Source: Candidatus Finniella inopinata
Lineage (GTDB): Bacteria; Pseudomonadota; Alphaproteobacteria; Holosporales; Holosporaceae
Direction: 5' to 3'
NCBI GenBank assembly: GCA_945888455.1
Contig: CAMCZV010000002.1
Location: 62,001 to 126,000 of the forward strand
Length of the DNA stretch: 64,000 bases
Shown: piece after piece, positions 1 to 64,000 of the stretch
Layout of the letters: each line of letters starts with the position of its first letter
Numbering within the stretch: the first letter of the stretch is position 1
Notes under the pieces: model-generated
The model's input: the letters and a program-made list of their open reading frames with translations, nothing else
Database searches by the model: none
What the model was told of the DNA's origin: nothing
Position numbers and translations under genes: made by a program

Positions 1-1
1 T

Positions 2-778
2 TTTGCTCTGACAGGGCAGGGCATAGAGATTATCGTATTTTATACGGCCATTGCTTTGGGTTTTGCCTTGCCCTATTTATTGGGTCTGATTTTCCCCATT
101 CACAAAATATTGCCTCGGCCAGGACAGTGGATGGTGACTTTTGAAAAAATTCTGGGATTTTGTTTAATGGTATCGGCCGGATGGTTTGTCAGCACATCAT
201 TGGCGGGATTATTAGGGGTGCCTTGGGATAAGGTGGCGCTTGGCCTGTGGTCAGTATGGCTGGTGATCCCTTTTGTGGCTGGAATCCGGGCCATTTCATT
301 CAATCCAAAGGTGTACAAGGGGTTGGTGTACGGCATTCCTGGGATCTTTTCTGTCCTGTTGTTGATTTTGCCGGCTTTGCCTGGCCCCATACAGCACCCC
401 ATTTCCATGCAAGATGGGTCCCTATCGTGGCAGGTGTTTTCATCAAAAACTCTGGAATCTGCTCTGATGCAAGGCAAAACGGTGGTGGTGGATATTACGG
501 GGATGGGGTGTGCCTTGTGCATGGTGAACAAGTCCGTATTTAAACACAACACGGTCCAAGAACGCTTGCAACGGCCAAATGTCTTGTGTTTGCGTGGCGA
601 TTTTACCAGAGGAGATCCAGCCTTGATGATGTTTTTACGAAAATATGGCCGTTCCGCTATACCATTTAATATGGTCATTCATGCCAAGCATCCCCAGGGG
701 GTTGTGTTATCCGAACGTCTGACACGGGAAGAATTACTGGGCGCGATGGAGTTTGTGGAAAATCCAACCATAAAATAA
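2..778 (+). CDS. dsbD: Thiol:disulfide interchange protein DsbD-like, C-terminal part (partial at window edge)
   Basis: The reading frame is open from base 2, so the gene starts outside the window. What is visible is a hydrophobic half with several membrane helices (roughly the first 130 residues), then a soluble thioredoxin-like domain. That domain carries a C-A-L-C pair in the context GMGCALC, the position of the CxxC that accepts electrons in the DsbD gamma domain. In the family, DsbD passes electrons from cytoplasmic thioredoxin across the inner membrane to periplasmic thiol proteins. The thioredoxin domain ends soon after a cis-proline-like AIPF segment, as expected. The gene is followed 97 bp later by xseB on the same strand, probably not cotranscribed for a shared function. 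Confidence 0.8.
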   Translation, partial: FALTGQGIEIIVFYTAIALGFALPYLLGLIFPIHKILPRPGQWMVTFEKILGFCLMVSAGWFVSTSLAGLLGVPWDKVALGLWSVWLVIPFVAGIRAISFNPKVYKGLVYGIPGIFSVLLLILPALPGPIQHPISMQDGSLSWQVFSSKTLESALMQGKTVVVDITGMGCALCMVNKSVFKHNTVQERLQRPNVLCLRGDFTRGDPALMMFLRKYGRSAIPFNMVIHAKHPQGVVLSERLTREELLGAMEFVENPTIK

Positions 779-875
779 CAAGCGCCACGCCTGGTAAAAA
801 ACCTTGGTTTTCCGGCTTTGACAATGGTGGAAAGGGCAGGGTATTGTGTAAAAATATGAACAAAAAGGGCCCATT

Positions 876-1118
876 ATGGCAAACGATCAACACCCATCAA
901 CAGAGCAGAGTTTCGAAGAATCATTGAAAGAGCTGGAAGGATTGGTCAAGCGATTTGAGGAAGGGCAATTGACTTTGGACCAGGCTGTAGAAGCTTTTAC
1001 CCGCGGGACTATATTAAAAAAGCAATGCGAGGTGAAGTTGCAACAAGCCAAATCTAAAATAGAGTTGGTTACTGCAGAACAATCTGGAACAGATTCTTCT
1101 GCGCCGGATTCGAAATGA
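876..1118 (+). CDS. xseB: Exodeoxyribonuclease VII small subunit
   Basis: An 80-residue protein, the usual length of XseB. It has the typical short helical core: a SFEESLKELEGLVKRFE segment at residues 13-29, then a DQAVEAFTRG helix and a charged C-terminal tail with Cys-Glu-Val-Lys. With XseA, which is not in this window, it forms the nuclease that degrades single-stranded DNA to short oligonucleotides. The start is the ATG after an AAAAAGGGCCC stretch. The C-terminal 15 residues are polar and probably disordered. Confidence 0.85.
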   Translation: MANDQHPSTEQSFEESLKELEGLVKRFEEGQLTLDQAVEAFTRGTILKKQCEVKLQQAKSKIELVTAEQSGTDSSAPDSK

Positions 1119-1320
1119 TGGTTAGAATACATTAAAATTTTACATCATAAGTCCAGTTTGTTTTGCGCAGAGGGACATAATACTGTCACAAGATAGGAAA
1201 AACGGAAGAAATGGAAACAGGGGCAGAATTTTCTGAAATTTTCTGTAAAAGTGGTGGAAAAGCAAATGTTTTCTTGGCACTATACACTCTATAGATCAAT
1301 GAAGATGGCGGGGTGATGTG

Positions 1321-2706
1321 ATGGCAAATTTGGAAGAAACAAGCGGTCACATCGGGGCATGCGATCAACCCATAAAATCCAGATGGGGGTGCTCTAGATG
1401 GGGATGCGGCGGCATGATGGCCACCAACTTGATTATTCTGACATTGGTTTTGTATACGGTTAGTGGAACCCCTGGAGCAAACCAAGAGCAAAAAGCTGTG
1501 GGGGCGGCGCCATCGGCTGTGGCCAAGCAATCCTCTGCTGTACCCAGTGGAAAAGGTTCTAGAAAAATCGTTCCATCGGCTGTGGCCAAAACAGACGAAA
1601 AAACCCATTCTTCCTCTGCTGTACCGTCTGGATTAAAAATGCCGACCACAACGGTTCAGGGTCGGTATGCCTATTTAAAAGATTTATCTACCCAGTGCGT
1701 GTTGTTGGACAAGGGGGCTGATGAGTCCATGGCACCATCATCCATGACAAAAATCGTTACCGTATACTTGATGTTACAGGCATTGGCACAAAAATCATTG
1801 GATTGGTTAGACCTGATTTACGTATCCAAAAATGCGGCAAAAAGACCTGGCAGCCGTATGTTCATCAAACCAGAAGAAAGCATCCCTGTGATCGATTTAC
1901 TCAAGGGCATTGTGGTGACATCCGGTAATGACGCATGTACAGCCATAGCCGAACATTTGGGGGGCAGCGAAGAAGGATTTGCAGAATTAATGAACGGGTT
2001 GGCTTTGAATGTGGGAATGAACAATTCTCATTTTACCAATGCCTCTGGTTTACCCGATGGGGGGCATTACAGCACATGCAAGGATTTGGCCATTATCGCC
2101 GAACGCACCATCACAGATTTCCCAAAAGAATATGCCCAATTTTATAAAATGACGTCCTTTAAATTTAATGGCATACAACAGACCAATCGTAATGATTTGT
2201 TAAAAGACGGTTCTGCCGACGGCATGAAAACGGGCATGACGGATGCGGGAAAATACGGCATTGTGGCCACAGCCGTACGGCCAGGGCATCCACCTCGGCG
2301 ATTATTATTGGTTCTTAATGGGGTGGCCAGTGCATCATTGCGTGCCGCAGAGGCTCGACGGTTGTTGAATTGGGGATTTCAGAGATTTGAGTCTCTGGTC
2401 GTACCCAAAGGGCGTCATATTTCGACATTAAGTTTGTGGAAAGAGGGCAGCGTTAACTTGGTAACTGAATCCGATTTGGCTGTAACGCTGCCAAAAGGAA
2501 CATTGCATCGCGCGAAAATTGTGGCCCGTTATTATCAGCCGTTAACAGCACCCATCAAAAAAGATCAAAAACTGGGTGAACTGGTTATTCTTATTGATGA
2601 ACTGACCCCCATGGTGATGCCGCTGGTGGCAGAGAAAGATGTCTCTGCACCAGGATTATGGAGCACCCTGAAGGGGTGGTTTTCTGGGCATTCGCCTACA
2701 GCATAA
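1321..2706 (+). CDS. dacA: Serine-type D-Ala-D-Ala carboxypeptidase (PBP5/6, DacA family)
   Basis: A low-molecular-weight penicillin-binding protein of the S11 family, trimming the terminal D-Ala from peptidoglycan stem peptides in the periplasm. The catalytic triad motifs are present: SxxK as SMTK, SGN as in TSGNDAC, and KTG as in GMKTGMT. A PBP5 C-terminal beta domain follows, and the last 20 residues contain a tryptophan-rich amphipathic stretch (LWSTLKGWF) that suits membrane anchoring. The N-terminus is long: a basic Cys/Trp-rich lead, a hydrophobic segment around residues 34-46, then a Ser/Ala/Pro linker in which a short unit (PSAVAK...SSAVPSG) occurs twice. GTG 1318, ATG 1321 and ATG 1414 are all possible starts. 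I chose 1321 because it keeps basic residues ahead of the hydrophobic segment. Confidence 0.88.
   Translation: MANLEETSGHIGACDQPIKSRWGCSRWGCGGMMATNLIILTLVLYTVSGTPGANQEQKAVGAAPSAVAKQSSAVPSGKGSRKIVPSAVAKTDEKTHSSSAVPSGLKMPTTTVQGRYAYLKDLSTQCVLLDKGADESMAPSSMTKIVTVYLMLQALAQKSLDWLDLIYVSKNAAKRPGSRMFIKPEESIPVIDLLKGIVVTSGNDACTAIAEHLGGSEEGFAELMNGLALNVGMNNSHFTNASGLPDGGHYSTCKDLAIIAERTITDFPKEYAQFYKMTSFKFNGIQQTNRNDLLKDGSADGMKTGMTDAGKYGIVATAVRPGHPPRRLLLVLNGVASASLRAAEARRLLNWGFQRFESLVVPKGRHISTLSLWKEGSVNLVTESDLAVTLPKGTLHRAKIVARYYQPLTAPIKKDQKLGELVILIDELTPMVMPLVAEKDVSAPGLWSTLKGWFSGHSPTA
1508..1632 (+). repeat. Internal duplication in the dacA linker
   Basis: The 17-mer CCATCGGCTGTGGCCAA occurs at about 1509 and again at about 1572. 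TCCTCTGCTGTACC follows each copy (about 1530 and 1613). The two-part unit is therefore duplicated in order and encodes the repeated PSAVAK...SSAVPSG linker of the carboxypeptidase. Spacing differs between copies, so indels followed the duplication. Confidence 0.6.
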
Positions 2707-2714
2707 AAACCAAG

Positions 2715-4148
2715 CTAGGGCTGAATCTGGTTTGGGTTTCCATCAGGGTGTTGATTTATTTTCGCCAAGTGCTCCATAACAGCGACGGGCAGATTCGATA
2801 TGGGCACAAGATTTTGCTGGCCAGAGGACATGTTTTTGATTTGGACACACTGATTTTCCCATTCTTGGGCATTGGCCAGCACCACCAAGGGAAACCCTTT
2901 TCGATTGGCATAATTTAATTGGTTTTTTAACGACGACATGCCCAAGAACACCTCTGTCCGAACGCCGAGATCGCGTAACGTGTCGCCCAGCTGAATGGAT
3001 GCGCCCAAATGTTGGGCATCCTGGACACAAATCAACACATCACCTGATGGGGACACGGGGGCATGGTGCTCTATAAATCGAGCAAACAGTCGGGACAACC
3101 CGATGGATGCACCGACGCCAGGAAAAGCCTTTTTTGATGAGAGCATATTGGCAAGATGGTCATAGCGCCCCCCTGCGCAAATGCTGCCCAAATCCCCATG
3201 TTGCGGCAATTTTGCCTCAAAGGTGATCCCCGAATAATAGGTCAATCCTCTGGCCAACAGAGGGGAAAAGCGAATGTGTTCAGCATTCATACCGCGCATG
3301 CCCAAGTGTTGAGCGGTCTGATCTAGGTGCTGTAATGCATCGTGAAACGCAGCAGGCCAATCCAGGGATTTCAGGCGGTTGATCTGATCAGATGCCGATG
3401 ACGTATCATGGGCCCAAGAGGACAAAATATCCAATGATTCTGGTGATGCCTTTAATTCTTTTAACGACGTCAAAACAGACTCTATCCCAATTTTTTCCCA
3501 CTTGTCGATGACCCGCAATGCCCCCGTGACGTCTGAAATCCCCGCATAATCAGCCCAAGAGGTTAATACATGCCTGTGATTAATGTGCCAGCAAACGGGG
3601 CCCAAAAAAGATTGGATGTCTAGAGATTCCAGCGCACGATGCATGATAAAAATCGTGTCACCATCATAGGCACTGGGCAAGGTGTCTTGACCAACCACAT
3701 CAATATCGCATTGATAGAATTGACGAAATCGTCCTTCTTGGGGGCGCTCTCCTCGCCATACGGGTGCAATGTGGTATCGGCGATAAGGAAAAACCAAAAC
3801 CCCGCGATGTTGAACAACGTATCGGGCCAGTGGAATGGTTAAATCAAATCGCAGGCCCAATTGACGCTCTGGTGTAAGGGGTTTTTTGTGCAGATCAGAT
3901 GCTGGATTTTTTACGTCATTTTCAGATGGGTTGACCCGATGATCCTGGGCCAGATCAGCCCAACGGCCAAGGGTATAAATTTCAGAATCATCCCCTTTGG
4001 ATAACAAGGTGGACATGCGTTCCACCACAGGTGTATCCATGGGGGTAAAGCAAAATTGTTCAAAATGGGTTTCTAAAAGCCGTTTCCATTGGTTCAAGAC
4101 ACGTTGTTGTTCTGGTAACCATTCTGGAAAACCTGATATTAAAGACAT
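2715..4148 (-). CDS. hisS: Histidine--tRNA ligase
   Basis: A class II aminoacyl-tRNA synthetase charging tRNA-His. The start at 4148 gives 477 residues beginning MSLISGFPEW, matching the family N-terminus (SGFPE...) better than the ATG 78 bases upstream. Family signatures are present: motif 2 region with RFDLTIPLARYV, FRQFYQCDIDVVG, and the histidine-A segment GLTYYSGITFEAKL. An anticodon-binding domain lies at the C-terminus (SGDVLICVQ onward). The gene converges on the carboxypeptidase with only 8 bp between stops and diverges from tuf. Confidence 0.92.
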   Translation of the reverse strand: MSLISGFPEWLPEQQRVLNQWKRLLETHFEQFCFTPMDTPVVERMSTLLSKGDDSEIYTLGRWADLAQDHRVNPSENDVKNPASDLHKKPLTPERQLGLRFDLTIPLARYVVQHRGVLVFPYRRYHIAPVWRGERPQEGRFRQFYQCDIDVVGQDTLPSAYDGDTIFIMHRALESLDIQSFLGPVCWHINHRHVLTSWADYAGISDVTGALRVIDKWEKIGIESVLTSLKELKASPESLDILSSWAHDTSSASDQINRLKSLDWPAAFHDALQHLDQTAQHLGMRGMNAEHIRFSPLLARGLTYYSGITFEAKLPQHGDLGSICAGGRYDHLANMLSSKKAFPGVGASIGLSRLFARFIEHHAPVSPSGDVLICVQDAQHLGASIQLGDTLRDLGVRTEVFLGMSSLKNQLNYANRKGFPLVVLANAQEWENQCVQIKNMSSGQQNLVPISNLPVAVMEHLAKINQHPDGNPNQIQP

Positions 4149-4333
4149 ATAAATGGCCAAAAACAGCATGGAGTTCCTCAGTATATCCCAATCCGTGTGG
4201 ATCATACCAGGGAGAGCTTGCGCCATTGGCTGGTAACTCTTTTGTACAGTTTTAGAAAATTTTTGGCTGTCGCCGTTGAATTATTGTTGAGAATATGGTA
4301 TCTAGAGAGAGTTATTTTTTATTGGTAAGTTTT

Positions 4334-5572
4334 ATGGCGAAAGAAAAATACGTTCGAACGAAACCACACGTGAACGTTGGAACCATTGGTCACGTTGACC
4401 ATGGTAAAACAACTTTGACCGCAGCGCTGACAAAATACTCAGCGGATAAAGGTTTGGCTCAATTCCAAGGCTATGATCAAATTGATAAGGCTCCGGAAGA
4501 AAGAGCCCGTGGTATTACCATTTCTACCGCGCATGTTGAATATGAAACAGCGGCACGTCACTATGGTCACGTGGACTGTCCTGGACACGCTGACTATATT
4601 AAGAATATGATTACAGGTGCGGCTCAGATGGACGGTGCGATTTTAGTCGTTGCGGCTACTGATGGTCCTATGCCACAAACAAGAGAGCATATTTTGTTGG
4701 CTCGCCAGGTAAACGTTAAGAATATCGTTGTGTTTTTGAACAAAATTGATATTGCTGATCCTGATTTGGTGGAATTGGTGGAAATGGAAGTCAGAGAGCT
4801 GTTGAGCAGCAACGGATTTCCTGGCGATGATATTCCTATCATTCATGGTTCTGCGACTATGGCATTAAGTGGTGATGCTGGGCCATTGGGTTCCCTTGCG
4901 ATGGAGAAATTGCTGGCTGCGTTGGATTCCTATATCCCTATTCCAGAAAGAGACATTGAAAAGCCATTTATGATGCCTGTTGAAGACGTCTTTTCTATTT
5001 CAGGTCGCGGAACCGTGATGACGGGTAGAATCGAGCAAGGAATCATCAAAGTTGGTGATGTGGTCGAAATTGTTGGATTGCGTCCAACCCAGGAAACCAC
5101 TGTAACGGGCGTTGAAATGTTCCGCAAAGAGCTGGATTCAGGTCAAGCCGGTGACAACGTCGGTATTTTGGTTCGTGGGTTAAAGAGAGAAGACGTAGAG
5201 CGTGGACAAGTTGTGGCCAAAAAAGGCACCATAAAGCCCCATGTTCGTTTTGAGTGTGAAGCTTATATTTTGACCAAAGAAGAGGGTGGTCGTCACAGTC
5301 CGTTCTTTACCAACTATCGTCCTCAGTTTTATTTCAGAACAACGGACGTAACAGGTGCAGTTGAATTGCCTGCGGACAGAGAAATGGTGATGCCTGGGGA
5401 TAACTTAAAAATGCAAGTAGAGTTGATTGCTCCGATTGCGATGTCTGTTGGATCTCGCTTTTCTATTCGTGAGGGTGGAAGAACCGTTGGATCTGGTATC
5501 GTAACCGAGATTCTTGAGGCTGCTGCTCCTGCTGCTGGCGCAAAAGCCGCCGCTGCAAAGGCTAGGGGGTAA
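4334..5572 (+). CDS. tuf: Elongation factor Tu
   Basis: GTP-dependent carrier of aminoacyl-tRNA to the ribosome. G1 is GHVDHGKT, G3 is DCPGH (with the catalytic His) and G4 is NKID; domains 2 and 3 follow in full. The start at 4334 ([12 protein letters not shown]) fits the family, while the upstream in-frame ATG at 4295 would add 13 unlikely residues. The protein is 412 residues, longer than the usual 394-400. The extra length is an Ala/Gly/Lys tail after the normal end ([10 protein letters not shown]), rich in alanine. It heads the S10 ribosomal-protein cluster, with only 2 bp before the rpsJ start. The fusA/rpsG/rpsL genes that usually precede it are absent. Confidence 0.96.
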
Positions 5573-5574
5573 TT

Positions 5575-5877
5575 TTGAACCAGAAAATTAAAATGCGTTT
5601 GCGGAGTTATGATTATCGTGTACTGGATCGTGCAGTCAGCGAAATCATGGACACCGCGCAAAGGACAGGGGCTCGTGTACGGGGCCCTATCCCGTTGCCT
5701 CAAAAAATTCATAAATTTACGATTTTACGATCTCCGCACATTGATAAAAAGGCGCGGGATCAGTTTGAGCGTAGAACATACAACCGACTTTTGGAGGTAG
5801 ACTGCACTTCTCAAACGCTAGAGGCGTTGATGGGGTTGACAGTGGCTTCTGAAGTCGAGGTGGAGATCAAGGTATGA
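5575..5877 (+). CDS. rpsJ: 30S ribosomal protein S10
   Basis: A 100-residue S10, also the NusE antitermination partner in the family. Recognisable segments are [11 protein letters not shown] near the N-terminus, [19 protein letters not shown] in the middle and the closing [15 protein letters not shown] start at 5575 is preferred: it is preceded by an AGGGGG purine run lying across the end of tuf, and it supplies the few residues that usually precede the first beta strand. An ATG at 5593 is the alternative. Translation is probably coupled to tuf upstream and to rplC downstream, where the genes overlap by 4 bp. Confidence 0.93.
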
Positions 5878-6581
5878 GTACTCAACGTTCTGGAATGATT
5901 GTTAAAAAACTAGGCATGACAAGGGTTTTCATGGATTCAGGAGAAGCATGCCCTGTAACCCTGCTTTCCATAGAAGGGTGCACGGTCGTGGCAGTCAAGA
6001 AAACCAATGATGGCCAATTGACATCACTGCAAGTGGGCAGCGGAAAAGCCAAAAATGTTACAAGGCCTATGCAAGGTCATTTTTCCAAGTCCAGTGTAGA
6101 GCCAAAGAAAATTTTACGCGAGTTTCGCGTCGATTCTGATAAGGAAATCCCTGTTGGATCTGTTTTTCAGGCTGATTATTTTGAAAAGGGCTGCTGGGTA
6201 GATATTTCGGGGATAACCATTGGTCGAGGTTTTGCTGGTGCCATGAAGCGTCACAATTTCTCGGGGCTTCGGGCTTCTCACGGTGTGTCTGTTTCCCACA
6301 GAAGCCATGGTTCTACGGGGCATCGAAAAGATCCTGGAAAGGTTTTCAAGGGCAAAAAGATGGCCGGCCATATGGGGTGTCAAAAAATAACCGTTCAAAA
6401 TGTCAAAGTCATTGATTTTGATATAGAGCGTGGTTTGATTGTGGTGAAGGGAAATATTCCCGGATATGAAGGGGGTTGGGTGACCATTCGGGATGCGGTG
6501 AAAAAACCGGCTCATCCAAAAGGTCTTCTAGACGGGGTGAAGATTTCATCCATTGAGGGTAGCGCAGCAGAAGCTGTTTAA
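5874..6581 (+). CDS. rplC: 50S ribosomal protein L3
   Basis: 235 residues. The first domain opens with [15 protein letters not shown] and the central loop region contains the conserved [10 protein letters not shown]...[15 protein letters not shown] and [14 protein letters not shown] segments that reach the peptidyl-transferase centre. The C-terminus matches the L3 fold ([22 protein letters not shown]). It overlaps rpsJ by 4 bp (ATGA) and lies 30 bp before rplD, in the standard S10-operon order. Confidence 0.95.
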
Positions 6582-6611
6582 TTTTTTATTTTTGTATTAA
6601 GGTGAGTTATA

Positions 6612-7235
6612 ATGTTAAAAGTTCCTGTTCGAAATTTTCAAGGGGATGCCCTTGAAGAATGTTCTGTTTCTTCAGAAGTTTTTGCGGCGCCTATTCGCAA
6701 GGATATTCTTTCGCGTGTTGTGCAGTGGCAGCTAGCCAAGCGTCGGTCTGGCAATCACAAAGCTAAGGGTATCAGTGACATTTCGGGAACGACAAAAAAG
6801 CCCCATCGTCAAAAAGGAACGGGTCGCGCCCGTCAAGGTTCTTTGCGCTCTCCGCATATGCGAGGTGGAGCTGTGATTTTTGGCCCAGTAATTAGGGATC
6901 ACAGTTTTTCTTTGCCTAAAAAGGTTCGTAAAATGGGTTTGCGTTGTGCATTATCTGCGCGGATGAAGGAAAATAAATTGTTTGTGATGGACGATCTTTC
7001 CATGGAGAGTAGAAAAACAAAGGACGTCGTTCATGCTTTTTCTGGTTCTGTGCTGATGATTGGCGGAGAAACGGTGTGTCAAAATTTAAAAAATGCCATT
7101 TCCAATGTTCATTCTTTGAATTTACTGCCTCGACACGGGATTAATGTATATGATATCCTCAGACACGATCAATTGATTTTATCGAGAGACGCCGTTCGGT
7201 ATCTTGAAAACTTTTTGTCTGTTTCTTCGGACTGA
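6612..7235 (+). CDS. rplD: 50S ribosomal protein L4 (L4/L1e)
   Basis: 207 residues, normal for L4. The conserved tentacle region is clear: GTTKKPHRQKGTGRARQGS followed by RSPHMRGGAVIFGP. In the family L4 lines the exit tunnel and in some bacteria represses its own operon. The start follows a GGTGAG Shine-Dalgarno 8 bases upstream. The C-terminal half, which packs on the ribosome surface, is more divergent than the loop. Confidence 0.94.
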   Translation: MLKVPVRNFQGDALEECSVSSEVFAAPIRKDILSRVVQWQLAKRRSGNHKAKGISDISGTTKKPHRQKGTGRARQGSLRSPHMRGGAVIFGPVIRDHSFSLPKKVRKMGLRCALSARMKENKLFVMDDLSMESRKTKDVVHAFSGSVLMIGGETVCQNLKNAISNVHSLNLLPRHGINVYDILRHDQLILSRDAVRYLENFLSVSSD

Positions 7236-7298
7236 GGGTGTCAAAATTTTAAGACCAGTGGGCGTTAGCAGAAAAAAGTTTTATCAAAGAGGAAAAAG

Positions 7299-7637
7299 AT
7301 GGTTCATCGTTATGTTATTCGAGATCGACACAAGAATTTATCGCAAGAGACATTGTATCAAGTGATAAAAAGACCCATTGTGACGGAAAAATCCACTATA
7401 GGAAGAGAAAAAGGGCGATACTTTTTTGTAGTAGAGTCTTGGGCCACAAAATTTTTTATTAAAACAGCCGTGGAAAAGATTTTTAATGTCAAGGTAAAGG
7501 CAGTGAATACGTCGACATTAAAGGGGAAAACAGTGCGGTTTAAGGGCCGTTCTGGAGTTCGATCTGATGTCAAAAAGGCAATGGTTTCTCTTCAGGATGG
7601 ATATTCGATTGATCTTGAAAAAGGAGAAATGGCATGA
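7299..7637 (+). CDS. rplW: 50S ribosomal protein L23
   Basis: 112 residues. The L23 core begins at [13 protein letters not shown] and includes the exit-tunnel loop [21 protein letters not shown]. It carries about 20 extra N-terminal residues compared with most bacterial L23 proteins; a GAGGAA purine run before the ATG at 7299 supports that start. The stop overlaps the rplB start (ATGA), so translation is coupled. It sits in the normal L4-L23-L2 order. Confidence 0.92.
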
Positions 7638-8452
7638 CATTGAAAAAATATAACCCGACGACGTCATCCCAGCGTGGTTTGGTTTTAGTAGACTATTCTG
7701 GTCTTTGGAAAGGAAAGCCTTTTAAAAAATTGACTTCTGGTAAAAAAAGCACAGGGGGTCGAAGCCATGGACGCATTACGATGCGCCATCGCGGGGGTGG
7801 TCATAAAAGATCATATAGACAGATTGATTTTAAGAGAAAAGATTCTGAGGTAGAGGTTCAGCGCGTAGAGTACGATCCAAATCGCAGTGCGTTTATTGCT
7901 TTGGTTCAAAATACAGAAACCCAAGAGCACTCTTATATTATTGCTCCAGATACTGTTGGAATTGGAGATCGATTGGCCTCTGGAAATTCAACGGAGATCA
8001 AGGTTGGAAATACGTTACAATTAAAAAATGCTCCGGTTGGATTGTCGGTTCATAATATAGAGCTAAAAATTGGAAAAGGCGGGCAGTTGGCTCGTGCTGC
8101 GGGGTCTTGGGCTCAGATTATGGGTAGAGATAGTGGGTACGTTTTGTTAAAACTGCCATCAGGTGAAGTTCGTCGGGTGCATGGAGAGTGTCGTGCGACG
8201 GTTGGTATTGTGTCTAATATCGACTTGAAAAACCAACGCATTGCAAAAGCGGGTAGAAATCGCTGGTTAGGATGGAGGCCTGCTGTTCGTGGTGTGGCCA
8301 TGAACCCAATTGATCACCCTCATGGTGGTGGAGAAGGAAAAACATCTGGTGGACGTCATCCTGTTACACCTTGGGGTAAGCCTACAAAGGGTTACAAGAC
8401 AAGGAACAAGAAAAAGTCGTCTTCTAAATTTATTATTAGTCGTCGTAAATAA
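7634..8452 (+). CDS. rplB: 50S ribosomal protein L2
   Basis: 272 residues, standard length. The RNA-binding segments [17 protein letters not shown] and the C-terminal [20 protein letters not shown] are intact, including the His of HPHGGGEG that lies near the peptidyl-transferase centre in the family. The C-terminus ends in a basic [18 protein letters not shown] tail. It starts inside the last codons of rplW. Confidence 0.96.
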
Positions 8453-8463
8453 AGGATAAAATT

Positions 8464-8739
8464 ATGACTCGATCCGTTTGGAAAGGTCCTTTTGTAGATG
8501 GATATCTTTTGACAAAAGTACAAAAATTGCGTGCATCTGGCAGACAGGACCCTATCAAAACTTGGTCCCGTAGGTCCGTGATTTTGCCTCAGTTCGTTGG
8601 GGTGACATTTCACGTCTATAATGGGAAAAAATTTATACCTGTTTTTGTAACAGAGGAAATGATTAACCACAAATTGGGGGAATTTTCTCCAACTCGTGTG
8701 TTTCATGGCCATTCTGGCGACAAAAAAGCAAAAAAATGA
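8464..8739 (+). CDS. rpsS: 30S ribosomal protein S19
   Basis: 91 residues with the S19 opening [15 protein letters not shown], the central [23 protein letters not shown] and the closing [17 protein letters not shown]. It sits at the small-subunit head, contacting S13 in the family. The start follows a TAAAGGATAAAATT stretch with a usable AAGGA. The position between rplB and rplV is standard. Confidence 0.96.
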
Positions 8740-8761
8740 TCAGAAAAACTAGGGAAAGAAT

Positions 8762-9112
8762 ATGTATATGAATCAAGCGCGAGCTTCTTTGAATATGTTG
8801 CGCATCAGTCCGTATAAGTTGAATGAAGTAGCCAAGCCCATACGTAAAAAATCCGTTGCCGAAGCCATTGCTTTGTTAAAAGGCATGAGAAAGCGATCCG
8901 CTCATGATGTTTATAAAACATTAATTTCAGCCGTTGCAAATGCAAAAAACAACTTTGATTTGGATGTAGATCAATTGATCGTAACAGAGGCAACCGTTGG
9001 TCGTGCCATTGTTTTGCGTCGTATGGATATCAAGGGCCGCAGCAGAATGGGTAGAATTACTAAGCCATTTAGCCATTTGCGCGTTGTCCTGACCGTTGAT
9101 CCAAGCCTATAA
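8762..9112 (+). CDS. rplV: 50S ribosomal protein L22, last gene of a truncated S10 operon
   Basis: 116 residues. The L22 core runs from RASLNMLRISPYKLNEVAK to the long hairpin segment ending GRAIVLRRMDIKGRSRMGRITKPFSHLRVVLT, which lines the exit tunnel in the family. Start codons at 8762 and 8768 are both possible; a GGGAAAGAA run precedes them. Normally rpsC, rplP and rpmC follow at once. Here none does: the final 14 or so codons plus about 90 bp of downstream sequence are repeated in tandem, and an unrelated AT-rich cassette comes next. Confidence 0.95.
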   Translation: MYMNQARASLNMLRISPYKLNEVAKPIRKKSVAEAIALLKGMRKRSAHDVYKTLISAVANAKNNFDLDVDQLIVTEATVGRAIVLRRMDIKGRSRMGRITKPFSHLRVVLTVDPSL

Positions 9113-9337
9113 AAATAGGGTGTTGTATAGGCGCTTGACCTTTTGATTTGTGATTTCTGTCTTAAAATCTTGGTCAAGCGGAGCAGCATTTAATTTAACT
9201 TTTAGCCATTTGCGCGTTGTCCTGACCGTTGATCCAAGCCTATAAAAATAGGGTGTTGTATAGGCGCTTGACCTTTTGATTTGTGATTTCTATCTTAAAA
9301 TCTTGGTCAAGCGGAGCAGCATTTAATTTAACTTTTA
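9068..9337 (+). repeat. 133-bp tandem duplication carrying the rplV 3' end
   Basis: Bases 9068-9204 recur at 9201-9337, an offset of exactly 133 bp with one visible difference (G at 9158, A at 9291). Each unit contains the last codons of rplV with the stop, then two inverted repeats: GCCTATA/TATAGGC around 9104-9131, and CGCTTGACC/GGTCAAGCG (arms at about 9132-9140 and 9172-9180). The near-identity suggests a recent event. Either hairpin could stop transcription leaving rplV, although neither is followed by a strong T run. The second copy leaves a non-coding piece of rplV. Confidence 0.95.
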
Positions 9338-9378
9338 TGCTGTCTAGAATATATATTACTTTTGTTTTTATATAAAAA

Positions 9379-9413
9379 CACAGAAATAATAAAAAATTTT
9401 TCAAATTTCTGTG
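9379..9413 (+). promoter_or_regulatory. Inverted repeat in the control region of the accessory cassette
   Basis: CACAGAAAT at 9379-9387 is matched by its exact complement ATTTCTGTG at 9405-9413, a perfect 9-bp repeat with a 17-base AT-rich spacer. A TATGAT that could serve as a -10 box follows at 9415-9420. A second TATGAT lies at 9475-9480, and the 15-mer TTTTATATAAAAACA occurs at 9366 and again at 9457. Together these suggest an operator/promoter region for the genes from 9559 onward. No regulator gene is adjacent, so the role is inference. Confidence 0.45.
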
Positions 9414-9558
9414 CTATGATCTTCAAAGCGCAGTTTAAGGGAAACAAACTTTTAAATTTTATATAAAAACATCATATGATACAGTTTTTACAAAAAAAAT
9501 GCATTTTGCACCATGCTATATAAAAATAGAACAATTTATAAAAAACTTCTCTTGTGCA

Positions 9559-10353
9559 ATGAATTTTAAAAAAAACCAATCCAAAAGTTCGATCTTGTTA
9601 TTTTTATCAAGAAGAGTAACCATTTTTATGGTGTCACTGTCGGTATATTGTTTTTCTGCATCCACCCATGGGCATAATCAAAATATCCTAATCATAGGAG
9701 GAAGTTCAGGGATCGGAAAAGCCCTTGTAGCAGCATATTCAGAATCAAATTACAATGTATATACAACATTTAATAATACGAATCCTGATAAAACCCACAA
9801 GAATGTGGCCTATCTTAACATTAATTTAATTGATCCGAAAAGTATTCAGACTCTATCAGAGGCTTTTAAAGGTGTTAAATTCGATATTATTATTTATAAT
9901 GCAGGAAAATTTGGTTATCAATCAAACAAGGGGCCCATACTCGATCGTCAAGATTGGATTGATTCATTTGTAATTAACGCGATTGCACCAATAGAAGTCG
10001 CTTTTGCTTTAGAAAAACAATTTATAGAAAAAGGTGGAAAATATGTTGTCATTACGAGTAGAAGAGGAAGTAATGAAACCAATATTAAGGATCAGTATGA
10101 GGGAAGGTATTCTTATCGTTCGTCAAAATCTGCTGCGAATTCTGCATTAGTAGCCTTGGCTATGGATCTGAAAAAAAGAGGCGTTACAGTGTTAATGCTG
10201 CATCCTGGGCAAGTAAAGACAGAAATGACAGAATATAAAGGAATGGAACCTAATGAAAGCGCTGCGCTGATACAAAAAACCATTTCATTAATGTCATTGG
10301 TGGATACGGGAAAATTTATAGATGTCCAAAATAATCGCGAAATGCCTTGGTAA
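9559..10353 (+). CDS. Short-chain dehydrogenase/reductase with a possible N-terminal signal
   Basis: Classical SDR fold. The nucleotide-binding glycine motif is GGSSGIGK, the central NAG is in YNAGKFG, and the YxxxK catalytic pair is in YSYRSSK with a preceding ITSRRGS serine region. The C-terminus (HPGQVKTEMT) is family-typical. The substrate cannot be told. Before the Rossmann fold lies a basic stretch and a hydrophobic segment (about residues 24-36) resembling a signal or membrane anchor, which is unusual for an NAD(P)-dependent SDR. Starting at ATG 9628 would shorten it but keep most of the hydrophobic part. The gene is visibly AT-richer than the ribosomal genes, which suggests acquisition. 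Confidence 0.75.
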   Translation: MNFKKNQSKSSILLFLSRRVTIFMVSLSVYCFSASTHGHNQNILIIGGSSGIGKALVAAYSESNYNVYTTFNNTNPDKTHKNVAYLNINLIDPKSIQTLSEAFKGVKFDIIIYNAGKFGYQSNKGPILDRQDWIDSFVINAIAPIEVAFALEKQFIEKGGKYVVITSRRGSNETNIKDQYEGRYSYRSSKSAANSALVALAMDLKKRGVTVLMLHPGQVKTEMTEYKGMEPNESAALIQKTISLMSLVDTGKFIDVQNNREMPW

Positions 10354-10384
10354 CAAAGGTGACATGTGCCAGAGAGCAAATCCT

Positions 10385-10726
10385 ATGCATCAAAAGAAAA
10401 TAGCTCTTGTTACGGGCGCCTCTTCTGGAATAGGCAATGCCTTGGTGAACGAATTGCTGTTGCAAGGTTGGGTTGTGGTTGGTCTGGCGCGATCTGAGAA
10501 AAAGCTGGATGAAATCAAAAACACAATGGGGAATCTAGGAAATCTGTTCATGCCCATGACGTGCGATCTTTCCAATCAATCTGATACGAGTAGGGTGTAT
10601 CAAAATATTCTTGATCAGGGCCTTTGTCCAACGGTGTTCTTTTTGAATGCAGGCCTGGCAGGCAATCAGATCGTTGAAAATCCGGAATACTTAAATTCTG
10701 ATGAAGATGATAGTCAATCTAATTAA
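10385..10726 (+). pseudogene. Truncated short-chain dehydrogenase
   Basis: Begins as a clear SDR (ALVTGASSGIGNALVNELL, then an LARSEKKL segment and FFLNAGLAG) but ends after about 113 residues in an acidic tail. The catalytic Ser and YxxxK half is missing, so it cannot be an active SDR. It lies 31 bp after the complete SDR yet is not a close copy of it: its base composition is closer to the chromosome and its sequence matches a different SDR branch. Probably the 5' remnant of a gene cut when the downstream cassette arrived. Confidence 0.7.
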
Positions 10727-10737
10727 TGGAGTAATAT

Positions 10738-11151
10738 ATGGATTATACAAAAATTTCGAAAGATACAATAGGCCATTTATATGCAGGATATAAAAGCTTC
10801 GACGCATCACCGCTGGCCGCTGATTTAAAGGCGTTGATAGAATTGCGTGTATCTCAAATCAATGGCTGTGCCTATTGCTGCAATCTACACAGAAATGAAG
10901 CAGTAAAATTAGGGGTTAACCAAGATAAAATTGAGAGTTTATCTGAATTTACCGCATCTAGCTTATTTTCTGATGCTGAAAAAGAAGCCTTAAAATGGGC
11001 AGAATCTTTAACTAGGCTTGATGGAAATAAGAAGGTTCAGAATACAGAGCTTTCAAAATATTTTGGCGAAAGAGAAATTGTCGATATTACGATTTGTATT
11101 TCTCTGATGAATGCGTTTAATCGCTTGGCAATAAGTATGAGAGACGAATAG
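10738..11151 (+). CDS. AhpD-like / carboxymuconolactone decarboxylase family protein
   Basis: 137 residues, all-helical CMD/AhpD core. The peroxidase-type motif CAYCCNLHRNEA has the CxxC...H arrangement of alkylhydroperoxidase-like members, preceded by a typical LRVSQINGC helix. The family includes reductants of peroxiredoxin partners and uncharacterised proteins; no AhpC is nearby. A GGAG Shine-Dalgarno precedes the ATG by 7 bases. The stop at 11149-11151 is followed directly by the next start, so this and the next two genes form a tight translational chain. Confidence 0.8.
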   Translation: MDYTKISKDTIGHLYAGYKSFDASPLAADLKALIELRVSQINGCAYCCNLHRNEAVKLGVNQDKIESLSEFTASSLFSDAEKEALKWAESLTRLDGNKKVQNTELSKYFGEREIVDITICISLMNAFNRLAISMRDE

Positions 11152-11940
11152 ATGAACAGCGCAAATTCATTAAAATTAATAACATTAAACATATGGGGTG
11201 GTCATGTTGAAGGGCCCCTGCTTAATTTTGTAAGATCAAAACAAGATATTGATATTTTTTGCTTTCAAGAGGTGTATTGCAAAGCAAAAGCAAAAATTAG
11301 CGATGAAACAAGGTATATCAACCTTGATATATTTTCCGAAATTCAGAGTTTATTGCCAAATCATACCGGATATTTTAGGCCTGTAGTACAAGGAATATAT
11401 GGTATCGCTATGTTTGTCAAAAAGCATTTGCTTGTAATAGAAGAAGGAGAGCGCATTATCCATGCTAATGATAATTACATAGGTATTGGCCCAACTCACT
11501 CTAGAATATTGCAATATGCAAAAATTGAATATAGCAGCCAAAGACTCACTGTGATTAACGTGCATGGGCTATGGAATGGCATGGGTAAAGGAGATAGCGC
11601 CGAGAGAATTGAGCAATCGCTTAAGATAAGAAATTTCTTAGATTCTGGAAGTGACCATAAGATCTTATGTGGAGATTTCAATTTAAAGCCAGATACCAAA
11701 AGTTTGGAGATTTTAGCGAAAGGGATGAATGATCATATTAAAATGAGTAGTGTTCAATCTACTAGAACCTCTTTTTATCCCGGGCTAGAGCGATTTGCAG
11801 ATTATATCTATACCTCTAAAAACGTCGATGTTCAAAATTTTCAAGTTTTACCAGAAGAAATATCTGATCATGCGGCATTGCAAATTGATTTTACAATTGC
11901 AGATGGGAAGGCAACGACAGAAATCAGGAAAGAGTTATGA
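11152..11940 (+). CDS. Endonuclease/exonuclease/phosphatase family hydrolase
   Basis: 262 residues of the EEP (DNase I-like) fold. Visible family motifs are LNIWGG near the start, CFQEVY with the metal-binding Glu, INVHGLW with the catalytic His, LCGDFNLKP with the Asp-Asn pair, and SDHAAL at the end. The family covers DNA nucleases and lipid or inositol phosphatases; nothing here decides between them, and no signal peptide is seen. It abuts the CMD gene and overlaps the GNAT gene by 4 bp (ATGA), in an AT-rich block. Confidence 0.82.
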   Translation: MNSANSLKLITLNIWGGHVEGPLLNFVRSKQDIDIFCFQEVYCKAKAKISDETRYINLDIFSEIQSLLPNHTGYFRPVVQGIYGIAMFVKKHLLVIEEGERIIHANDNYIGIGPTHSRILQYAKIEYSSQRLTVINVHGLWNGMGKGDSAERIEQSLKIRNFLDSGSDHKILCGDFNLKPDTKSLEILAKGMNDHIKMSSVQSTRTSFYPGLERFADYIYTSKNVDVQNFQVLPEEISDHAALQIDFTIADGKATTEIRKEL

Positions 11941-12974
11941 ATCATATCTTATCAGAGTTAAATAATATGAATAAAAGAACAAAGGTTATAGTCAGACGCT
12001 ATCAAGATGTGGATGCCAAACATATTGCTAGTATTTATTATAACACTATACATACAGTCAACGCCAAAGATTACACTAAAGAGCAGCTTAATGCTTGGGC
12101 TCCATACCATGATAATTATGCTGCTTGGCAAGAAAAATGTTCAAAGCTCAATCCTTTCGTTGCTGTAATAGATGATACAATAGTTGGTTTTGCAGAGTTT
12201 GAGCCAAATGGCCATATCGATTGCTTTTATGTCCATCATAAATTTCAAGGTGCTGGAGTTGGTACGGCTCTTATGCGTGAAATTGAGATGGAAGCGAGAG
12301 AAAAATTATTACCTCGCATGTATGCAGAAGTCAGCATTACTGCCAAACCATTTTTTGTGGGCAAAGAATTTCAAGTGATAAAGCCACAAACGGTGCAGGT
12401 TCGTGGCATGGAACTGACAAATTTCGTTATGGAGAAATGCTTTGTAACTTGCGAATCCCTATCATCAGATCATATCGCATCTATGACTGAGGCTTTTAAA
12501 AAAATCGGCTGGAATAAACCCGTATCGCTTTTCGAAGGATATTTAAAAGAAGTAGAGCAAGGAGCGCGACTCGTTTGGATGGCTTACTTCAAGGGCGAAT
12601 TTGCCGGTTACGTAACCTTGAATTGGCAATCACAATATCCGTCATTTAAAGGTCAAAACATCCCAGAGATTATGGATTTAAACGTATTGCCGGTCTATCG
12701 AAAAATGGGCATTGCTTCCTTGCTGCTTGATCGTGCTGAAAAAGAAGCGCTAACAAAAAGCGAAGTTGTGGGCATCGGTGTTGGTCTATATGCAGGTGAA
12801 GATGGTGGCTATGGATCGGTTCAAAGGCTTTATGTAAAGCGTGGGTATATCCCTGACGGTAAAGGTGTTACTTATAATTACCAGCCAGCAATACCTGGCA
12901 ATAGCTATCTGCTTGATGATGCACTGGTGCTGTGGTGGATGAAGAAATTGAGGAACCACGCATCATTAGACTAA
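11937..12974 (+). CDS. Protein with two fused GNAT acetyltransferase domains
   Basis: 345 residues. The first GNAT domain (about 15-160) has an acetyl-CoA loop FQGAGVGTALMREIE after a FYVHHKFQ strand. The second (about 170-325) has VLPVYRKMGIASLLLDRAE and a late aromatic VKRGYIPDG segment. Two different GNAT units in one chain occur in antibiotic- and small-molecule-modifying enzymes, but the substrate is unknown here. Translationally coupled to the EEP gene through ATGA. Base composition is AT-rich in the first half and closer to the chromosome in the second, so the fusion might join genes of different origin. Confidence 0.8.
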   Translation: MNHILSELNNMNKRTKVIVRRYQDVDAKHIASIYYNTIHTVNAKDYTKEQLNAWAPYHDNYAAWQEKCSKLNPFVAVIDDTIVGFAEFEPNGHIDCFYVHHKFQGAGVGTALMREIEMEAREKLLPRMYAEVSITAKPFFVGKEFQVIKPQTVQVRGMELTNFVMEKCFVTCESLSSDHIASMTEAFKKIGWNKPVSLFEGYLKEVEQGARLVWMAYFKGEFAGYVTLNWQSQYPSFKGQNIPEIMDLNVLPVYRKMGIASLLLDRAEKEALTKSEVVGIGVGLYAGEDGGYGSVQRLYVKRGYIPDGKGVTYNYQPAIPGNSYLLDDALVLWWMKKLRNHASLD

Positions 12975-13138
12975 AAATCTTTCCGTACATGCCTATTGAT
13001 CAGCAAAATATAGTAAAGGCGATTGATCAATTGCAGCAGCATGAACATAAAATCAGCAATAATCGCCTACCTGTTGGTAAAGAATCATGCAACGGTATTA
13101 TTGATGAGTTATGTCGTGAATGCCTGGAACAAAGGTGA
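12932..13138 (+). other. Small open frame after the GNAT gene, uncertain
   Basis: A 68-codon frame overlapping the end of the GNAT gene in another phase and ending 26 bp before the dabA stop. The peptide is polar and helix-prone (QQNIVKAIDQLQQHEHKI) with four cysteines near the end; I recognise no family. No Shine-Dalgarno is visible at either ATG (12932, 12989). It may be a remnant of something cut at the edge of the cassette. Confidence 0.2.
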
Positions 13139-13163
13139 AATATTCCGTTTAAATTTGGATTGA

Positions 13164-15461
13164 TCAAGCGCGGCTATAGTCTTCCATCAAGGAATGTCGC
13201 CAGGTGAAATCTCTATTCAAAAAGTGGACCCGATGATGGGGATCAATGCACGTCAGTAAAATCCAGCCGTGGCCAAACAGTTTTTGCAAAACGGGTTCAG
13301 CCGATACAATAGAGTCCAAAACAGCGCGAGGCCCATGAACCACCACATTTAGTCGAAGAGGCTGATGATACGGATCCGTATCCGTTCGATAAACCGATTG
13401 CAGAGGCAATCCCGTCATTAAATCACTGGCCACCCCCTGCATCACACCAATTTTACCTGTAATGTTTTTCGTTATTTTGCTGCCCGAACCATAGGCCACA
13501 GGGTCAGACGTAGAGAACAAATACTGGTTGTTAATCCACTGGGCGACCACCATCGGCGCGGTTAAAATGCCCTTTAAAATATGGCCGTCCTTATCCTGGT
13601 CATGCTCATAGGAATGTAAAAAGACCCGACCCTGTAAATCCGTGTTCTTTGAAAGGGATCGTGGTCCAATAATAAAGCTGGCATTGCGAGCCAATCCCCA
13701 CTCTGGTCGAATTTGCGACCAATCATTGCTGCGCTTTTGTACATGCCTGGAACAAGCGGCCTGATCCCCGTAAAATCCCATGGTTTTACAGCGTTTTTGG
13801 GCATTTGCCATGCGGACATGAATTAAATGCTCGCGCAAAGTTTCTATAATGGGCATCATCTGGGGAGGGGGAGCATCACCCAAACAGGATTCATACAATT
13901 CCATGACATCTGTTGTGGTGTTATGCTCTGCGGCGATACAGCGTGTTATTTCAGGAATAACAATGCCCACCGTTGCCAGATGGGCTCTGACCTTGGGATT
14001 ATTTAAAATAAGGGCTAAAATTTTAGCATTATGTGAACCGTGTTGCCCACCACACGCCCCGCAATGTAAAAGGCTGGCATAAGCATTATTTTCTGTCGTG
14101 CTCCCATGTCCGCAAAGGACCAAAACAGGTGCAAAATTTGAAATCAATCCGATGTTGCGTAAGGCAAATTCCGCATATTGACATTGATCGGCCAGAGAAA
14201 TGTGTTCAATCGTTGGCATCATATCCACGGGTGAACGAACAAGAGCAGCCAGTTTTTGTCTGATTTGAACAGATTGCACAGGAAAGATGGTTTTAATCGC
14301 CATCCAAATGCCCGAAAAACCACCCAAACATTCCACCAAGGCAAAGGCCGTACCAATGTTGTATTTCAAGGATTGATAGGCATTCTTAAAAATCGACAAT
14401 CGCCCATACCCTGCAGCATCACGCAGACGTAATGCTGTGGAAATGGGGCCTTCTTTGACGTAATATTTGGGCTGTAATAAGACAGGGCATGATGCAAATT
14501 TTTGTCCGGTTGTGGTGTTGCAAATGCCAATGGGTAAACCAAAAAATCCAGAAAAACCAAAGGTTTCATACGGGCCTGTGCGTTCTAAAATCCCTCGAAA
14601 TGGTTCTGATCGCACATCAATGCAAAACACCAACTGGGCATGAATGGATGCTGCATACTGGCCTGAATCATCCCCACCGTTGGCCTCCCCACCTGTACCC
14701 ACCGCGCCACCATCATCCCCTGTACCAACCCTATTTAGGGACAATTCCTGCAAAAGATTGGCCATATAAGACAATTCGTTTTTCTCTATTTCTGCCAGAG
14801 GGCAGGGAGTTGTCCGCGCATCATCCAAACACCGTGTGTGCCATGCCAACAGATCTGGCATGGCCCTAGGCCACATCAGACGTGTCATGATCAATCGAAG
14901 GGCCAGATAATCCGTTTTCAAGGATTGCTGTGCCCCATCGTCATGCACCCGATATTGTATGTGTCCAGCCCAACCAGGCAGCGTGGTTAACATCAGGGTT
15001 AAAAATAATGGCAGCTGGTGTTCTGGAATGTGCCATTCTGACAGCACCTGAATGATGGCGCCGCATGCCGATTTGGGTAGGTTTTTCAGCCACAATTTCT
15101 TAGCTTGATCACCTTCGTGGATGTATTGATCAAACCAGGCCAGCTTTTTCCAGGAAGCATACAGGCCAAGGTGCCGCATGGGCATGTTTAACGTCGCTTG
15201 ACCACCATCAAAAAAGGCCTGCATCCATTTAATGGTTTGTCGATTGATCGCCCCCATGGCATCGGGAAAATCCGCGTATTGGAATAGGGCATTGGCCTTG
15301 ATCAAGGCTTGCTCTATGGGAAAATCTTCCAATCCTTGTAAAGGATTGATGGATACCAGATTGCGCAGTGGCCAAAAGGGAGCAATGGTTTTCCAAGCTT
15401 CCTGGATCATAGGATTGATCTGCTTTTCCAAAAGCGGCATAGCATTGTTATACATAATCAT
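13164..15461 (-). CDS. dabA: DabA-like inorganic carbon transporter subunit (DUF2309/YbcC family)
   Basis: 765 residues of the DUF2309 family. The zinc-site residues known from DabA are all visible: Cys280 and Asp282 in VFCIDVRSEP, His452 in CGHGST and Cys467 in LLHCGACGG. In characterised systems DabA, a beta-carbonic-anhydrase-like subunit, works with membrane subunit DabB to convert CO2 to trapped bicarbonate using the proton gradient. A glycine/aspartate-rich insertion sits at residues 244-266, just before the Cys/Asp motif. The start overlaps the dabB stop by 14 bp, so the two are coupled. Function is by family; operation in this organism is untested. Confidence 0.9.
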   Translation of the reverse strand: MIMYNNAMPLLEKQINPMIQEAWKTIAPFWPLRNLVSINPLQGLEDFPIEQALIKANALFQYADFPDAMGAINRQTIKWMQAFFDGGQATLNMPMRHLGLYASWKKLAWFDQYIHEGDQAKKLWLKNLPKSACGAIIQVLSEWHIPEHQLPLFLTLMLTTLPGWAGHIQYRVHDDGAQQSLKTDYLALRLIMTRLMWPRAMPDLLAWHTRCLDDARTTPCPLAEIEKNELSYMANLLQELSLNRVGTGDDGGAVGTGGEANGGDDSGQYAASIHAQLVFCIDVRSEPFRGILERTGPYETFGFSGFFGLPIGICNTTTGQKFASCPVLLQPKYYVKEGPISTALRLRDAAGYGRLSIFKNAYQSLKYNIGTAFALVECLGGFSGIWMAIKTIFPVQSVQIRQKLAALVRSPVDMMPTIEHISLADQCQYAEFALRNIGLISNFAPVLVLCGHGSTTENNAYASLLHCGACGGQHGSHNAKILALILNNPKVRAHLATVGIVIPEITRCIAAEHNTTTDVMELYESCLGDAPPPQMMPIIETLREHLIHVRMANAQKRCKTMGFYGDQAACSRHVQKRSNDWSQIRPEWGLARNASFIIGPRSLSKNTDLQGRVFLHSYEHDQDKDGHILKGILTAPMVVAQWINNQYLFSTSDPVAYGSGSKITKNITGKIGVMQGVASDLMTGLPLQSVYRTDTDPYHQPLRLNVVVHGPRAVLDSIVSAEPVLQKLFGHGWILLTCIDPHHRVHFLNRDFTWRHSLMEDYSRA

Positions 15462-16797
15462 ATCCTCTGCGATTGTCTGTGATGGTTTTGGGGTAAGGTT
15501 GACTGCTGTTCAGCATTTTAACATACAAAAATAGGGCCCAATGGGGAAAAAATCGTGTTTTTTTATCGTATTTCAAAAACAAAACCAGAATCCAGACCAA
15601 TGCCAATACACACAGCGCAACCAGATGCAGCGGCCGTACATTTTGAATCGCCATGGGTTGTAAATTGGGCCACAATGGTGAACACAAGCGATCAAAGTAA
15701 TGCACATTTAGACCGTACAGGGCCGAAAAGGCTGTGCTGACCACTAGGGCAAAGGGGGCTCTTTTAATGGATTTGGTGGACAGAATAGACAGGGATAATT
15801 GGGTGCTGGATATCCAAACCACACCCAAAATAACCACTCCTGCATCCCATTGGGTATGATGGCTGATTTTGGCAAAGACAAGAGTGGATAAACAGCCATT
15901 GAAAAATGAGAAAAATAGGGCTGGAACAAAAGGATAATGATCCAAATCTTTTCGTTTTTCCTTGCCCGCATTGCCCGAAGATAAAAACAAATAGGCTTTG
16001 AACAGGCCATGCCAGCAAATGTGGGCCAAAGCAGAGGTAAAGACACCCAGGCCGATTTGAACAAACATAAATCCCATCTGAGCAATGGTCGAGCAGGCCA
16101 GCATGCGCTTGATGTCATTTTGAATGACCTTCCAAAATGATCCCATCAGTGTGCTGAAAAAGCCCACTATAAAAATGGTGTTCATAAGCGAAGTGTTGTT
16201 GGCATACAATGGGGCAAATCGCAACAATAAAAAACCGCCACCATTGACCACACCGGCGTGCATCAGAGCCGATACAGGCGTCGGCGCATTGACCGAGCTG
16301 ATTAACCAACGGTGAAAGGGGTATGGGGCAGATTGGGTCATGGCTGCCAGGATAATGGCCACTGAGGCAAGACCTATGGGCCAAGAATCCAAGGGGGTTT
16401 GGATGATGTCTTGAATGATCAGGCTGCCTGTGGCGTAATACATCAAAGAAAGGGCAGTTGCCAGAAAACTGGTGCCCAAGATCAATTGAATCAGCGCCAT
16501 TTTTCCTGAAAATCGAGCCGCTGACCATGTGGTTTTATGGGCGATCATGCGGGACAATGTCACATTGCATACGCACCAGGCCCCTAAAAGCAGAACCACA
16601 TGATTGGCCATGCTGATGGTGATCACGGATGCAATGAGCACCGCCATTTGGATAAAAAAGATGCCGTATCGGCGATCTCCTTGAAGATAGTTTTTTGAAA
16701 ACAAGGCCACCAAGACACCAATGCCGCTGACCACCCCCATCATGACGGCCGATAGGGTGTCAATATATATCCATTCAGAGGGGGTAAATAGGGACAT
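15448..16797 (-). CDS. dabB: DabB-like membrane subunit (NuoL/MrpA-type proton channel family)
   Basis: 449 residues with about 12 hydrophobic helices, resembling the proton-conducting subunits of complex I and Mrp antiporters (APYPFHRWLISSVNAPTPVSALMHAG is the family hallmark, with the conserved Lys/His positions around it). Shorter than NuoL (about 600 residues) and paired directly with the DUF2309 gene, which points to DabB rather than a complex I subunit. No other nuo or mrp genes are nearby. It lies 27 bp after lptC on the same strand, so probably part of one kdsD-lptC-dabB-dabA transcript. Confidence 0.87.
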   Translation of the reverse strand: MSLFTPSEWIYIDTLSAVMMGVVSGIGVLVALFSKNYLQGDRRYGIFFIQMAVLIASVITISMANHVVLLLGAWCVCNVTLSRMIAHKTTWSAARFSGKMALIQLILGTSFLATALSLMYYATGSLIIQDIIQTPLDSWPIGLASVAIILAAMTQSAPYPFHRWLISSVNAPTPVSALMHAGVVNGGGFLLLRFAPLYANNTSLMNTIFIVGFFSTLMGSFWKVIQNDIKRMLACSTIAQMGFMFVQIGLGVFTSALAHICWHGLFKAYLFLSSGNAGKEKRKDLDHYPFVPALFFSFFNGCLSTLVFAKISHHTQWDAGVVILGVVWISSTQLSLSILSTKSIKRAPFALVVSTAFSALYGLNVHYFDRLCSPLWPNLQPMAIQNVRPLHLVALCVLALVWILVLFLKYDKKTRFFPHWALFLYVKMLNSSQPYPKTITDNRRGYDYV

Positions 16798-16824
16798 TGG
16801 GGGCTCCTGTACTGGGGGGATGTT

Positions 16825-17460
16825 TTAGAGTGTAGAGTGCGGGATGCTTTTGTGATGCCGATGGCCTGTTTTCTGATGGCCCTTCCCAACAGGACCAAGG
16901 GTTTTCAGCCTCATCGTCACTGGACCATGAAGATGCAGCGCCTGTTTTGTCCAAGAAAATCCGCTTGATTGAAATTGACCCTGGGGACTGGATCCTGTGG
17001 TGGTTGTCTGGCTGTGCATTTCTTTGTTTTGATACAAAATGCGCACAGATTGGGTGTATAAATGGTTTTCTTGATCATCGTGAATGTGAACATTTTTTTC
17101 CAGTGTCAACATTTGGATTGTATCATTCCAGTACCCTGTTCCACTGCGTGCATTCAGTTTTTGTTTAAACCAATCATAGCGTGCCCAAGGTTGAAAAAAT
17201 ACGAATTGACCTGATTTTTTGTGTTCAATGGATTCAGCATGGATATGATAGGGGTGCCCGCGAGGAGAAATGGAGTAAAAATCTGGTCCTTCTATGCGCA
17301 TGGAAACGGGGGCAAGGTACTCTTTCCTGATTTTTAACATATAGCCAATGGATATTCCCGTAACAGCCAGCCCAAAAGACAGAAAACCCCAGCGCATCAA
17401 ACCACGGGTATAGGGGTGATAAAACCACCATTTTTTTGGCTTTTGTATGGACTGAATCAC
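16825..17460 (-). CDS. lptC: LptC-like lipopolysaccharide export protein
   Basis: 211 residues: a basic N-terminus, one transmembrane helix (about 25-42), then a beta-rich periplasmic domain with IEGPDFYSISPRGHPYHIHAE near its start. In the family LptC bridges the LptBFG ABC transporter and periplasmic LptA in moving LPS to the outer membrane. It starts with GTG, overlapping the kdsD stop (GTGA). LptA and LptB, which often follow, are absent; dabB comes instead. The C-terminal 25 residues are basic and unusual. Confidence 0.75.
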   Translation of the reverse strand: MIQSIQKPKKWWFYHPYTRGLMRWGFLSFGLAVTGISIGYMLKIRKEYLAPVSMRIEGPDFYSISPRGHPYHIHAESIEHKKSGQFVFFQPWARYDWFKQKLNARSGTGYWNDTIQMLTLEKNVHIHDDQENHLYTQSVRILYQNKEMHSQTTTTGSSPQGQFQSSGFSWTKQALHLHGPVTMRLKTLGPVGKGHQKTGHRHHKSIPHSTL

Positions 17461-18389
17461 GACGTTTTTCCTAAGCCGTCATGAATGATGCCCGCAGGTT
17501 GATTTCGTTCATTAACGACAAACATGGCCTTTTGTCCAGTGTCACGCATGATTTTAACCGCATCCATCCACAACGTATTGTCCAAGACGCATTGGGTTTG
17601 AATCAATGGGTTTGCGGCAGGCATCTCGGAACATAACAGGGGTTTGGCATCCCATGCATTCCAGTTTTGAATATCGCTGGCGGCTATGGTGGCCGTTAAG
17701 ATGCCTTGCTGATCAATCAGGCCAACGAGCGGTGTTTGCAGGTTAATCCATTGGATAAGCATGGTTTTAAAAGAGGTGTTTTCTGGAAAAACGGGGGCTG
17801 GTTGCATCACTTCTGCCACTGGTCTAAGGGCCTCTCCTAGGGATCCACAGGGGTGAAACGCCCTGAAATTCTGTTTTGAAAAGTTTTTGTGCGATAACAA
17901 TGCCATGGCCAGCGCATCCCCCAGCGCCATCATCATCACACACGACGTGGTGGGTGCCAGGCCCAGTGGGCATGACTCTGGATATTCAGGGATAGGCAAC
18001 ACCCAAGAAGACAGGCGCGCAATGGTGCTGTGGGGCTTTGCCGTTATGGCAATGGATAATCGTGTGGGGCTGTGTTTTAACAATTGAATGGTTTCAGCCG
18101 TCTCGCCCGATAAAGACAGGGCCAATACCACATCATGGTCTTGAATCATACCCAGATCGCCATGCATGCTTTCTGCTGGGTGTACAAAAAAAGCAGGTGT
18201 TCCCGTAGACGACAGGGTTGCCGCAATTTTTTCAGCCACATGATGGCTCTTTCCCATGCCTGTGCACACCACTTTGCCAGATATGTCCGATAAAAAATGG
18301 ACAATGTCTTGAAAGAATTCTGGAAAGTTTTGATGTAAATCCAGCAACGCTTTGGCCGAATCGTGAACAACTTTTTTCCCTAAATGCAT
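17457..18389 (-). CDS. kdsD: D-arabinose 5-phosphate isomerase (KdsD/KpsF family)
   Basis: 310 residues: an SIS sugar-isomerase domain (about 30-170) with GMGKSHHVAEKIAATLSSTGT and the LSLSGETAE loop, then two CBS repeats (about 200-310). It interconverts ribulose 5-phosphate and arabinose 5-phosphate, the first step to Kdo for lipid A core. Its coupling to lptC is a common LPS arrangement. The second CBS repeat ends shortly after the AGIIHDG segment, slightly short compared with enteric KdsD (about 328 residues). Confidence 0.9.
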   Translation of the reverse strand: MHLGKKVVHDSAKALLDLHQNFPEFFQDIVHFLSDISGKVVCTGMGKSHHVAEKIAATLSSTGTPAFFVHPAESMHGDLGMIQDHDVVLALSLSGETAETIQLLKHSPTRLSIAITAKPHSTIARLSSWVLPIPEYPESCPLGLAPTTSCVMMMALGDALAMALLSHKNFSKQNFRAFHPCGSLGEALRPVAEVMQPAPVFPENTSFKTMLIQWINLQTPLVGLIDQQGILTATIAASDIQNWNAWDAKPLLCSEMPAANPLIQTQCVLDNTLWMDAVKIMRDTGQKAMFVVNERNQPAGIIHDGLGKTS

Positions 18390-18496
18390 GCACTTTGTCG
18401 TGGAAAACCGTTATCTAAAGCATAAACTTTTTGCCCCATTGGATCAAGTTCATCCAATAATATTCCACAAATGGGGCAGGGGATGGGAAAAAGCCA

Positions 18497-18525
18497 TTGA
18501 CTTTGTCCGCAATGCATTTTAGAAT
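18497..18525 (+). promoter_or_regulatory. Predicted sigma-70-type promoter of tRNA-Lys
   Basis: TTGACT (18497-18502) and TAGAAT (18520-18525) are separated by 17 bases, and the tRNA begins 14 bases after the -10 box. Each box differs from consensus by one base. Confidence 0.7.
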
Positions 18526-18538
18526 ATTTAGAGATTGT

Positions 18539-18611
18539 GGGCCCTTAGCTCAGTTGGTAGAGCACTTGACTTTTAATCAAGGTGTCGCAGGTTCGAACCC
18601 TGCAGGGCCTG
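18539..18611 (+). tRNA. tRNA-Lys (anticodon TTT)
   Basis: A full cloverleaf can be folded: acceptor GGGCCCT with AGGGCCT (G-T at the first pair), D stem GCTC/GAGC, anticodon stem CTTGA/TCAAG around loop CTTTTAA, and T stem GCAGG/CCTGC with TTCGAAC. Discriminator base G; CCA is not encoded. Confidence 0.96.
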
Positions 18612-18645
18612 CTTTTTTTTAGGACGAAAAACCGATCCTTTTTTT
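18612..18645 (+). terminator. Possible tRNA-Lys terminator
   Basis: Directly after the tRNA comes a run of eight T, then AGGA...TCCT (18621-18624 and 18636-18639) followed by seven T. The stem is only 4 bp, so this is a weak call; the double T run is the better sign. Confidence 0.4.
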
Positions 18646-18918
18646 CAAAACATTTCAGGTAAATCTATAAATTTCTAAATAAATCAAAATACATTGTTTC
18701 TGTAAAAGAACACGACGGGTTTTTCAGGAAACACCATGGGAATGCGTAAAAAATCAACATGGGTATTCGTAATCACTCGCGATGTTCATGTGCATCATTG
18801 GGTTTCAAAAAACAATACAGATGGTTAATGAAAACTCTTGCTGCAGTGTTTGAACTTCAAGCATTTTTATGCTATATATCAATTGAGTTCTTTTATGATG
18901 AGTTTTTTTATAACGAAA

Positions 18919-19695
18919 ATGACAAATATTTTTAAAAAAGGTTCCATGGTCGGCTTGGTGTTGGGTTTGACCTGTATGATCGGCGCTGTTTCTCTCTTAC
19001 AAGCTGCTGGCCAAAACGAATTTTTGTGCGTTAAAGTGGGCGAATTAGATGTCAAACTTAAGAAGAAAGGTCGAGTAGTAAATAACGGCCTCGATATATA
19101 CCGCTTTTCACGTGGCCCCTATAAATATAACAATAAAGACATTGTTATTGACCCCACAAATAATCTAGAGAAACAGATTAAGCAGGAATTAGCTAAGCTG
19201 TCTCTAGAGGGGGTAAAATGTGAGTATATTGACTGTAATAAACAGTATACTCAAGATAATTTCAATGTTATTGACGGCCATCTTACAAATAATCTTGGTT
19301 ATAAAAAGAAACTGTTGGCTAACGACTTTTGTGCATATACTAATAAAAAGAGGGACAAACATATTATCTGTAAAAAAGATGATGATGGCATTACAGCCAT
19401 CTATCACTTTGGTAAAAAACCAATATTACAACAAAAAAGATACTTTTCCAAATTAGACAAAGACGTTCAAGATCTTATTTTTGATTATGCAAAAAATAAG
19501 GCAAAGAAGAGGGTAAACGGAAAAAAATCTTTCCGATTGTTTCGAAATGCAGATGGAAAGTTAGAGGTAAAAACAGAGTCTATTAAGGATTTTTATTGGG
19601 ATGATTCCATCTTTTCAATGTTTGATCAGCCATTCAAAAAGCCATACGCTTTTGAAACGAAATACAAAATTATAAAAAAATCCAATTGGCACTAA
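18919..19695 (+). CDS. Unrecognised secreted, lysine-rich protein
   Basis: From ATG 18919 the protein has 258 residues. It opens with a basic stretch and a hydrophobic core (MVGLVLGLTCMIGAVSLLQAAG), a good Sec signal with cleavage plausible after LQAAG or nearby. The mature part is rich in Lys, Asn and Asp, with cysteines at ECL-like positions (FLCVKVG, CEYIDCNKQ, FCAYT) that may form disulfides. An ATG 81 bases upstream would add a poor leader. No known domain is recognised. It stands alone between tRNA-Lys and iscS and is AT-richer than its neighbours, which suggests a lineage-specific exported protein. Confidence 0.7.
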   Translation: MTNIFKKGSMVGLVLGLTCMIGAVSLLQAAGQNEFLCVKVGELDVKLKKKGRVVNNGLDIYRFSRGPYKYNNKDIVIDPTNNLEKQIKQELAKLSLEGVKCEYIDCNKQYTQDNFNVIDGHLTNNLGYKKKLLANDFCAYTNKKRDKHIICKKDDDGITAIYHFGKKPILQQKRYFSKLDKDVQDLIFDYAKNKAKKRVNGKKSFRLFRNADGKLEVKTESIKDFYWDDSIFSMFDQPFKKPYAFETKYKIIKKSNWH

Positions 19696-19800
19696 AATAG
19701 GTCAAAATCACAAAAAAAAACGTAAAATACATAAGCGCATAAACCGGGCGAAGGCCGCTGGGCAGACAAGATCTGAAGATGGTGCAAGGGCCCGTGAGAT

Positions 19801-19827
19801 GTTTTTTTTTGGGGGGGTGCCCCCCCC
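19801..19827 (+). repeat. Homopolymer block with a G7/C8 hairpin
   Basis: A run of nine T is followed by seven G, TG and eight C, able to form a perfect G/C stem with a 2-base gap. The T run lies on the wrong side for a plus-strand terminator, and the minus strand would give an A tail, so it is not an ordinary intrinsic terminator on either strand. The surrounding 19696-19927 holds no gene. Confidence 0.6.
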
Positions 19828-19927
19828 TCTGCGTAATACACACAAACTGTTTTAATGTGCATAAGTGGCGCAGTTCACACGGTGGGTTAGCTGTTAAATC
19901 AAGAGACCCCCGCTGTGCCTTCTGATA

Positions 19928-21175
19928 TCAATGGGCAATCCACTCTACGCTGTCTAAATCAATGCCTTCTTTGTACATATCCCACAGAGGTGACAGGTGG
20001 CGCAAATGATTAACGGCACGAATCAGAGCCGATGCAGCTGTATCAACCTCTTCGGCGGTGGTAAATCGACCAAATGTAATGCGCAAAGAGGTGTGCGCCA
20101 GCGCATCACCCACCCCCATAGCCATCAGCACATAGGACGGCTCTAGTGACGAGGACGTGCAGGCTGATCCAGAGGATATGGCGAGTTCTTTTAACGCCAT
20201 CATCAATCCTTCTCCTTCCACCCCGAAAAAACTCAGATTAAGATTACCCGCCACACGCTGATCCCAATCCCCATTCAGGTAAACGGCTTCTAGGTTCGCC
20301 ATAATGGTGGCATAAAAATGATCCCGAAACCCCTTTAATCTTTCCGATTCCTGCACCCGTTCTTGTTCTGCAATTTCCGCAGCGGCACCAAAACCCACAC
20401 ACAAAAATGGCGCGAGCGTACCAGAACGCAATCCGCGCTCTTGCCCGCCACCATGAATCAATGGACGCAGACGAATGCGAGGACGACGGCGCACATACAA
20501 TGCGCCAATCCCTTTTGGTCCGTAAATTTTGTGCGATGACAGGCTCATCAAATCGATATTCATGGCATTAACATCCAATGAAATTTTTCCCAGTGCTTGG
20601 GCCGCATCAGTATGAAAAAAGACCCCACGAGATCGGCACAGCGCACCAATATCGGCCAACGGTGCAATGACCCCCACTTCTCCGTTAACCGCAGCAACAG
20701 ATACAACGAGCGTATCCGGTGTCATGGCACGTTCCAGTTCATTTAAATCCAGCAAACCAGAGGCCAATACGGGTAAATAGGTGACACGATACCCCTCTTG
20801 TTCCAAGGCGCGCCCCGTTTCAATGACACATTTATGTTCGGTTTGAACCGTAATAATATGCTTTTTGTCGTAAAAATGGGCCAATCCTTTTAAGGCCAAG
20901 TTGTTGGATTCTGTGGCGCCAGAGGTAAAAACAATTTCTCGTGGATCGGCACCAATGGCATGGGCAATTTGTGCTCTGGCCTTTTCCACAGCTTCTTCGG
21001 CATTCCAACCATAAGGATGATTTCGAGAATGTGGATTTCCAAAATGCGTCGTGACATAAGGCCACATGGCCGTAACGACTCGGGGATCACAGGGGGTCGT
21101 GGCTTGATAATCTAAATAAATGGGCAGGGGGCCAATTAAAGCACCAGAGCTTAGGGCGTTAGAAAGAGGAGGCAT
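19928..21175 (-). CDS. iscS: Cysteine desulfurase, IscS/NifS type
   Basis: 415 residues, class V PLP-dependent enzyme releasing sulfur from cysteine for Fe-S clusters and thiolated tRNA. Visible motifs: [13 protein letters not shown] at the N-terminus, [11 protein letters not shown], the cofactor lysine in [12 protein letters not shown], and the flexible catalytic-Cys loop [10 protein letters not shown]. The C-terminus ([16 protein letters not shown]) is typical of group I IscS. It starts after an AGGAGG-like sequence (GAGGAGGC in the minus sense region). The iscU, hscB and fdx genes are not beside it; an IscA-type gene and an HscA-like gene are 21 kb away on the same strand. Confidence 0.93.
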
Positions 21176-21305
21176 AATCGGTTACACACGAATAAGTATT
21201 CTATCCATGACTGTATCGAAAATTAATGCCCCTGTCCATGAAATACAACCCAACAGCGTTGTATTTTTGCTTGCCGTACTTGAAACAGGGGGCGCAGGTG
21301 TTGGA

Positions 21306-22163
21306 TTAGGCCGACTTTGCCTGCAGATCCACCATATTGATGGCCTCGTTATTCTCTATCCATTGTTCTTTTTCCAGGTATTCTTTTTGCAATTCAATCA
21401 CCTTTTCCAGAACATCTTTTGAAAGGGGTGGACGAATACACAGGTCAACACCCCTAAACACAATGCCGATAAAACTGGATGGATAGTTTAATTCTTGGGC
21501 CGATTGAATTTGCCCCAGACGATCATCAATCATCACAGTTGTTTTCGGGATGTTTTGGGCTAAATAAGTTGATAGTACTTGGTTTTTTGCTTTGGATACG
21601 GATCCTGTGAAAAAAATGCCTTTGTAAAACACAGGTGGTGATTTTGGCTCGCAATCCGCTGGATCCATCAAGCACATGTCTTGGTTTTCTTGGTACGTGG
21701 GCGTAAAGTAAATGCCCAGTTTTGATAATTCGTTGTACCTCCACTCTTCGATACGCGACATGACCCCGCACCTTCCGGTGTCCATATGGGTTAATCCATA
21801 AATGAGCAGACCTTTTTCTCGCGCTTTTTTGATCAAGGCTGGCCAATCGGGATGAACCAGTTGGGTACAGCGCGATAATCTCCACAGCCCCAAAAACCTG
21901 GCAAAAGACGGGTTGTTTTCCTTTTTCATGGCATCAATGATGCCTCCTCCTTGGGATAAAGGGTCTTGGGGGCTGGTTTGAAACAAATAGGATGAAATGG
22001 TTTGAATGGTGTCATCAATGTCTACGAAAATCACATCACCCAGTTGACAATGATCGATGATTTTGGACACATCGCTGATTTGATCGGTCGTAATGGTGAT
22101 TTTGGATTCTGGGCTCAGCTGAATGCTGTGATCGTGATAGGCAATGTGGGTTGTGTCGGGCAT
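21306..22163 (-). CDS. DUF2608-family HAD-like protein
   Basis: 285 residues. HAD-type motifs are recognisable: DIDDT (residues 50-54) as motif I, LTHMDTG as motif II, and VMIDDR near residue 208 as motif III. The layout resembles DUF2608 proteins found mainly in host-associated bacteria. No catalytic role is established for that family that I can cite, so phosphatase activity is only a guess. No signal peptide is seen. It reads toward iscS on the same strand with a 130-bp gap. Confidence 0.65.
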   Translation of the reverse strand: MPDTTHIAYHDHSIQLSPESKITITTDQISDVSKIIDHCQLGDVIFVDIDDTIQTISSYLFQTSPQDPLSQGGGIIDAMKKENNPSFARFLGLWRLSRCTQLVHPDWPALIKKAREKGLLIYGLTHMDTGRCGVMSRIEEWRYNELSKLGIYFTPTYQENQDMCLMDPADCEPKSPPVFYKGIFFTGSVSKAKNQVLSTYLAQNIPKTTVMIDDRLGQIQSAQELNYPSSFIGIVFRGVDLCIRPPLSKDVLEKVIELQKEYLEKEQWIENNEAINMVDLQAKSA

Positions 22164-22346
22164 GGTTTTATACTCTGGATGAATGTGTGTGGTCAGTAAA
22201 GAAAATGAGACTGATTAAAATCATGGATTGTTTTGCAATTTTTGAGAAAAAGAATAATCTTAACCTTTTTTTCATTAAAAAACAAACAAAAAATGTTTTT
22301 GTCACTGTATAAGAATGAAATGTTTATTCCAAGATTTCCCCTTGTT

Positions 22347-23774
22347 TTATAGGGGGGGATCATGCAATTGACGGGACAACATCTTTATTTTGCGATGCAG
22401 GGCAGATCGCTCCATGCCAATGATTTCGGCCGCCTTTGTGACGCTGCCTTCTGATGCCGCAATTTGGGCTTTGACATAACTGATTTCAAAACAAGCACGG
22501 GCCTGTTTCAGCGGCAGAGAATAGATGTTTTTGGGTAACGAGAGCGCGCGCATTAAATGTCGGGTATCTTGGGTGATCAGTTCTTGGGGCAAATGATGGA
22601 CATCGATAATAGGGCCTGAACCATCCAGTAGAATGCGTTTCAGGATACAGTGCAACTGGGCCACATTTCCTGGCCAAGAAAAGGTTTTCAGGTACAGCAA
22701 GGCATCGTCGGATAATTGGGGCGTTGGCACATCCTGTTCTTGGGCCAATTCTTGCAACAATGCCTTTGCCCATAGGGAAATATTGGGTATATTGTGGCGT
22801 AATGCATCCAGGTGGAAATAGGTTAATGTCATGCGGTCATAAAAAGACCGATCCATGTCTTGTGGCCAGATGGTATGTTCTGGCAATGGCGTGACAGAAT
22901 CGGGGCGTGGTAACGGCTGAACAGAACAGCCCAAAATGTGGGGCAGGGCGGTGGCAATAAAACGCACGTTTAATGGAACGGGTCGATCGCCCCCCAGTCG
23001 TGTGATGGTGCCCGATTCAAAGAGTTCTGACAGAGTGCGTTGGCGCTCTAGATTCAGCCGGTGGACATTTCTCAAAACGACGGTTCCCCCCTGGGCATGC
23101 TCAAAAAATCCCAATTTTTCAATTTTCCCACTCAATTGTGATCCAAAAAAAGTATGGTCATCCATCCCATTCAGCATGGTGCTGCTGGCCACCAATAGGG
23201 GGGATTCATGCTTGGGGGACAGTTGGTGCAAGTGCTTTGCCAATCGGGTTTTGCCCGTGCCTTTTTCTCCGATCAATAAAATGCGTGCATCCAACATGGC
23301 CAGTTTTTTCAATCGGGCATCCATGGGCAGAGGCCATAAAGAGGAGGCTGCGTTTTGATGGCTGACCAAGTGGGACCGAATTTGTCTGAATTCCAAGGCG
23401 CGTTTGACCGACAAGAGCAGACGGTTGACATTGATGGGTTTTTCCAGAAAATCGTAAGCCCCTTTTTGCAGTGCACTGACGGCTAAGCTTAGGGTCGCAT
23501 GTCCGCTGATCATAATAATGGGGATGGATGGATGGGACAATTGAATACGGTCTAAAAAATAGACCCCATCCCAAGAGCCTTTTCCAAACCAAACGTCCAA
23601 CAGCAACAGGTTAGGATTTTCTGTGGTCAGCGCCACAGAAGCTTCTTCTGGGGTGTGCGCCGTGACAACGCGATATCCTTCGTCTGACAAGATGCCCTTT
23701 AACGCCTTGCAGATTTCCTTTTCATCATCAACGATCAAAATGGTTGTCAAAAAACCGTCTCTTTTTTTGGACAA
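22347..23774 (-). CDS. ntrX: NtrX-like response regulator with degenerate sigma-54 activator domain
   Basis: 475 residues: receiver (10-125, phospho-acceptor Asp60 in LLLLDVWF, Lys112 in EKPI), AAA+ domain (about 150-390) and a Fis-type helix-turn-helix (about 435-470, SVTKAAEIIGMERSALHRKI). The Walker A is intact (GEKGTGKT, 169-176). The GAFTGA loop that contacts sigma-54 is missing around residues 209-225. The Walker B acidic pair is replaced (GGTVVLRNVHRL at 229-240 where family members have an Asp-Glu). It therefore probably binds DNA as a phospho-regulator without driving sigma-54. It starts with TTG at 23774 or TTG at 23750. No NtrY kinase is adjacent. Confidence 0.82.
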   Translation of the reverse strand: MSKKRDGFLTTILIVDDEKEICKALKGILSDEGYRVVTAHTPEEASVALTTENPNLLLLDVWFGKGSWDGVYFLDRIQLSHPSIPIIMISGHATLSLAVSALQKGAYDFLEKPINVNRLLLSVKRALEFRQIRSHLVSHQNAASSLWPLPMDARLKKLAMLDARILLIGEKGTGKTRLAKHLHQLSPKHESPLLVASSTMLNGMDDHTFFGSQLSGKIEKLGFFEHAQGGTVVLRNVHRLNLERQRTLSELFESGTITRLGGDRPVPLNVRFIATALPHILGCSVQPLPRPDSVTPLPEHTIWPQDMDRSFYDRMTLTYFHLDALRHNIPNISLWAKALLQELAQEQDVPTPQLSDDALLYLKTFSWPGNVAQLHCILKRILLDGSGPIIDVHHLPQELITQDTRHLMRALSLPKNIYSLPLKQARACFEISYVKAQIAASEGSVTKAAEIIGMERSALHRKIKMLSRQLHDPPL

Positions 23775-24065
23775 GATGATTATTCGTACGGATATTTTTG
23801 TTATTTTCCATGACGATGCTTATAAATGCAATACCCATCATGAATTTTTGGTTGTAAATTTTTATTTAAAACCACCGTTTAGACAACGTTAATTTTTAAA
23901 ATGCGCAAAAAACAAGATGCTGTTGCGGAAAAGGCACAAAAGAGAAGGGATGTTTTTGTTTTCAAATGAATAGGATTGGCCTTATCAGAGTGGATGCAGG
24001 TCTGGCACTGTTCAAAAATGAGGGAAAGGGAGTAAACTGAGGGCAAAAGGATTATAGGTAAATCA

Positions 24066-25418
24066 ATGGCGCGCACCATACCGCTGAATGATCCAGACTT
24101 TTACAATCAAGAAAAAGCTGAAAAAGAATTGCGGCGTTTGTTTGACATTTGCCATGGGTGTCGGCGGTGTTTTAACCTGTGCGGCCTGTTTCCAAAATTA
24201 TTTGATCGTTTGGACAGCGACGAGGTTGATGGCGATGTGGAAAAACTGACGGCCAAGGATATTGCCGACATTTTGCCCTCGTGCACCCTGTGTGACATGT
24301 GCTATATGGTGAAATGTCCGTATGTACCACCGCACCCCTGGAATGTGGATTTCCCTAGGGCCATTTTACGGTACAAGGCCATTATGTCGAAAAAGAACAA
24401 ATCGTATAAAGGATTTGTCGACCATCGTTTGGCTCATGTGGACCAGTATTTGCCGTTGGCCACGACGTGCTCGTCTGTGGGCAATGCGGTGATGAAGTGT
24501 GGCCCATTGCGCCATGTGGCCGAGTACGTGACGGGCATTGATCGTGGGGCCGATTTGCCAGAGTTTCGATCAAAAGCCTTAAAGAAAACGTGGGTGTCTC
24601 CTGAACCCAACCCCCAGGGTCATGCCTATGGCCAAGAGGTGTGGTTTTATCTGACCTGTCTGAGCAATTATTACGAGAGCGTCACGGCCGAGGCCGCCGC
24701 CCGTGTGTTGGCCCATTGGGGCGTGCGGGTTCACGGGATTTATCCGGGCTGTTGTGGCATGCCTTTGCTGGAACAGGGCCATTTGGATGATGTCATTTCG
24801 CGTGCGCGCGCAGTGGCGCCAGCTCTGGCTGGTTTGGGGACCGTTGTAGCCTTGACGCCATCGTGTACGTTGATGTTGAAATCCGAATGGCCTGCGCTGT
24901 TGCCAGATGATGGGTGTGTGAGGGATTTGGCTGATCGTACAACGGATTTGATGCGCTATATATCCGATGTGGCGGCATTATCTTCTAAGCCCATTCGGAT
25001 GTCGTTGCCAGAAGACATCAGTATGCATATGGCCTGTCATGTTCGTGCTCAAAATCAGGGCAATGCTTCTTATGAACTGCTGTCTAAATTGTCGGCCAGC
25101 CCCATTACGTTGATTGAGAGGTGTTCAGGTCATGGCGGGATGTGGGGGTATAAAAAAGAACATTTTCAAGAAGCATTGGCGGTAGGCAAACCTGTTATAC
25201 GTCAAGCAGCGTCTGTGGGGGCGAGAATTGTGACCAGTGAGTGTCCTATGGCTGCAAAACATTTACAGCAACAGGCCCGCTTAATGGGACATCGTGATGT
25301 GTGGGTGATTCATCCTGTGGTATTATTAGCCATGGCCGTGGACCCAAGTTTTTTCAAAGCTGGCGAAACATTCGTACCAGCACCATCTTTTTCTATAGGA
25401 GAGCCCGTACATGGATGA
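24066..25418 (+). CDS. Fe-S oxidoreductase with two CCG domains (GlpC/heterodisulfide-reductase type)
   Basis: 450 residues. The N-terminal part holds two [4Fe-4S] motifs (CHGCRRCFNLC near residue 29 and CTLCDMCYMVKCP near residue 78). The C-terminal half holds two cysteine-rich CCG-type segments: YPGCCGMPL, complete, and CSGHGGMWGYKK, where one cysteine of the usual CC pair is absent. Family members pass electrons between quinones and soluble carriers, for instance with glycerol-3-phosphate dehydrogenase, but no such partner is adjacent. It overlaps the DUF3501 gene by 8 bp; that pair is widely seen in proteobacteria, often with a rubrerythrin, which is absent here. Confidence 0.8.
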   Translation: MARTIPLNDPDFYNQEKAEKELRRLFDICHGCRRCFNLCGLFPKLFDRLDSDEVDGDVEKLTAKDIADILPSCTLCDMCYMVKCPYVPPHPWNVDFPRAILRYKAIMSKKNKSYKGFVDHRLAHVDQYLPLATTCSSVGNAVMKCGPLRHVAEYVTGIDRGADLPEFRSKALKKTWVSPEPNPQGHAYGQEVWFYLTCLSNYYESVTAEAAARVLAHWGVRVHGIYPGCCGMPLLEQGHLDDVISRARAVAPALAGLGTVVALTPSCTLMLKSEWPALLPDDGCVRDLADRTTDLMRYISDVAALSSKPIRMSLPEDISMHMACHVRAQNQGNASYELLSKLSASPITLIERCSGHGGMWGYKKEHFQEALAVGKPVIRQAASVGARIVTSECPMAAKHLQQQARLMGHRDVWVIHPVVLLAMAVDPSFFKAGETFVPAPSFSIGEPVHG

Positions 25419-26157
25419 TCTTTTGTCGATGAATTTCATCAGCGATTCAGAGTTTTGTCTGCAACGCCCCCAATTGCTTCAAGACATTATGGCCTTGAAA
25501 TCCATGCGGCGTGTGGCGTTGGGGCCAGACATGACGGTTTTGTTTGAAAGTTCTAGGTTGGTTTGGTGGCACATTCAAGAAATGCTGCGCATAGAGAAGG
25601 GTGGGGAAAAGCAGTTGCAAGAAGAATGGTCGGTTTACAGCCCCATGCTGCCCAGCGCCCAGTTTTTAACCCTGACCTTGATGATCGAAATTTTTGACCC
25701 TGTATTGCGCAAAAAAGTGCTCGGTGCACGCACAGGCATAGAGAACACCTTGTTTCTAGAAGGGGCAGGGTTCCGAGTGCGTTCAGAGGCCATTCCCATC
25801 GGTGCAGAGGTGGGGTTTGTCCAGGATGGGCAAAGAGATTTCCGGCAAAGTACAGAGGGTAAAAACGTGGGCGAGCAGGTCCAAGATCACAGTGTTCACT
25901 CTGGGGAAGATCAGGGTGATTCTGGTGTCGTTTCGGAAGAAGAATTGGACCATTCCAGCACACCGTTGCGTACACTGGACAAAACCAGCAGTGTGCATTT
26001 TTTAAGGTTTCCTATGGATCAGGGGGTCAGACATGCCTTTGCGATGGGAGAGCCTGTCCTGTCTTGCCAGCATCCATCGGCATTGTACCGCAGTCCCATA
26101 TCCACCCCCTTGTGGAGCGCACTGTGCCAAGATTTAGGCGTTGTGCCCTTGAAATAA
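25411..26157 (+). CDS. DUF3501 family protein with an inserted acidic loop
   Basis: 248 residues. The DUF3501 core is recognisable: SMRRVALGPDMTVLFES, WHIQEMLRIEKGGE and the LTLMIEIFDPVLR segment, then a C-terminal strand block ending SVHFLRFPM...HPSALYRSPI. The family has no defined activity; it goes with the Fe-S oxidoreductase upstream, to which it is translationally coupled. It is some 50-60 residues longer than usual because of a Gln/Asp/Ser-rich insert at about 140-190 (DGQRDFRQSTEGKN...) that looks disordered. Confidence 0.75.
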   Translation: MDDLLSMNFISDSEFCLQRPQLLQDIMALKSMRRVALGPDMTVLFESSRLVWWHIQEMLRIEKGGEKQLQEEWSVYSPMLPSAQFLTLTLMIEIFDPVLRKKVLGARTGIENTLFLEGAGFRVRSEAIPIGAEVGFVQDGQRDFRQSTEGKNVGEQVQDHSVHSGEDQGDSGVVSEEELDHSSTPLRTLDKTSSVHFLRFPMDQGVRHAFAMGEPVLSCQHPSALYRSPISTPLWSALCQDLGVVPLK

Positions 26158-26164
26158 TTAAGGC

Positions 26165-26183
26165 GGTGTCATGCACACCTTTT
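26165..26183. terminator. Small hairpin between convergent genes
   Basis: GGTGT-CATGC-ACACC (26165-26179) followed by TTTT lies between the DUF3501 stop and the rsmE stop. The stem is 5 bp, so it is a weak candidate for the plus-strand transcript. Confidence 0.35.
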
Positions 26184-26866
26184 CAAGGCGCTAGAGCGTA
26201 ACGCATCAGGGTGCTGGCCACAACGGCGGCGGTTTCTGCCCGTAAAACCGATGATCCAAGGTGTGCGGGTTTAATGTTTAGGGCCCCAGAAAACAAGGTG
26301 ACTTCTTCTGGGCTCCATCCTCCTTCTGGGCCAATAAACATGCCGCTGGGAAAAGGTGCGGTAAAGGGGGCAGGTGCATCCAGCATTAAGACGCCCAAAG
26401 AATTGGCAAAGGGTTCTGGCGGATTCTGGATTCGTTTTACCAAAGGGGCTGGTGGGTGAATGGTGGGAATATTCAGACGACGGCTTTGTTCGCAAGCCTC
26501 GTATACAATTTTCGTGTGTCGGGTATGGCAAAAATGGCGCACAACGGTGCGTTGGCATAAAATGGGAAAAAAATCCGTTACCCCCACTTCGACACATTTT
26601 TCAATCAGCCAATTTTGCGCCTTGATGGGGCTGAAAAACAGGGCCATTTTCTGTGGAGATGGCGGTTGGGGCAATACATTCTGAAGGTGGGTCAGGTAAT
26701 TGCCATCCAGTTCTGATTGCCATAATCCTTGGTTTCCGTTAAAAATACGCACGCTTTGTCCTGCCTTTAAACGCATGACTTTGGTTAAATAGTGGTGTTG
26801 TGGGGCAGACAGCAAAACCTGGCATTCAGGGGCCAATTCACAATGAACATAAAGATGCGGAATCAC
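26183..26866 (-). CDS. rsmE: 16S rRNA (uracil-1498-N3)-methyltransferase
   Basis: SPOUT-family methyltransferase. The cofactor knot motif FIGPEGGWSPEE and the closing LGSSVLRAETAA are diagnostic, and the N-terminal PUA-like part (PQHHYLTKVMRLKAGQ, FNGNQGLW) fits. A GTG start at 26866 gives 227 residues beginning MIPHLYVH, close to the family N-terminus. The frame stays open another 45 codons upstream, but using those would overlap the divergent rplU. It is divergent from rplU-rpmA. Confidence 0.88.
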   Translation of the reverse strand: MIPHLYVHCELAPECQVLLSAPQHHYLTKVMRLKAGQSVRIFNGNQGLWQSELDGNYLTHLQNVLPQPPSPQKMALFFSPIKAQNWLIEKCVEVGVTDFFPILCQRTVVRHFCHTRHTKIVYEACEQSRRLNIPTIHPPAPLVKRIQNPPEPFANSLGVLMLDAPAPFTAPFPSGMFIGPEGGWSPEEVTLFSGALNIKPAHLGSSVLRAETAAVVASTLMRYALAP

Positions 26867-26927
26867 GATTGAGTTGGTGCAGTGAATCTGATATAGTAAG
26901 AGCATAAGCGAGTTTAAAAGCAATGTC

Positions 26928-27221
26928 ATGTACGCCGTTTTTAAAACAGGTGGAAAACAGTATCGTGCGGTTAAAGGCCAGACAGTTCGTGTAGAACTCA
27001 TGGATTGTCAACCTGACCAGCACATACAGTGGGAAGGAATCAGCGTTTCCAGCCAAGGGGTAACCCAGGTTGTCGTTCATGCGCAAGCCATAGGTGTGTT
27101 TAAAGAAGATAAGATTATTGTTTTCAAGAAAAAGAGACGCCACAATTATCGTCGCAAGAACGGTCATCGTCAGCAATTGCTTTGGGTTAAAATTACCGAT
27201 GTTGTCTCGGCTGCAGCGTAA
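26928..27221 (+). CDS. rplU: 50S ribosomal protein L21
   Basis: 97 residues with the L21 opening MYAVFKTGGKQYRAVKGQTV and the basic signature KKKRRHNYRRKNGHRQ near the end. It pairs with L27 20 bp downstream, the universal arrangement. The usual third gene, obgE, does not follow. Confidence 0.95.
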   Translation: MYAVFKTGGKQYRAVKGQTVRVELMDCQPDQHIQWEGISVSSQGVTQVVVHAQAIGVFKEDKIIVFKKKRRHNYRRKNGHRQQLLWVKITDVVSAAA

Positions 27222-27240
27222 TCACAGGAGAATAATATAA

Positions 27241-27486
27241 ATGGCACAAAAAAAAGCAGGCGGCAGTTCTAGTAACGGTCGCGACTCGGCAGGTCGGCGG
27301 TTAGGTCTAAAAGCATCTGACGGCCAATCCGTAATGCCAGGAAACATATTGCTGCGTCAAAGAGGAACAAAGATTTTTCCTGGACCCAATGTGGGTATGG
27401 GCAAGGATCACACGTTGTTTGCTCTGACGCTGGGCCGTGTTTCTTTTTTCTTAAGAAAGAGCAAAAAGCACATTACGGTTTCCTAA
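27241..27486 (+). CDS. rpmA: 50S ribosomal protein L27
   Basis: 81 residues. The N-terminus [16 protein letters not shown], which reaches the peptidyl-transferase centre, is conserved without an N-terminal propeptide, and [28 protein letters not shown] is fully typical. A GGAG Shine-Dalgarno lies upstream. Confidence 0.96.
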
Positions 27487-27505
27487 TTCGTAATGATGCC
27501 GGGTT

Positions 27506-27549
27506 GGGGGGAATGGGGAGTCTTTGGACGCTCTGTTCCCCTTTTTTTT
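27506..27549 (+). terminator. Intrinsic terminator after rpmA
   Basis: GGGGAA (27508-27513) can pair with TTCCCC (27536-27541) and is followed at once by eight T. The position, just after the rpmA stop, fits the end of the rplU-rpmA transcript. The loop is 22 bases, with possible inner pairing. Confidence 0.6.
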
Positions 27550-27581
27550 GCACCTTGACCGCGCGAAGACACTGGGTTGCG

Positions 27582-27753
27582 GGGATGTGCTCGATGTTCC
27601 ACTGGGGGCAGGCGCGTTGGGGGTTCTTTGGCCCTCTTTTTCCAGCACTATGAAGAAGTTTTGATTTCGGTGGGGCCTGATTCTTTTGGGATCTGATTTT
27701 GGGCACGATGCTGGTGGGATGTGCTCGATGTTCCACTGGGGGCAGACGCGTTG
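27582..27753 (+). repeat. 38-bp direct repeat pair upstream of the secreted-protein gene
   Basis: The 38-mer beginning GGGATGTGCTCGATGTTCCA at 27582-27619 recurs at 27716-27753 with one difference, an offset of 134 bp. Less exact similarity flanks both. The second copy runs into the -35 box of a predicted promoter. The stretch 27487-27806 otherwise holds the rpmA terminator and no gene that I trust. Confidence 0.85.
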
Positions 27754-27779
27754 AATTTGTTTTCCTTTTACATTAAAAT
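27751..27779 (+). promoter_or_regulatory. Predicted promoter of the secreted-protein gene at 27807
   Basis: TTGAAT (27751-27756) and TAAAAT (27774-27779) are spaced by 17 bases, and the ATG follows 27 bases later. The -35 box overlaps the end of the second 38-bp repeat. Confidence 0.5.
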
Positions 27780-27806
27780 TTTGAAAAATGCATTCTGGTT
27801 TTTAAA

Positions 27807-29132
27807 ATGTTTCAAATCGAGCAAAATATAGAAAGAACGAAAAATCTTTATAAAAAATCACAGAAAAATCCCGGCCGTTTTTCAAAGACGTCCCTGCTGG
27901 CCATGGCGTTCTTTGCCCTTACCACGCTTGTAAATGCCGACAATGTCAAGCTTGTAACGCCCGAACCACAATCCATGACGACAGATGGCTCAACGGCGGT
28001 GATATCGACACAGCAGCCCAGAGACATCACGCACCCCAACGAATTGGTTTTGTATTATGATGGAAAAAATGGGGGACATATTAACCCAAAAAGTTTGTTT
28101 TCCGTTTGCACCATCAGTGACAGTGGAGGAAATGCCGATAAATTCAGCGGGTTGAATTATGGTAAGGATGGCCGCATTGGATTGCTGAATCAAGAGAAAA
28201 ACCCCAGGTTCCCCTTGCATTTGTTTTCCATGAGCACATGGCAAAAACTCTATCAGGCCTCAGAATCGAGCATCAACGATGATGTGGCTTTAAGTATTTC
28301 TAATCAAGGCAAGGTTCCGCTGTTTGTGACGTTGCCTGAATTCATCTCTATGCGGCTGTTTATTTTTGGAAATGTGGTGATCGAAAATAATGCGTGCATA
28401 GAAAATGGGGCTACCATCATTGGCGTCGATCCCCGCAGGATGGACGCACTGTCTTCTGGATGCCCCTTTTATGCCGACCGTACCGTGCCCAGCACCGTAA
28501 GGATCAAGGGTCGTTTAAGGGGCGGTGTTTTGGTGGTAGGTTCCCCATGTGGTAGGTTCCCATGCCATGTTGTATTGGAAAAGGGTTTGCCCAAAAATTG
28601 GCGTCTGTCGAACGCCTCTGTCCGTGTGTTGGGTGGGCAAGATGAAAAAAATGATGAGCCCTTTGGAATAAAATGTTATGGACCGACCAAGGTGGTATGT
28701 GCAAAAACAACTCGCATTAATGGGGATGTGGAGTTGAAAAATCAGTGGACGCCATTTCGTACAGATCCCGATGATGGATTAAACAATGGCATGGCCCATT
28801 TCGACAATGTCATTTTTGCCCCGAAAACACTGGTCATTTCTTTTCCTTTTGACAAATTTGGTGGAGATATCTTCGTCAAGGGGCAAGTGGACTTGACGGA
28901 TACGACCATACACATTGAGGACTTAAGAGCCGATCAACCAATGACAAAGGATACCCGTATCGGATTGACTAAGCATGTTATTCGATCCGATCGTCCCATT
29001 ATTGGAAGGCCAAAAATAAAATGTGGTCCCCATTGGCAGATTAAATGCAAGATTGAAGGGAATAATTTGAGCATTATTGGCGACAAACAGTTGTCAGGGC
29101 ACCAACAGAAGTTCCCCAAGGGGTTTTTTTGA
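27807..29132 (+). CDS. Unrecognised secreted beta-rich protein
   Basis: 441 residues. A basic N-terminus and a hydrophobic core (LLAMAFFALTTLVNA, about residues 30-44) form a signal peptide with likely cleavage after VNA. The mature part has many short hydrophobic/polar alternating strands with phrases such as ITMPL/ISMRLFIFGNVVIENN, IKGRLRGGVLVVG and INGDVELK, suggesting a repetitive beta-solenoid or beta-sandwich surface protein. Nine or so cysteines are scattered (GSPCGRFPCH, KCYGPTKVVC). No family is recognised. A decayed paralogue lies directly downstream, so this is a locally duplicated, lineage-specific exported protein. Confidence 0.75.
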   Translation: MFQIEQNIERTKNLYKKSQKNPGRFSKTSLLAMAFFALTTLVNADNVKLVTPEPQSMTTDGSTAVISTQQPRDITHPNELVLYYDGKNGGHINPKSLFSVCTISDSGGNADKFSGLNYGKDGRIGLLNQEKNPRFPLHLFSMSTWQKLYQASESSINDDVALSISNQGKVPLFVTLPEFISMRLFIFGNVVIENNACIENGATIIGVDPRRMDALSSGCPFYADRTVPSTVRIKGRLRGGVLVVGSPCGRFPCHVVLEKGLPKNWRLSNASVRVLGGQDEKNDEPFGIKCYGPTKVVCAKTTRINGDVELKNQWTPFRTDPDDGLNNGMAHFDNVIFAPKTLVISFPFDKFGGDIFVKGQVDLTDTTIHIEDLRADQPMTKDTRIGLTKHVIRSDRPIIGRPKIKCGPHWQIKCKIEGNNLSIIGDKQLSGHQQKFPKGFF

Positions 29133-29165
29133 TGTAATGTTTTAAAAATCCATTGCGTTTAAAAA

Positions 29166-30378
29166 ATGAACAATCTATTAAAGAATGGCGAGTTGAAACA
29201 GGGGGCATTAAAAAGATTTTCGCTGCAGTGGGTTTTTTGCCAAAAATCCATACCCCGTAGGGTCGGCCTGTTAGGCGTGTTGGCTTTCAATATGATTAAA
29301 ACCGCTGTCCAATCCAAAACCAACAATCCCTTATTTAAGAAAACATCACTCGATCTTTAGGCGGGGTGTGTTTGCACCCTCTGCCCTTGTTGGGTTCTGT
29401 GTTCGGTCACAACCTGGTACAAACAATCCTCAGGCTTGTATGGATTTTTGCCTTTGAAAACGGATCAAACCCAGAAGCTGCTCCCAACGGTTGACCCTAA
29501 AAATCCAAAAATTGTATTATCTGACTTTTCTATGCAGGATTGGAAACAACTCTGTGAAAAAAACACAGAAACCTCAGATTTTGCAGCATTGTGTGTTTCT
29601 AATTCGGGTAAAAAACCATTGCATATGATGTTGCCCAAAGAAATCACCATGCCGTTATTTCTGTATGGAGATTATCTGGTTCTGGACAGTCATTCGAATC
29701 TGAATGATTCGGCTGTTTTTATTGGAATTAAGGGCCATGCTTTAGGGGAAGGCCTGATGTCAGGATCCTTTTTTTCAAAAATAATCTTATTCCCAGCACA
29801 GTGACGATCAACGGCAGCCTAACCCCTAAACGATGGTATATTATCGCCCGTTCCAAAGTTGTGTTTAATGGTCCCGTGCCCAAAGAATTGATTTTGCATC
29901 ATTCTAATATCAGAATAGGTCCATCCGATGGAAATACCCTCGATGGTAAATTCAATTTTTATGGCGTATGTGCTTTTGATTGTGATCACACCACACGCAT
30001 GACCGGAGAAGTGGGGGTGGGAAGTGATGAGCAACCATTTTCCAGCGAACACAGCCAAAAACCCAATAATGGTCTTGGCTTTTGCGCAATGTGGTGTTTG
30101 AGCCAAAAACCATCTTCATAGAGATGCCCATGGTTAAAGAGCGTGGATTTTTTGACATCAAGGGACAGGTCAATTTAAACAAAACCTTGGTACAGCTGGA
30201 TTCTTACGACGATAAAAATGTTCCCTTGGGACAACGAATTTTAATCATTACATCGGATCGTCCGATTAGTGGAACACCCGCTGTAAAATTCCTTTTTAAT
30301 GGACATAATCTGAGATGTCGATGGGAAGTAGAGGGTAAAAAAGCCTATGTCGTCATTGAAGAGTCGGTAAAAAACTAG
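29166..30378 (+). pseudogene. Frameshifted tandem paralogue of the secreted protein
   Basis: Three consecutive frames continue one protein like that of the preceding gene. 29436-29804 contains MQDWKQLCEK...LMMLPK-type and ITMPLFLYGDYLVLD, matching MSTWQKLYQA and ISMRLFIFGNVVIE upstream. 29801-30121 matches the middle (RMTGEVGVG, GPVPKELILHHSNIRIG). 30082-30378 matches the end (VVFEPKTIFIEMP, FDIKGQVNLNKT, ITSDRPISGTP). Phase changes occur near 29,790 and 30,080. A 64-codon frame at 29166 with a basic, hydrophobic leader is probably the old signal region, closed by a stop at about 29360. Overall divergence from the intact copy is large, so the duplication is old. Confidence 0.8.
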
Positions 30379-30545
30379 GGTGAAGAGGCGTTCGGACGGG
30401 GTCTGGTGGTTCTGGCGTGTAGCACAGGCCCCCTGGAATGGCGCGATTTTGTATCATCGTGTTGAACAATTTTTGACCACTTTTTCTTGGGTTTTTCATA
30501 AATGTATGCTAGAGTATGGGTATGCTTGAATGGGTCTGTTTTTAT

Positions 30546-31094
30546 ATGAAAGTTGCCTCTGTACCTGTGTTTTTTGATGACATTACCCGGCATTATGCAA
30601 AAATTTTTGCAGAATTACCTGCGAAAACCATGACCGATTTGGGTGCGTTTGTCCTTTGGATTCAACACCATCCTGTGTTACAATCTTTGTTGGGTGAAAA
30701 TTCCTTGCCGTTGTGGTGGCATGAGTCTGTTTTTAAAAAATTTCAGAAAATCCACACCTGTCAGGATTTGACGTTGCGCACGTTGCGCGTTCTGGCTGCC
30801 CACAAACGATTGAATATTTTGCAGGATATTTTAAAGGTTTTAAACGAGAATCAACGTTCCAGCACCACCGTGTATTGGCATACAGCGAAACAGTTTTCCC
30901 AAAGTGATGTGTCGGCCTTGGAAAAAACCTTGTCTGATGCCTTTGGAAAGCCAATCGTGGTGGTCCAAAAAGAACAACCTGACCTGTTAATGGGTGGTGT
31001 GTTGTTGTGGAATGATTCGATGATAGACCTTTCTTTAAGCAGCTTGTTTTCTAACCTTTACACCGAGATCGATCATGTCTTCACTTGCTCTTGA
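30546..31094 (+). CDS. atpH: ATP synthase F1 subunit delta
   Basis: The OSCP/delta stator subunit joining F1 to the b subunits. From ATG 30546 (MKVASVP) the helical N-terminal domain follows with [12 protein letters not shown], the family RYA..L pattern; the C-terminal part ends with [24 protein letters not shown], equivalent to the conserved GG..I..D..ID.S...L motif. An ATG at 30516 would add ten residues. The end overlaps atpA by 20 bp, so translation is coupled. It is quite divergent but its position confirms it. Confidence 0.85.
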
Positions 31095-32610
31095 TTCTTC
31101 TGAAATTTCTCTGTTGCTGCGGCAAAAAATTTTCGGATTTGATGCTGAAAATGCCATAGAAGAAGTAGGCTTTGTTTTAACGGTGGGCGATGGTACGGCC
31201 CAAATATGGGGAATGACCCACGTATGTTCTGGGGAAATGGTGGAATTTTCGTCTGGGATCAAGGGCATGGTCATGAATTTGTGGGCCGATCGTGTGGGCG
31301 TTGTCTTGTTCGGAGAAGATCAAATGATCAAACAAGGCGATATTGTGCGTCGCACCGGACATATGATGCAGGTTCCGGCTGGACCAGGGTTGTTGGGGCG
31401 TGTGGTGGATGCGTTGGGGCGACCCATTGATGGTCGCGGCCCATTGCAAGACGTTGAAATGGTTCCCATTGAATGTGCAGCGCCTGGCATTATGGATCGT
31501 CAATCGGTTTTTCAGCCGTTGCAAACTGGAATTAAAGCCATTGACGCCTTGATTCCCATTGGAAAAGGACAGCGTGAACTGATCATTGGGGATCGTCAAA
31601 TCGGAAAAACGACCATTGCCCTGGACACCATTTTAAATCAAAAAGAACATGCCCAAGGACCGTTGCATCAACGGGTGGTGTGTGTGTACGTGGCGATTGG
31701 ACAAAAACGATCCACTGTGGCTCAAATGGTGCGTTTGTTACAGCATCATGACGCCATGCGCTATTCCATTGTGGTGGCCGCCACCGCATCCGAAGCCGCA
31801 TCATTGCAATTTTTGGCACCGTATACGGCGTGCGCCATGGGTGAAGCATTCAGAGATGACAGTCAGAATGCCTTGATCGTGTATGACGATTTATCCAAAC
31901 ATGCGGTGGCATATCGTCAAATGTCCTTGCTGTTGCGTCGTCCTCCGGGCAGAGAAGCTTATCCTGGGGATATTTTCTATTTGCATTCTCGCCTATTAGA
32001 GCGCGCAGCCAAATTAAGTGATGCCAAAGGGGGGGGGTCTTTGACGGCGTTACCTATTGTGGAAACCCAGGCAGGTGATGTGTCGGCCTATATTCCCACC
32101 AATATTATTTCCATCACAGACGGTCAGATTTTCTTGGAAAGTGATCTGTTTTATCGCGGAATACGCCCCGCCATTAATGTGGGTCTGTCTGTCAGTCGTG
32201 TGGGGGGAGCAGCACAAACCAAGGCCATGCGTCAATTGGCTGGCCCATTAAAGTTGGAACTGGCCCAATATAAAGAACTATCGGCCTTTTCTCAGTTCGT
32301 TTCTGACATGGATGCTGCCACCAATCGACAATTAAATAGAGGCAATTGTTTGGTGGAGTTGTTAAAACAGCCGCCGTACCAGCCTGTCTCTTTGAGGGAT
32401 CAGTTGGTGCAGCTGTTTATGGGGGTCAATGGGTATCTGGATGATGTGTGTGTGAATGATTTATCCCGTTGGGTTCAAGAAGGATTGTTGGCATTGGCCA
32501 AAACCATGCCAGAGGTGATCGACGTGTTGACCACCCAGTCCGTAATGACGCCAGAAATTGCCACGCGATTGCGTGTGTTTTTTGATCAGTTTAAAAAGGA
32601 GCGCATCTAG
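31075..32610 (+). CDS. atpA: ATP synthase F1 subunit alpha
   Basis: 511 residues, normal length. The P-loop is GDRQIGKT (172-179), with Ile where most alpha subunits have Thr; the Lys-Thr that binds nucleotide is kept. Other signatures: [49 protein letters not shown], the [17 protein letters not shown] segment with the arginine finger. It overlaps atpH and is 2 bp from atpG. The beta subunit that shares its catalytic interface is not encoded nearby. Confidence 0.96.
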
Positions 32611-32612
32611 CC

Positions 32613-33689
32613 ATGTCCGGGTTAAAGGAATTAAAACGGCGTCAAAAAACAGCCATGGTGATCGAGCGCATGACGGGCGCCATGAAAATGATTTCAAGAG
32701 CTCGGTACACGGCCGCACAAAACGAAATACGCCAAAAGGGAGATCTAATACAGGTTTTACAGCATGTGGTAAAACGCATCACTGCACAATTGGAATCAGA
32801 GGATCGCACCGCGATGTCTGTTTTTACTGACAAGGGGCCAAAACATGCCCCATGGCTTTTTGTGGTCATGACGTCGGACAGTGGTTTGTGCGCGGGATTT
32901 AATCAAAAAATCATAAAGGCTGCCTTGCAGTGGTTGGATCAGCATAAACACGAATCGGTTCAGGTGTTGTGTTTGGGGAAAAAGGGGGCCTCTGCCTTAC
33001 AAAAAAAAGCGGACATTACATTTTTTACAGGATTTAATGGTCTAGCCAATGCAGTGGACTCATCCTCGGAACCATCAGCCAGCCGTGCATCAGACCATAC
33101 ATCTGGAAATGCATCGGGAAAAAGCGTGAATATGCATGAGGCGTTGGCTGGGATTTGCGACCTATTTAAAGGTGGAAACATTCGAGGATGTTCCATGGTT
33201 TACGGGAAATTTTTCAATGTTTTAAAGCAAGAACCTGAAATTGTGCAAATTTTACCTTCTTTGTTTCTGGAATCTGAGCCGGACATGAAAACACCTATGG
33301 CAGGTTTTCATGAGGCATTGTTAAAGCCAGAGGGTGAAGCGAACGGAAAGGACGGGGGCTCTGGCGAGGCAGATGGGATCTCCCACGATGGGGTTTCCCC
33401 TGATTCTGGGCAGGCCATCACACAGGAGGCGTCTTATTTAATCATCGAACCCAATGGCAATCGGGTTCTTGATGGCGTGCTGGACCTTTGGATTCGAGCC
33501 ATGATGAAAAACATTGCTCAAGAGCATAAACTAAGCGAACATGCCGCACGTATGAATGCCATGGATTCGGCCAACAGCAATGCAAAGGATATGATTCGAC
33601 GCTTGAAAATACAGTACAATCGATTGCGCCAAGACCGTATCACCAAGGAAATCATCGAAATTATTTCAGGATCAGATCTCAGTGCATAA
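32613..33689 (+). CDS. atpG: ATP synthase F1 subunit gamma with two inserts
   Basis: The rotor shaft of F1. The two ends are typical: MSGLKELKRR...ITGAMKMISRARY-type at the N-terminus and ARMNAMDSANSNAKDMIRRL...RQDRITKEIIEI at the C-terminus. At 358 residues it is about 60-70 longer than normal. The excess is in two low-complexity loops, a Ser-rich one (about 150-172) and a Gly/Ser/Asp-rich one (about 238-270), both in the globular part rather than the coiled-coil shaft. The atpD and atpC genes, which follow gamma in nearly all bacteria, are absent; the hrcA control region comes next. Confidence 0.92.
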   Translation: MSGLKELKRRQKTAMVIERMTGAMKMISRARYTAAQNEIRQKGDLIQVLQHVVKRITAQLESEDRTAMSVFTDKGPKHAPWLFVVMTSDSGLCAGFNQKIIKAALQWLDQHKHESVQVLCLGKKGASALQKKADITFFTGFNGLANAVDSSSEPSASRASDHTSGNASGKSVNMHEALAGICDLFKGGNIRGCSMVYGKFFNVLKQEPEIVQILPSLFLESEPDMKTPMAGFHEALLKPEGEANGKDGGSGEADGISHDGVSPDSGQAITQEASYLIIEPNGNRVLDGVLDLWIRAMMKNIAQEHKLSEHAARMNAMDSANSNAKDMIRRLKIQYNRLRQDRITKEIIEIISGSDLSA

Positions 33690-33710
33690 GAATATCGCGG
33701 GTTGATCCCA

Positions 33711-33766
33711 GGGCACAAGCCTTCGGGGGGATACCATAGGGTCTTCATCAGATTGCTCTTGTGCCC
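33711..33766 (+). terminator. Long-looped inverted repeat after atpG
   Basis: GGGCACAAG (33711-33719) and its complement CTTGTGCCC (33758-33766) lie 21 bp past the atpG stop with a 38-base loop and a short GTTAAAA after. It could end the atp transcript, though there is no T run. The stretch 33690-33965 contains no convincing gene. Confidence 0.4.
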
Positions 33767-33932
33767 GTTAAAACGTGTGTGTCTTGGCCCCTTATCAGAG
33801 ATGATATCACAGGGATTAACGGCTGGTACAACACATGCAGGACTCTTGTTGGGGTTGATCAACAGGGGGCTCTGGATGGGGAAGACAGGAACTGGGCATA
33901 GATTCCTCCTGGAATTCAGACTGTATTTTTGA

Positions 33933-33962
33933 TATGATTATTGGTGTATTGATGCCAATAAT
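33933..33962 (+). promoter_or_regulatory. Candidate -10 box and operator directly upstream of hrcA
   Basis: ATTATTGG (33937-33944) and CCAATAAT (33955-33962) form a perfect 8-bp inverted repeat with a 10-base spacer, ending 3 bases before the hrcA ATG. It overlaps TATGAT (33933-33938), a possible -10 box. The geometry recalls the CIRCE operator (9-bp arms, 9-base spacer) that HrcA binds, but the arm sequence is different, so whether HrcA reads it is inference. Confidence 0.45.
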
Positions 33963-33965
33963 GAG

Positions 33966-34958
33966 ATGTTTATGATTGGTGATAGGGCGGATCATGTTTT
34001 GTCCCATATTGTTCATGTTTTTTTAGAAACACGGTTGCCCGTACCGTCTCATCGCATTGCTGGAATCATGGGGTTGTCCCCTGCAACCATGCGATCGGTT
34101 ATGGCTGATTTGGAAAAACAAGGATTTTTATCCTCTGCCCACAGTTCATCTGGGCGTATGCCCACGGAAAAGACATGGCGTTTGTATTCCCAAAGTCTGG
34201 TGAATCAATGCAGCACACAAACTTTATCGGATGGCGATTGGGCAGCATTACGGGCACTGGAGTATAGCGACAGCACCATGGTCAGTCAAACGCTGGCTGA
34301 TTTATGCCAAGGGGCAGGCATTTTCTTTGCCGCGCCACCAGATTTGATTATTTCATCCATAAAATTTTTACGCCTAAGCGCCAGCAAATCATTAATCGCA
34401 TTGGAAATGATGTGTGGCAAAACAGAGTATCGGGTCATTTCCATTCCGGCTCATATTACAGCAGAACAATTGACCGAAGTCTCTGATTTTTTGAACCAAT
34501 TGGTCCATCAACGGTCCATCAGCGATGCCTTGAGTCATGTAGAGAAAACCTTGGGGCAGACATCGGAATATTTATTCTTGCTATCCATGCATTTGTTGCG
34601 TAATGGGGTGGGGGATCTAGAGGGTCGTTTGGATATCAAAGGGCACAGTTATTTATTGGACGCGGTTTGTGATTCGGACAGTGCCAGCGCATTCAAAATG
34701 CTGTTAACGTGGGTTGAAAAACAACAGTTGATGTTTTCTATGCTGCATCAAGTGATCTTGAAACGCCAATTGCAAGTTTTTTTCGGGCATGATGATGGTT
34801 TTGCCAATATTCAAGGGTGTTCGGTTGTGGTTGCGCCGTATCAATGCAGGGAAAATAAGGGGGTGGTTGGTATCATCGGTCCATTGCATATGGACTATCG
34901 TCGCGTTATCCCTATAATTAATGGTATGGCTAAAATCGTAGAGAAAACATTTAAATGA
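33966..34958 (+). CDS. hrcA: Heat-inducible transcription repressor HrcA
   Basis: 330 residues. An N-terminal winged helix (about 8-70) has LPVPSHRIAGIMGLSPATMRSVMADLEKQGFL and SSSGRMPT, followed by the GAF-like dimerisation part (HELIX...LLLVL-type strands, here LKFLRLSASKSLIALEM) and a C-terminal GVVGIIGPLHMDYRRVIP motif that is diagnostic for HrcA. It represses groE/dnaK-type operons in the family. It overlaps grpE by 4 bp (ATGA), the usual partner. Confidence 0.92.
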   Translation: MFMIGDRADHVLSHIVHVFLETRLPVPSHRIAGIMGLSPATMRSVMADLEKQGFLSSAHSSSGRMPTEKTWRLYSQSLVNQCSTQTLSDGDWAALRALEYSDSTMVSQTLADLCQGAGIFFAAPPDLIISSIKFLRLSASKSLIALEMMCGKTEYRVISIPAHITAEQLTEVSDFLNQLVHQRSISDALSHVEKTLGQTSEYLFLLSMHLLRNGVGDLEGRLDIKGHSYLLDAVCDSDSASAFKMLLTWVEKQQLMFSMLHQVILKRQLQVFFGHDDGFANIQGCSVVVAPYQCRENKGVVGIIGPLHMDYRRVIPIINGMAKIVEKTFK

Positions 34959-35572
34959 ACCACTTCATGGAATTTCAAGATAACGATCAACCGCGTGAAC
35001 CATCGCCTCATCAGGACGACTCTGGGGAAAATACTGCACAGGAACACATACAAGATGGATCAGAAATTAATCTGGATTCACATTGTACAGCCCAATGCGA
35101 GCACCCAGAGCATCAAAAGCACACGGAAGATTTTTGGAAAGAAAAGTGTTTGCGCACCGCAGCAGAAAGCGAAAATTTGCGACGACGCTTGGAAAAAGAA
35201 AAACAAGATGGCATCGATTATGCCTTGTTCCGTTTTTCAAAGGATATCATCAGTATTGCGGATCAATTATCATGGGCTGTGGCCAGTGTGGTCACCCCAG
35301 AAGGTCAACAGGATTCCCTGTATCAAGGGGTCAGCATGACTCTGGCTGAATTAGAGCGTGTATTAAGCACCTTTGGCATTGTCAAAATTGATGCATTGAA
35401 TCAACCGTTCAGTCCCCATCAGCATCAGGTGGTCCAGGAACAAGAAAATGCAGAAGTCGCACCTGGAACCATTATTGCTGTATTGCAAAATGGGTATATG
35501 TTAAAAGATCGCTTGTTAAGACCCGCCATGGTTACTGTGGCCAAATCCCCATCAGAGCATTCTGCGACGTAA
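34955..35572 (+). CDS. grpE: Nucleotide exchange factor GrpE
   Basis: 205 residues: an acidic, disordered start (about 1-55), a coiled-coil (WKEKCLRTAAESENLRRRLEKEKQD) and the C-terminal beta domain (NQPFSPHQHQVVQEQENAEVAPGTIIAVLQNGYMLKDRLLRPAMVTVAK), all typical. It releases ADP from DnaK. DnaK is not in the window. The coiled-coil is preceded by several His and Cys residues, not usual for the family. Confidence 0.94.
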   Translation: MNHFMEFQDNDQPREPSPHQDDSGENTAQEHIQDGSEINLDSHCTAQCEHPEHQKHTEDFWKEKCLRTAAESENLRRRLEKEKQDGIDYALFRFSKDIISIADQLSWAVASVVTPEGQQDSLYQGVSMTLAELERVLSTFGIVKIDALNQPFSPHQHQVVQEQENAEVAPGTIIAVLQNGYMLKDRLLRPAMVTVAKSPSEHSAT

Positions 35573-35661
35573 CGCGTCAACACCGCTCCCCCTTTCTTAA
35601 CCGGCGATGTAACGTCTCAGGCAACGGCATCCTATTCTTTGTGGGGTGGGAGCACCATAAA

Positions 35662-35701
35662 AGATCCTTCGTGAGGGGTTTTTCGCTGACCCGAAGGATC
35701 T
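35662..35701. terminator. Bidirectional terminator between grpE and aminopeptidase P
   Basis: AGATCCTTCG (35662-35671) pairs perfectly with CGAAGGATCT (35692-35701), a 10-bp stem with a 20-base loop, between convergent genes. TGGTTTTCT follows on the plus strand and the opposite side ends in a TTTTAT-like run, so it can serve both. Confidence 0.65.
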
Positions 35702-35735
35702 GGTTTTCTCTGAGCACAGCCAAACCATAAGGAAT

Positions 35736-37565
35736 CTATAGGGGGCGGGTTTGTGCATACAGCCATGCTCTGGTTTCTTCGGGCAATTGAGATCCCAATG
35801 CATCATAGACCTGTTTGTGATACTGGTTTAGCCACAGTTTGTGGTCATAAGACAAGGCATCAACATCCATAAGACGACGATCAAAAGGGGCCAAGGTTAG
35901 TGGCTTTAAATACAACAGGCGATTCTCTTCTTGCACAGTGTGTTGCACCGCATCCGGAACGGCATCTTGGGTTTTTGCCACAGGCTTTTTGTGATCCATG
36001 ACACGCACCAGATTTTCCAAACGAATTCCACCTAAACCCGCCCGATAATACCCAGGTTCGACTGAAAAAATCATATTTTCTTGGATATTCCCATGGGTGG
36101 CTCTGGCCGAAATGATCGGTGGCATTTCATGAACAGGCCCAAAACACGACACACCATGTCCTGTAGAATGGGCATAATCCCATCCTTTTTGCCATAAAAA
36201 GCTGCGCGCAATGGTATCCAACTGACAACCCGTGGTTCCATAGGGAAAAATCATGCTGGATAAATGAATGTGTCCTTGCAATACGGCCGTGTATTTTTGC
36301 TGCCAGATCTTGGATGGATGATCCGTGCCCAACCACACAGTGCGTGTCACATCTGTGGTGCCATAAAAATATTGCCCACCAGAATCAACCAAATAAATAC
36401 CCGATGTCAGTGGATCTGATTGCAAACATGATGGCGTGTAATGCATCATGGCGCTGTTGGTCCCCATGGCAGAAATAGTGGGAAAACTGTGGCCCTTATA
36501 AGAGGCGTGTTTTTGGCGAAAGGTTTCCAGCATTTTACAAGCGGACCATTCTGTTTCTAAACCCTGGTCAAGGCGTGCATCATCGATTTGTGACAACCAA
36601 TGCAAAAATTGCGTTAACGCCACACCGTCCAAGATATGCGCTTGGGTGATATGACTTAATTCCCAAGGGTTTTTAATGCTGCGATTCTTTGCGATCTGTT
36701 CCAAAGCATCGGCAATCCAATGGCGGCGTACCAATCCTTTTGGTGTTTTTTTCGGATCATAGGTGATATCTTGATCCAAAGGGTTTTCAGCCGCTGGTGC
36801 TGTTGATTGTTCATGACCTAATAGGTTTAAGGATTTAAAATCGTGGACTTGGATGTTTGGATCCAGGCCCTCTATGGATCGCGGCATAGAGGTGTATAGT
36901 TTCCCCAAAAAATCGCCCCCCTGATGACTTGATTCGTTACGCGTGATCAACAAATAGCCATCAAAAAAGGGCACATAATCATGATCGCTGCTGCGTAAAT
37001 TGGTTAACCAGGCGATATCGGCTGCAGAACAAATCAGCCAATATTTTTGATTTTGATTGGTCAGTACAGATCGGCATTTTTCTTGAAAAGACAAGGTGTT
37101 TGGGATGGCATAAATGGGGGAATTGGACGGGATTGTTTCTTTTTTTATCACAGAATCCAAGGCCTGATGCTGATCATCAATCAATGTCCATCCCTGCATT
37201 CGTGCGGTCTCTGCATACCGGGATAATTCAAAATGACTGTGTGTCCAAGGCGATACAATCAGACGTGTTCCTGTCGGACATTGGTTGTGTAATTCTTGCA
37301 AAGGATTGTCGCACGTTATGACGGTGCACTCTGGGCATTCTTCTTTGGCTTGTAAGGTATATCGGCTGTCAACGTATAAAAACAAGCCATCGCGTTTCAT
37401 CAACCCATAGGCGCTTGATCCCGTAAAACCCGTTAAATGGTACAGGATATCGTCCTTTCTAGGAGAAGGATTTAGGAAAAAGGCAGTACGACGTGGTATG
37501 CCATAGGCATCGCCACCCAGTTCGTGTAATACGTGCTGATATTGAGGAAAAAAACCGGAACTCAT
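35736..37565 (-). CDS. pepP: Xaa-Pro aminopeptidase (M24B, aminopeptidase P type)
   Basis: 609 residues from ATG 37565. Two creatinase-like N-terminal domains come first, then the pita-bread metallopeptidase fold. The five metal ligands are visible: Asp in YLVDSGGQ, Asp in GTTDVTRT, His in HSTGHGVS, Glu in FSVEPGYY and Glu in GIRLENLV. It removes N-terminal residues next to proline. The length and C-terminal extension match the long three-domain class found in alphaproteobacteria and eukaryotic cytosol. The frame runs 36 codons further upstream, but those lack resemblance. Confidence 0.9.
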   Translation of the reverse strand: MSSGFFPQYQHVLHELGGDAYGIPRRTAFFLNPSPRKDDILYHLTGFTGSSAYGLMKRDGLFLYVDSRYTLQAKEECPECTVITCDNPLQELHNQCPTGTRLIVSPWTHSHFELSRYAETARMQGWTLIDDQHQALDSVIKKETIPSNSPIYAIPNTLSFQEKCRSVLTNQNQKYWLICSAADIAWLTNLRSSDHDYVPFFDGYLLITRNESSHQGGDFLGKLYTSMPRSIEGLDPNIQVHDFKSLNLLGHEQSTAPAAENPLDQDITYDPKKTPKGLVRRHWIADALEQIAKNRSIKNPWELSHITQAHILDGVALTQFLHWLSQIDDARLDQGLETEWSACKMLETFRQKHASYKGHSFPTISAMGTNSAMMHYTPSCLQSDPLTSGIYLVDSGGQYFYGTTDVTRTVWLGTDHPSKIWQQKYTAVLQGHIHLSSMIFPYGTTGCQLDTIARSFLWQKGWDYAHSTGHGVSCFGPVHEMPPIISARATHGNIQENMIFSVEPGYYRAGLGGIRLENLVRVMDHKKPVAKTQDAVPDAVQHTVQEENRLLYLKPLTLAPFDRRLMDVDALSYDHKLWLNQYHKQVYDALGSQLPEETRAWLYAQTRPL

Positions 37566-37749
37566 GGAATCACACAAAAACGTAAATGCTGTTTTTAGAA
37601 TAACAGATTCAATACGCTGAATGCACGGTTGAATCCGATTCTCATCACAGGAGGTGCACATAAATCCATGCATTTATCAATAATTTTACGATTTTTTTAC
37701 AATACAGGATGTACTCTGACCCTAAATCATTCGAAAAGTATGCTTTCCA

Positions 37750-37941
37750 ATGGATTTTTCACCAAATGTTATTCAGGTTTTACAAAAAATAATCGATCAA
37801 CACTTACAAGATTTTTCCAGAGACAAAGAAGAGCGCACCCTCTTGATCAAATGCCAGCAAGAATTAGGCAAACATGCTGCGTTTCCCCATCAGGTTCCAC
37901 GCCCGAATCAAGTGCCCTTGCTATACTCACGTCGAAAATAA
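37750..37941 (+). CDS. Small hypothetical protein
   Basis: 63 residues, mostly one amphipathic helix (VIQVLQKIIDQHLQDFSRDKEERTLLIKCQQELGKHA) and a basic end. No family recognised. It is followed 16 bp later by a short hairpin with a TATATTTT tail, a sign that it may be a transcribed unit. No Shine-Dalgarno is evident. The 284-bp stretch between pepP and yraN holds nothing else. Confidence 0.4.
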   Translation: MDFSPNVIQVLQKIIDQHLQDFSRDKEERTLLIKCQQELGKHAAFPHQVPRPNQVPLLYSRRK

Positions 37942-37956
37942 ACCATGTTTTGGGAC

Positions 37957-37979
37957 CTAGGCTTGGCCTAGTATATTTT
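37957..37979 (+). terminator. Hairpin at the end of the small gene and of yraN
   Basis: CTAGGC-TTG-GCCTAG (37957-37971) followed by TATATTTT. The stem starts exactly at the yraN stop codon on the other strand, and would end the plus-strand transcript of the small gene. Confidence 0.4.
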
Positions 37980-38334
37980 CCATGTGGGCAAGCACGGTTC
38001 CTGGTGGTCTAGATAAAGCAATCACCACGATATCAAAGCGAATGGTGGACCATGGATCAGCATGGGTATGATTTTGTAAAAAATACTCCCCCGCTTGCCA
38101 CAGGCGCTGTTGTTGCCTCAACGTCAGGGCATACAGACCATCGCTCAATTTTTCACGATTTTTAACCTCTATAAAGACCAATGTGTCCCCCCGATGCATG
38201 ACCACATCCAATTCGCCATACCGTGTTTTATACCGTTTGTGCAGTAATATATACCCCATTTTCTGCAAATATTCTGCGGCCAAATGTTCTGCCGCCACAC
38301 CTTTTGCGTACGATGTGGCTGTATGGCATTTCAT
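37957..38334 (-). CDS. yraN: YraN/UPF0102 family endonuclease-like protein
   Basis: 125 residues from ATG 38334. The restriction-endonuclease-like core is clear: GVAAEHLAAEYLQKMGY at the start, RYGELDVVM with the acidic pair, and LVFIEVKNRE with the ExK motif; RFDIVVI closes the domain. The role in the cell is not settled in the family. The start overlaps the stop of the membrane-protein gene (ATGA), indicating cotranslation with it, an unusual partner. Confidence 0.9.
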   Translation of the reverse strand: MKCHTATSYAKGVAAEHLAAEYLQKMGYILLHKRYKTRYGELDVVMHRGDTLVFIEVKNREKLSDGLYALTLRQQQRLWQAGEYFLQNHTHADPWSTIRFDIVVIALSRPPGTVLAHMENILGQA

Positions 38335-39740
38335 AGGGGGCTTTGTGTACTTAACCAATATAAAAAATACAGGCCGACAGAGAAGGATGTACCCAGTAAG
38401 GATAAAACCCAAAATCGCGACAACACAGGTGGTGTGGAAATGGGCATTGTCTGTTCCAATATGGCCCTGTACCGATACCCCGTTTGTAAGGTCCAGATAA
38501 GGCTTAGCCAGCCTATCGCGTGGAATATCGCGTGGAACAATGAACCATAAATGCAGTATGTGCCAAGTAAATAAATCATAGAGCACCACAGCAATCCTCT
38601 ATAAGGTACGGCACGCGGTTGAAACAACGCATAAATATGCAATGCCATGATCAGGGCTATTCCCATATCATACATACATTCGACGATTGTCAGGTCTAGT
38701 TTCACATCCTCTGAAGACGTGAAATCGTATGAAGACATGGAATCGTTTCGTGACCCTAGCCCCAGCAATACTGTAAAAAAGGCCATGATCATCCCGCGAT
38801 TTAATAGGGTCCATGGATTCCAGAAATGCACCAATTCGGGTGAAGCCTCGTTGGATATGGCTGTTTTATCCCCAGATAATGGCGCACGACAGGTGTAACG
38901 TGAATAGACCAAGTAAAAAACAGGCCAGAACACCATCAGGGATACTTTTCTCCAAAATCCAGGAATACGCCAGGATTGCGCGCCCAATACAACAATACTG
39001 AATAATGCATAAATTAATGAAATGCCCGAAATAAACACAACAACCATTGGCAGGGGATCGGTCATGGGATTGTCAAAAAATTTCGCCAGATTTTCGCTCG
39101 TGAGATTGTCAAAAAATGTGAATAACACCACAAGAGGCAAAAATAGCAGAGACCAACGCAAAAAGTACATCAACTTTCCGAATAATGGGGCCTGATCAAA
39201 GGCCAACGTATTCTTTTTTGTTAAATAAGGTATGGATAAAGCCCATAAAACCCATAAAACGGCCGCAGATATCGTAGTGAAAATCACGAAAAAGCCAAAC
39301 GCATTAGGGGTTAAAACACCCTGCAATTCCGTATAAATGTATTGAGGTAGACCAAAACGCATCCCAACCATCAAGAGCAAAGCACTGCCCAATAGGGTCA
39401 ATCCCTTGGCTGTTTTTCCATCTGGCCACGTAAACAAAAACATAATGGCCGAAAAAATCATGCCTGTAAAAATTATTCCCCGTGTGGTGTTGTATTTTGA
39501 AACTCCCACGACCATATCGGTCATAAACAGTTCTGGATTTGCAAACCATAATCCCATGGACAATGCCAAAAAGCACCCAATAGACCACCCCAGCACACGC
39601 CGAGAATACAATCCATTGGGATTACCCAACAGCGTCATCAGGCTGCCAATCCAGGGAATGCTGAGCCATAAAATAATCCAAGGCATATTGCCCATATATG
39701 CGGTCATAGCCAAAATCCAATGCATAAAATAATGTTCCAA
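38331..39740 (-). CDS. Unrecognised polytopic membrane protein
   Basis: 469 residues with about 11-12 hydrophobic helices spread evenly from residue 8 to the C-terminus. Short loops carry Trp, Tyr and Arg residues. A conspicuous soluble loop around residues 270-290 and 325-345 (LSGDKTAISNEASPELV, RNDSMSSYDFTSSEDVK) is acidic and Ser-rich. I recognise no transporter signature, and there is no signal sequence apart from the first helix. It is translationally coupled to yraN. Possible starts: 39740 or ATG 39725. Function unknown. Confidence 0.8.
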   Translation of the reverse strand: MEHYFMHWILAMTAYMGNMPWIILWLSIPWIGSLMTLLGNPNGLYSRRVLGWSIGCFLALSMGLWFANPELFMTDMVVGVSKYNTTRGIIFTGMIFSAIMFLFTWPDGKTAKGLTLLGSALLLMVGMRFGLPQYIYTELQGVLTPNAFGFFVIFTTISAAVLWVLWALSIPYLTKKNTLAFDQAPLFGKLMYFLRWSLLFLPLVVLFTFFDNLTSENLAKFFDNPMTDPLPMVVVFISGISLIYALFSIVVLGAQSWRIPGFWRKVSLMVFWPVFYLVYSRYTCRAPLSGDKTAISNEASPELVHFWNPWTLLNRGMIMAFFTVLLGLGSRNDSMSSYDFTSSEDVKLDLTIVECMYDMGIALIMALHIYALFQPRAVPYRGLLWCSMIYLLGTYCIYGSLFHAIFHAIGWLSLIWTLQTGYRYRAILEQTMPISTPPVLSRFWVLSLLGTSFSVGLYFLYWLSTQSPL

Positions 39741-39839
39741 TCATTGCAGCTTTTCATGTTTTTTTGTTTAATATGTGAAAACAACCATTGAAAGCTGAGG
39801 TGGGTTTACTGTCTTTTACTCTGATGTAATTGTTTCCGT

Positions 39840-41264
39840 TTACTCATGTTCTTGCGTTTTGGAAAACCTTTGTGCAACAGACTGTTCCAGGGCAGGAATC
39901 AGGGCCGACAGTTTCATGCTGTTTGCCCCCTTGATTAAAATAGAGTCGCCAGAATCAAGGGTTTTGACCACATCAGGGATGATGTCGCACGCGCGATCAG
40001 CGTACCCTAAAAGATTCGGGATTTCTGTTAAAAAGGGAAAAAATTCGGGGCCACACAGCCAGACACCATCCGTATGGCATGCTTGAATGACAGGGATTAA
40101 ATCGCGATGACAGGCGTAACTGTAATGGCCCAATTCTCGCATTTGTCCCAACAGAATATAGCGTTTTCCCTTAGCCCTAGGCAATCTGGCAAAGGTTTCC
40201 AGCGCTGCATGCATGGATGCAGGTGCTGCGTTATAGGCATCATCAATGACCTCTATTCCCCCAACGATGCGTACATTTCCCCTGCCATCACAGGCTGTGA
40301 TGCCCTTCATCGCCTGCATAACTTTTTCCATATCAGCCCCCAGGGCAAAGGCACCGGCCACAATGGCCAAACTGTTATACACCGTGTGATATCCAGGCAA
40401 TGACCAATCATAAGCCCACGGGGTTCCGTTAATGGTGATGCTGATGCGCCGTTGCCCCATCAGGCCAGGTTCCATTGATTGCAAACGGATATGGGATTCA
40501 GGATGTTCGCCAAAGGTGATCCATTGTGTGACATGCCCTGTCTGCTGCCCATGGCGCAATAAGGCCTCATAATGGGGGCTGTCTCTGGGAATAATGCCTA
40601 CCAGTGGGGCAGGGGCCGAAAAAATCTCTGATTTAGCCAAAACAATCTCATCCAGATCGGAAAAAAACTCTCCATGCTGATAAGACACTTGGGTAATCAG
40701 TGCGATCTGAGGACGTATGCTGGCCACCAGTTGGGTAATTTCCCCGCTGTGATTCATGCCAACTTCGAAAATACCGAAACGCGCCTGGTTGGGCAATCGG
40801 GCCAGAGATAAAGGCACACCAAGATGATTGTTCAGACTGCTGCGCGATGCGCTGGTTTCCCCCACAGCCGATAAAACATGGGCCAATCCATCCTTGACAC
40901 TGGTTTTTCCCACACTGCCCGTCAAGGCCAACACTGTTCCTTGAAAGCGAGATCTGGCCGCCACCGCCAATTGTGTTAAGGCTTGAAATGTATCGGGTAC
41001 AGCCACCGTCGGGTACGCCGGATCCGTGGATAACGCCCCAATGTCATCCACCACAACGGCACAGGCTCCCAAAGCCCAAGCATCGTGTATAAAATCATGA
41101 CCGTTCATTTTTGGACCACGCAATGCGATGAATAAATCGCCTGGCTGTAAGGTGCGTGTATCAATGGATATACCCGTGGCATTCCAATGAATAGGGCCTT
41201 CGCCTTTGATGATGTTTACAACATCCAATCCTGTCCACAACTCATGAGGTAAACGATTCGGCAT
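39840..41264 (-). CDS. murF: UDP-N-acetylmuramoyl-tripeptide--D-alanyl-D-alanine ligase
   Basis: 474 residues. The Mur ligase P-loop is LTGSVGKTSVKDGLAHVL; before it lies the N-terminal substrate domain with SIDTRTLQPGDLFIALRG, and after it FEVGMNHSGEI, the AKSEIF lysine region and VIDDAYNAAPASMHAAL. It adds D-Ala-D-Ala in the last cytoplasmic step of peptidoglycan precursor assembly. No other mur genes accompany it, whereas most bacteria keep it in the dcw cluster. Confidence 0.94.
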   Translation of the reverse strand: MPNRLPHELWTGLDVVNIIKGEGPIHWNATGISIDTRTLQPGDLFIALRGPKMNGHDFIHDAWALGACAVVVDDIGALSTDPAYPTVAVPDTFQALTQLAVAARSRFQGTVLALTGSVGKTSVKDGLAHVLSAVGETSASRSSLNNHLGVPLSLARLPNQARFGIFEVGMNHSGEITQLVASIRPQIALITQVSYQHGEFFSDLDEIVLAKSEIFSAPAPLVGIIPRDSPHYEALLRHGQQTGHVTQWITFGEHPESHIRLQSMEPGLMGQRRISITINGTPWAYDWSLPGYHTVYNSLAIVAGAFALGADMEKVMQAMKGITACDGRGNVRIVGGIEVIDDAYNAAPASMHAALETFARLPRAKGKRYILLGQMRELGHYSYACHRDLIPVIQACHTDGVWLCGPEFFPFLTEIPNLLGYADRACDIIPDVVKTLDSGDSILIKGANSMKLSALIPALEQSVAQRFSKTQEHE

Positions 41265-41394
41265 CAGGATGTATCCATGGGGGATTTGATTGGATCATAC
41301 CAAAAACTCGTCTAGATAAAAAGGAGGTTTAAAAGATGGTTAAATCGCCCTATCCCCATGGTTCATCTATGCAACAAATAGATTAAAAAACAGA

Positions 41395-42219
41395 TTAAAA
41401 TTTCCCATCCGACATCCGTGAATCTTTGGCGGCCATACCAGGCATTTTATGGAATAACTCCAGGGTATTCTGCACCGTGGCCTTGGCAATATCCGTTAAA
41501 GAACATCCACGCAATAAGGCCATGGCTTTTGCCGTTTCCATCATATAGGCGGGCTCGTTATCCTTTCCTCTATACGGGGTGGGTGCCAACCACGGGGCAT
41601 CCGTTTCCACCAACAGGGCCGACAGGGGCAATTGCGTGGCCAGTTTATGCACATCAGGGGCATTTTTAAAGGTCACAATACCAGAAAGACTGACTTTCCA
41701 TCCCCAATCGATGGCCTCTTTGGCACAATCTACGGATCCTGTAAAGCAATGCAAAACCCCTTTGACCGTTTTACCACCCGATTCTTTGGCCCGTACATCG
41801 CGCATGATGGACAGAAAATCCTGATCACTGTTTCGTGTGTGCACAACCAACGGCAACTGTGTTTCTATGGCCATACGAATGTGGTGACGAAAACAACGTT
41901 CTTGTTGATCCATGGGGGGTGATGATTCCAGAGCATCCAGGCCTGTTTCCCCAATACCCACAATTTTAGGATGCTGGATGGCCTCTTTTAACCAATGGTC
42001 TATGGCGCGTTCTGACAGGGTGTGAATTTCCCGAGGATGCAGGCCAACCGTACCATACACACCATCATATTGATGGACAATGGGCAGCAAAGCCTTAAAC
42101 GTAATGGGAGAGGTGGAAATACTGATCCATTGATGAATGCCACAGGATTTTGATCGATCCAAAACGCTGTCAATATCTGAAAAACGATCTAAATGGCAAT
42201 GGCTGTCGATCAAATACAT
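41395..42219 (-). CDS. tatD: TatD-family metal-dependent hydrolase
   Basis: 274 residues from ATG 42219. Metal ligands follow the family pattern: SHCHLD at the N-terminus, GETGLD, VVHTRNSDQD, LHCFTGS and LLVETDAPWLAP. TatD-type proteins are Mg/Mn-dependent DNases or related hydrolases. In alphaproteobacteria it commonly sits by metG and holB; here it lies between murF and an IscA-type gene. Confidence 0.9.
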   Translation of the reverse strand: MYLIDSHCHLDRFSDIDSVLDRSKSCGIHQWISISTSPITFKALLPIVHQYDGVYGTVGLHPREIHTLSERAIDHWLKEAIQHPKIVGIGETGLDALESSPPMDQQERCFRHHIRMAIETQLPLVVHTRNSDQDFLSIMRDVRAKESGGKTVKGVLHCFTGSVDCAKEAIDWGWKVSLSGIVTFKNAPDVHKLATQLPLSALLVETDAPWLAPTPYRGKDNEPAYMMETAKAMALLRGCSLTDIAKATVQNTLELFHKMPGMAAKDSRMSDGKF

Positions 42220-42374
42220 GGATAGGGGGAACAATTGCGGGGCATTTGGGCACCAGAATACCTAATTTCCGGGCCGCATGCTAGATACCCCAGGAAGAGG
42301 GGGGCACTGGATGCCTGGCGTGCCTTTGGACATTCCTGGCAGCCCCATCTTCGTGCCCACTATAGTCATGCCCA

Positions 42375-42689
42375 CTATACGGAAAAGGAATCCCCACACC
42401 CACAGGAATTACTGGCCTTTGGATTGATAATCACAAAATGGGATGACATCATCTCTTCTTGATAATCAATGGTCGATCCCCCAATAAAATGCAACGACAA
42501 GGGGTCTGTGATGACGCTGCTGTTATGCTGGGTGAACAGCACGTCTTTTTCCGATGCTTTGGGTTCCATGGTAAATACGTACCGCATGCCTGAACAGCCA
42601 CCGCCTTTGACCTGAACACGTAAAACCCCATCCGTTTCGGCAATCTTTTGGGCAGCTTTTGGGGTCAGATAGAGGGTATCACTTGTCAT
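42375..42689 (-). CDS. iscA: IscA/ErpA-type iron-sulfur carrier
   Basis: 104 residues, A-type carrier. The three cluster-binding cysteines are in place: one in VKGGGCSGMRYVF and two in SNSCGCGDSF at the C-terminus. It carries assembled clusters to target proteins. It shares its strand with the HscA-like gene 76 bp upstream, consistent with a reduced isc cluster. Whether it is IscA, ErpA or SufA cannot be decided by eye. Confidence 0.87.
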   Translation of the reverse strand: MTSDTLYLTPKAAQKIAETDGVLRVQVKGGGCSGMRYVFTMEPKASEKDVLFTQHNSSVITDPLSLHFIGGSTIDYQEEMMSSHFVIINPKASNSCGCGDSFSV

Positions 42690-42765
42690 AAAATCTCTTT
42701 TGAGCCGGTTGCTTTTTCATCCTAGCATAATTCCAGCCTGTGAACACCTATTTTTCTGGACGCGT

Positions 42766-44424
42766 TCATGGGTTTTCTTGCGGATCAACAGATGGCATAT
42801 TAGACGGCATATTTTTTAACATATGCGTCATATACATTTCTAAAAAGGGCAGGGCATGATTGGAAAAAACATCCCATGCTTTGGTCAATTTCACCACATC
42901 ACCAGAAAGAATAGATTCCTCTAGCGGCAGGCATGCCTTTTCCATGGTTTCATCAGGATAAAGTTTTAAAACACGGCGTACTTCGTTTAATGCATCTTGG
43001 GATTGATGGGTTTTTTGAACCAAAATGCGATCCAAAATGTCGTCGCCACTTTTAGAAATTTCTTGCTCGATGCGATCATAGGTCACATGGCGTGCGGCAT
43101 TAATATGCAGCATTTCTTGCTTCCCACTGGATGCATCTTCGGCCATGACACACAGCAAGCCATCGGTATCCAACGATACAGTGATTTTAATCTTGGCTTG
43201 GCCTTTGGGCAGAGGTTCTATGCCCGATAAATGAAAAACTCCCAAGGATTGACAACCCGATACCATATCACGCTCGCCTTGCAGCACGTGAATCTTAATG
43301 GAGGTTTGTCCGTCTTGCTGGGTCGTAAAAAACAACTCTTTTTCTGCCGGTAACGGTGCGTTACGCGGAATCAGACGCTCTATGACTCCACCAAAAGTCT
43401 CGATACCCAGCGACAATGGATTGACATCGAGCAGTAAAAAAGACGATTCATGCACCAAATTATAGGCATAAATGGCCGCACCACAGGCAACGGCTGTTTC
43501 AGGATTTAACAGGGTGCTGGCAGGACGTCCCAAAAATTCTGTAATTTTATCCTTAACAAAGGTGCCATGGGTCGAACCCCCCACCAAAAACACCTGGTAT
43601 AAATCATCGCACGATATATTCAATTGATCGCAGGTTTCTTGACACACCGCTAAGGTGGATTCGATCAGCGGATGGACCACTTTTTTCCAGGAATCATTGC
43701 CATAAATGGATGACAAATCGCGACCAGATTCTTTTAGGCTGCGGGCCTTTTCTGCGCCCATGGGATCATCGGGAAACCAGGCATGGCCCAAGGCATAATC
43801 CACATCATCACCCCCCAAGGTGGCATGCCCTCCTGTACCCAAAACACGAAACAACCCTTGTTTTAAACTGAGAACAGAAAAATCAAAGGTCCCTCCGCCC
43901 AAATCATACACCCCGTACAGCCCCTCCGTTTCTACGTCATGACACAGGGCAGCGGCGGTGGGTTCACTTAATAATCGCAAAACCTGCCAACCCGCATTAC
44001 AGGCGGCATGCTTGATGATTTGACGACGGCTTTCGTCAAAATAGGCCGGAACCGTCACCACAGCTTCTGGAATATCGTGATCCAAATGATGAATCAGGTG
44101 TTTTTTGATGCCTAAAAACAGATCCACGGCCACTTGAAAAGGACTGCGCCCGTTAAAGCATTCATCCATGATGGGATCATAGGCAGAGGCATCCAACCAG
44201 CGCTTGATGGATCGAATTTCCTGAGGACCTTTGGCCGCATCGCCCACCAACACTTGATCACCCACATAGGCCACAATGGATGGAATCAACGGACCAATCA
44301 TTTGGGGTTTTCTGGCCTGTTGACACAACGCCACACCACAAAATGTCGTTCCAAAATCAATGCCAACCGCCTGGGTTATGCTGCTGCGATGAACACGATC
44401 TTGGTCCTGAATATCAACGAACAT
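42766..44424 (-). CDS. hscA: Hsp70-family chaperone, HscA-like
   Basis: 552 residues. ATPase domain: AVGIDFGTTFCGVAL, VTVPAYFDESRRQ, YDLGGGTFDFSVL, FLVGGSTHG. Substrate domain: LLDVNPLSLGIETFGGV, then a shortened C-terminal lid. Shorter than DnaK (about 640) and E. coli HscA (616), with a missing lid part and no EEVD-like end. Next to an A-type Fe-S carrier, this favours HscA, the chaperone that helps IscU release its cluster. The usual hscB, iscU and fdx neighbours are not seen. Confidence 0.85.
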   Translation of the reverse strand: MFVDIQDQDRVHRSSITQAVGIDFGTTFCGVALCQQARKPQMIGPLIPSIVAYVGDQVLVGDAAKGPQEIRSIKRWLDASAYDPIMDECFNGRSPFQVAVDLFLGIKKHLIHHLDHDIPEAVVTVPAYFDESRRQIIKHAACNAGWQVLRLLSEPTAAALCHDVETEGLYGVYDLGGGTFDFSVLSLKQGLFRVLGTGGHATLGGDDVDYALGHAWFPDDPMGAEKARSLKESGRDLSSIYGNDSWKKVVHPLIESTLAVCQETCDQLNISCDDLYQVFLVGGSTHGTFVKDKITEFLGRPASTLLNPETAVACGAAIYAYNLVHESSFLLLDVNPLSLGIETFGGVIERLIPRNAPLPAEKELFFTTQQDGQTSIKIHVLQGERDMVSGCQSLGVFHLSGIEPLPKGQAKIKITVSLDTDGLLCVMAEDASSGKQEMLHINAARHVTYDRIEQEISKSGDDILDRILVQKTHQSQDALNEVRRVLKLYPDETMEKACLPLEESILSGDVVKLTKAWDVFSNHALPFLEMYMTHMLKNMPSNMPSVDPQENP

Positions 44425-44801
44425 ATGAATAATCCCCCAATAACAGCATACGGTTCTTGATGATCAGCTTACACAGGACAGCCCCATTTGACCAGACATG
44501 GGCCACATCGTCATGTCATGAACCCGTGTTTGAATCCCCCTCCTGTGTGCATAAGGGGGGGAGCAAGCACGATGGTCAAAGCTCTTTGATGCGGTTTACC
44601 AAAAAAACCATGCTTTTGAACCCTTTGAATAGACAAAATTCAAACAACAGTTCTGATAAAAATTCCAATAAGAGTTCCATCCTATTCGAAAAAGCAGGCC
44701 GTGATCGTTGCAGTCATTGCGCAGACCCTTTTAAAGCAGAGCATGGAAAACCAGGAAGTGGTGGGCATTGAGTATTTGCGTTGCACAAAACGATGATGGA
44801 C
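44425..44801. other. Intergenic stretch without a trusted gene
   Basis: 377 bp between hscA and tRNA-Asp. It contains a hairpin CCCCCT...AGGGGG (44536-44541 with 44554-44559). A 104-codon plus-strand frame at 44457 is low-complexity (Asn/Ser-rich middle) without a Shine-Dalgarno or family resemblance. I see nothing else. Confidence 0.4.
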
Positions 44802-44878
44802 TGGCGGGGGCGACGGGGCTCGAACCCGCGACCTCCGGCGTGACAGACCAGCACTCTAACCAGCTGAGCTACGCCCCC
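44802..44878 (-). tRNA. tRNA-Asp (anticodon GTC) with encoded CCA
   Basis: On the minus strand the cloverleaf runs GGGGGCG...CGCCCCC (acceptor), D stem GCTC/GAGT-type, anticodon loop CTGTCAC, T stem GCGGG/CCCGT with TTCGAGC, discriminator G and CCA encoded at 44802-44804. The G-T in the T stem is tolerated. Confidence 0.96.
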
Positions 44879-44892
44879 GTCTAATCTCTTTA

Positions 44893-44921
44893 ATTTTGAC
44901 CCACTTTGTTGTGGGCGTCAA
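44893..44921 (-). promoter_or_regulatory. Predicted promoter of tRNA-Asp
   Basis: Read on the minus strand: TTGACG (44921-44916), 17 bases, CAAAAT (44898-44893), then the tRNA 15 bases on. The spacer contains a CCCAC/GTGGG inverted repeat. The -10 box matches consensus in four of six positions. Confidence 0.5.
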
Positions 44922-45002
44922 GCGCCTTTTGTTAAAAACTTTTTCACCCCAAATGCTGGCCAATGATGGTATACTGGTGCATCTGTTTTAACGAGAAAAT
45001 CA

Positions 45003-45563
45003 ATGGTGTTGTTCAAAGAACCACACACCCAATCCATGGGCACTGGTTTTTGCCCCTTGGTCATTTTTGGGAGCGCACACAAAGAAGGCAACACCCTGCA
45101 CACGGTTCAAGATATATTGGGTGATGTCCCTATGGTGCATTTGTGTGAACGAAATATTGGGCCATATCATTATGAAAGCGCCCACGAAGAAGACGATTTT
45201 TTACCCCTGATTCGCCTGCTGGTCAACCATAACCCCTTGGTTTTTGCCACACCCGTGTATTGGTATAGCATGAGCGGACGCATGAAAACCTTTTGGGATC
45301 GGATTACAGATTTATTGTATCATCACAAAGAGCTATCCACCCAATTGCAAGGTAAAACGGCCGCTGTGATGGTGTCCTCTTCAGGCGGCAAGCCCGATGG
45401 CTTTGACATGCCTTTTGAAAAAACTTTTGCCTATTTAAAAATGAATTATGCGGGCTGTTGGGATTATGTTTTCCCCATGGAAAACCATCGCGATCACAAC
45501 GAATGGCAAAAATCATTGGCGCTGGCCCAATGGGCATCATTGAAACAACAGTCCCTAGATTGA
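45003..45563 (+). CDS. Flavodoxin-fold NAD(P)H reductase (NADPH-dependent FMN reductase type)
   Basis: 186 residues. The flavin-phosphate loop is in IFGSAHKEGNT, and the second flavin-binding loop in ATPVYWYSMSGRMKTFWDR is the strongest family signature; VMVSSSGGKPDGF closes the site. Such enzymes reduce quinones, flavins or azo compounds. The substrate is unknown. ATG 45003 or 45036 may be the start; the second puts the first strand near the N-terminus. It is alone, between tRNA-Asp and the His-rich gene. Confidence 0.82.
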   Translation: MVLFKEPHTQSMGTGFCPLVIFGSAHKEGNTLHTVQDILGDVPMVHLCERNIGPYHYESAHEEDDFLPLIRLLVNHNPLVFATPVYWYSMSGRMKTFWDRITDLLYHHKELSTQLQGKTAAVMVSSSGGKPDGFDMPFEKTFAYLKMNYAGCWDYVFPMENHRDHNEWQKSLALAQWASLKQQSLD

Positions 45564-45704
45564 AACGGGAGTCATGGATACAAAAGGTGTCATTAAAACG
45601 AAAAAATATAAAATAATAATTCGCTAAAAAAAATTAACTTTTTAGAAAATACTTTCAACTATCATTTTATAGAGCAAACAAAACTAATAAAATGGAGATT
45701 AAAA

Positions 45705-46463
45705 ATGAAACATTGTTTATTTGGAGGGGCTTTTGATGGAGCCCACAGTCATCACCACGGTCACGAGGCAGGTCATCACGATCATCACCATGGTCCTCAC
45801 CATCATCATCACCACCACAACCATCATCACCATCACCATCACAGAGCGTTGAATCTGTTCATGGAAATTGTGGGTCCAAAGTGGCGTCAGGTGGAACGGG
45901 TCATGGGTCAATTGCATTGCCCAGAACTCAGCCACACCCAATTGCAAGTCATTCGCGCAGAGGTTTGCTTGTTGTGTGCCAACAAGCACCACAAGCACAG
46001 CGTCAAGCACGCTTTGCACCACTTTTATCATGAATTTGGCGCCCACCATGTGGCCATGCACAATCCATATGTGCAATTCGGTCCGATTGTCGCCCGAAAA
46101 ATCATGCAATTAAAATTGGAATTGTGCCGATTGAAAACAAAAACCATTCACAAAGCCGATTCAATGCATCAAATTGCCTTGTTCAAAGAATCCTTTTTGT
46201 TGGCCTATGATTGCCTGGGCAGCAAAATGAGTGCATTGCATTCTGCCGATTTGACCGTCAATGAATTAGAGCACATCAAGCATCAAGTCGAAAAGGTATC
46301 CGAAGTCATTTGCCACAGCAAAGATGCCTTTTACAGTTGCGTGGGTGGGTTTGGTAAGCACATCGACCCCAGCGTTATTGCCATGGCCGAAGGGTTAAAA
46401 ATGCAATGGCACGCATTAAAAGAAATGTTGCATCACAAAGAAAGGGAAATTGCACGCGCCTAA
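45705..46463 (+). CDS. Histidine-rich protein of unknown family
   Basis: 252 residues with a clear GGAG Shine-Dalgarno. Residues 14-46 are an almost continuous His block (with Gly, Asp, Asn), coded by runs of CAT/CAC. The rest is helical, rich in His, Lys and Leu, with about nine Cys (CPELSH, VCLLCANKHHKHS, LCRLK). No signal peptide, so probably cytoplasmic. A role in binding Ni, Zn, Cu or Co is inference from composition only; no HypB/UreE/SlyD-type domain is recognised. Two tiny membrane proteins follow, possibly in the same transcript. Confidence 0.75.
   Translation: MKHCLFGGAFDGAHSHHHGHEAGHHDHHHGPHHHHHHHNHHHHHHHRALNLFMEIVGPKWRQVERVMGQLHCPELSHTQLQVIRAEVCLLCANKHHKHSVKHALHHFYHEFGAHHVAMHNPYVQFGPIVARKIMQLKLELCRLKTKTIHKADSMHQIALFKESFLLAYDCLGSKMSALHSADLTVNELEHIKHQVEKVSEVICHSKDAFYSCVGGFGKHIDPSVIAMAEGLKMQWHALKEMLHHKEREIARA
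45752..45843 (+). repeat. CAT/CAC low-complexity tract
   Basis: Near-perfect CAC/CAT repetition encoding the His block of the preceding gene. Such tracts change length by slippage, so copy number may vary between isolates. Confidence 0.85.
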
Positions 46464-46547
46464 TTTTACGCGCATACTCGCTCTTGCCTGGGGGTCTTTT
46501 GACCTCTGGTGCCAGAGCTTGTCCAGAAAAAATCGAGGACAAAAATA

Positions 46548-46664
46548 ATGGTTTTTTTATTACTGCTGGCATTGATCGTATCATGCAGCGCTCTGATTGC
46601 TGTGAATGTCATCATAAAAAAGAATGGTCATGCACCCGATGTCATGGGTGATGATCTTTGTTGA
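46548..46664 (+). CDS. Small lipoprotein-like or membrane peptide, 38 residues
   Basis: ATG 46548 is preceded by GAGG at the right distance (9 bases). The peptide is a hydrophobic segment (VFLLLLALIVSCSALIAVNVII) then a short polar tail ending in Cys. The IVSC could serve as a lipobox, though no basic residue precedes it, so a simple single-pass membrane peptide is as likely. It lies between the His-rich gene and another small membrane protein. Confidence 0.5.
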   Translation: MVFLLLLALIVSCSALIAVNVIIKKNGHAPDVMGDDLC

Positions 46665-46712
46665 CTATTTCAGACCTGTGCAGACCATCATCACGCATAG
46701 AGGAGATCGAAT

Positions 46713-46946
46713 ATGTCACCAGATCAGGAGAAAGAAGAAAAAAGGGGGACCATTGATGCCTCTGGCCCTGTAAAACGTTCCAACACAGAAAAAGACCCCT
46801 ATATTGAAAAGGATGACAAAGAACATCCAGCGGTACACGTAGCACAAATGGTGTGCAAACTGGTACTTACACTCTTTACATTATATTTAGTATTTTTATT
46901 TTTATCTTTAGCGGTTTTTTTATTTACAATTAAATCTAAAATATAA
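46713..46946 (+). CDS. Small single-pass membrane protein, 77 residues
   Basis: An acidic and basic cytoplasmic part (residues 1-42, rich in Asp, Glu, Lys) followed by one strong transmembrane helix (about 46-72) and a KSKI end, so a C-terminal anchor. A GAGGAG Shine-Dalgarno stands 8 bases before the ATG. No family recognised. It follows the 38-residue peptide by 48 bp. Confidence 0.6.
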   Translation: MSPDQEKEEKRGTIDASGPVKRSNTEKDPYIEKDDKEHPAVHVAQMVCKLVLTLFTLYLVFLFLSLAVFLFTIKSKI

Positions 46947-47167
46947 TCCCGCCTCAATGGGGTAAGGACAATGAATGCCTCATGGTTTGCACCATTGTTA
47001 TATTCAAAATTATAGTCAAAACAGTCTGAACACCCATGTCCCAACGGCCATTAACAATCATTCACACCTTTTGGTAATTCAGGTATGATGAATAGAATAA
47101 GGTTTTGGTTGGGTCGTAACAGGTTCATCGCCATCATCTGGGACAAAAATCATCACCATACAGGATT

Positions 47168-47935
47168 ATGGCTAAAAAGAAGAAATCTGCAGGTAAAAGA
47201 GCAAAAAAATCGTATTGGTATCCGAAAACCATTGGTTTTTTGGGCCTATTCGGTCTTATTTTAGCGGCATATTGTTATTTCAACCCTCAATCCAGTTCTA
47301 TTCCCGTTGTGGCGGGCAGAGATTACCCAAAACGCACACGCGGAATTCCCATAAAACAAACCACTTATGCCGTTTATGATCGTTTGGCAGGACAATCAAA
47401 ACACGATGCCACACGATTGTTGCCACCAGATGAAGTTCCAGATTGGAATCCTATGGACGCAGAGGAAAATCCTGTTGCCGCCCCTGTAACCCATCAAAGC
47501 AGCAACGCCTCTGCACACAATCAAAGCGCGAACACTGCTGTGGCATCGGCCGGTTCTGCAGAAAAATTTACCCCACACACGGATAAAAAAGTCAGCACAA
47601 AGCCCGTAATGCCTGCAAAGCCAACGCCCGTTTTGAAACCCGTCAGCAAGTCAAAACCCCCTGTTGCCAGTAAAAAGAATGGGGCTAAAAATGATTCAAC
47701 CAAAAGTACAAAACAAACAGGCATCAGCCTGCGCTTGCAAATTGGAACCATTCAATCTCAGGCAGAAAAAGCAGAAAAAATCATTCAAAATATACGGAAA
47801 AAAGGCCGAATCCCCCCCCATATGCGTCCCATAATTCAAAAAGCAACCATCAAGGGAAAAACCGTATATCGCGTTATTTTGGTTGGCCATTGTTCTGAAA
47901 AAGTCTTGAAGGAATATCAACGCTATTTGGGATAG
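47168..47935 (+). CDS. FtsN-like protein with one membrane helix and a SPOR-type end
   Basis: 255 residues: a very basic cytoplasmic start (KKKKSAGKRAKKS), a membrane helix at about 22-40, a long Pro/Ser/Lys/Ala linker (about 70-185), and a C-terminal 65-residue domain with LRLQIGTIQSQAEKAEKIIQNI and KGKTVYRVILVGH, which follows the SPOR fold pattern (betaalphabeta repeats). Such proteins bind septal peptidoglycan. The architecture matches FtsN, but it diverges enough that the gene name is not assigned. It converges on uvrB. Confidence 0.72.
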   Translation: MAKKKKSAGKRAKKSYWYPKTIGFLGLFGLILAAYCYFNPQSSSIPVVAGRDYPKRTRGIPIKQTTYAVYDRLAGQSKHDATRLLPPDEVPDWNPMDAEENPVAAPVTHQSSNASAHNQSANTAVASAGSAEKFTPHTDKKVSTKPVMPAKPTPVLKPVSKSKPPVASKKNGAKNDSTKSTKQTGISLRLQIGTIQSQAEKAEKIIQNIRKKGRIPPHMRPIIQKATIKGKTVYRVILVGHCSEKVLKEYQRYLG

Positions 47936-48047
47936 TCTCCTCTGCTGGGTATAGAGTGGGTTCCCCCGACGGCATTGGTCTTGCTTTGATTACGCTTTGC
48001 ACCATTCTCGGCAAACATTGGCCCCACTGATCCATGTTTGCCCACGG

Positions 48048-50084
48048 TCAGCAGTCGGGCTCATCAACGTGTTCACGCATTTTACAACCCAATGCGATAT
48101 CAGCAGCCGTCCACCCACGGTATTCCAGAGCCCGCTTGATTTTTCCAGCCTGTTCAAACGCCATATCCGATGCGGCCTTGGTCATGGCTTGATACAACTG
48201 GGCGTCAGACAAGGTCGCCCACGTATCATGATCAGAATCACTGTGTTCAATGTGCAATAATGGCGATTTCACCGATCGGGGTGTGATGCCATGTTTGATG
48301 TTGTATTCCCACTGGATTTGTCGACGGCGTGTGGTTTCCCCCAGAGCCGCCTGCATGGATAGAGTCGTTTTGTCCGCATATAAAATAACATGACCACGCA
48401 CATGGCGTGCGGCCCTGCCCATGGTTTGAATCAGAGACGTTTTGGATCTTAAATACCCTTCTTTATCCGCATCCAAAATGGCAACCAGTTGGCATTCTGG
48501 GATATCCAGACCTTCGCGCAGCAGGTTAATACCCACCAAAATATCAAAGACCCCTTTACGCAAATCCGCAATCAGTGCAATGCGTGCCAATGTATCAATA
48601 TCGGCGTGCATGTAACGCGCTTTGAATCCAACCTCTGTAAAATACTCAGACAACTGTTCGGCCATACGTTTGGTTAACGTGGTGACCAATATACGGCCCC
48701 CTTGGGTAATGGTTTTTTCAATTTCAGAACGCAAGTGCTCCATTTGATTATGACTGGGGTGGATGGTGTATTCTGGGTCCAACAATCCTGTTGGTCGGAT
48801 GATTTGTTCCACAATGCATTCCGATTGTTCCAGTTCCCAGGGGCCGGGTGTGGCGGATACAAATAAGGTTGGCGGACGCATGTCGTCCCATTCTTCAAAT
48901 TTTAAAGGACGATTGTGGCAGCACGATGGCAAGCGAAATCCATAATGGGCGAGAGTATTTTTGCGCGTCTGGTCTGCCAGATACATACCCCGCAATTGGG
49001 GAATGGCGACGTGACTTTCATCGGCAATGACCAGGGCATTTTGGGGTAAATATTCAAACAGGGTGGGGGGAGGTGTACCAAAAGGTCTGCCCGTTAAATA
49101 GCATGAATAATTTTCAATGCCTGCACAAATTCCCGTTGTTCGCAACGTTTCTAGGTCATAGGTTACGCGTTCTTGCAAACGTTGGGCCTCGATCAATCGA
49201 TTTTCGTCACGCAATTGGGTAATGCGCTGGGCCAATTCCTTTTCAATATGAATGATGGCTTGTTGTACCGTGGGACCTGGGGTAACAAAGTGGTTATTCG
49301 GATAAATGGTGACGTCATCCAATGGGGCAATTTTTCCACCGGTCAACACATCGATTTCATGAATGCTTTCAATCTGTGATCCAAAAAAGGAAAAGCTCCA
49401 GGCACGATCTTCATAGTGGGCGGGGAAAACGTCTACGCGATCGCCACGAACGCGAAAGGCGCCCCGTTTGAAATCCATGTCGTTGCGTTTGTATTGCAAA
49501 TCCGATAATTGGCGTAAAAACCCCATCAATGGCACGTGTTGATGGCGAACAATGGGTACGGCCAACCCTTGATAGGATTCAATGGCGCCCAATCCATAAA
49601 TGCACGATACGCTGGCCACCACCACCACATCTTGACGCTCCAGCAGGGCGCGCGTGGCGCTGTGGCGCATGCGTTCGATTTGTTCGTTAATGGTGGCTTC
49701 TTTTTCAATATAGGTGTTGCTGCTGGGCATATAGGCTTCTGGACGGTAATAATCATAATACGATACGAAATATTCCACCGCATTATGGGGAAAAAATGCT
49801 TTCATTTCTCCGTACAGTTGGGCAGCCAGCGTTTTGTTCGGCGCCAAAATCAATGTGGTGCGTTGAACATTTTGGATGACATTGGCCATGGTAAACGTCT
49901 TTCCAGATCCTGTAACGCCCAGCAAAACTTGATTTTTTTCACCATTTTCTATGCCCGATGTCAGGGCCGAAATGGCATTTTCTTGATCACCAGCGGGTTG
50001 AAAAGGGGCATGCAGTTGAAAAACGCCTGGACGACGTTGGATGGTTTTACCATACCCTCTGAAAAGTTCTAAACAATCGGTCAT
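48048..50084 (-). CDS. uvrB: Excinuclease ABC subunit B
   Basis: 678 residues, complete. Walker A GVTGSGKTFTMAN, beta-hairpin region YYDYYRPEAYMPSSNTYIEKE, DESH in VIADESHVAIPQL, ATPase motifs VGINLLREGLDIPEC and the QTMGRAARHVRG arginine motif. A C-terminal UVR motif (MTKAASDMAFEQAGKIKRALEYR) binds UvrC. It starts MTDCLELFRGYG, short of some family leaders. uvrA and uvrC are elsewhere. Confidence 0.96.
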   Translation of the reverse strand: MTDCLELFRGYGKTIQRRPGVFQLHAPFQPAGDQENAISALTSGIENGEKNQVLLGVTGSGKTFTMANVIQNVQRTTLILAPNKTLAAQLYGEMKAFFPHNAVEYFVSYYDYYRPEAYMPSSNTYIEKEATINEQIERMRHSATRALLERQDVVVVASVSCIYGLGAIESYQGLAVPIVRHQHVPLMGFLRQLSDLQYKRNDMDFKRGAFRVRGDRVDVFPAHYEDRAWSFSFFGSQIESIHEIDVLTGGKIAPLDDVTIYPNNHFVTPGPTVQQAIIHIEKELAQRITQLRDENRLIEAQRLQERVTYDLETLRTTGICAGIENYSCYLTGRPFGTPPPTLFEYLPQNALVIADESHVAIPQLRGMYLADQTRKNTLAHYGFRLPSCCHNRPLKFEEWDDMRPPTLFVSATPGPWELEQSECIVEQIIRPTGLLDPEYTIHPSHNQMEHLRSEIEKTITQGGRILVTTLTKRMAEQLSEYFTEVGFKARYMHADIDTLARIALIADLRKGVFDILVGINLLREGLDIPECQLVAILDADKEGYLRSKTSLIQTMGRAARHVRGHVILYADKTTLSMQAALGETTRRRQIQWEYNIKHGITPRSVKSPLLHIEHSDSDHDTWATLSDAQLYQAMTKAASDMAFEQAGKIKRALEYRGWTAADIALGCKMREHVDEPDC

Positions 50085-50199
50085 TATATTCTGTTATGCC
50101 CCGCCAGAATGACAGGGTACCACACAGTGCCTCTGCTGGGCCACGGGGCCCAAAGAGGAGATGCACCATCTCTGGGATTGGGTGTAGTATGGCTTGCTG

Positions 50200-50970
50200 T
50201 TATGTGTTGGGAATGTTTTTTGAAAATGGAGAAATGCTGGTAATGCTGGGATGCACGGAAATGACATTGCTTGGCGACTGATTTTGTTTGTTCGGCTCGC
50301 GCAAAACATAGCCCCGACCCCAAATGGTTTCAATATATTCGCGACCCACTGGACCCAAAATATCCTGCAGCTTTCGGCGAATTTTGCACATAAAGACGTC
50401 GATGATCTTTTCCTCTGGCTCATCCATTCCGCTGTAAAGACGGTTTAGAAAGTTGTTTTTGGTCACGGTTGCCCCTTTACGCACCAACAAAAATTCTAAA
50501 ATTTGATACTCTTTACCCGTTAATTGCAATGGACGACCAGCCACTTCGATATGCTGGGTATCCAGATTCAGTTGGATTTCACCCACACGAATAATGGCCG
50601 ATGAATGGCCTTCTGCACGTCTGGCCAACGCTTTGATGCGCACGATTAATTCTTCACTGGCAAAGGGTTTTGTCATATAATCGTCGGCACCAAACCCAAG
50701 TGCTTTGACTTTGTCTTGAATGGATTGGAATCCAGATAACACCAAAATCGGAGAGCTGATGGCCGAATCGCGTAATTTTTGCAACAATTCATGACCATTC
50801 ATATCTGGCAAACCAATATCCAGAACAATGACGTCATAATCGTAAATCTTACCGATTTGAAAAGCTTCTTCCCCTGTTGTAATGCAGTCGCAGAACAGAT
50901 TTTCATCGCGCAAAAAGCGGGTAATCAGCTCGCCAGTGACTTGATCGTCTTCAACCAAAAGAATTTTCAT
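50200..50970 (-). CDS. ctrA: Cell-cycle response regulator CtrA
   Basis: 256 residues: receiver with Asp51 in VIVLDIGLP and Lys101-type TKPF, then a winged-helix DNA-binding domain with LTGKEYQILEFLLVRKGATVTKNNFLNRLYSGMDEPEEKIIDVFMCKIRRKL, nearly identical in pattern to alphaproteobacterial CtrA. It ends with a 25-residue variable tail. In Caulobacter it silences the origin and drives cell-cycle genes. I did not find a convincing TTAA-N7-TTAA site near its promoter. It is the best single marker of class in this window. Confidence 0.92.
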   Translation of the reverse strand: MKILLVEDDQVTGELITRFLRDENLFCDCITTGEEAFQIGKIYDYDVIVLDIGLPDMNGHELLQKLRDSAISSPILVLSGFQSIQDKVKALGFGADDYMTKPFASEELIVRIKALARRAEGHSSAIIRVGEIQLNLDTQHIEVAGRPLQLTGKEYQILEFLLVRKGATVTKNNFLNRLYSGMDEPEEKIIDVFMCKIRRKLQDILGPVGREYIETIWGRGYVLREPNKQNQSPSNVISVHPSITSISPFSKNIPNT

Positions 50971-51346
50971 TTTGTTTCCTTAGTAAGTGTTATCTATGTT
51001 ATAGCAAACGAATTCTTTCAAAAGGTTTAATATAATCATGGTCTCTTTTTTTAAACGCATTCTATCAGCAGGTCAATACATTTAAAATGCAGTTTTTTGT
51101 ATTTCTTTCCCTGTAACCCTTTGTTTTTATGAATTTTTTATGTTTTCGTTCGTTTTTTATTAAAAATGTGTTTTTTTAAAATTGTTTTTATGTTTTTGTA
51201 TTTTTTATCAAAGTTTTTAACTTGCAAATATAACCCCTTTAATTTCCTGGATTTTTTAATTGTGCGCCAACTGTGTAAAAAATCAAGAGACTGACCCATA
51301 ACAAAAAGAAAGGACCGGAATAATGGCATCTTGGGGTCATTTTGTA
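50971..51346. other. AT-rich intergenic stretch between ctrA and tRNA-Phe
   Basis: About 375 bp, dominated by T runs from 51089 to 51200. A 71-codon minus-strand frame at 51138-51353 is Lys/Phe/Leu-biased as expected for AT-rich non-coding DNA. The part next to ctrA probably contains the ctrA promoter, but I cannot place the boxes. Confidence 0.4.
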
Positions 51347-51376
51347 TTGACAAGAGGTGAGCAGATGATTTATATT
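51347..51376 (+). promoter_or_regulatory. Predicted promoter of tRNA-Phe
   Basis: TTGACA (51347-51352, perfect consensus) and TATATT (51371-51376) at an 18-base spacing; TTATAT one base earlier gives 17. The tRNA starts 14 bases after. Confidence 0.75.
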
Positions 51377-51389
51377 ATTGAAGTAGATT

Positions 51390-51462
51390 GCCCGAGTAGC
51401 TCAGTTGGTAGAGCAAAGGTCTGAAAAACCTTGTGTCGCTGGTTCGATTCCGGCCTCGGGCA
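51390..51462 (+). tRNA. tRNA-Phe (anticodon GAA)
   Basis: Acceptor GCCCGAG/CTCGGGC, D stem GCTC/GAGC, anticodon stem AAGGT/ACCTT around loop CTGAAAA, T stem GCTGG/CCGGC with TTCGATT, discriminator A. CCA is not encoded. Confidence 0.96.
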
Positions 51463-51682
51463 CAAAAACCTGCATTTATTTAAATCAATACTATTTTTTG
51501 TGTAAATAACGTTTTGTGTAAATAACGTGTGGGAAAAATACAAAATACATTTTTTTGTATATTTTGTTAAAAAATGATTTCACTTTTTTGTAAATGAACC
51601 CCGAAAACCTGAAAATGACACCCTGAACTCTTAATGATTTTTCAAAAATCGTTCTGGATTCGAAAGTTTTTATAAAACAGAG

Positions 51683-51688
51683 TATAAT
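51683..51688 (+). promoter_or_regulatory. Consensus -10 box of ctpA that decides its start
   Basis: A perfect TATAAT lies 33 bases before ATG 51721 and only 6 bases before ATG 51694. Transcription from it would start near 51695, so the upstream ATG would not be translated. The matching -35 (TTCGAA at 51659) is weak. Confidence 0.5.
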
Positions 51689-51720
51689 GGGATATGGTTT
51701 TTTTTAGACAAATCGTGCTG

Positions 51721-53298
51721 ATGCGCATAACGCCGATCAAAAATACTGTTTTAAAATATGGGTCGTGTGTTCTTTTGCTTTTACTGTTGTGTCCTCTTTT
51801 TTGTGATCTTAAAGGCACTAAAAAACCAGAAAGGGTTCAAAAAACCAAGGGTAATCGCTCAGAAGCCCAGATGATGACCTTTTTGCTGCGCTGTATGAAA
51901 ATCATTCAAAAGCACTATGTCGAGCCTATTGATCAAGACGTATTGCTCAATGGGGCCATAACAGGGATGTGTTATGCGGCTGATCCGCACTCTTTCTTTT
52001 TCAGCGAAAAAGACTTTACCCGTTTACAAGAACAGTACAAAGGGGCTTTTGGTGGCATCGGTGTGGTGATGAATGTGGATCGGTTAGGTCGAATGCAAAT
52101 TATATCCTGTCTGGATTACTCACCGGCAGCCACAGCAGGCATTTTATCAGGGGATATTATTATTGCAGTGGATGATGTGGTTTTAGGAAAATCGGATGGA
52201 TTTTCCCAGGTTTCCCAACGTATGCGCGGCAAACCGGGGACCACTGTCAAATTAACCATAGAACGCAAAGGCCATTCCAGACGACTGAATTTCAAGATAA
52301 AACGCACCAATATTATATCCGGTCTTTCTGTCAAACATCACATCATTGATAATATCGCCATTATTCGTATGGCCAGTTTTGATGATCAAACCCCAGATTT
52401 GTTGAAAAAAGTCATTTTAGACGTCCAAAAAACATTAAAAAACACGCTGAAAGGGTATGTGATTGATCTGAGAAGAAATTCTGGAGGTATGTTTGATTCG
52501 GCCGTTAAATGCTGTCAGTTATTTATTGATAAGGGCGTTTTGGTGCGCTCTAAGGGGCGCCCTGAATTGCCAGAAGAGGTGACGTACGCGGTGCCAGGGT
52601 TGGCCATTGTGCATGACACACCCGTGGTGCTTTTGATTGATGAGGGAACGGCTTCGGCTGCAGAAATTATGGTCGGTGCATTGCAAGATCATAAAAAAGC
52701 CATTGTTCTGGGGGTTTCTTCCTATGGCAAAGGGTCCACCCAAGAGGTTATTCCATTAGATGATCATGCTGGAGCCATAAAATTAACCATATCCCGTTGG
52801 TATACGCCATTAACCCAAAGACCCATCCAGGGTCAAGGTATTGTGCCTGATATTGTTGTAGAGCAAATGGAATCGGCAAAATCTGTGCAAAACCCTGATT
52901 TGGTGGTCAGAGAACGAAATGTATCGGGAACGTTACGTCCAAAAGTCCTGTCCAATGCTGCCCCTATACAATCCGATCAATCCGAACGTGCCATGGGTCA
53001 AGAGGCTGTGGTGCCATCGAATGGAAATGTGGATCACAATCAGAACCCATCACCTCAGAATGGAAAAAAACCGGAAACCCCTTATGATCATCAAATGACA
53101 CGTGCCATAGAGTTGGTTTCAGCCATCCATCTGATGCAGCAGGGGCATTTTTTTGATCGATCCCATATGAAATACCCTGTTCAGCCCGATCAATCCAATG
53201 GCCAAACCCATTTGGGTATGGAAAAAAGTATGGAAAAAAGTGTAGAAAAGGGTATGGAAAAAGCAGAAATAAGAACCCCAATGATAAGGGCAGATTGA
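51721..53298 (+). CDS. ctpA: C-terminal processing peptidase (S41, CtpA)
   Basis: 525 residues from ATG 51721: signal peptide (SCVLLLLLCPLFC), helical start, PDZ domain (about 100-180, GGIGVVMNVDRLG...GDIIIAVDD), and the protease core. Catalytic Ser is in DEGTASAAEIM and Lys in SSYGKGSTQE. Such proteases trim periplasmic proteins. After the core, about 130 residues are low-complexity and end with a short MEK(S/G) repeat (residues 500-515, four near-copies of 12 bp). Confidence 0.9.
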   Translation: MRITPIKNTVLKYGSCVLLLLLLCPLFCDLKGTKKPERVQKTKGNRSEAQMMTFLLRCMKIIQKHYVEPIDQDVLLNGAITGMCYAADPHSFFFSEKDFTRLQEQYKGAFGGIGVVMNVDRLGRMQIISCLDYSPAATAGILSGDIIIAVDDVVLGKSDGFSQVSQRMRGKPGTTVKLTIERKGHSRRLNFKIKRTNIISGLSVKHHIIDNIAIIRMASFDDQTPDLLKKVILDVQKTLKNTLKGYVIDLRRNSGGMFDSAVKCCQLFIDKGVLVRSKGRPELPEEVTYAVPGLAIVHDTPVVLLIDEGTASAAEIMVGALQDHKKAIVLGVSSYGKGSTQEVIPLDDHAGAIKLTISRWYTPLTQRPIQGQGIVPDIVVEQMESAKSVQNPDLVVRERNVSGTLRPKVLSNAAPIQSDQSERAMGQEAVVPSNGNVDHNQNPSPQNGKKPETPYDHQMTRAIELVSAIHLMQQGHFFDRSHMKYPVQPDQSNGQTHLGMEKSMEKSVEKGMEKAEIRTPMIRAD

Positions 53299-53321
53299 TG
53301 GCAGAGGGCTGTTCATTGGGG
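53276..53321 (+). terminator. Inverted repeat across the ctpA stop
   Basis: CCCCAATGA (53276-53284) and its complement TCATTGGGG (53313-53321) flank the stop codon. No T run follows, so it may stabilise the message end rather than stop polymerase. Confidence 0.35.
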
Positions 53322-53640
53322 CTCTCTGAATGCAAGAGACGTATTGCGATGGCGCCCCCCGATTCTGCCTAAACAATTATGCACAAAAAAATTATGCACA
53401 AAAAGGGTTGCCCCCTGGAAAATCCCAATACAATGACGCGTTCTGTTAAAAACCCTTGCAGGGCAGAGGAGGGCTGCCCAAGGATACACAAGATCTGTTT
53501 ATAGAGAATGCATTCCAGATGAATCCACCCGCTCAGGTCGGAATCAACAAGACGCAGGGGCCGGCTGATCAAGACCTGTCCTTATTTCAAGATCAACAGG
53601 TTGAAAGAACCGATGAATCATTCAAAGATCTGGGTTCGGA
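53322..53640. other. Intergenic stretch, no trusted gene
   Basis: About 320 bp between ctpA and the HAD gene, with the word AAAAAATTATGCACA-like (ATTATGCACAAAAA) repeated twice at about 53376 and 53391. A 66-codon frame on the plus strand (53456-53656) is Gln/Asp-rich and overlaps the end of the HAD gene; no start signal supports it. Confidence 0.4.
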
Positions 53641-54294
53641 TTATGCCTCATTATGAAATTCTTTTAACAACTGTAACAAACCTTCACAATTTCCAGCTTT
53701 GACTTTTGGATGTTCGTAATGATCAGCTTGTTGGCTGACAGAAACGGGCAAGCATCCTGCGTGATGGGCGCACATCATATCCACAACCGAATCTCCAACG
53801 AACCAAATGTTACGAGACGCCGACAGATTGTTTTGCGCCAACGCATGCAGCAGAGGTGTTATGGACGGTTTATCTTCAGGCGTATCCCCAGAGCCAATGG
53901 CGCAATAAAACACATGGCATAAATTCAAATGTTTGATTTCTTTGCGCAATCGATCTCCGCCCTTGTTGCTGACAATGGCCGTAGGAATGTTTTGACGATG
54001 CAACCACGTCACAACGGCGTGCGCATGCGGCATCAACACCAATTCAAGATGGGTCGTGTGTTTAAAAAACACAGATTCTGCTGCGCTGATATCGGATGGG
54101 GACACAATGCTGGCAAGAAAAGATCGAATGGTTAGGGATGGTTTTTTTTCAAATTCATCCAGGGTCATGGGCTTGCGATTAAAGGCAGAGCACACGGCAT
54201 TCAGTGCCCGCAAGGTGTCATGGGTGGTGTCAACCAAGGTATTATCCCAATCAAATAATACGGCGCTGGGCAGACGGTCTGGTTTTATGATCAT
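53641..54294 (-). CDS. HAD-superfamily phosphatase (phosphoglycolate phosphatase-like)
   Basis: 217 residues. Motif I DWDNTLVDT, motif II in AIVSNKGGDRLR, and motif III GDSVVDMMCAHHAGC are in order, with a helical cap after motif I (KKPSLTIRSFLA). Gph-like members act on 2-phosphoglycolate, but pyrophosphatases and others share this layout. It lies 123 bp downstream of the TPR-secretins on the same strand. Confidence 0.85.
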   Translation of the reverse strand: MIIKPDRLPSAVLFDWDNTLVDTTHDTLRALNAVCSAFNRKPMTLDEFEKKPSLTIRSFLASIVSPSDISAAESVFFKHTTHLELVLMPHAHAVVTWLHRQNIPTAIVSNKGGDRLRKEIKHLNLCHVFYCAIGSGDTPEDKPSITPLLHALAQNNLSASRNIWFVGDSVVDMMCAHHAGCLPVSVSQQADHYEHPKVKAGNCEGLLQLLKEFHNEA

Positions 54295-54416
54295 AACAAT
54301 TTAATATGTCCTTTTATTCAGCATAGACTTTTTTCACGGCTTTTTGCAAATCAGCCCGCAAATCAGCCGTATATTTTTTATAATCTATAGTGGCAATTCA
54401 GGGGCCAACAGGGTTT

Positions 54417-56303
54417 CTAGTACCACAAAAAAGATGCCAGTTGGGATATTTTTTCACGACAATTTTTTTGATCATAGGCCCGAACAGGGGACGGCAAATC
54501 ACCTGAGCGCAACTGAGAAAAGGCCATCAATTGAAAGGATTGGATGGTTCGCAGGATATGATAAATATTTGAATATTCCAGCTGTGACATGATGCCTCTT
54601 TTTTGTAATTGTTGGGCAATGGAACGTTGCTGTTGGGTTTGTGCAGCCGATAGGGGAGAATTTCCACCTAACCGCGGGGTCATCAAAAAGATGGCCGACG
54701 TGATGTCGTCATTTTTTTGGAAACTAGAGGTAAAGTATTGAACCAACGGTATGCTTTGCAGCAGAGGGAACCCGCTTCTGCTTTCGTTACGTTGTTGGGT
54801 TTGAATGCCCGATATCACAATGGTTTGACCCAGCATGGCTTTGACCGTGGTAGATACCTTAGAGCGCTGGATTTGAATTAGCTGGTTGGATATTCCGATT
54901 CCAGAATTGGGTAAGTTGACAAAATCTGAACCCACCAACGTGATTTCCAATACAACTTCCCCTTGTTCAGACAGAGAGACCGGACGAATTTCGATTTTCA
55001 TACCGGCATCAATGGATGCGGTTGCCGCACCAGTCAGGTTTCCTGCTGTCGAACCCGTATATTGAGCGCCCTGCAAAAAATAGGCAGAGTGACCAAGGGT
55101 TGTTGACAAACTGGCACGCGATACCAATTCCACTTTTGATCGTCCAGAGTTGGCAATATTCAGACTGTACTGCATAGCAAAAGGCGTAATGCCGTAAGCC
55201 AGCGTACTGACAGTGCTGGAAAAGTCTTTAGATCCAGTTACGCTGCTGGTAGCAAATTTTTTCGCAATATTCCATTGCGGGGATGCATCAAGACCTCCGG
55301 AATTATCGCCTGTCCCACCCAAAACAACTTGCAAGCTGTTGAAAATATTCTGCCCCCTGCTTTCTGTTTTTTGATCAGAATAACTGATCAGAGTCGTGTC
55401 AAAAATCAACGATGGTGGAGAGTCTGTGCTTGCTTTTGTCTCTAGATTCTTTTCATCATTACCCTTTCTGCTTTCAAAGGATGAAAATTCAGTGTTGGCG
55501 CGCAAGCCTGCTGCTTCTGTACTTGGCGCTGATCCCATCAACTGAATGCGCGTGCCTGTTTTTGCCCACTGGTTCAGTCGCTGTTTCATCACGGCAATAT
55601 CAGATTGGTTCTTGCCAACCAGTTGACTGTATGCATTCAGGTATTGTTCTGCTTTTACTTTTTCCCCTGCTGCGGCACAAATCATGGCTGCAGATCGAAT
55701 GATTTCTGGTTTTTTTGGACACATTTTTGCAGCTTTTTCGATAAATGTCAGGGCTACGGGTAAATCATAAGCATAATAAGACGCATACGCCAGCGAATAG
55801 GTTACATCCGGATTAACAGAACATAGGGAATAGGCTTCTACGAAATATTTTTGAGCTTCTTTGTATTTCGACATTTTTAATGCATTTAATCCGCGCAAAT
55901 AATGGGTCAGCCACAAGGATGGATCCAAATCCATGGCTGTTCGATAAGCAATTTCTATCAATTCTTTGCAGTCATCTTGACCCGTGTCCAGCAAAGATTC
56001 ATAAATAAACGCATTTAATAAATGCAGAGCTGCATTTCGGGGCTCGATATTGATGGATTGATTGACGTACAGAGAGGCTTCTTTTAACTGGCCTTGCTGG
56101 ATAAAGGTTTTGACTTTGGGTAGGGAAAAAAAGGATGGGAATGAAATGGGACCTTGTTTCAAGAAATCCATTGGGCTGGATTGCGCCGCTGGCATAGCAA
56201 CAGATCGCGATTTTCGATTTTGACACCCTTGTTGTACCAGCAAAGACAAGGCCAGTGCAACGAATGTCTTCCAGACTACACGATCCATCATAGACTGTTT
56301 CAT
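54417..56303 (-). CDS. TPR-secretin protein 2 (downstream copy)
   Basis: 628 residues. A hydrophobic lead (ALALSLLVQQGCQ) suggests a lipoprotein or Sec signal, though VQQGC is an imperfect lipobox. Helical TPR-like repeats occupy about 55-245 (AALHLLNAFIYES, WLTHYLRGLNALKMSKYKEAQKYF, VTYSLAYASYYAYD). A variable linker follows, then a secretin-type beta domain at about 340-555, with GQTIVISGIQTQ and FPLLQSIPLVQYFTSSF, the counterpart of the GspD/PilQ GG...P.LG.IP.LG..F motif. The C-terminal end is aromatic (SFLWY). Paralogue of the gene 11 bp upstream. Secretins normally carry N0-N3 domains in place of the TPRs. Confidence 0.78.
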   Translation of the reverse strand: MKQSMMDRVVWKTFVALALSLLVQQGCQNRKSRSVAMPAAQSSPMDFLKQGPISFPSFFSLPKVKTFIQQGQLKEASLYVNQSINIEPRNAALHLLNAFIYESLLDTGQDDCKELIEIAYRTAMDLDPSLWLTHYLRGLNALKMSKYKEAQKYFVEAYSLCSVNPDVTYSLAYASYYAYDLPVALTFIEKAAKMCPKKPEIIRSAAMICAAAGEKVKAEQYLNAYSQLVGKNQSDIAVMKQRLNQWAKTGTRIQLMGSAPSTEAAGLRANTEFSSFESRKGNDEKNLETKASTDSPPSLIFDTTLISYSDQKTESRGQNIFNSLQVVLGGTGDNSGGLDASPQWNIAKKFATSSVTGSKDFSSTVSTLAYGITPFAMQYSLNIANSGRSKVELVSRASLSTTLGHSAYFLQGAQYTGSTAGNLTGAATASIDAGMKIEIRPVSLSEQGEVVLEITLVGSDFVNLPNSGIGISNQLIQIQRSKVSTTVKAMLGQTIVISGIQTQQRNESRSGFPLLQSIPLVQYFTSSFQKNDDITSAIFLMTPRLGGNSPLSAAQTQQQRSIAQQLQKRGIMSQLEYSNIYHILRTIQSFQLMAFSQLRSGDLPSPVRAYDQKNCREKISQLASFLWY

Positions 56304-56314
56304 AACACTCCTTT

Positions 56315-58147
56315 TTAAAAATAGAAAAAGCTGGATAAATTGCTTAATCGCTCTGACAATGGTTCTAATTGGGATTCAGGAATGACCAACGCATCCCCCG
56401 ATTGACAACCGTTAACCAGAGACATCCTGCCCAAATGTTTTAAAATCAAGGCGTATGTGGATGGACCAGAATAGGTAAACCCAGATGGATCGGCCCTTTG
56501 CAGATCTTTAAAGACCTCACTTTGATCCGGTGTTTTGGTGTACGCTGTTTTAGCTTGACCGCCCAATTGAACGCTGAGAAGGTACAAAATGGTGGCTTCC
56601 GAAGTGTTGTTATTCACCGCAGAGAAGAAATATTGCAAAATAGGAATATTGCCCAGCACTGGGAATCTAGAGTCTGCCACTTTTTTCACGGTTGTTTTTA
56701 ATCCACCGACAATGATGGTTTGACCCGCATATACTTTGACAATGGTCGATATTTTAGAGCTGTTGACTTGAACCAACTGATCGCCTAGCCCTTGGGATAT
56801 GGCAGATTGGGACAATACTCGGCTTCCCCCATCGCCCACCGCCGCCGCCGATGTCATCGTGATATCTAGGGTAATCAGCCCGTCTTCTGTAATATTAATG
56901 GGTTTAACTTCTAATTTATCTCCCGCATCAATGGTCACCAACGATCCACCAGCCGGAGCCGCTTGGATAACGCTGCCTGCAAAAAAGGCAGCCGGTTTGC
57001 CCATTAACGTAGAAATGGTTGGCCGAGAAGAATAGGTGGCAATGGATCGTGATGCATTGGCAATATTTAGGGCGTAATTCAAGGCCGATGGTGTGATGTT
57101 GTAATTAAAGGTGTGCCCCTTTAATGTAGTCGATGGTGTGGCAGACGTGCTGGTTTGTTGACGAGCCCACCAAAGCAACGGGCTTCTACCCGTAGAGTTC
57201 GCCGTTGATCCACCCAAGACCACCGACAGAGGATTGGTTACATTTTTAACTTGATCATAAGCATTAAATACGTTGTTCCCTTTTTGCTGGTTGTTGCTTT
57301 GGTTGACCAATAAAATGTATCCATTCAAGATGATGCTGGGTACGTCATCTTCTTTTACCGCATCTTTGTCATCTTTTTTGCCCTCATCATTGTCCGCCAT
57401 CCGAGAAATTTTAGTATTGGCGTGCAATCCTTTCCAATACTGGATTCTGTTGCTGATGTGCTGCAAATCACCTTTGCTGGATTTTCCTGCCAACTTGGCA
57501 TAGCAATCAAAGGCCACCTGACTGTCTTGAAAATGCCCACTGGCGGCGTAAATCACAGAGGCCGTACGATAGTACAATGGATTTTTCGAGCACAATGACA
57601 AAGCTTTTTTAATGGAGCAATAGGCTGTTTTAATATCCCCATTGCGATAAGAGGCGCACGCCAAGACATACAACAATTTATGCTCATCTGGACGCATCAT
57701 CACACCTTGGGCAAAGTGACGTTGCGCCATAAAGGAATCCCCCTGGGATAAGTATTGCTGACCCAGCAAATAATGGGCTGCAGGATTGGACTGGTCTGCG
57801 GTTAACGCGGCTTGATACGCCACAGTCGCCATTTTTCCTGCATTGCTCTCTCCCAACAGCGCTCTCGCTTCCCAGATGAATCCCTGGGCAATGTGCAATG
57901 CCGCACAGTTTGGATAATTTTCCAGTGTTTTATTGATGTAACTGGATGCTTCGCTGAGTTGATTTTTCTGAATAAAACTTAACAGCAGCGCCAAGGAAAA
58001 AGAGCTGGGAAACTGAGAGTGCAAGTCCTTTAAAAAAGATATTTTCTCGGAATACAGTTGTGATTTTTTTGAGACCACTTTTTCTGATTTTTGAGAGCAT
58101 CCAGCAGCGATGAGGCAAAGGATGTTGGCAAAATACCACCTCTTCAT
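56315..58147 (-). CDS. TPR-secretin protein 1 (upstream copy)
   Basis: 610 residues. The N-terminus KRWYFANILCLIAAGCSQ is a good lipoprotein signal. TPR-like repeats run about 40-235 (ALHIAQGFIWEARALLG, PAAHYLLGQQYLSQGDSFMAQRHFAQG, LYVLACASYRNGDIKTAY). The secretin half (about 300-550) includes YAGQTIIVGGLKT and FPVLGNIPILQYFFS, plain secretin signatures, and ends in SSFFYF, an outer-membrane-like aromatic end. The two paralogues are moderately alike over their whole length, including the NIAN-SRS and IDAG segments. The pair is preceded by 300 bp of AT-rich DNA and forms its own operon. Confidence 0.8.
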   Translation of the reverse strand: MKRWYFANILCLIAAGCSQKSEKVVSKKSQLYSEKISFLKDLHSQFPSSFSLALLLSFIQKNQLSEASSYINKTLENYPNCAALHIAQGFIWEARALLGESNAGKMATVAYQAALTADQSNPAAHYLLGQQYLSQGDSFMAQRHFAQGVMMRPDEHKLLYVLACASYRNGDIKTAYCSIKKALSLCSKNPLYYRTASVIYAASGHFQDSQVAFDCYAKLAGKSSKGDLQHISNRIQYWKGLHANTKISRMADNDEGKKDDKDAVKEDDVPSIILNGYILLVNQSNNQQKGNNVFNAYDQVKNVTNPLSVVLGGSTANSTGRSPLLWWARQQTSTSATPSTTLKGHTFNYNITPSALNYALNIANASRSIATYSSRPTISTLMGKPAAFFAGSVIQAAPAGGSLVTIDAGDKLEVKPINITEDGLITLDITMTSAAAVGDGGSRVLSQSAISQGLGDQLVQVNSSKISTIVKVYAGQTIIVGGLKTTVKKVADSRFPVLGNIPILQYFFSAVNNNTSEATILYLLSVQLGGQAKTAYTKTPDQSEVFKDLQRADPSGFTYSGPSTYALILKHLGRMSLVNGCQSGDALVIPESQLEPLSERLSNLSSFFYF

Positions 58148-58447
58148 AAACCTATTGGCCTTTCCCTAGAAAACTTATTTTAAAACCTACCGGCAATTGA
58201 TGTTTAAGTCAATAAATAAAAGCAGAACTTTTCTGATTCTGTATTTTTGAATAGTTTATTTTTACTAAAAAACGATAAAAACTCTAATCAAAAAAAAGTA
58301 TTAATGATTTTTTAAAGCTACAGTGAGGTTAACGGATTTGAAAAAGATTTTTTTAACTTTTTATTTAATTTTACTCTGAAAAATGTTTTGAAAAAAAGCC
58401 AGATCCTGGTACTCTAGATTACTAACACTGTTCTCTTATCGTTTAAA
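58148..58447. other. AT-rich divergent control region
   Basis: 300 bp between the secretin pair and rmuC, both read outward. A/T runs dominate from 58199 to 58400 and no gene is seen. Promoters for both directions must lie here. A TTAA-N8-TTAA near 58352-58367 nearly matches the CtrA motif (which needs N7) and is noted only for that. Confidence 0.45.
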
Positions 58448-60022
58448 ATGGATATAAGTATGTCGCTTGTTATTGGTTCGGGTGTTTTGGCATGCTGGGT
58501 TTTTAGAGAGCTGTTGGGTTATCGAAAGCAATTGGAGCACAACCATTTACGGCAACGGTACCAAATCCTGGAAACAGAATGGAGTGCCAGTCGAAAAGAG
58601 ATCCATCATTTGCGCGAAATGAATACCCACCTGCAAACGGTTTTTAAAGAACAAGCATCCGCCATGCGCGATTCTAGAAAAGATATGGAAAACAGATTAC
58701 AGGGAATTTGCAGTCAAACATTGGTTGGGGCTCAGAAAACATTTTTATCCCATCTGCAGCCCATTTTATCTCAATTCCAGCAATCCACCACGGGGCAATT
58801 AAAGGAACAGTCCTCATTTTTGACCCAATTGGTTGGTCCATTAGAACATTATTTGCAAGATATGAAACAGCATATTCATGCCTTGGAACAAACCCGTGTG
58901 GGGGCGTATTCTGGATTAAAGGAACAAATCGGACATTTGGCAGAAGGGCAAAAAGTTCTGTCCTTGGAAACGAACGCCTTGATGAATGCCTTTCGCACGC
59001 CGCACATTCGTGGCTGTTGGGGGGAAATGCAATTGCGTCGTGTGGTCGAGCTGGCCGGCATGTTGCCTTATTGTGATTTTCAACAACATCCCATACTGAG
59101 CACGGAAAAAAAGCATGGCGTTCGACCAGATATGATCATTCGATTGCCTGGTAAAAAATCCATTATTGTGGATTCCAAGGCGCCAATGACCCATTATCTG
59201 GAATCCACATCGGCAAAAACATCCACCGAATATCAAGCCAAAATTAAAGAACATGCTCGTGTTTTGGGGATGCACATTAAGGCACTGTCGGATAAAAAAT
59301 ACTGGTCGTACCAAGAACATGCCGTCGAGTTAACGGTGCTGTTTGTTCCAGGAGAATCATTTTTAAGCGCTGCACTGGAAGGGGATGCCAATTTATTAGA
59401 GTTGGCTGCGGAAAAAAACATCATTTTGGCCACACCGATGCTGTGCATTGCCCTGTTAAAAACCATTGCCCAAGGATGGCGTCAGGACCTGTTTTCCCAA
59501 AAAACCCACCGCATTATTGCCATGAGTCAAGATCTGTCTGTTCGATTAGAAAAATTCCAAGACCATTTGTTGGGCGTGGGGAAAGCTCTGAAAAATAGTC
59601 ATTTGGCCTATCAATCGGCGCTCGGTCTGTTTCAGGATACCATTGTGCCCACGGTGGAAAAGCTGGGATCCATTGTTCCAGATACAGATGCCCCAGACGC
59701 GGACATCATCACGCAAATGACAGCTTTAACGGAATTAACAGAGGCCGCTCTGGAAAACCCACACGAAGCGGGTCTGGCCTGTGAAAACAAAGACGGGCAG
59801 GGCGACATGGACACAGAGCAGCAAAACATCGAAGCCGACCTGGAAGCAAGCGACAAGGCCGACGATAGCCAGCAGAAAGACGGGCAGGGGGACATGGGCA
59901 CAGAGCAGCAAGATGATGGCCAGGATACGGAAGAGCTGGATGCAGGAACCGATCTATATGATGGGCAGGCCACCATCCACGGTATGCCTTTCAACAGCCA
60001 TCACCATAGGGCCACGGCATAA
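58448..60022 (+). CDS. rmuC: RmuC-family DNA recombination protein
   Basis: 524 residues: one N-terminal membrane helix (LVIGSGVLACWVF), a long coiled coil (about 30-190), then the nuclease-like core with GCWGEMQLRRVVELAGML, RPDMIIRLPGKKSIIVDSKAP and FVPGESFLSAAL. Family proteins limit DNA inversions and genome rearrangement. The C-terminal 90 residues are acidic, with a duplicated unit KDGQGDMDTEQQ.../KDGQGDMGTEQQ. The last 69 bp overlap the convergent hemW gene. Confidence 0.88.
   Translation: MDISMSLVIGSGVLACWVFRELLGYRKQLEHNHLRQRYQILETEWSASRKEIHHLREMNTHLQTVFKEQASAMRDSRKDMENRLQGICSQTLVGAQKTFLSHLQPILSQFQQSTTGQLKEQSSFLTQLVGPLEHYLQDMKQHIHALEQTRVGAYSGLKEQIGHLAEGQKVLSLETNALMNAFRTPHIRGCWGEMQLRRVVELAGMLPYCDFQQHPILSTEKKHGVRPDMIIRLPGKKSIIVDSKAPMTHYLESTSAKTSTEYQAKIKEHARVLGMHIKALSDKKYWSYQEHAVELTVLFVPGESFLSAALEGDANLLELAAEKNIILATPMLCIALLKTIAQGWRQDLFSQKTHRIIAMSQDLSVRLEKFQDHLLGVGKALKNSHLAYQSALGLFQDTIVPTVEKLGSIVPDTDAPDADIITQMTALTELTEAALENPHEAGLACENKDGQGDMDTEQQNIEADLEASDKADDSQQKDGQGDMGTEQQDDGQDTEELDAGTDLYDGQATIHGMPFNSHHHRATA
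59800..59912 (+). repeat. Duplicated acidic segment at the rmuC 3' end
   Basis: The unit starting AAAGACGGGCAGGG occurs at 59791 and 59876 (offset 85 or so with a small difference), encoding two copies of K-D-G-Q-G-D-M-x-T-E-Q-Q. Slippage or unequal crossover is the likely cause. Confidence 0.6.
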
Positions 60023-61237
60023 AAAATCCACCACACTGTTCAACACACAGCGACCCTTATTCGATAAGATCAGGGGTGGTAAAACACCAGCAGAGGCAGA
60101 GGCAGAGGCAAGGGGTATGTCGGCTGCAACAACCAGATCGGCCTGTATACAGTGGTGGATGCGTTGAATCAATTCGGGATGAAGACATTCTCCAGCATCC
60201 AATACGGCATTTAAATCCAGACCGCTTTGCAGACGTAACCCCATTAAAAATTGCTCTTGTAACCGGTCAGATCGTGTTAACGCCTGATCCAAAATCAGCC
60301 CATGTCCATGGGTATTGACGCTGTCCATCCATTGATCGGGTAATCCTCTGTTATGGGTGGCCATTTTGATTGTTCTTCCATGGGCATCATGGGTACTGAT
60401 GCGTCCATGGGCCCCCGGCCCCAAACCTAAAAAATCTTTGTACGTCCAATACATGGTGTTGTGAATGCTGGTTGCACCCGGCTTTGCATAATTAGAAACC
60501 TCGTAACGCTGTAATCCCAAAGGTGCAAAAGCCTCATCCGTCATGGATTCCAGATGTAAAACCGATTCATCCGACAATTCTTGATGGCGTTTTTTATAAA
60601 ATGGTGTCCCCATTTCATACGTCAATTGATAAATGGATACATGGTCATCAATCCAAGGGGTGGCCAGTGTTAACTCTGTGCCCCACTGTTGATGATCTTG
60701 ATGATTTTTATGGGCATAAATCAAGTCAAAAGAATAACGCAACCCGACATATTTTAAATGGTTTAATGCCGCCTGAATATCAGAAACTCTGTGATTTCGA
60801 CCTAAAAATGCTAAGGTTTCATCATGAAAGGATTGAACACCCATAGAAATTCGATTGATGCCGGCATGGAAAAAATGGCCTGCTTTTTCTTGATCCGTGG
60901 GGTTCATTTCCAGGGTGATTTCCACATCGTCCACCACATTCCACAAGGCATAAATGGTTTTCAGAATATGCCCAACCAAATCAGGAGACATCAAAGATGG
61001 GGTTCCACCACCAAAAAAAATGCTAACAACGTTGCGGTTTCCCACACGATTTTTCCAATAATTTAATTCGGAAATAAAGGCACGTTCCCAGGCGGCTTCA
61101 TCCACGTCATCCACCACATAGCGATTAAAATGGCAATAGGGGCACAGGGACCGACAAAACGGCCAATGAATATAAATGGCCAATGGCTGCACAATGTCTT
61201 GCACTATTTCGCGCTGGCCCATAGGCATATGCTCCAA
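59954..61237 (-). CDS. hemW: HemW-type radical SAM protein
   Basis: 427 residues. The radical SAM motif is C-x3-C-x2-C in CRSLCPYC, with the aromatic YIHWPFC start and FFGGGTPSLMS that bind SAM. HemW members carry heme to targets and lack coproporphyrinogen oxidase activity, but many are annotated as HemN-like. An Ala/Ser repeat (ASASASA, from GGCAGA repeats at about 60091-60110) lies near the C-terminus. The C-terminal 23 codons overlap the end of rmuC in antisense. Confidence 0.87.
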   Translation of the reverse strand: MEHMPMGQREIVQDIVQPLAIYIHWPFCRSLCPYCHFNRYVVDDVDEAAWERAFISELNYWKNRVGNRNVVSIFFGGGTPSLMSPDLVGHILKTIYALWNVVDDVEITLEMNPTDQEKAGHFFHAGINRISMGVQSFHDETLAFLGRNHRVSDIQAALNHLKYVGLRYSFDLIYAHKNHQDHQQWGTELTLATPWIDDHVSIYQLTYEMGTPFYKKRHQELSDESVLHLESMTDEAFAPLGLQRYEVSNYAKPGATSIHNTMYWTYKDFLGLGPGAHGRISTHDAHGRTIKMATHNRGLPDQWMDSVNTHGHGLILDQALTRSDRLQEQFLMGLRLQSGLDLNAVLDAGECLHPELIQRIHHCIQADLVVAADIPLASASASAGVLPPLILSNKGRCVLNSVVDFLCRGPMVMAVERHTVDGGLPII

Positions 61238-61247
61238 GCTCCTAGAC

Positions 61248-61616
61248 CTATTCTGTTTTGCTCGGGGAAAACAAGGACAACATGCGTTGGGTAATGAGCA
61301 ATCCCCCCATTAAATTCATGGCTAGAAAAAAGATGGTTATGGTGGTTAATGCCCTTAAAAATCCAGTGCCTGGGCCTAGAGCCCCATAAAATGTAACGGC
61401 TAAAAACAGAATCATGCTGGACATGGCATTGGTTAATCCCATCAATGGCGCGTGAAAAGCAGAATTGACGCGACAGGCGGACCAAAACCCGATGAATGTA
61501 CACAAAACCATAATGAAAACGGATTGTACGCTGGTTTCAGAAAACAACGACCCATACCCCAATGTGCTGGTTAGAGACATCATCCATACCTTAAAAAAGA
61601 TGCTTGATTTGATCAT
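61248..61616 (-). CDS. pntAb: NAD(P) transhydrogenase alpha subunit part 2, solitary
   Basis: 122 residues: three membrane helices with VNSAFHAPLMGLTNAMSSMI, close to the PntA C-terminal membrane region, ending GGLLITQRMLSLF, a diagnostic phrase. In alphaproteobacteria PntA is often split and cotranscribed as pntAa-pntAb-pntB. Here neither partner is next to it; ligA lies upstream and hemW downstream. An N-terminal extra 20 residues precede the first helix. Whether the enzyme is complete depends on partners outside the window. Confidence 0.8.
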   Translation of the reverse strand: MIKSSIFFKVWMMSLTSTLGYGSLFSETSVQSVFIMVLCTFIGFWSACRVNSAFHAPLMGLTNAMSSMILFLAVTFYGALGPGTGFLRALTTITIFFLAMNLMGGLLITQRMLSLFSPSKTE

Positions 61617-61824
61617 GTCATACCGTCATCTGTTTTGGCAAGGTACCAGAGGGGGCAATCCTAAAGGGTAGAGGTGATGGACCGTCTGTCCGTCACCAGA
61701 GAATCATTATGGCCACGGCTCTCCATCAACAGGGCATCCTGTATGATGCCTGATGGAATGGTCGTCTGCGCCCTTTCAGATCCTTTATTCCATATCATGA
61801 TTCAGATCCGTTATTCCAGACCAA
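61617..61824. other. Short intergenic stretch between ligA and pntAb
   Basis: 208 bp with no gene. The word CAGATCC/TTATTCCA occurs twice around 61778-61816 (TCCTTTATTCCA... and TCCGTTATTCCA), a small direct repeat. No terminator is evident. Confidence 0.35.
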
Positions 61825-63999
<2,175 letters not shown>

Positions 64000-64000
64000 A

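Follow-up and report, generated by a model that had tools for sequence, protein, structure and literature searches.

An old, clade-wide split of the S10-spc cluster in Holosporales and a 133-bp tandem repeat beside one of its cuts

In the genome of Candidatus Finniella inopinata (G000; 810,702 bp in eight contigs) the S10-spc cluster of ribosomal protein genes is fragmented. This fragmentation is old and clade-wide, and it predates a 133-bp tandem repeat that stands beside one of the cuts in the stretch analysed here (G000:C2:62001-126000, 64,000 bp, referred to as the window). The repeat itself is a young or artefactual tandem copy. We consider it highly probable that two unrelated events happened at one place, first the ancestral cuts in the cluster and, much later, a local duplication of 133 bp. 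Keeping the old split and the young repeat apart avoids a false story of ongoing rearrangement.

Genes were identified in tblastn searches with proteins of E. coli K-12, and the E. coli gene order served as reference. Within the window, the first block of S10 genes follows tuf and ends with an intact rplV (Table 1); by the same naming, neither rpsC nor any later S10 or spc gene was found after rplV, in agreement with an earlier note on this DNA, which had reported rpsC, rplP, rpmC and the spc genes to be missing there. The note had also expected the rest of the operon to be elsewhere with a new promoter. Indeed, an unbroken middle block of 11 genes (rpsC-rplP-rpmC-rpsQ-rplN-rplX-rplE-rpsN-rpsH-rplF-rplR) lies 36 kb away, preceded by its own promoter-like site, with rpsC starting 142 bp past the rho stop codon. 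A third block, rpsE-rpmD-rplO-secY-adk, is located on contig C4, and the L17 gene, used as marker for the alpha genes, on contig C3. Three blocks and a detached L17 gene imply that the cluster exists in at least four pieces. The cuts fall inside S10, between rplV and rpsC, and inside spc, between rplR and rpsE, and the standard gene order is retained within every block.

Table 1. Features of the window and of the relocated middle block. Positions are those of the window unless a contig is given.
Feature	Position	Strand	Remarks
tuf	4295-5572	+	opens block 1; tuf also precedes rpsJ in G002, G003, G004, G005-G008 and G014
S10 block 1 (rpsJ rplC rplD rplW rplB rpsS rplV)	5575-9112	+	named by tblastn with E. 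coli K-12 proteins
rplV	8762-9112	+	intact, last gene ahead of the break; 96% identity in G001 and G002
133-bp unit, copy 1	9068-9200	+	last 14 rplV codons, stop codon and 88 bp beyond
Hairpin	9132-9180	+	in copy 1, arms CGCTTGACC (9132-9140) and GGTCAAGCG (9172-9180); likewise 9265-9313 in copy 2
133-bp unit, copy 2	9201-9333	+	one mismatch to copy 1
Promoter-like TTGACC-17-TATCTT	9268-9296	+	in copy 2; copy 1 (9135-9163) has TGTCTT
TTTA	9334-9337	+	identical to the unit's four starting bases; microhomology of the kind expected for slippage duplication
AT-rich cassette	9499-12974	+	after the break; SDR oxidoreductase, 134-aa SDR fragment, CMD/AhpD-like, EEP phosphatase/nuclease, GNAT
rpsC..rplR block	G000:C2:34728-39308	same as S10 block 1	36 kb upstream, same contig

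To place the split in time, ten genomes of the order were compared, of which G000, G001 and G002 form one genus (g1) and G004 represents the sister genus (g3). In these four genomes the cluster is cut at the same two gene boundaries, rplV being separated from rpsC and rplR from rpsE, and rplV adjoins rpsC in the other six (G003, G005, G006, G007, G008 and G009). A phylogeny based on 21 concatenated proteins (3,706 aligned positions) unites g1 and g3 in a clade with 100% ultrafast bootstrap support, so that one event on its stem suffices for each cut. This does not agree with the earlier note, in which a recent rearrangement or insertion was suspected, as the cut is common to all three g1 genomes and the sister genus at the same boundary. 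In a class-wide sample (240 genomes searched, with rplV present in 220 and rpsC in 219), the rplV-rpsC junction proved very stable: the two genes adjoin in 118 of the 118 genomes with both positions among the matches listed and none breaks the junction, a comparison that includes 12 rplV rows added by hand and outside which the low-scoring genomes lie, among them the sample's three split ones (G000, G002 and G004). The L17 gene stands apart from the cluster in all genomes of the order but G008. A different break was observed in G009 (L049, L080), where the S10 run stops after rpsQ and rplE..adk follows about 50 kb on; rpsJ and tuf were not found ahead of rplC in the stretch of this genome that was examined.

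Transcription of the middle block very likely depends on a predicted sigma-70-type promoter, TTGTCA-17-TATGAT, which matches the consensus at 10 of 12 positions, lies 32 nt ahead of the rpsC ATG and is kept in three species. Its two near-consensus hexamers are separated by a distance within the 16-18 nt typical of this class. Such a hexamer match alone is near chance (one promoter-like site in the 501-bp scan before rpsC vs. 0.8 expected); conservation is the stronger argument for a promoter. A run of 110 bp, composed of the last 66 bp of the rho-rpsC gap and the rpsC start (L002 10662-10771), is without differences in G000, G001 and G002, and in the rho-side half of this gap conservation among the same genomes is 65-72% in windows of 60 bp. 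Moreover, a site scoring 9 or 10 of 12 is positioned 30-32 nt ahead of rpsC in all four split genomes, and no site scoring at least 9 of 12 was found in the same 120 bp before rpsC in any of seven intact genomes. The site of G004 is weak, 41 of 300 shuffles being as good. Homology of the G004 and g1 promoter regions was not supported, as 2218 of 5000 randomly drawn G004 stretches reached their local alignment score of 15; as far as can be judged from these alignments, the two upstream regions are similar in layout only.

The gene ahead of rpsC is rho in g1 and a divergently read gene in G004. Such differences in the neighbours of the moved blocks between g1 and G004 indicate further change around these blocks once the cuts had occurred. 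Because the rpsC neighbour in G004 is not rho and the relation of its upstream region to that of g1 is unsupported, it is formally possible that this boundary was cut twice independently. Other candidates in the rho-rpsC region were discarded: the only match to a known structured RNA was a chance-level hit to SNORD96 (E 0.75, 18.5 bits vs. a gathering score of 43), and tblastn gave no rplV remnant in the gap. By eye, a short open frame (L002 10680-10727), identical in the three species, overlaps the promoter-like site and ends shortly ahead of rpsC. A tmRNA gene at L002 17136-17523 was flagged tmRNA* by ARAGORN and read as the permuted type.

We propose that the S10-spc cluster was broken within both operons in the common ancestor of g1 and g3, leaving three internally intact blocks, tuf-rpsJ..rplV, rpsC..rplR and rpsE-rpmD-rplO-secY-adk. 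Each block would form its own transcription unit, and the middle one would be driven by the putative sigma-70-type promoter ahead of rpsC. A clade with both cuts, intact blocks and an apparently conserved promoter-like start constitutes a natural test of the importance of contiguity for ribosomal protein dosage. Searches of the literature on ribosomal operon order, on Holosporales genomes and on short tandem repeats did not find the split in Holosporales, although an earlier description elsewhere is possible; the survey by Coenye and Vandamme from 2005 would be the one most likely to contain similar cases.

Compared to the S10-spc-alpha cluster, each of the three blocks has the same standard order, but the breaks go beyond the operon borders into S10 and spc, and the L17 gene of alpha is detached. 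In Gammaproteobacteria and Bacilli, a stepwise disconnection has been described that begins with the insertion of a few genes between operons, which a second event then separates (PMC8046335). The present blocks resemble these cases, as described there, in parting at gene boundaries with a foreign-looking cassette at the cut; unlike them, the cuts lie within operons, and the cassette may or may not have come first, an AT-rich stretch taking its place at the cut in G004. In Aquifex aeolicus, the main ribosomal operons occupy different places in the genome and are relocated relative to each other (PMC3879981). A scattering similar to the one described there is found here, with the difference that the operons are cut internally and in a small alphaproteobacterial genome.

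Directly at the cut, the 133-bp unit with the last rplV codons is duplicated with one difference, as the earlier note had described. The sole mismatch between the copies is 9159 G vs. 9292 A, and the array, including the trailing TTTA, comprises 270 bp or 2.03 copies. No other tandem array in the window reaches a period of 50 bp, and the 266-bp sequence of this one occurs at one place in the whole 810,702-bp genome, which argues against a chance repeat. As it has this one place only, the unit was rejected as a transposon, a MITE, or a dispersed palindromic or other mobile element. Copy 1 leaves rplV whole. Copy 2 contains the 14 codons and the stop without a start codon and thus encodes nothing.

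Slippage at short direct repeats yields head-to-tail tandem copies. The 133-bp repeat is like such duplications, with no difference seen: its copies lie head-to-tail, the short direct repeat TTTA is present at both unit ends, and the single-copy state preceding a duplication is found in a relative. This relative, G002, has the same cut and the same DNA after rplV with a single copy of the unit, which differs from the window copies by 13-14 mismatches and one gap, compared to one difference between the window copies. G002 agrees with copy 2 at the differing site, suggesting that copy 1 is probably the one that changed. In the simplest case, slippage between two TTTA tetramers would have duplicated the rplV tail and the DNA beyond it in tandem in the G000 lineage, far later than the cuts. 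The repeat amounts to one event, with no selection shown.

A single recent rearrangement that both cut the operon and produced the duplication as its scar, as the earlier note had suggested in linking the two, is highly improbable. The repeat does have one end within the rplV tail, directly at the cut, with 99% identity between its copies. However, the cut is common to four genomes in two genera, and G002 carries it without the repeat, which already refutes a scar unless G002 lost one copy exactly. Furthermore, the unit is absent from the 5' flank of rpsC, where its presence had been proposed as a check: the rho-rpsC gap shares no match longer than 13 bp with the window, and the matches lead to unrelated places. 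All three relatives that share the split have it as an old split without repeats, which the earlier note had itself named as a refutation.

A second tail repeat was identified in the genus. In G000, a 72-bp repeat of the final accB codons follows directly past the stop codon, with one difference (L002 4978-5049 and 5069-5140, G000:C2). In G002 the accB tail is likewise repeated at this junction, again with 91-bp spacing (L055, from 2875 and 2966), and G001 has a remnant of the repeat there (L056 2116-2240). The accB copies differ at 1-2 of 72 positions within G000 or G002 and at 9-10 between the genomes. As they are closer within than between genomes, repeat copies in this genus can undergo homogenisation or turnover, and this pattern implies that the 99% identity of the rplV copies alone gives no date. 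The single copy in G002 says more on the age of the repeat than the identity of its copies.

The accB repeat also bears on whether the second rplV copy exists at all. A true chromosome with one copy and a G/A variant, duplicated by assembly or strain mixture, is unlikely. Such an artefact would fit a repeat that rests on a single 8-contig assembly, with a unit and an array of about short-read length, copies that differ at one site, and relatives with one copy or none. On the other hand, the copies meet at the TTTA microhomology, like real slippage products, and the accB tail repeat at the same junction in separate genomes means that such repeats are real in the genus. We consider it unlikely that the duplication is old, with gene conversion or unequal exchange preserving the similarity of its copies and a collapse to one copy in G002. 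The accB tail, with its similarity within genomes, its divergence between them and its constant spacing, gives a precedent for this, but an exact loss would be needed in G002, and also in G001 where the region is gone, so that a single gain in G000 is simpler.

Tentatively, a process ongoing in the genus might copy gene tails past the stop codon and keep the copies alike, with accB and, in G000, rplV as its instances; we regard this as a possibility only. If true, the rplV unit would be a snapshot of a small array gaining, losing and homogenising copies, and homogenisation would work on tracts of only about 72 bp in a reduced genome. In 333.5 kb of the genome, 12 pairs of near-tandem repeats were detected (at least 35 bp, at least 88% identity), most of them overlapping predicted open frames.

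We further considered whether the extra copy was retained because it gives the S10 transcript another hairpin at its 3' end or the SDR cassette another promoter, which is quite unlikely. The unit folds better than shuffled sequences: the z-score is -4.3 in copy 1, -3.5 and -2.9 in two cuts of copy 2, and -2.8 in the single copy of G002. It also contains promoter-like hexamers, and the sole site differing between the copies sits in the -10 element, whose counterpart in G002 reads TATATT. However, promoter-like sites in the repeat region are at chance count (4 found vs. 4.0 expected). A terminator scan found no intrinsic terminator after rplV (0 vs. 1.0 expected), and the hairpin was rejected as one since its stem lacks a T run; no Rfam match was obtained in window positions 8700-9700. 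As there is no terminator-like tail and no Rfam match, and the promoter-like sites are at chance level, no function was assigned to copy 2. The second copy of what we regard as a young or artefactual repeat is probably functionless.

The AT-rich cassette that the earlier note had seen after the repeat is recognisable by composition: the gap at 9334-9630 has 22.6% GC, and the cassette genes have 37.7% vs. 42.9% for the S10 genes. The cassette region of G002 contains two SDR genes and one GNAT gene, and no CMD/AhpD-like or EEP gene was found at the corresponding place. The second SDR gene encodes 134 aa in G000 (10322-10726) vs. about 263 aa in G002 (L046 6845-7636). In G001, the stretch after rplV was lost, with decayed SDR remnants kept; by eye, part of this decayed region, about 0.5 kb after rplV (L045, minus strand), resembles rplW. 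Further downstream in the window, at 13164-16797, a DabA homologue (PF10070) adjoins a DabB-like protein of the proton-antiporter family, and the pair is probably an inorganic carbon transporter. It also adjoins the S10 block in G001 and G002 and is unexpected for a genome of this size.

Follow-up and report, generated by a model that had tools for sequence, protein, structure and literature searches.

The question raised by this locus is whether a secretin can carry its own pilotin in the same polypeptide, and work apart from the motor of a pilus or T2SS. The locus lies in a window of 64,000 nucleotides (G000:C2:62001-126000), this being the whole stretch of DNA that was analysed, in a genome of 811 kb and 8 contigs whose nearest named relatives are one alphaproteobacterial MAG and one Holosporales MAG. 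The earlier note had described two adjacent paralogues here, each joining TPRs to a secretin domain, and the ORFs and the Pfam matches to both domains in each protein bear this out. Both genes and their parts are on the minus strand, and are given in positions of the window. Copy B is the upstream gene (56315..58147, 610 aa, with Secretin, TPR_2 and TPR_17 above cut-off) and copy A is the downstream gene (54417..56303, 628 aa, with Secretin and TPR_2). They are separated by 11 bp, and the pair is flanked by divergent rmuC and a gph-like HAD phosphatase gene. The two proteins align from end to end with 32% identity (E 1e-79), which identifies them as paralogues.

Both copies have the same layout: behind a signal peptide and a cysteine come about five TPRs, then a linker that varies, then the secretin domain, and last an aromatic tail, which is conserved. 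The signal peptide of copy B (58097..58147) includes Cys17 in a clear lipobox, IAAGC, and that of copy A (56223..56303) includes Cys27 in the non-canonical sequence VQQGC. The description of the two as lipoproteins thus stands for copy B and is doubtful for copy A, which has Gln at -3, though 34 of 35 relatives keep the cysteine. The TPR domain follows (residues 51-249 in copy A, 55557..56153; residues 42-241 in copy B, 57425..58024), and is joined to the secretin domain by a poorly conserved linker (residues 250-296 in copy A, 55416..55556; residues 242-269 in copy B, 57341..57424, as defined by alignment). The copies do differ in length and in linker as had been claimed, with linkers of about 47 and 28 residues. 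In two distant relatives (L120:8716-10890, L119:9033-11474) the linker between TPR and secretin contains LysM (E 3.2e-10) or SPOR (E 7.4e-8), which are peptidoglycan-binding domains, and their presence suggests that the linker of these relatives may contact peptidoglycan.

The secretin domain occupies residues 297-545 of copy A (54669..55415) and residues 270-528 of copy B (56564..57340). The Pfam Secretin model (PF00263), with a curated cut-off of 27.5 bits, is exceeded by both copies: residues 388-545 of copy A score 72.8 bits (E 3.3e-20) and residues 367-524 of copy B score 67.2 bits (E 1.7e-18), and TPR_2 is likewise above its cut-off in both. Across 44 relatives, conservation is high in the TPR and secretin parts, poor in the linker, and high again in the C-terminal tail, which is LRSGDL...FLWY in copy A (residues 578-628, 54420..54572) and QSGDAL...FFYF in copy B (56318..56464, from alignments). 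The tail motif is of the form FRxGD-like ... FLYY/F, with Asp602 present in 44/44 relatives and the terminal Y/F in 38/44. The secretin hallmark G...P.L..IP..QYF is also kept, its Gly499, Pro513, Leu515 and Pro519 being invariant in the alignment, so that both the hallmark and the aromatic C-terminus noted earlier are real and are conserved among relatives.

A profile built from the family matches solved secretins in the PDB over its last ~200 positions, namely GspD, PilQ, MxiD, InvG, the phage virion export protein and RcpA, which come from the T2SS, T4P, T3SS, Tad and filamentous phage systems. What precedes the secretin domain is different. The earlier note proposed that TPRs take the place of the N-domains, and this is what Pfam finds: there is no match to STN or Secretin_N (N0-N3) in either copy, the gap between TPR and secretin amounting to only 28-47 variable residues, whereas the other secretin of the genome does have N-domains. 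Such ring-building domains (N0/N1/N3) usually precede a secretin domain, although PF00263 is not defined by them. None of the NCBIfam models for named secretins reaches its cut-off for the twins, the best scores being 51.6 bits for PilQ (cut-off 284), 47 for MshL (250), 37 for GspD (351) and 42 for SctC (238).

Single-chain models were produced by AF2 from six-sequence alignments. The TPR part alone is confident in these, with pLDDT mostly 70-88 in copy A and 72-89 in copy B. Mean pLDDT is 45-47 and there is no confident secretin fold, the low confidence in the secretin part being a consequence of the fact that only six sequences were usable. In structural comparison, the TPR model of copy A is matched by PilW (2vq2) with Z 18.3 over 195 residues, tied for first place, and by PilF with Z 16.4; the corresponding values for copy B are Z 17.7 and Z 16.4, and the PilF match spans 187-188 residues of the models. 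MamA and designed TPRs tie with PilW and PilF in structural score, and the likeness to PilW and PilF is thus one of fold class only. At the sequence level, phmmer matches PilF weakly across most of the TPR domain (E 0.005), and the NCBIfam PilW model TIGR02521 gives E 4.6e-8, with 32.9 and 28.7 bits, below its cut-off of 154.

These results lead us to a reading in which each twin is a liposecretin with a TPR pilotin, of the PilF/PilW/TadD fold, in the same chain, and to which we give a probability of roughly one half. It builds on what is directly observed, namely the domains, the TPR fold class, the conservation of the tail, the recurrent gene context and the absence of the ATPase from some genomes (the last two are described below), and from these we infer lipidation and sorting, docking of the tail in the TPR groove, and a multimeric channel with export activity. 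A lipid at the N-terminus, for which the sign is clear in copy B and less certain in copy A, would direct the protein along the Lol pathway to the outer membrane. There the TPR domain would sit at the periphery of the ring, with its groove holding a C-terminal tail, either that of the same subunit or that of the neighbouring one. TadD, a PilF-like TPR lipoprotein, has a groove that binds the last residues of RcpA and is essential for the ring (PMC10499894), and by analogy the TPR groove of the twins could have their conserved tail as its ligand. If the groove does hold the tail, the secretin domains could form a multimeric channel without a further pilotin. The flexible linker would pass through or touch the peptidoglycan. 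Since the protein has no stacked N-domain rings, which normally dock to an inner-membrane machine, the substrate would probably be taken directly from the periplasm. Weighing against a built-in pilotin are the facts that TPR domains bind many partners, that no pilotin model reaches its cut-off, and that the lipobox of copy A is non-canonical.

The earlier note saw no pilus, T2SS or T3SS partner gene nearby. This is true of the neighbourhood, but not of the genome, which has a T4P/T2SS-like operon, an ordinary secretin and a prepilin peptidase. The operon (contig C4, L053:5385-11365) encodes the genome's one GspE, with an MshEN domain, and its one GspF, followed by proteins of 448, 216 and 187 aa that match no Pfam family. 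Contig C3 carries an isolated gene for an MshL-like secretin (L027:9695-11395), probably the secretin of this operon. Like the twins, this protein is a putative lipoprotein with a PF00263 domain; unlike them, it has Secretin_N_2 and an N0-like match at its N-terminus, and its alignment with the twins is confined to the secretin domain.

It could be argued from this that the twins serve the T4P/T2SS-like machine as substitute or additional gates in the outer membrane, with their genes lying elsewhere, an arrangement common in reduced genomes. GspE and GspF do coexist with TPR-secretins in 8/8 members of the family (with the peptidase in 6), and in the sample of the whole class a PilB/GspE-type ATPase occurs more often with TPR-secretins than expected, in 15/23 genomes that have them against 133/362 that do not (Fisher p 0.008, uncorrected for kinship). 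Furthermore, MshN, which belongs to the MSHA pili, is predicted to be a TPR protein (PMC10499894). We nevertheless consider such a role unlikely: an ordinary secretin is already present to serve the machine, the twins have no N-domains with which to dock to an inner-membrane platform, and 8 of the 23 TPR-secretin genomes are without a PilB/GspE-type ATPase at E 1e-40. At a looser limit, only weak partial matches appear, in five of these 8. A search with the T2SSE family finds members of the wider superfamily, which includes the Tad and type IV secretion ATPases, in six of the 8, and none in G113 (99% complete) or G127 (80% complete). Given the genomes with a TPR-secretin and no such ATPase, it is not an obligatory component of a pilus or of a T2SS, and as judged from gene content it is apparently independent of their motor.

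Both copies seem to be in use. Orthologues of copy A within the genus have 92% and 88% identity, and among three genomes of the genus dN/dS is 0.075-0.087 for copy A and 0.075-0.094 for copy B, lower than in most comparisons of the neighbours gph, rmuC, ctpA and hemW and higher than in ctrA. Values of about 0.08 indicate strong purifying selection, from which we conclude that neither copy is idle. A possibility, compatible with the built-in pilotin, is that A and B build one mixed ring and that neither is functional alone. The genes are only 11 bp apart and under similar selection in the genus, and TPR-secretins are found in 8/8 genomes of the family, as an adjacent pair wherever the contigs allow it to show. 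In two other families of the order, one TPR-secretin gene was found per genome, and single copies are the rule in most relatives, which makes an obligatory mixed ring somewhat doubtful. In the tree, too, A and B do not pair off with corresponding copies from other genera: copy A, copy B and both copies of the other genera form separate supported groups, with a long branch to B, and one or several duplications would both fit. AU tests for a single ancient duplication weakly reject the grouping of B with the first gene (p 0.03) or the second gene (p 0.04) of the other genera, and do not reach rejection for A with the second gene (p 0.10). As A and B do not group with matching copies elsewhere, the pairs may have arisen more than once.

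The survey of genomes shows that the TPR-secretin is an old and widespread family across the proteobacteria, with single copies common in relatives. Of the order, 10 genomes were searched, and every one of them has it. In the class sample, about 23 of 385 alphaproteobacterial genomes, ranging from 0.6 Mb to 4-5 Mb, have a protein with TPR and secretin domains or large parts of one, and the phylum sample adds one further alphaproteobacterial family and four or five from other classes. In one genome, G149 (L109:9328-11364, L110:9910-11879), both genes look broken, one having an in-frame TGA and the other being split across two frames; apparently intact TPR-secretins occur elsewhere in its family. 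A phage origin was considered, and no matching phage record was found. A search of plasmids gave a single distant relative, a divergent TPR-secretin among hypothetical genes on a plasmid of Asticcacaulis sp. AND118 (L121:7812-9476), where it is annotated as a tetratricopeptide repeat protein.

Gene neighbourhoods provide clues as to a possible substrate. Around the TPR-secretins of symbiont-like genomes, the genes resemble ordinary housekeeping genes; rmuC and the gph-like gene are kept within the genus, and no neighbours were seen to be shared in the other genera of the family. In 11 free-living genomes from five families, some in the class and some beyond it, the adjoining gene, which has the same orientation, codes for an exported pentapeptide-repeat protein whose CDLRY start is conserved. 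The gap between the two genes is -4 to +34 bp in ten of these genomes and 157 bp in the other. A periplasmic solute-binding protein (NMT1_3 or SBP_bac_3) is often found before or after the pentapeptide-repeat gene, and in G404 and G413 (L134:8607-10415, L135:10341-12182) the pentapeptide-repeat protein beside the TPR-secretin has a C-terminal extension resembling a solute-binding protein. Within the free-living relatives, the adjacent pentapeptide-repeat protein is the best candidate for a substrate or partner. A search of the window's own family, run without a positive control, found no pentapeptide-repeat relative, so this export context may not carry over to it.

Other TPR-secretin copies are near tectonin or lectin-domain proteins, or adjoin related giant proteins. 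The two giant proteins, of 2384 and 2918 aa (L119:1836-8990, L137:3-8756), are from unrelated genomes and have a region in common (E 9e-13), and one of them carries ricin-type lectin domains. In three highly reduced genomes of 0.6-0.8 Mb (L114:9160-11627, L115:9170-11535, L113:9660-12155), the TPR-secretin adjoins a gene resembling undecaprenyl-pyrophosphate phosphatase.

This last context, together with the LysM and SPOR domains in some linkers and the retention of a single or double copy throughout the order, could favour a different role, in which the protein would act as a scaffold or structural ring of the outer membrane and peptidoglycan, export nothing, and use its TPRs to organise periplasmic or cell-wall enzymes. 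The TPR parts of AlgK and PgaA play a comparable organising role for polymers. Against a purely structural role, the hallmark motif is kept, the secretin domain matches channel-forming secretins, and exported proteins are recurrent neighbours in free-living genomes, and we regard such a role as improbable.

If the built-in pilotin is combined with the neighbourhoods, a broader but tentative proposal is that the TPR-secretin forms the centre of a proteobacterial system for export or surface display that is undescribed and works without a motor. A self-piloted secretin would move folded proteins of the periplasm (those with pentapeptide repeats, tectonin or lectin proteins, and the adjacent giant proteins), often with a solute-binding sensor or loader, and would be reduced in intracellular lineages to the secretin alone, sometimes doubled. 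The earlier note had suggested an undescribed system in this window. The suggestion survives in that the twins stay below the cut-off of every NCBIfam model for a named secretin and no published description was found, and it falls short in that the system is not special to this genome. The families and papers searched, an incomplete coverage of the literature that is not proof of absence, hold no description of the fusion, the tail motif or the gene context. The fold is already known; it is the architecture that is new. A widespread secretin built in this way, with no N-rings and no obligatory motor, would make the role of a TPR pilotin testable within one polypeptide, and one must ask what passes through such a pore and what powers it. 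That genomes of 0.6-0.8 Mb retain it suggests that it has a basic role in the envelope of intracellular alphaproteobacteria.

To our knowledge, known secretins depend either on a pilotin that is a separate protein or on a simple lipid anchor, and belong to large motor-driven machines, and we know of no TPR domain in the liposecretin HxcQ. The closest parallels have the same parts in other arrangements. PilQ of type IV pili works with the TPR lipoproteins PilF, PilW or Tgl, and the TPR fold of the twins matches that of PilW and PilF; unlike the twins, PilQ has N-terminal periplasmic domains and a PilB-type motor, whereas the fusion is without those domains and is present in genomes without PilB. 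In Tad pili, RcpA and TadD provide a secretin domain and a PilF-like TPR domain as in the twins, and lipidated TadD is needed for the assembly of RcpA (PMC10499894), but these are two separate proteins of a pilus system, whereas each twin is one chain with no Tad genes nearby. The rhizobial T3SS has a similar pair in the secretin RhcC2 and the lipidated TPR protein Y4yS, which has a pilotin-like effect and for which a relationship to the Tad pair has been suggested (PMC4311626); again these are two proteins, in a T3SS locus. Finally, the passage of PMC3542185 that cites Viarre 2009 describes HxcQ of the P. aeruginosa T2SS as a liposecretin for which the lipid anchor alone suffices for self-piloting, and it resembles the twins in being a secretin that is itself a lipoprotein, and differs from them in being part of a T2SS.
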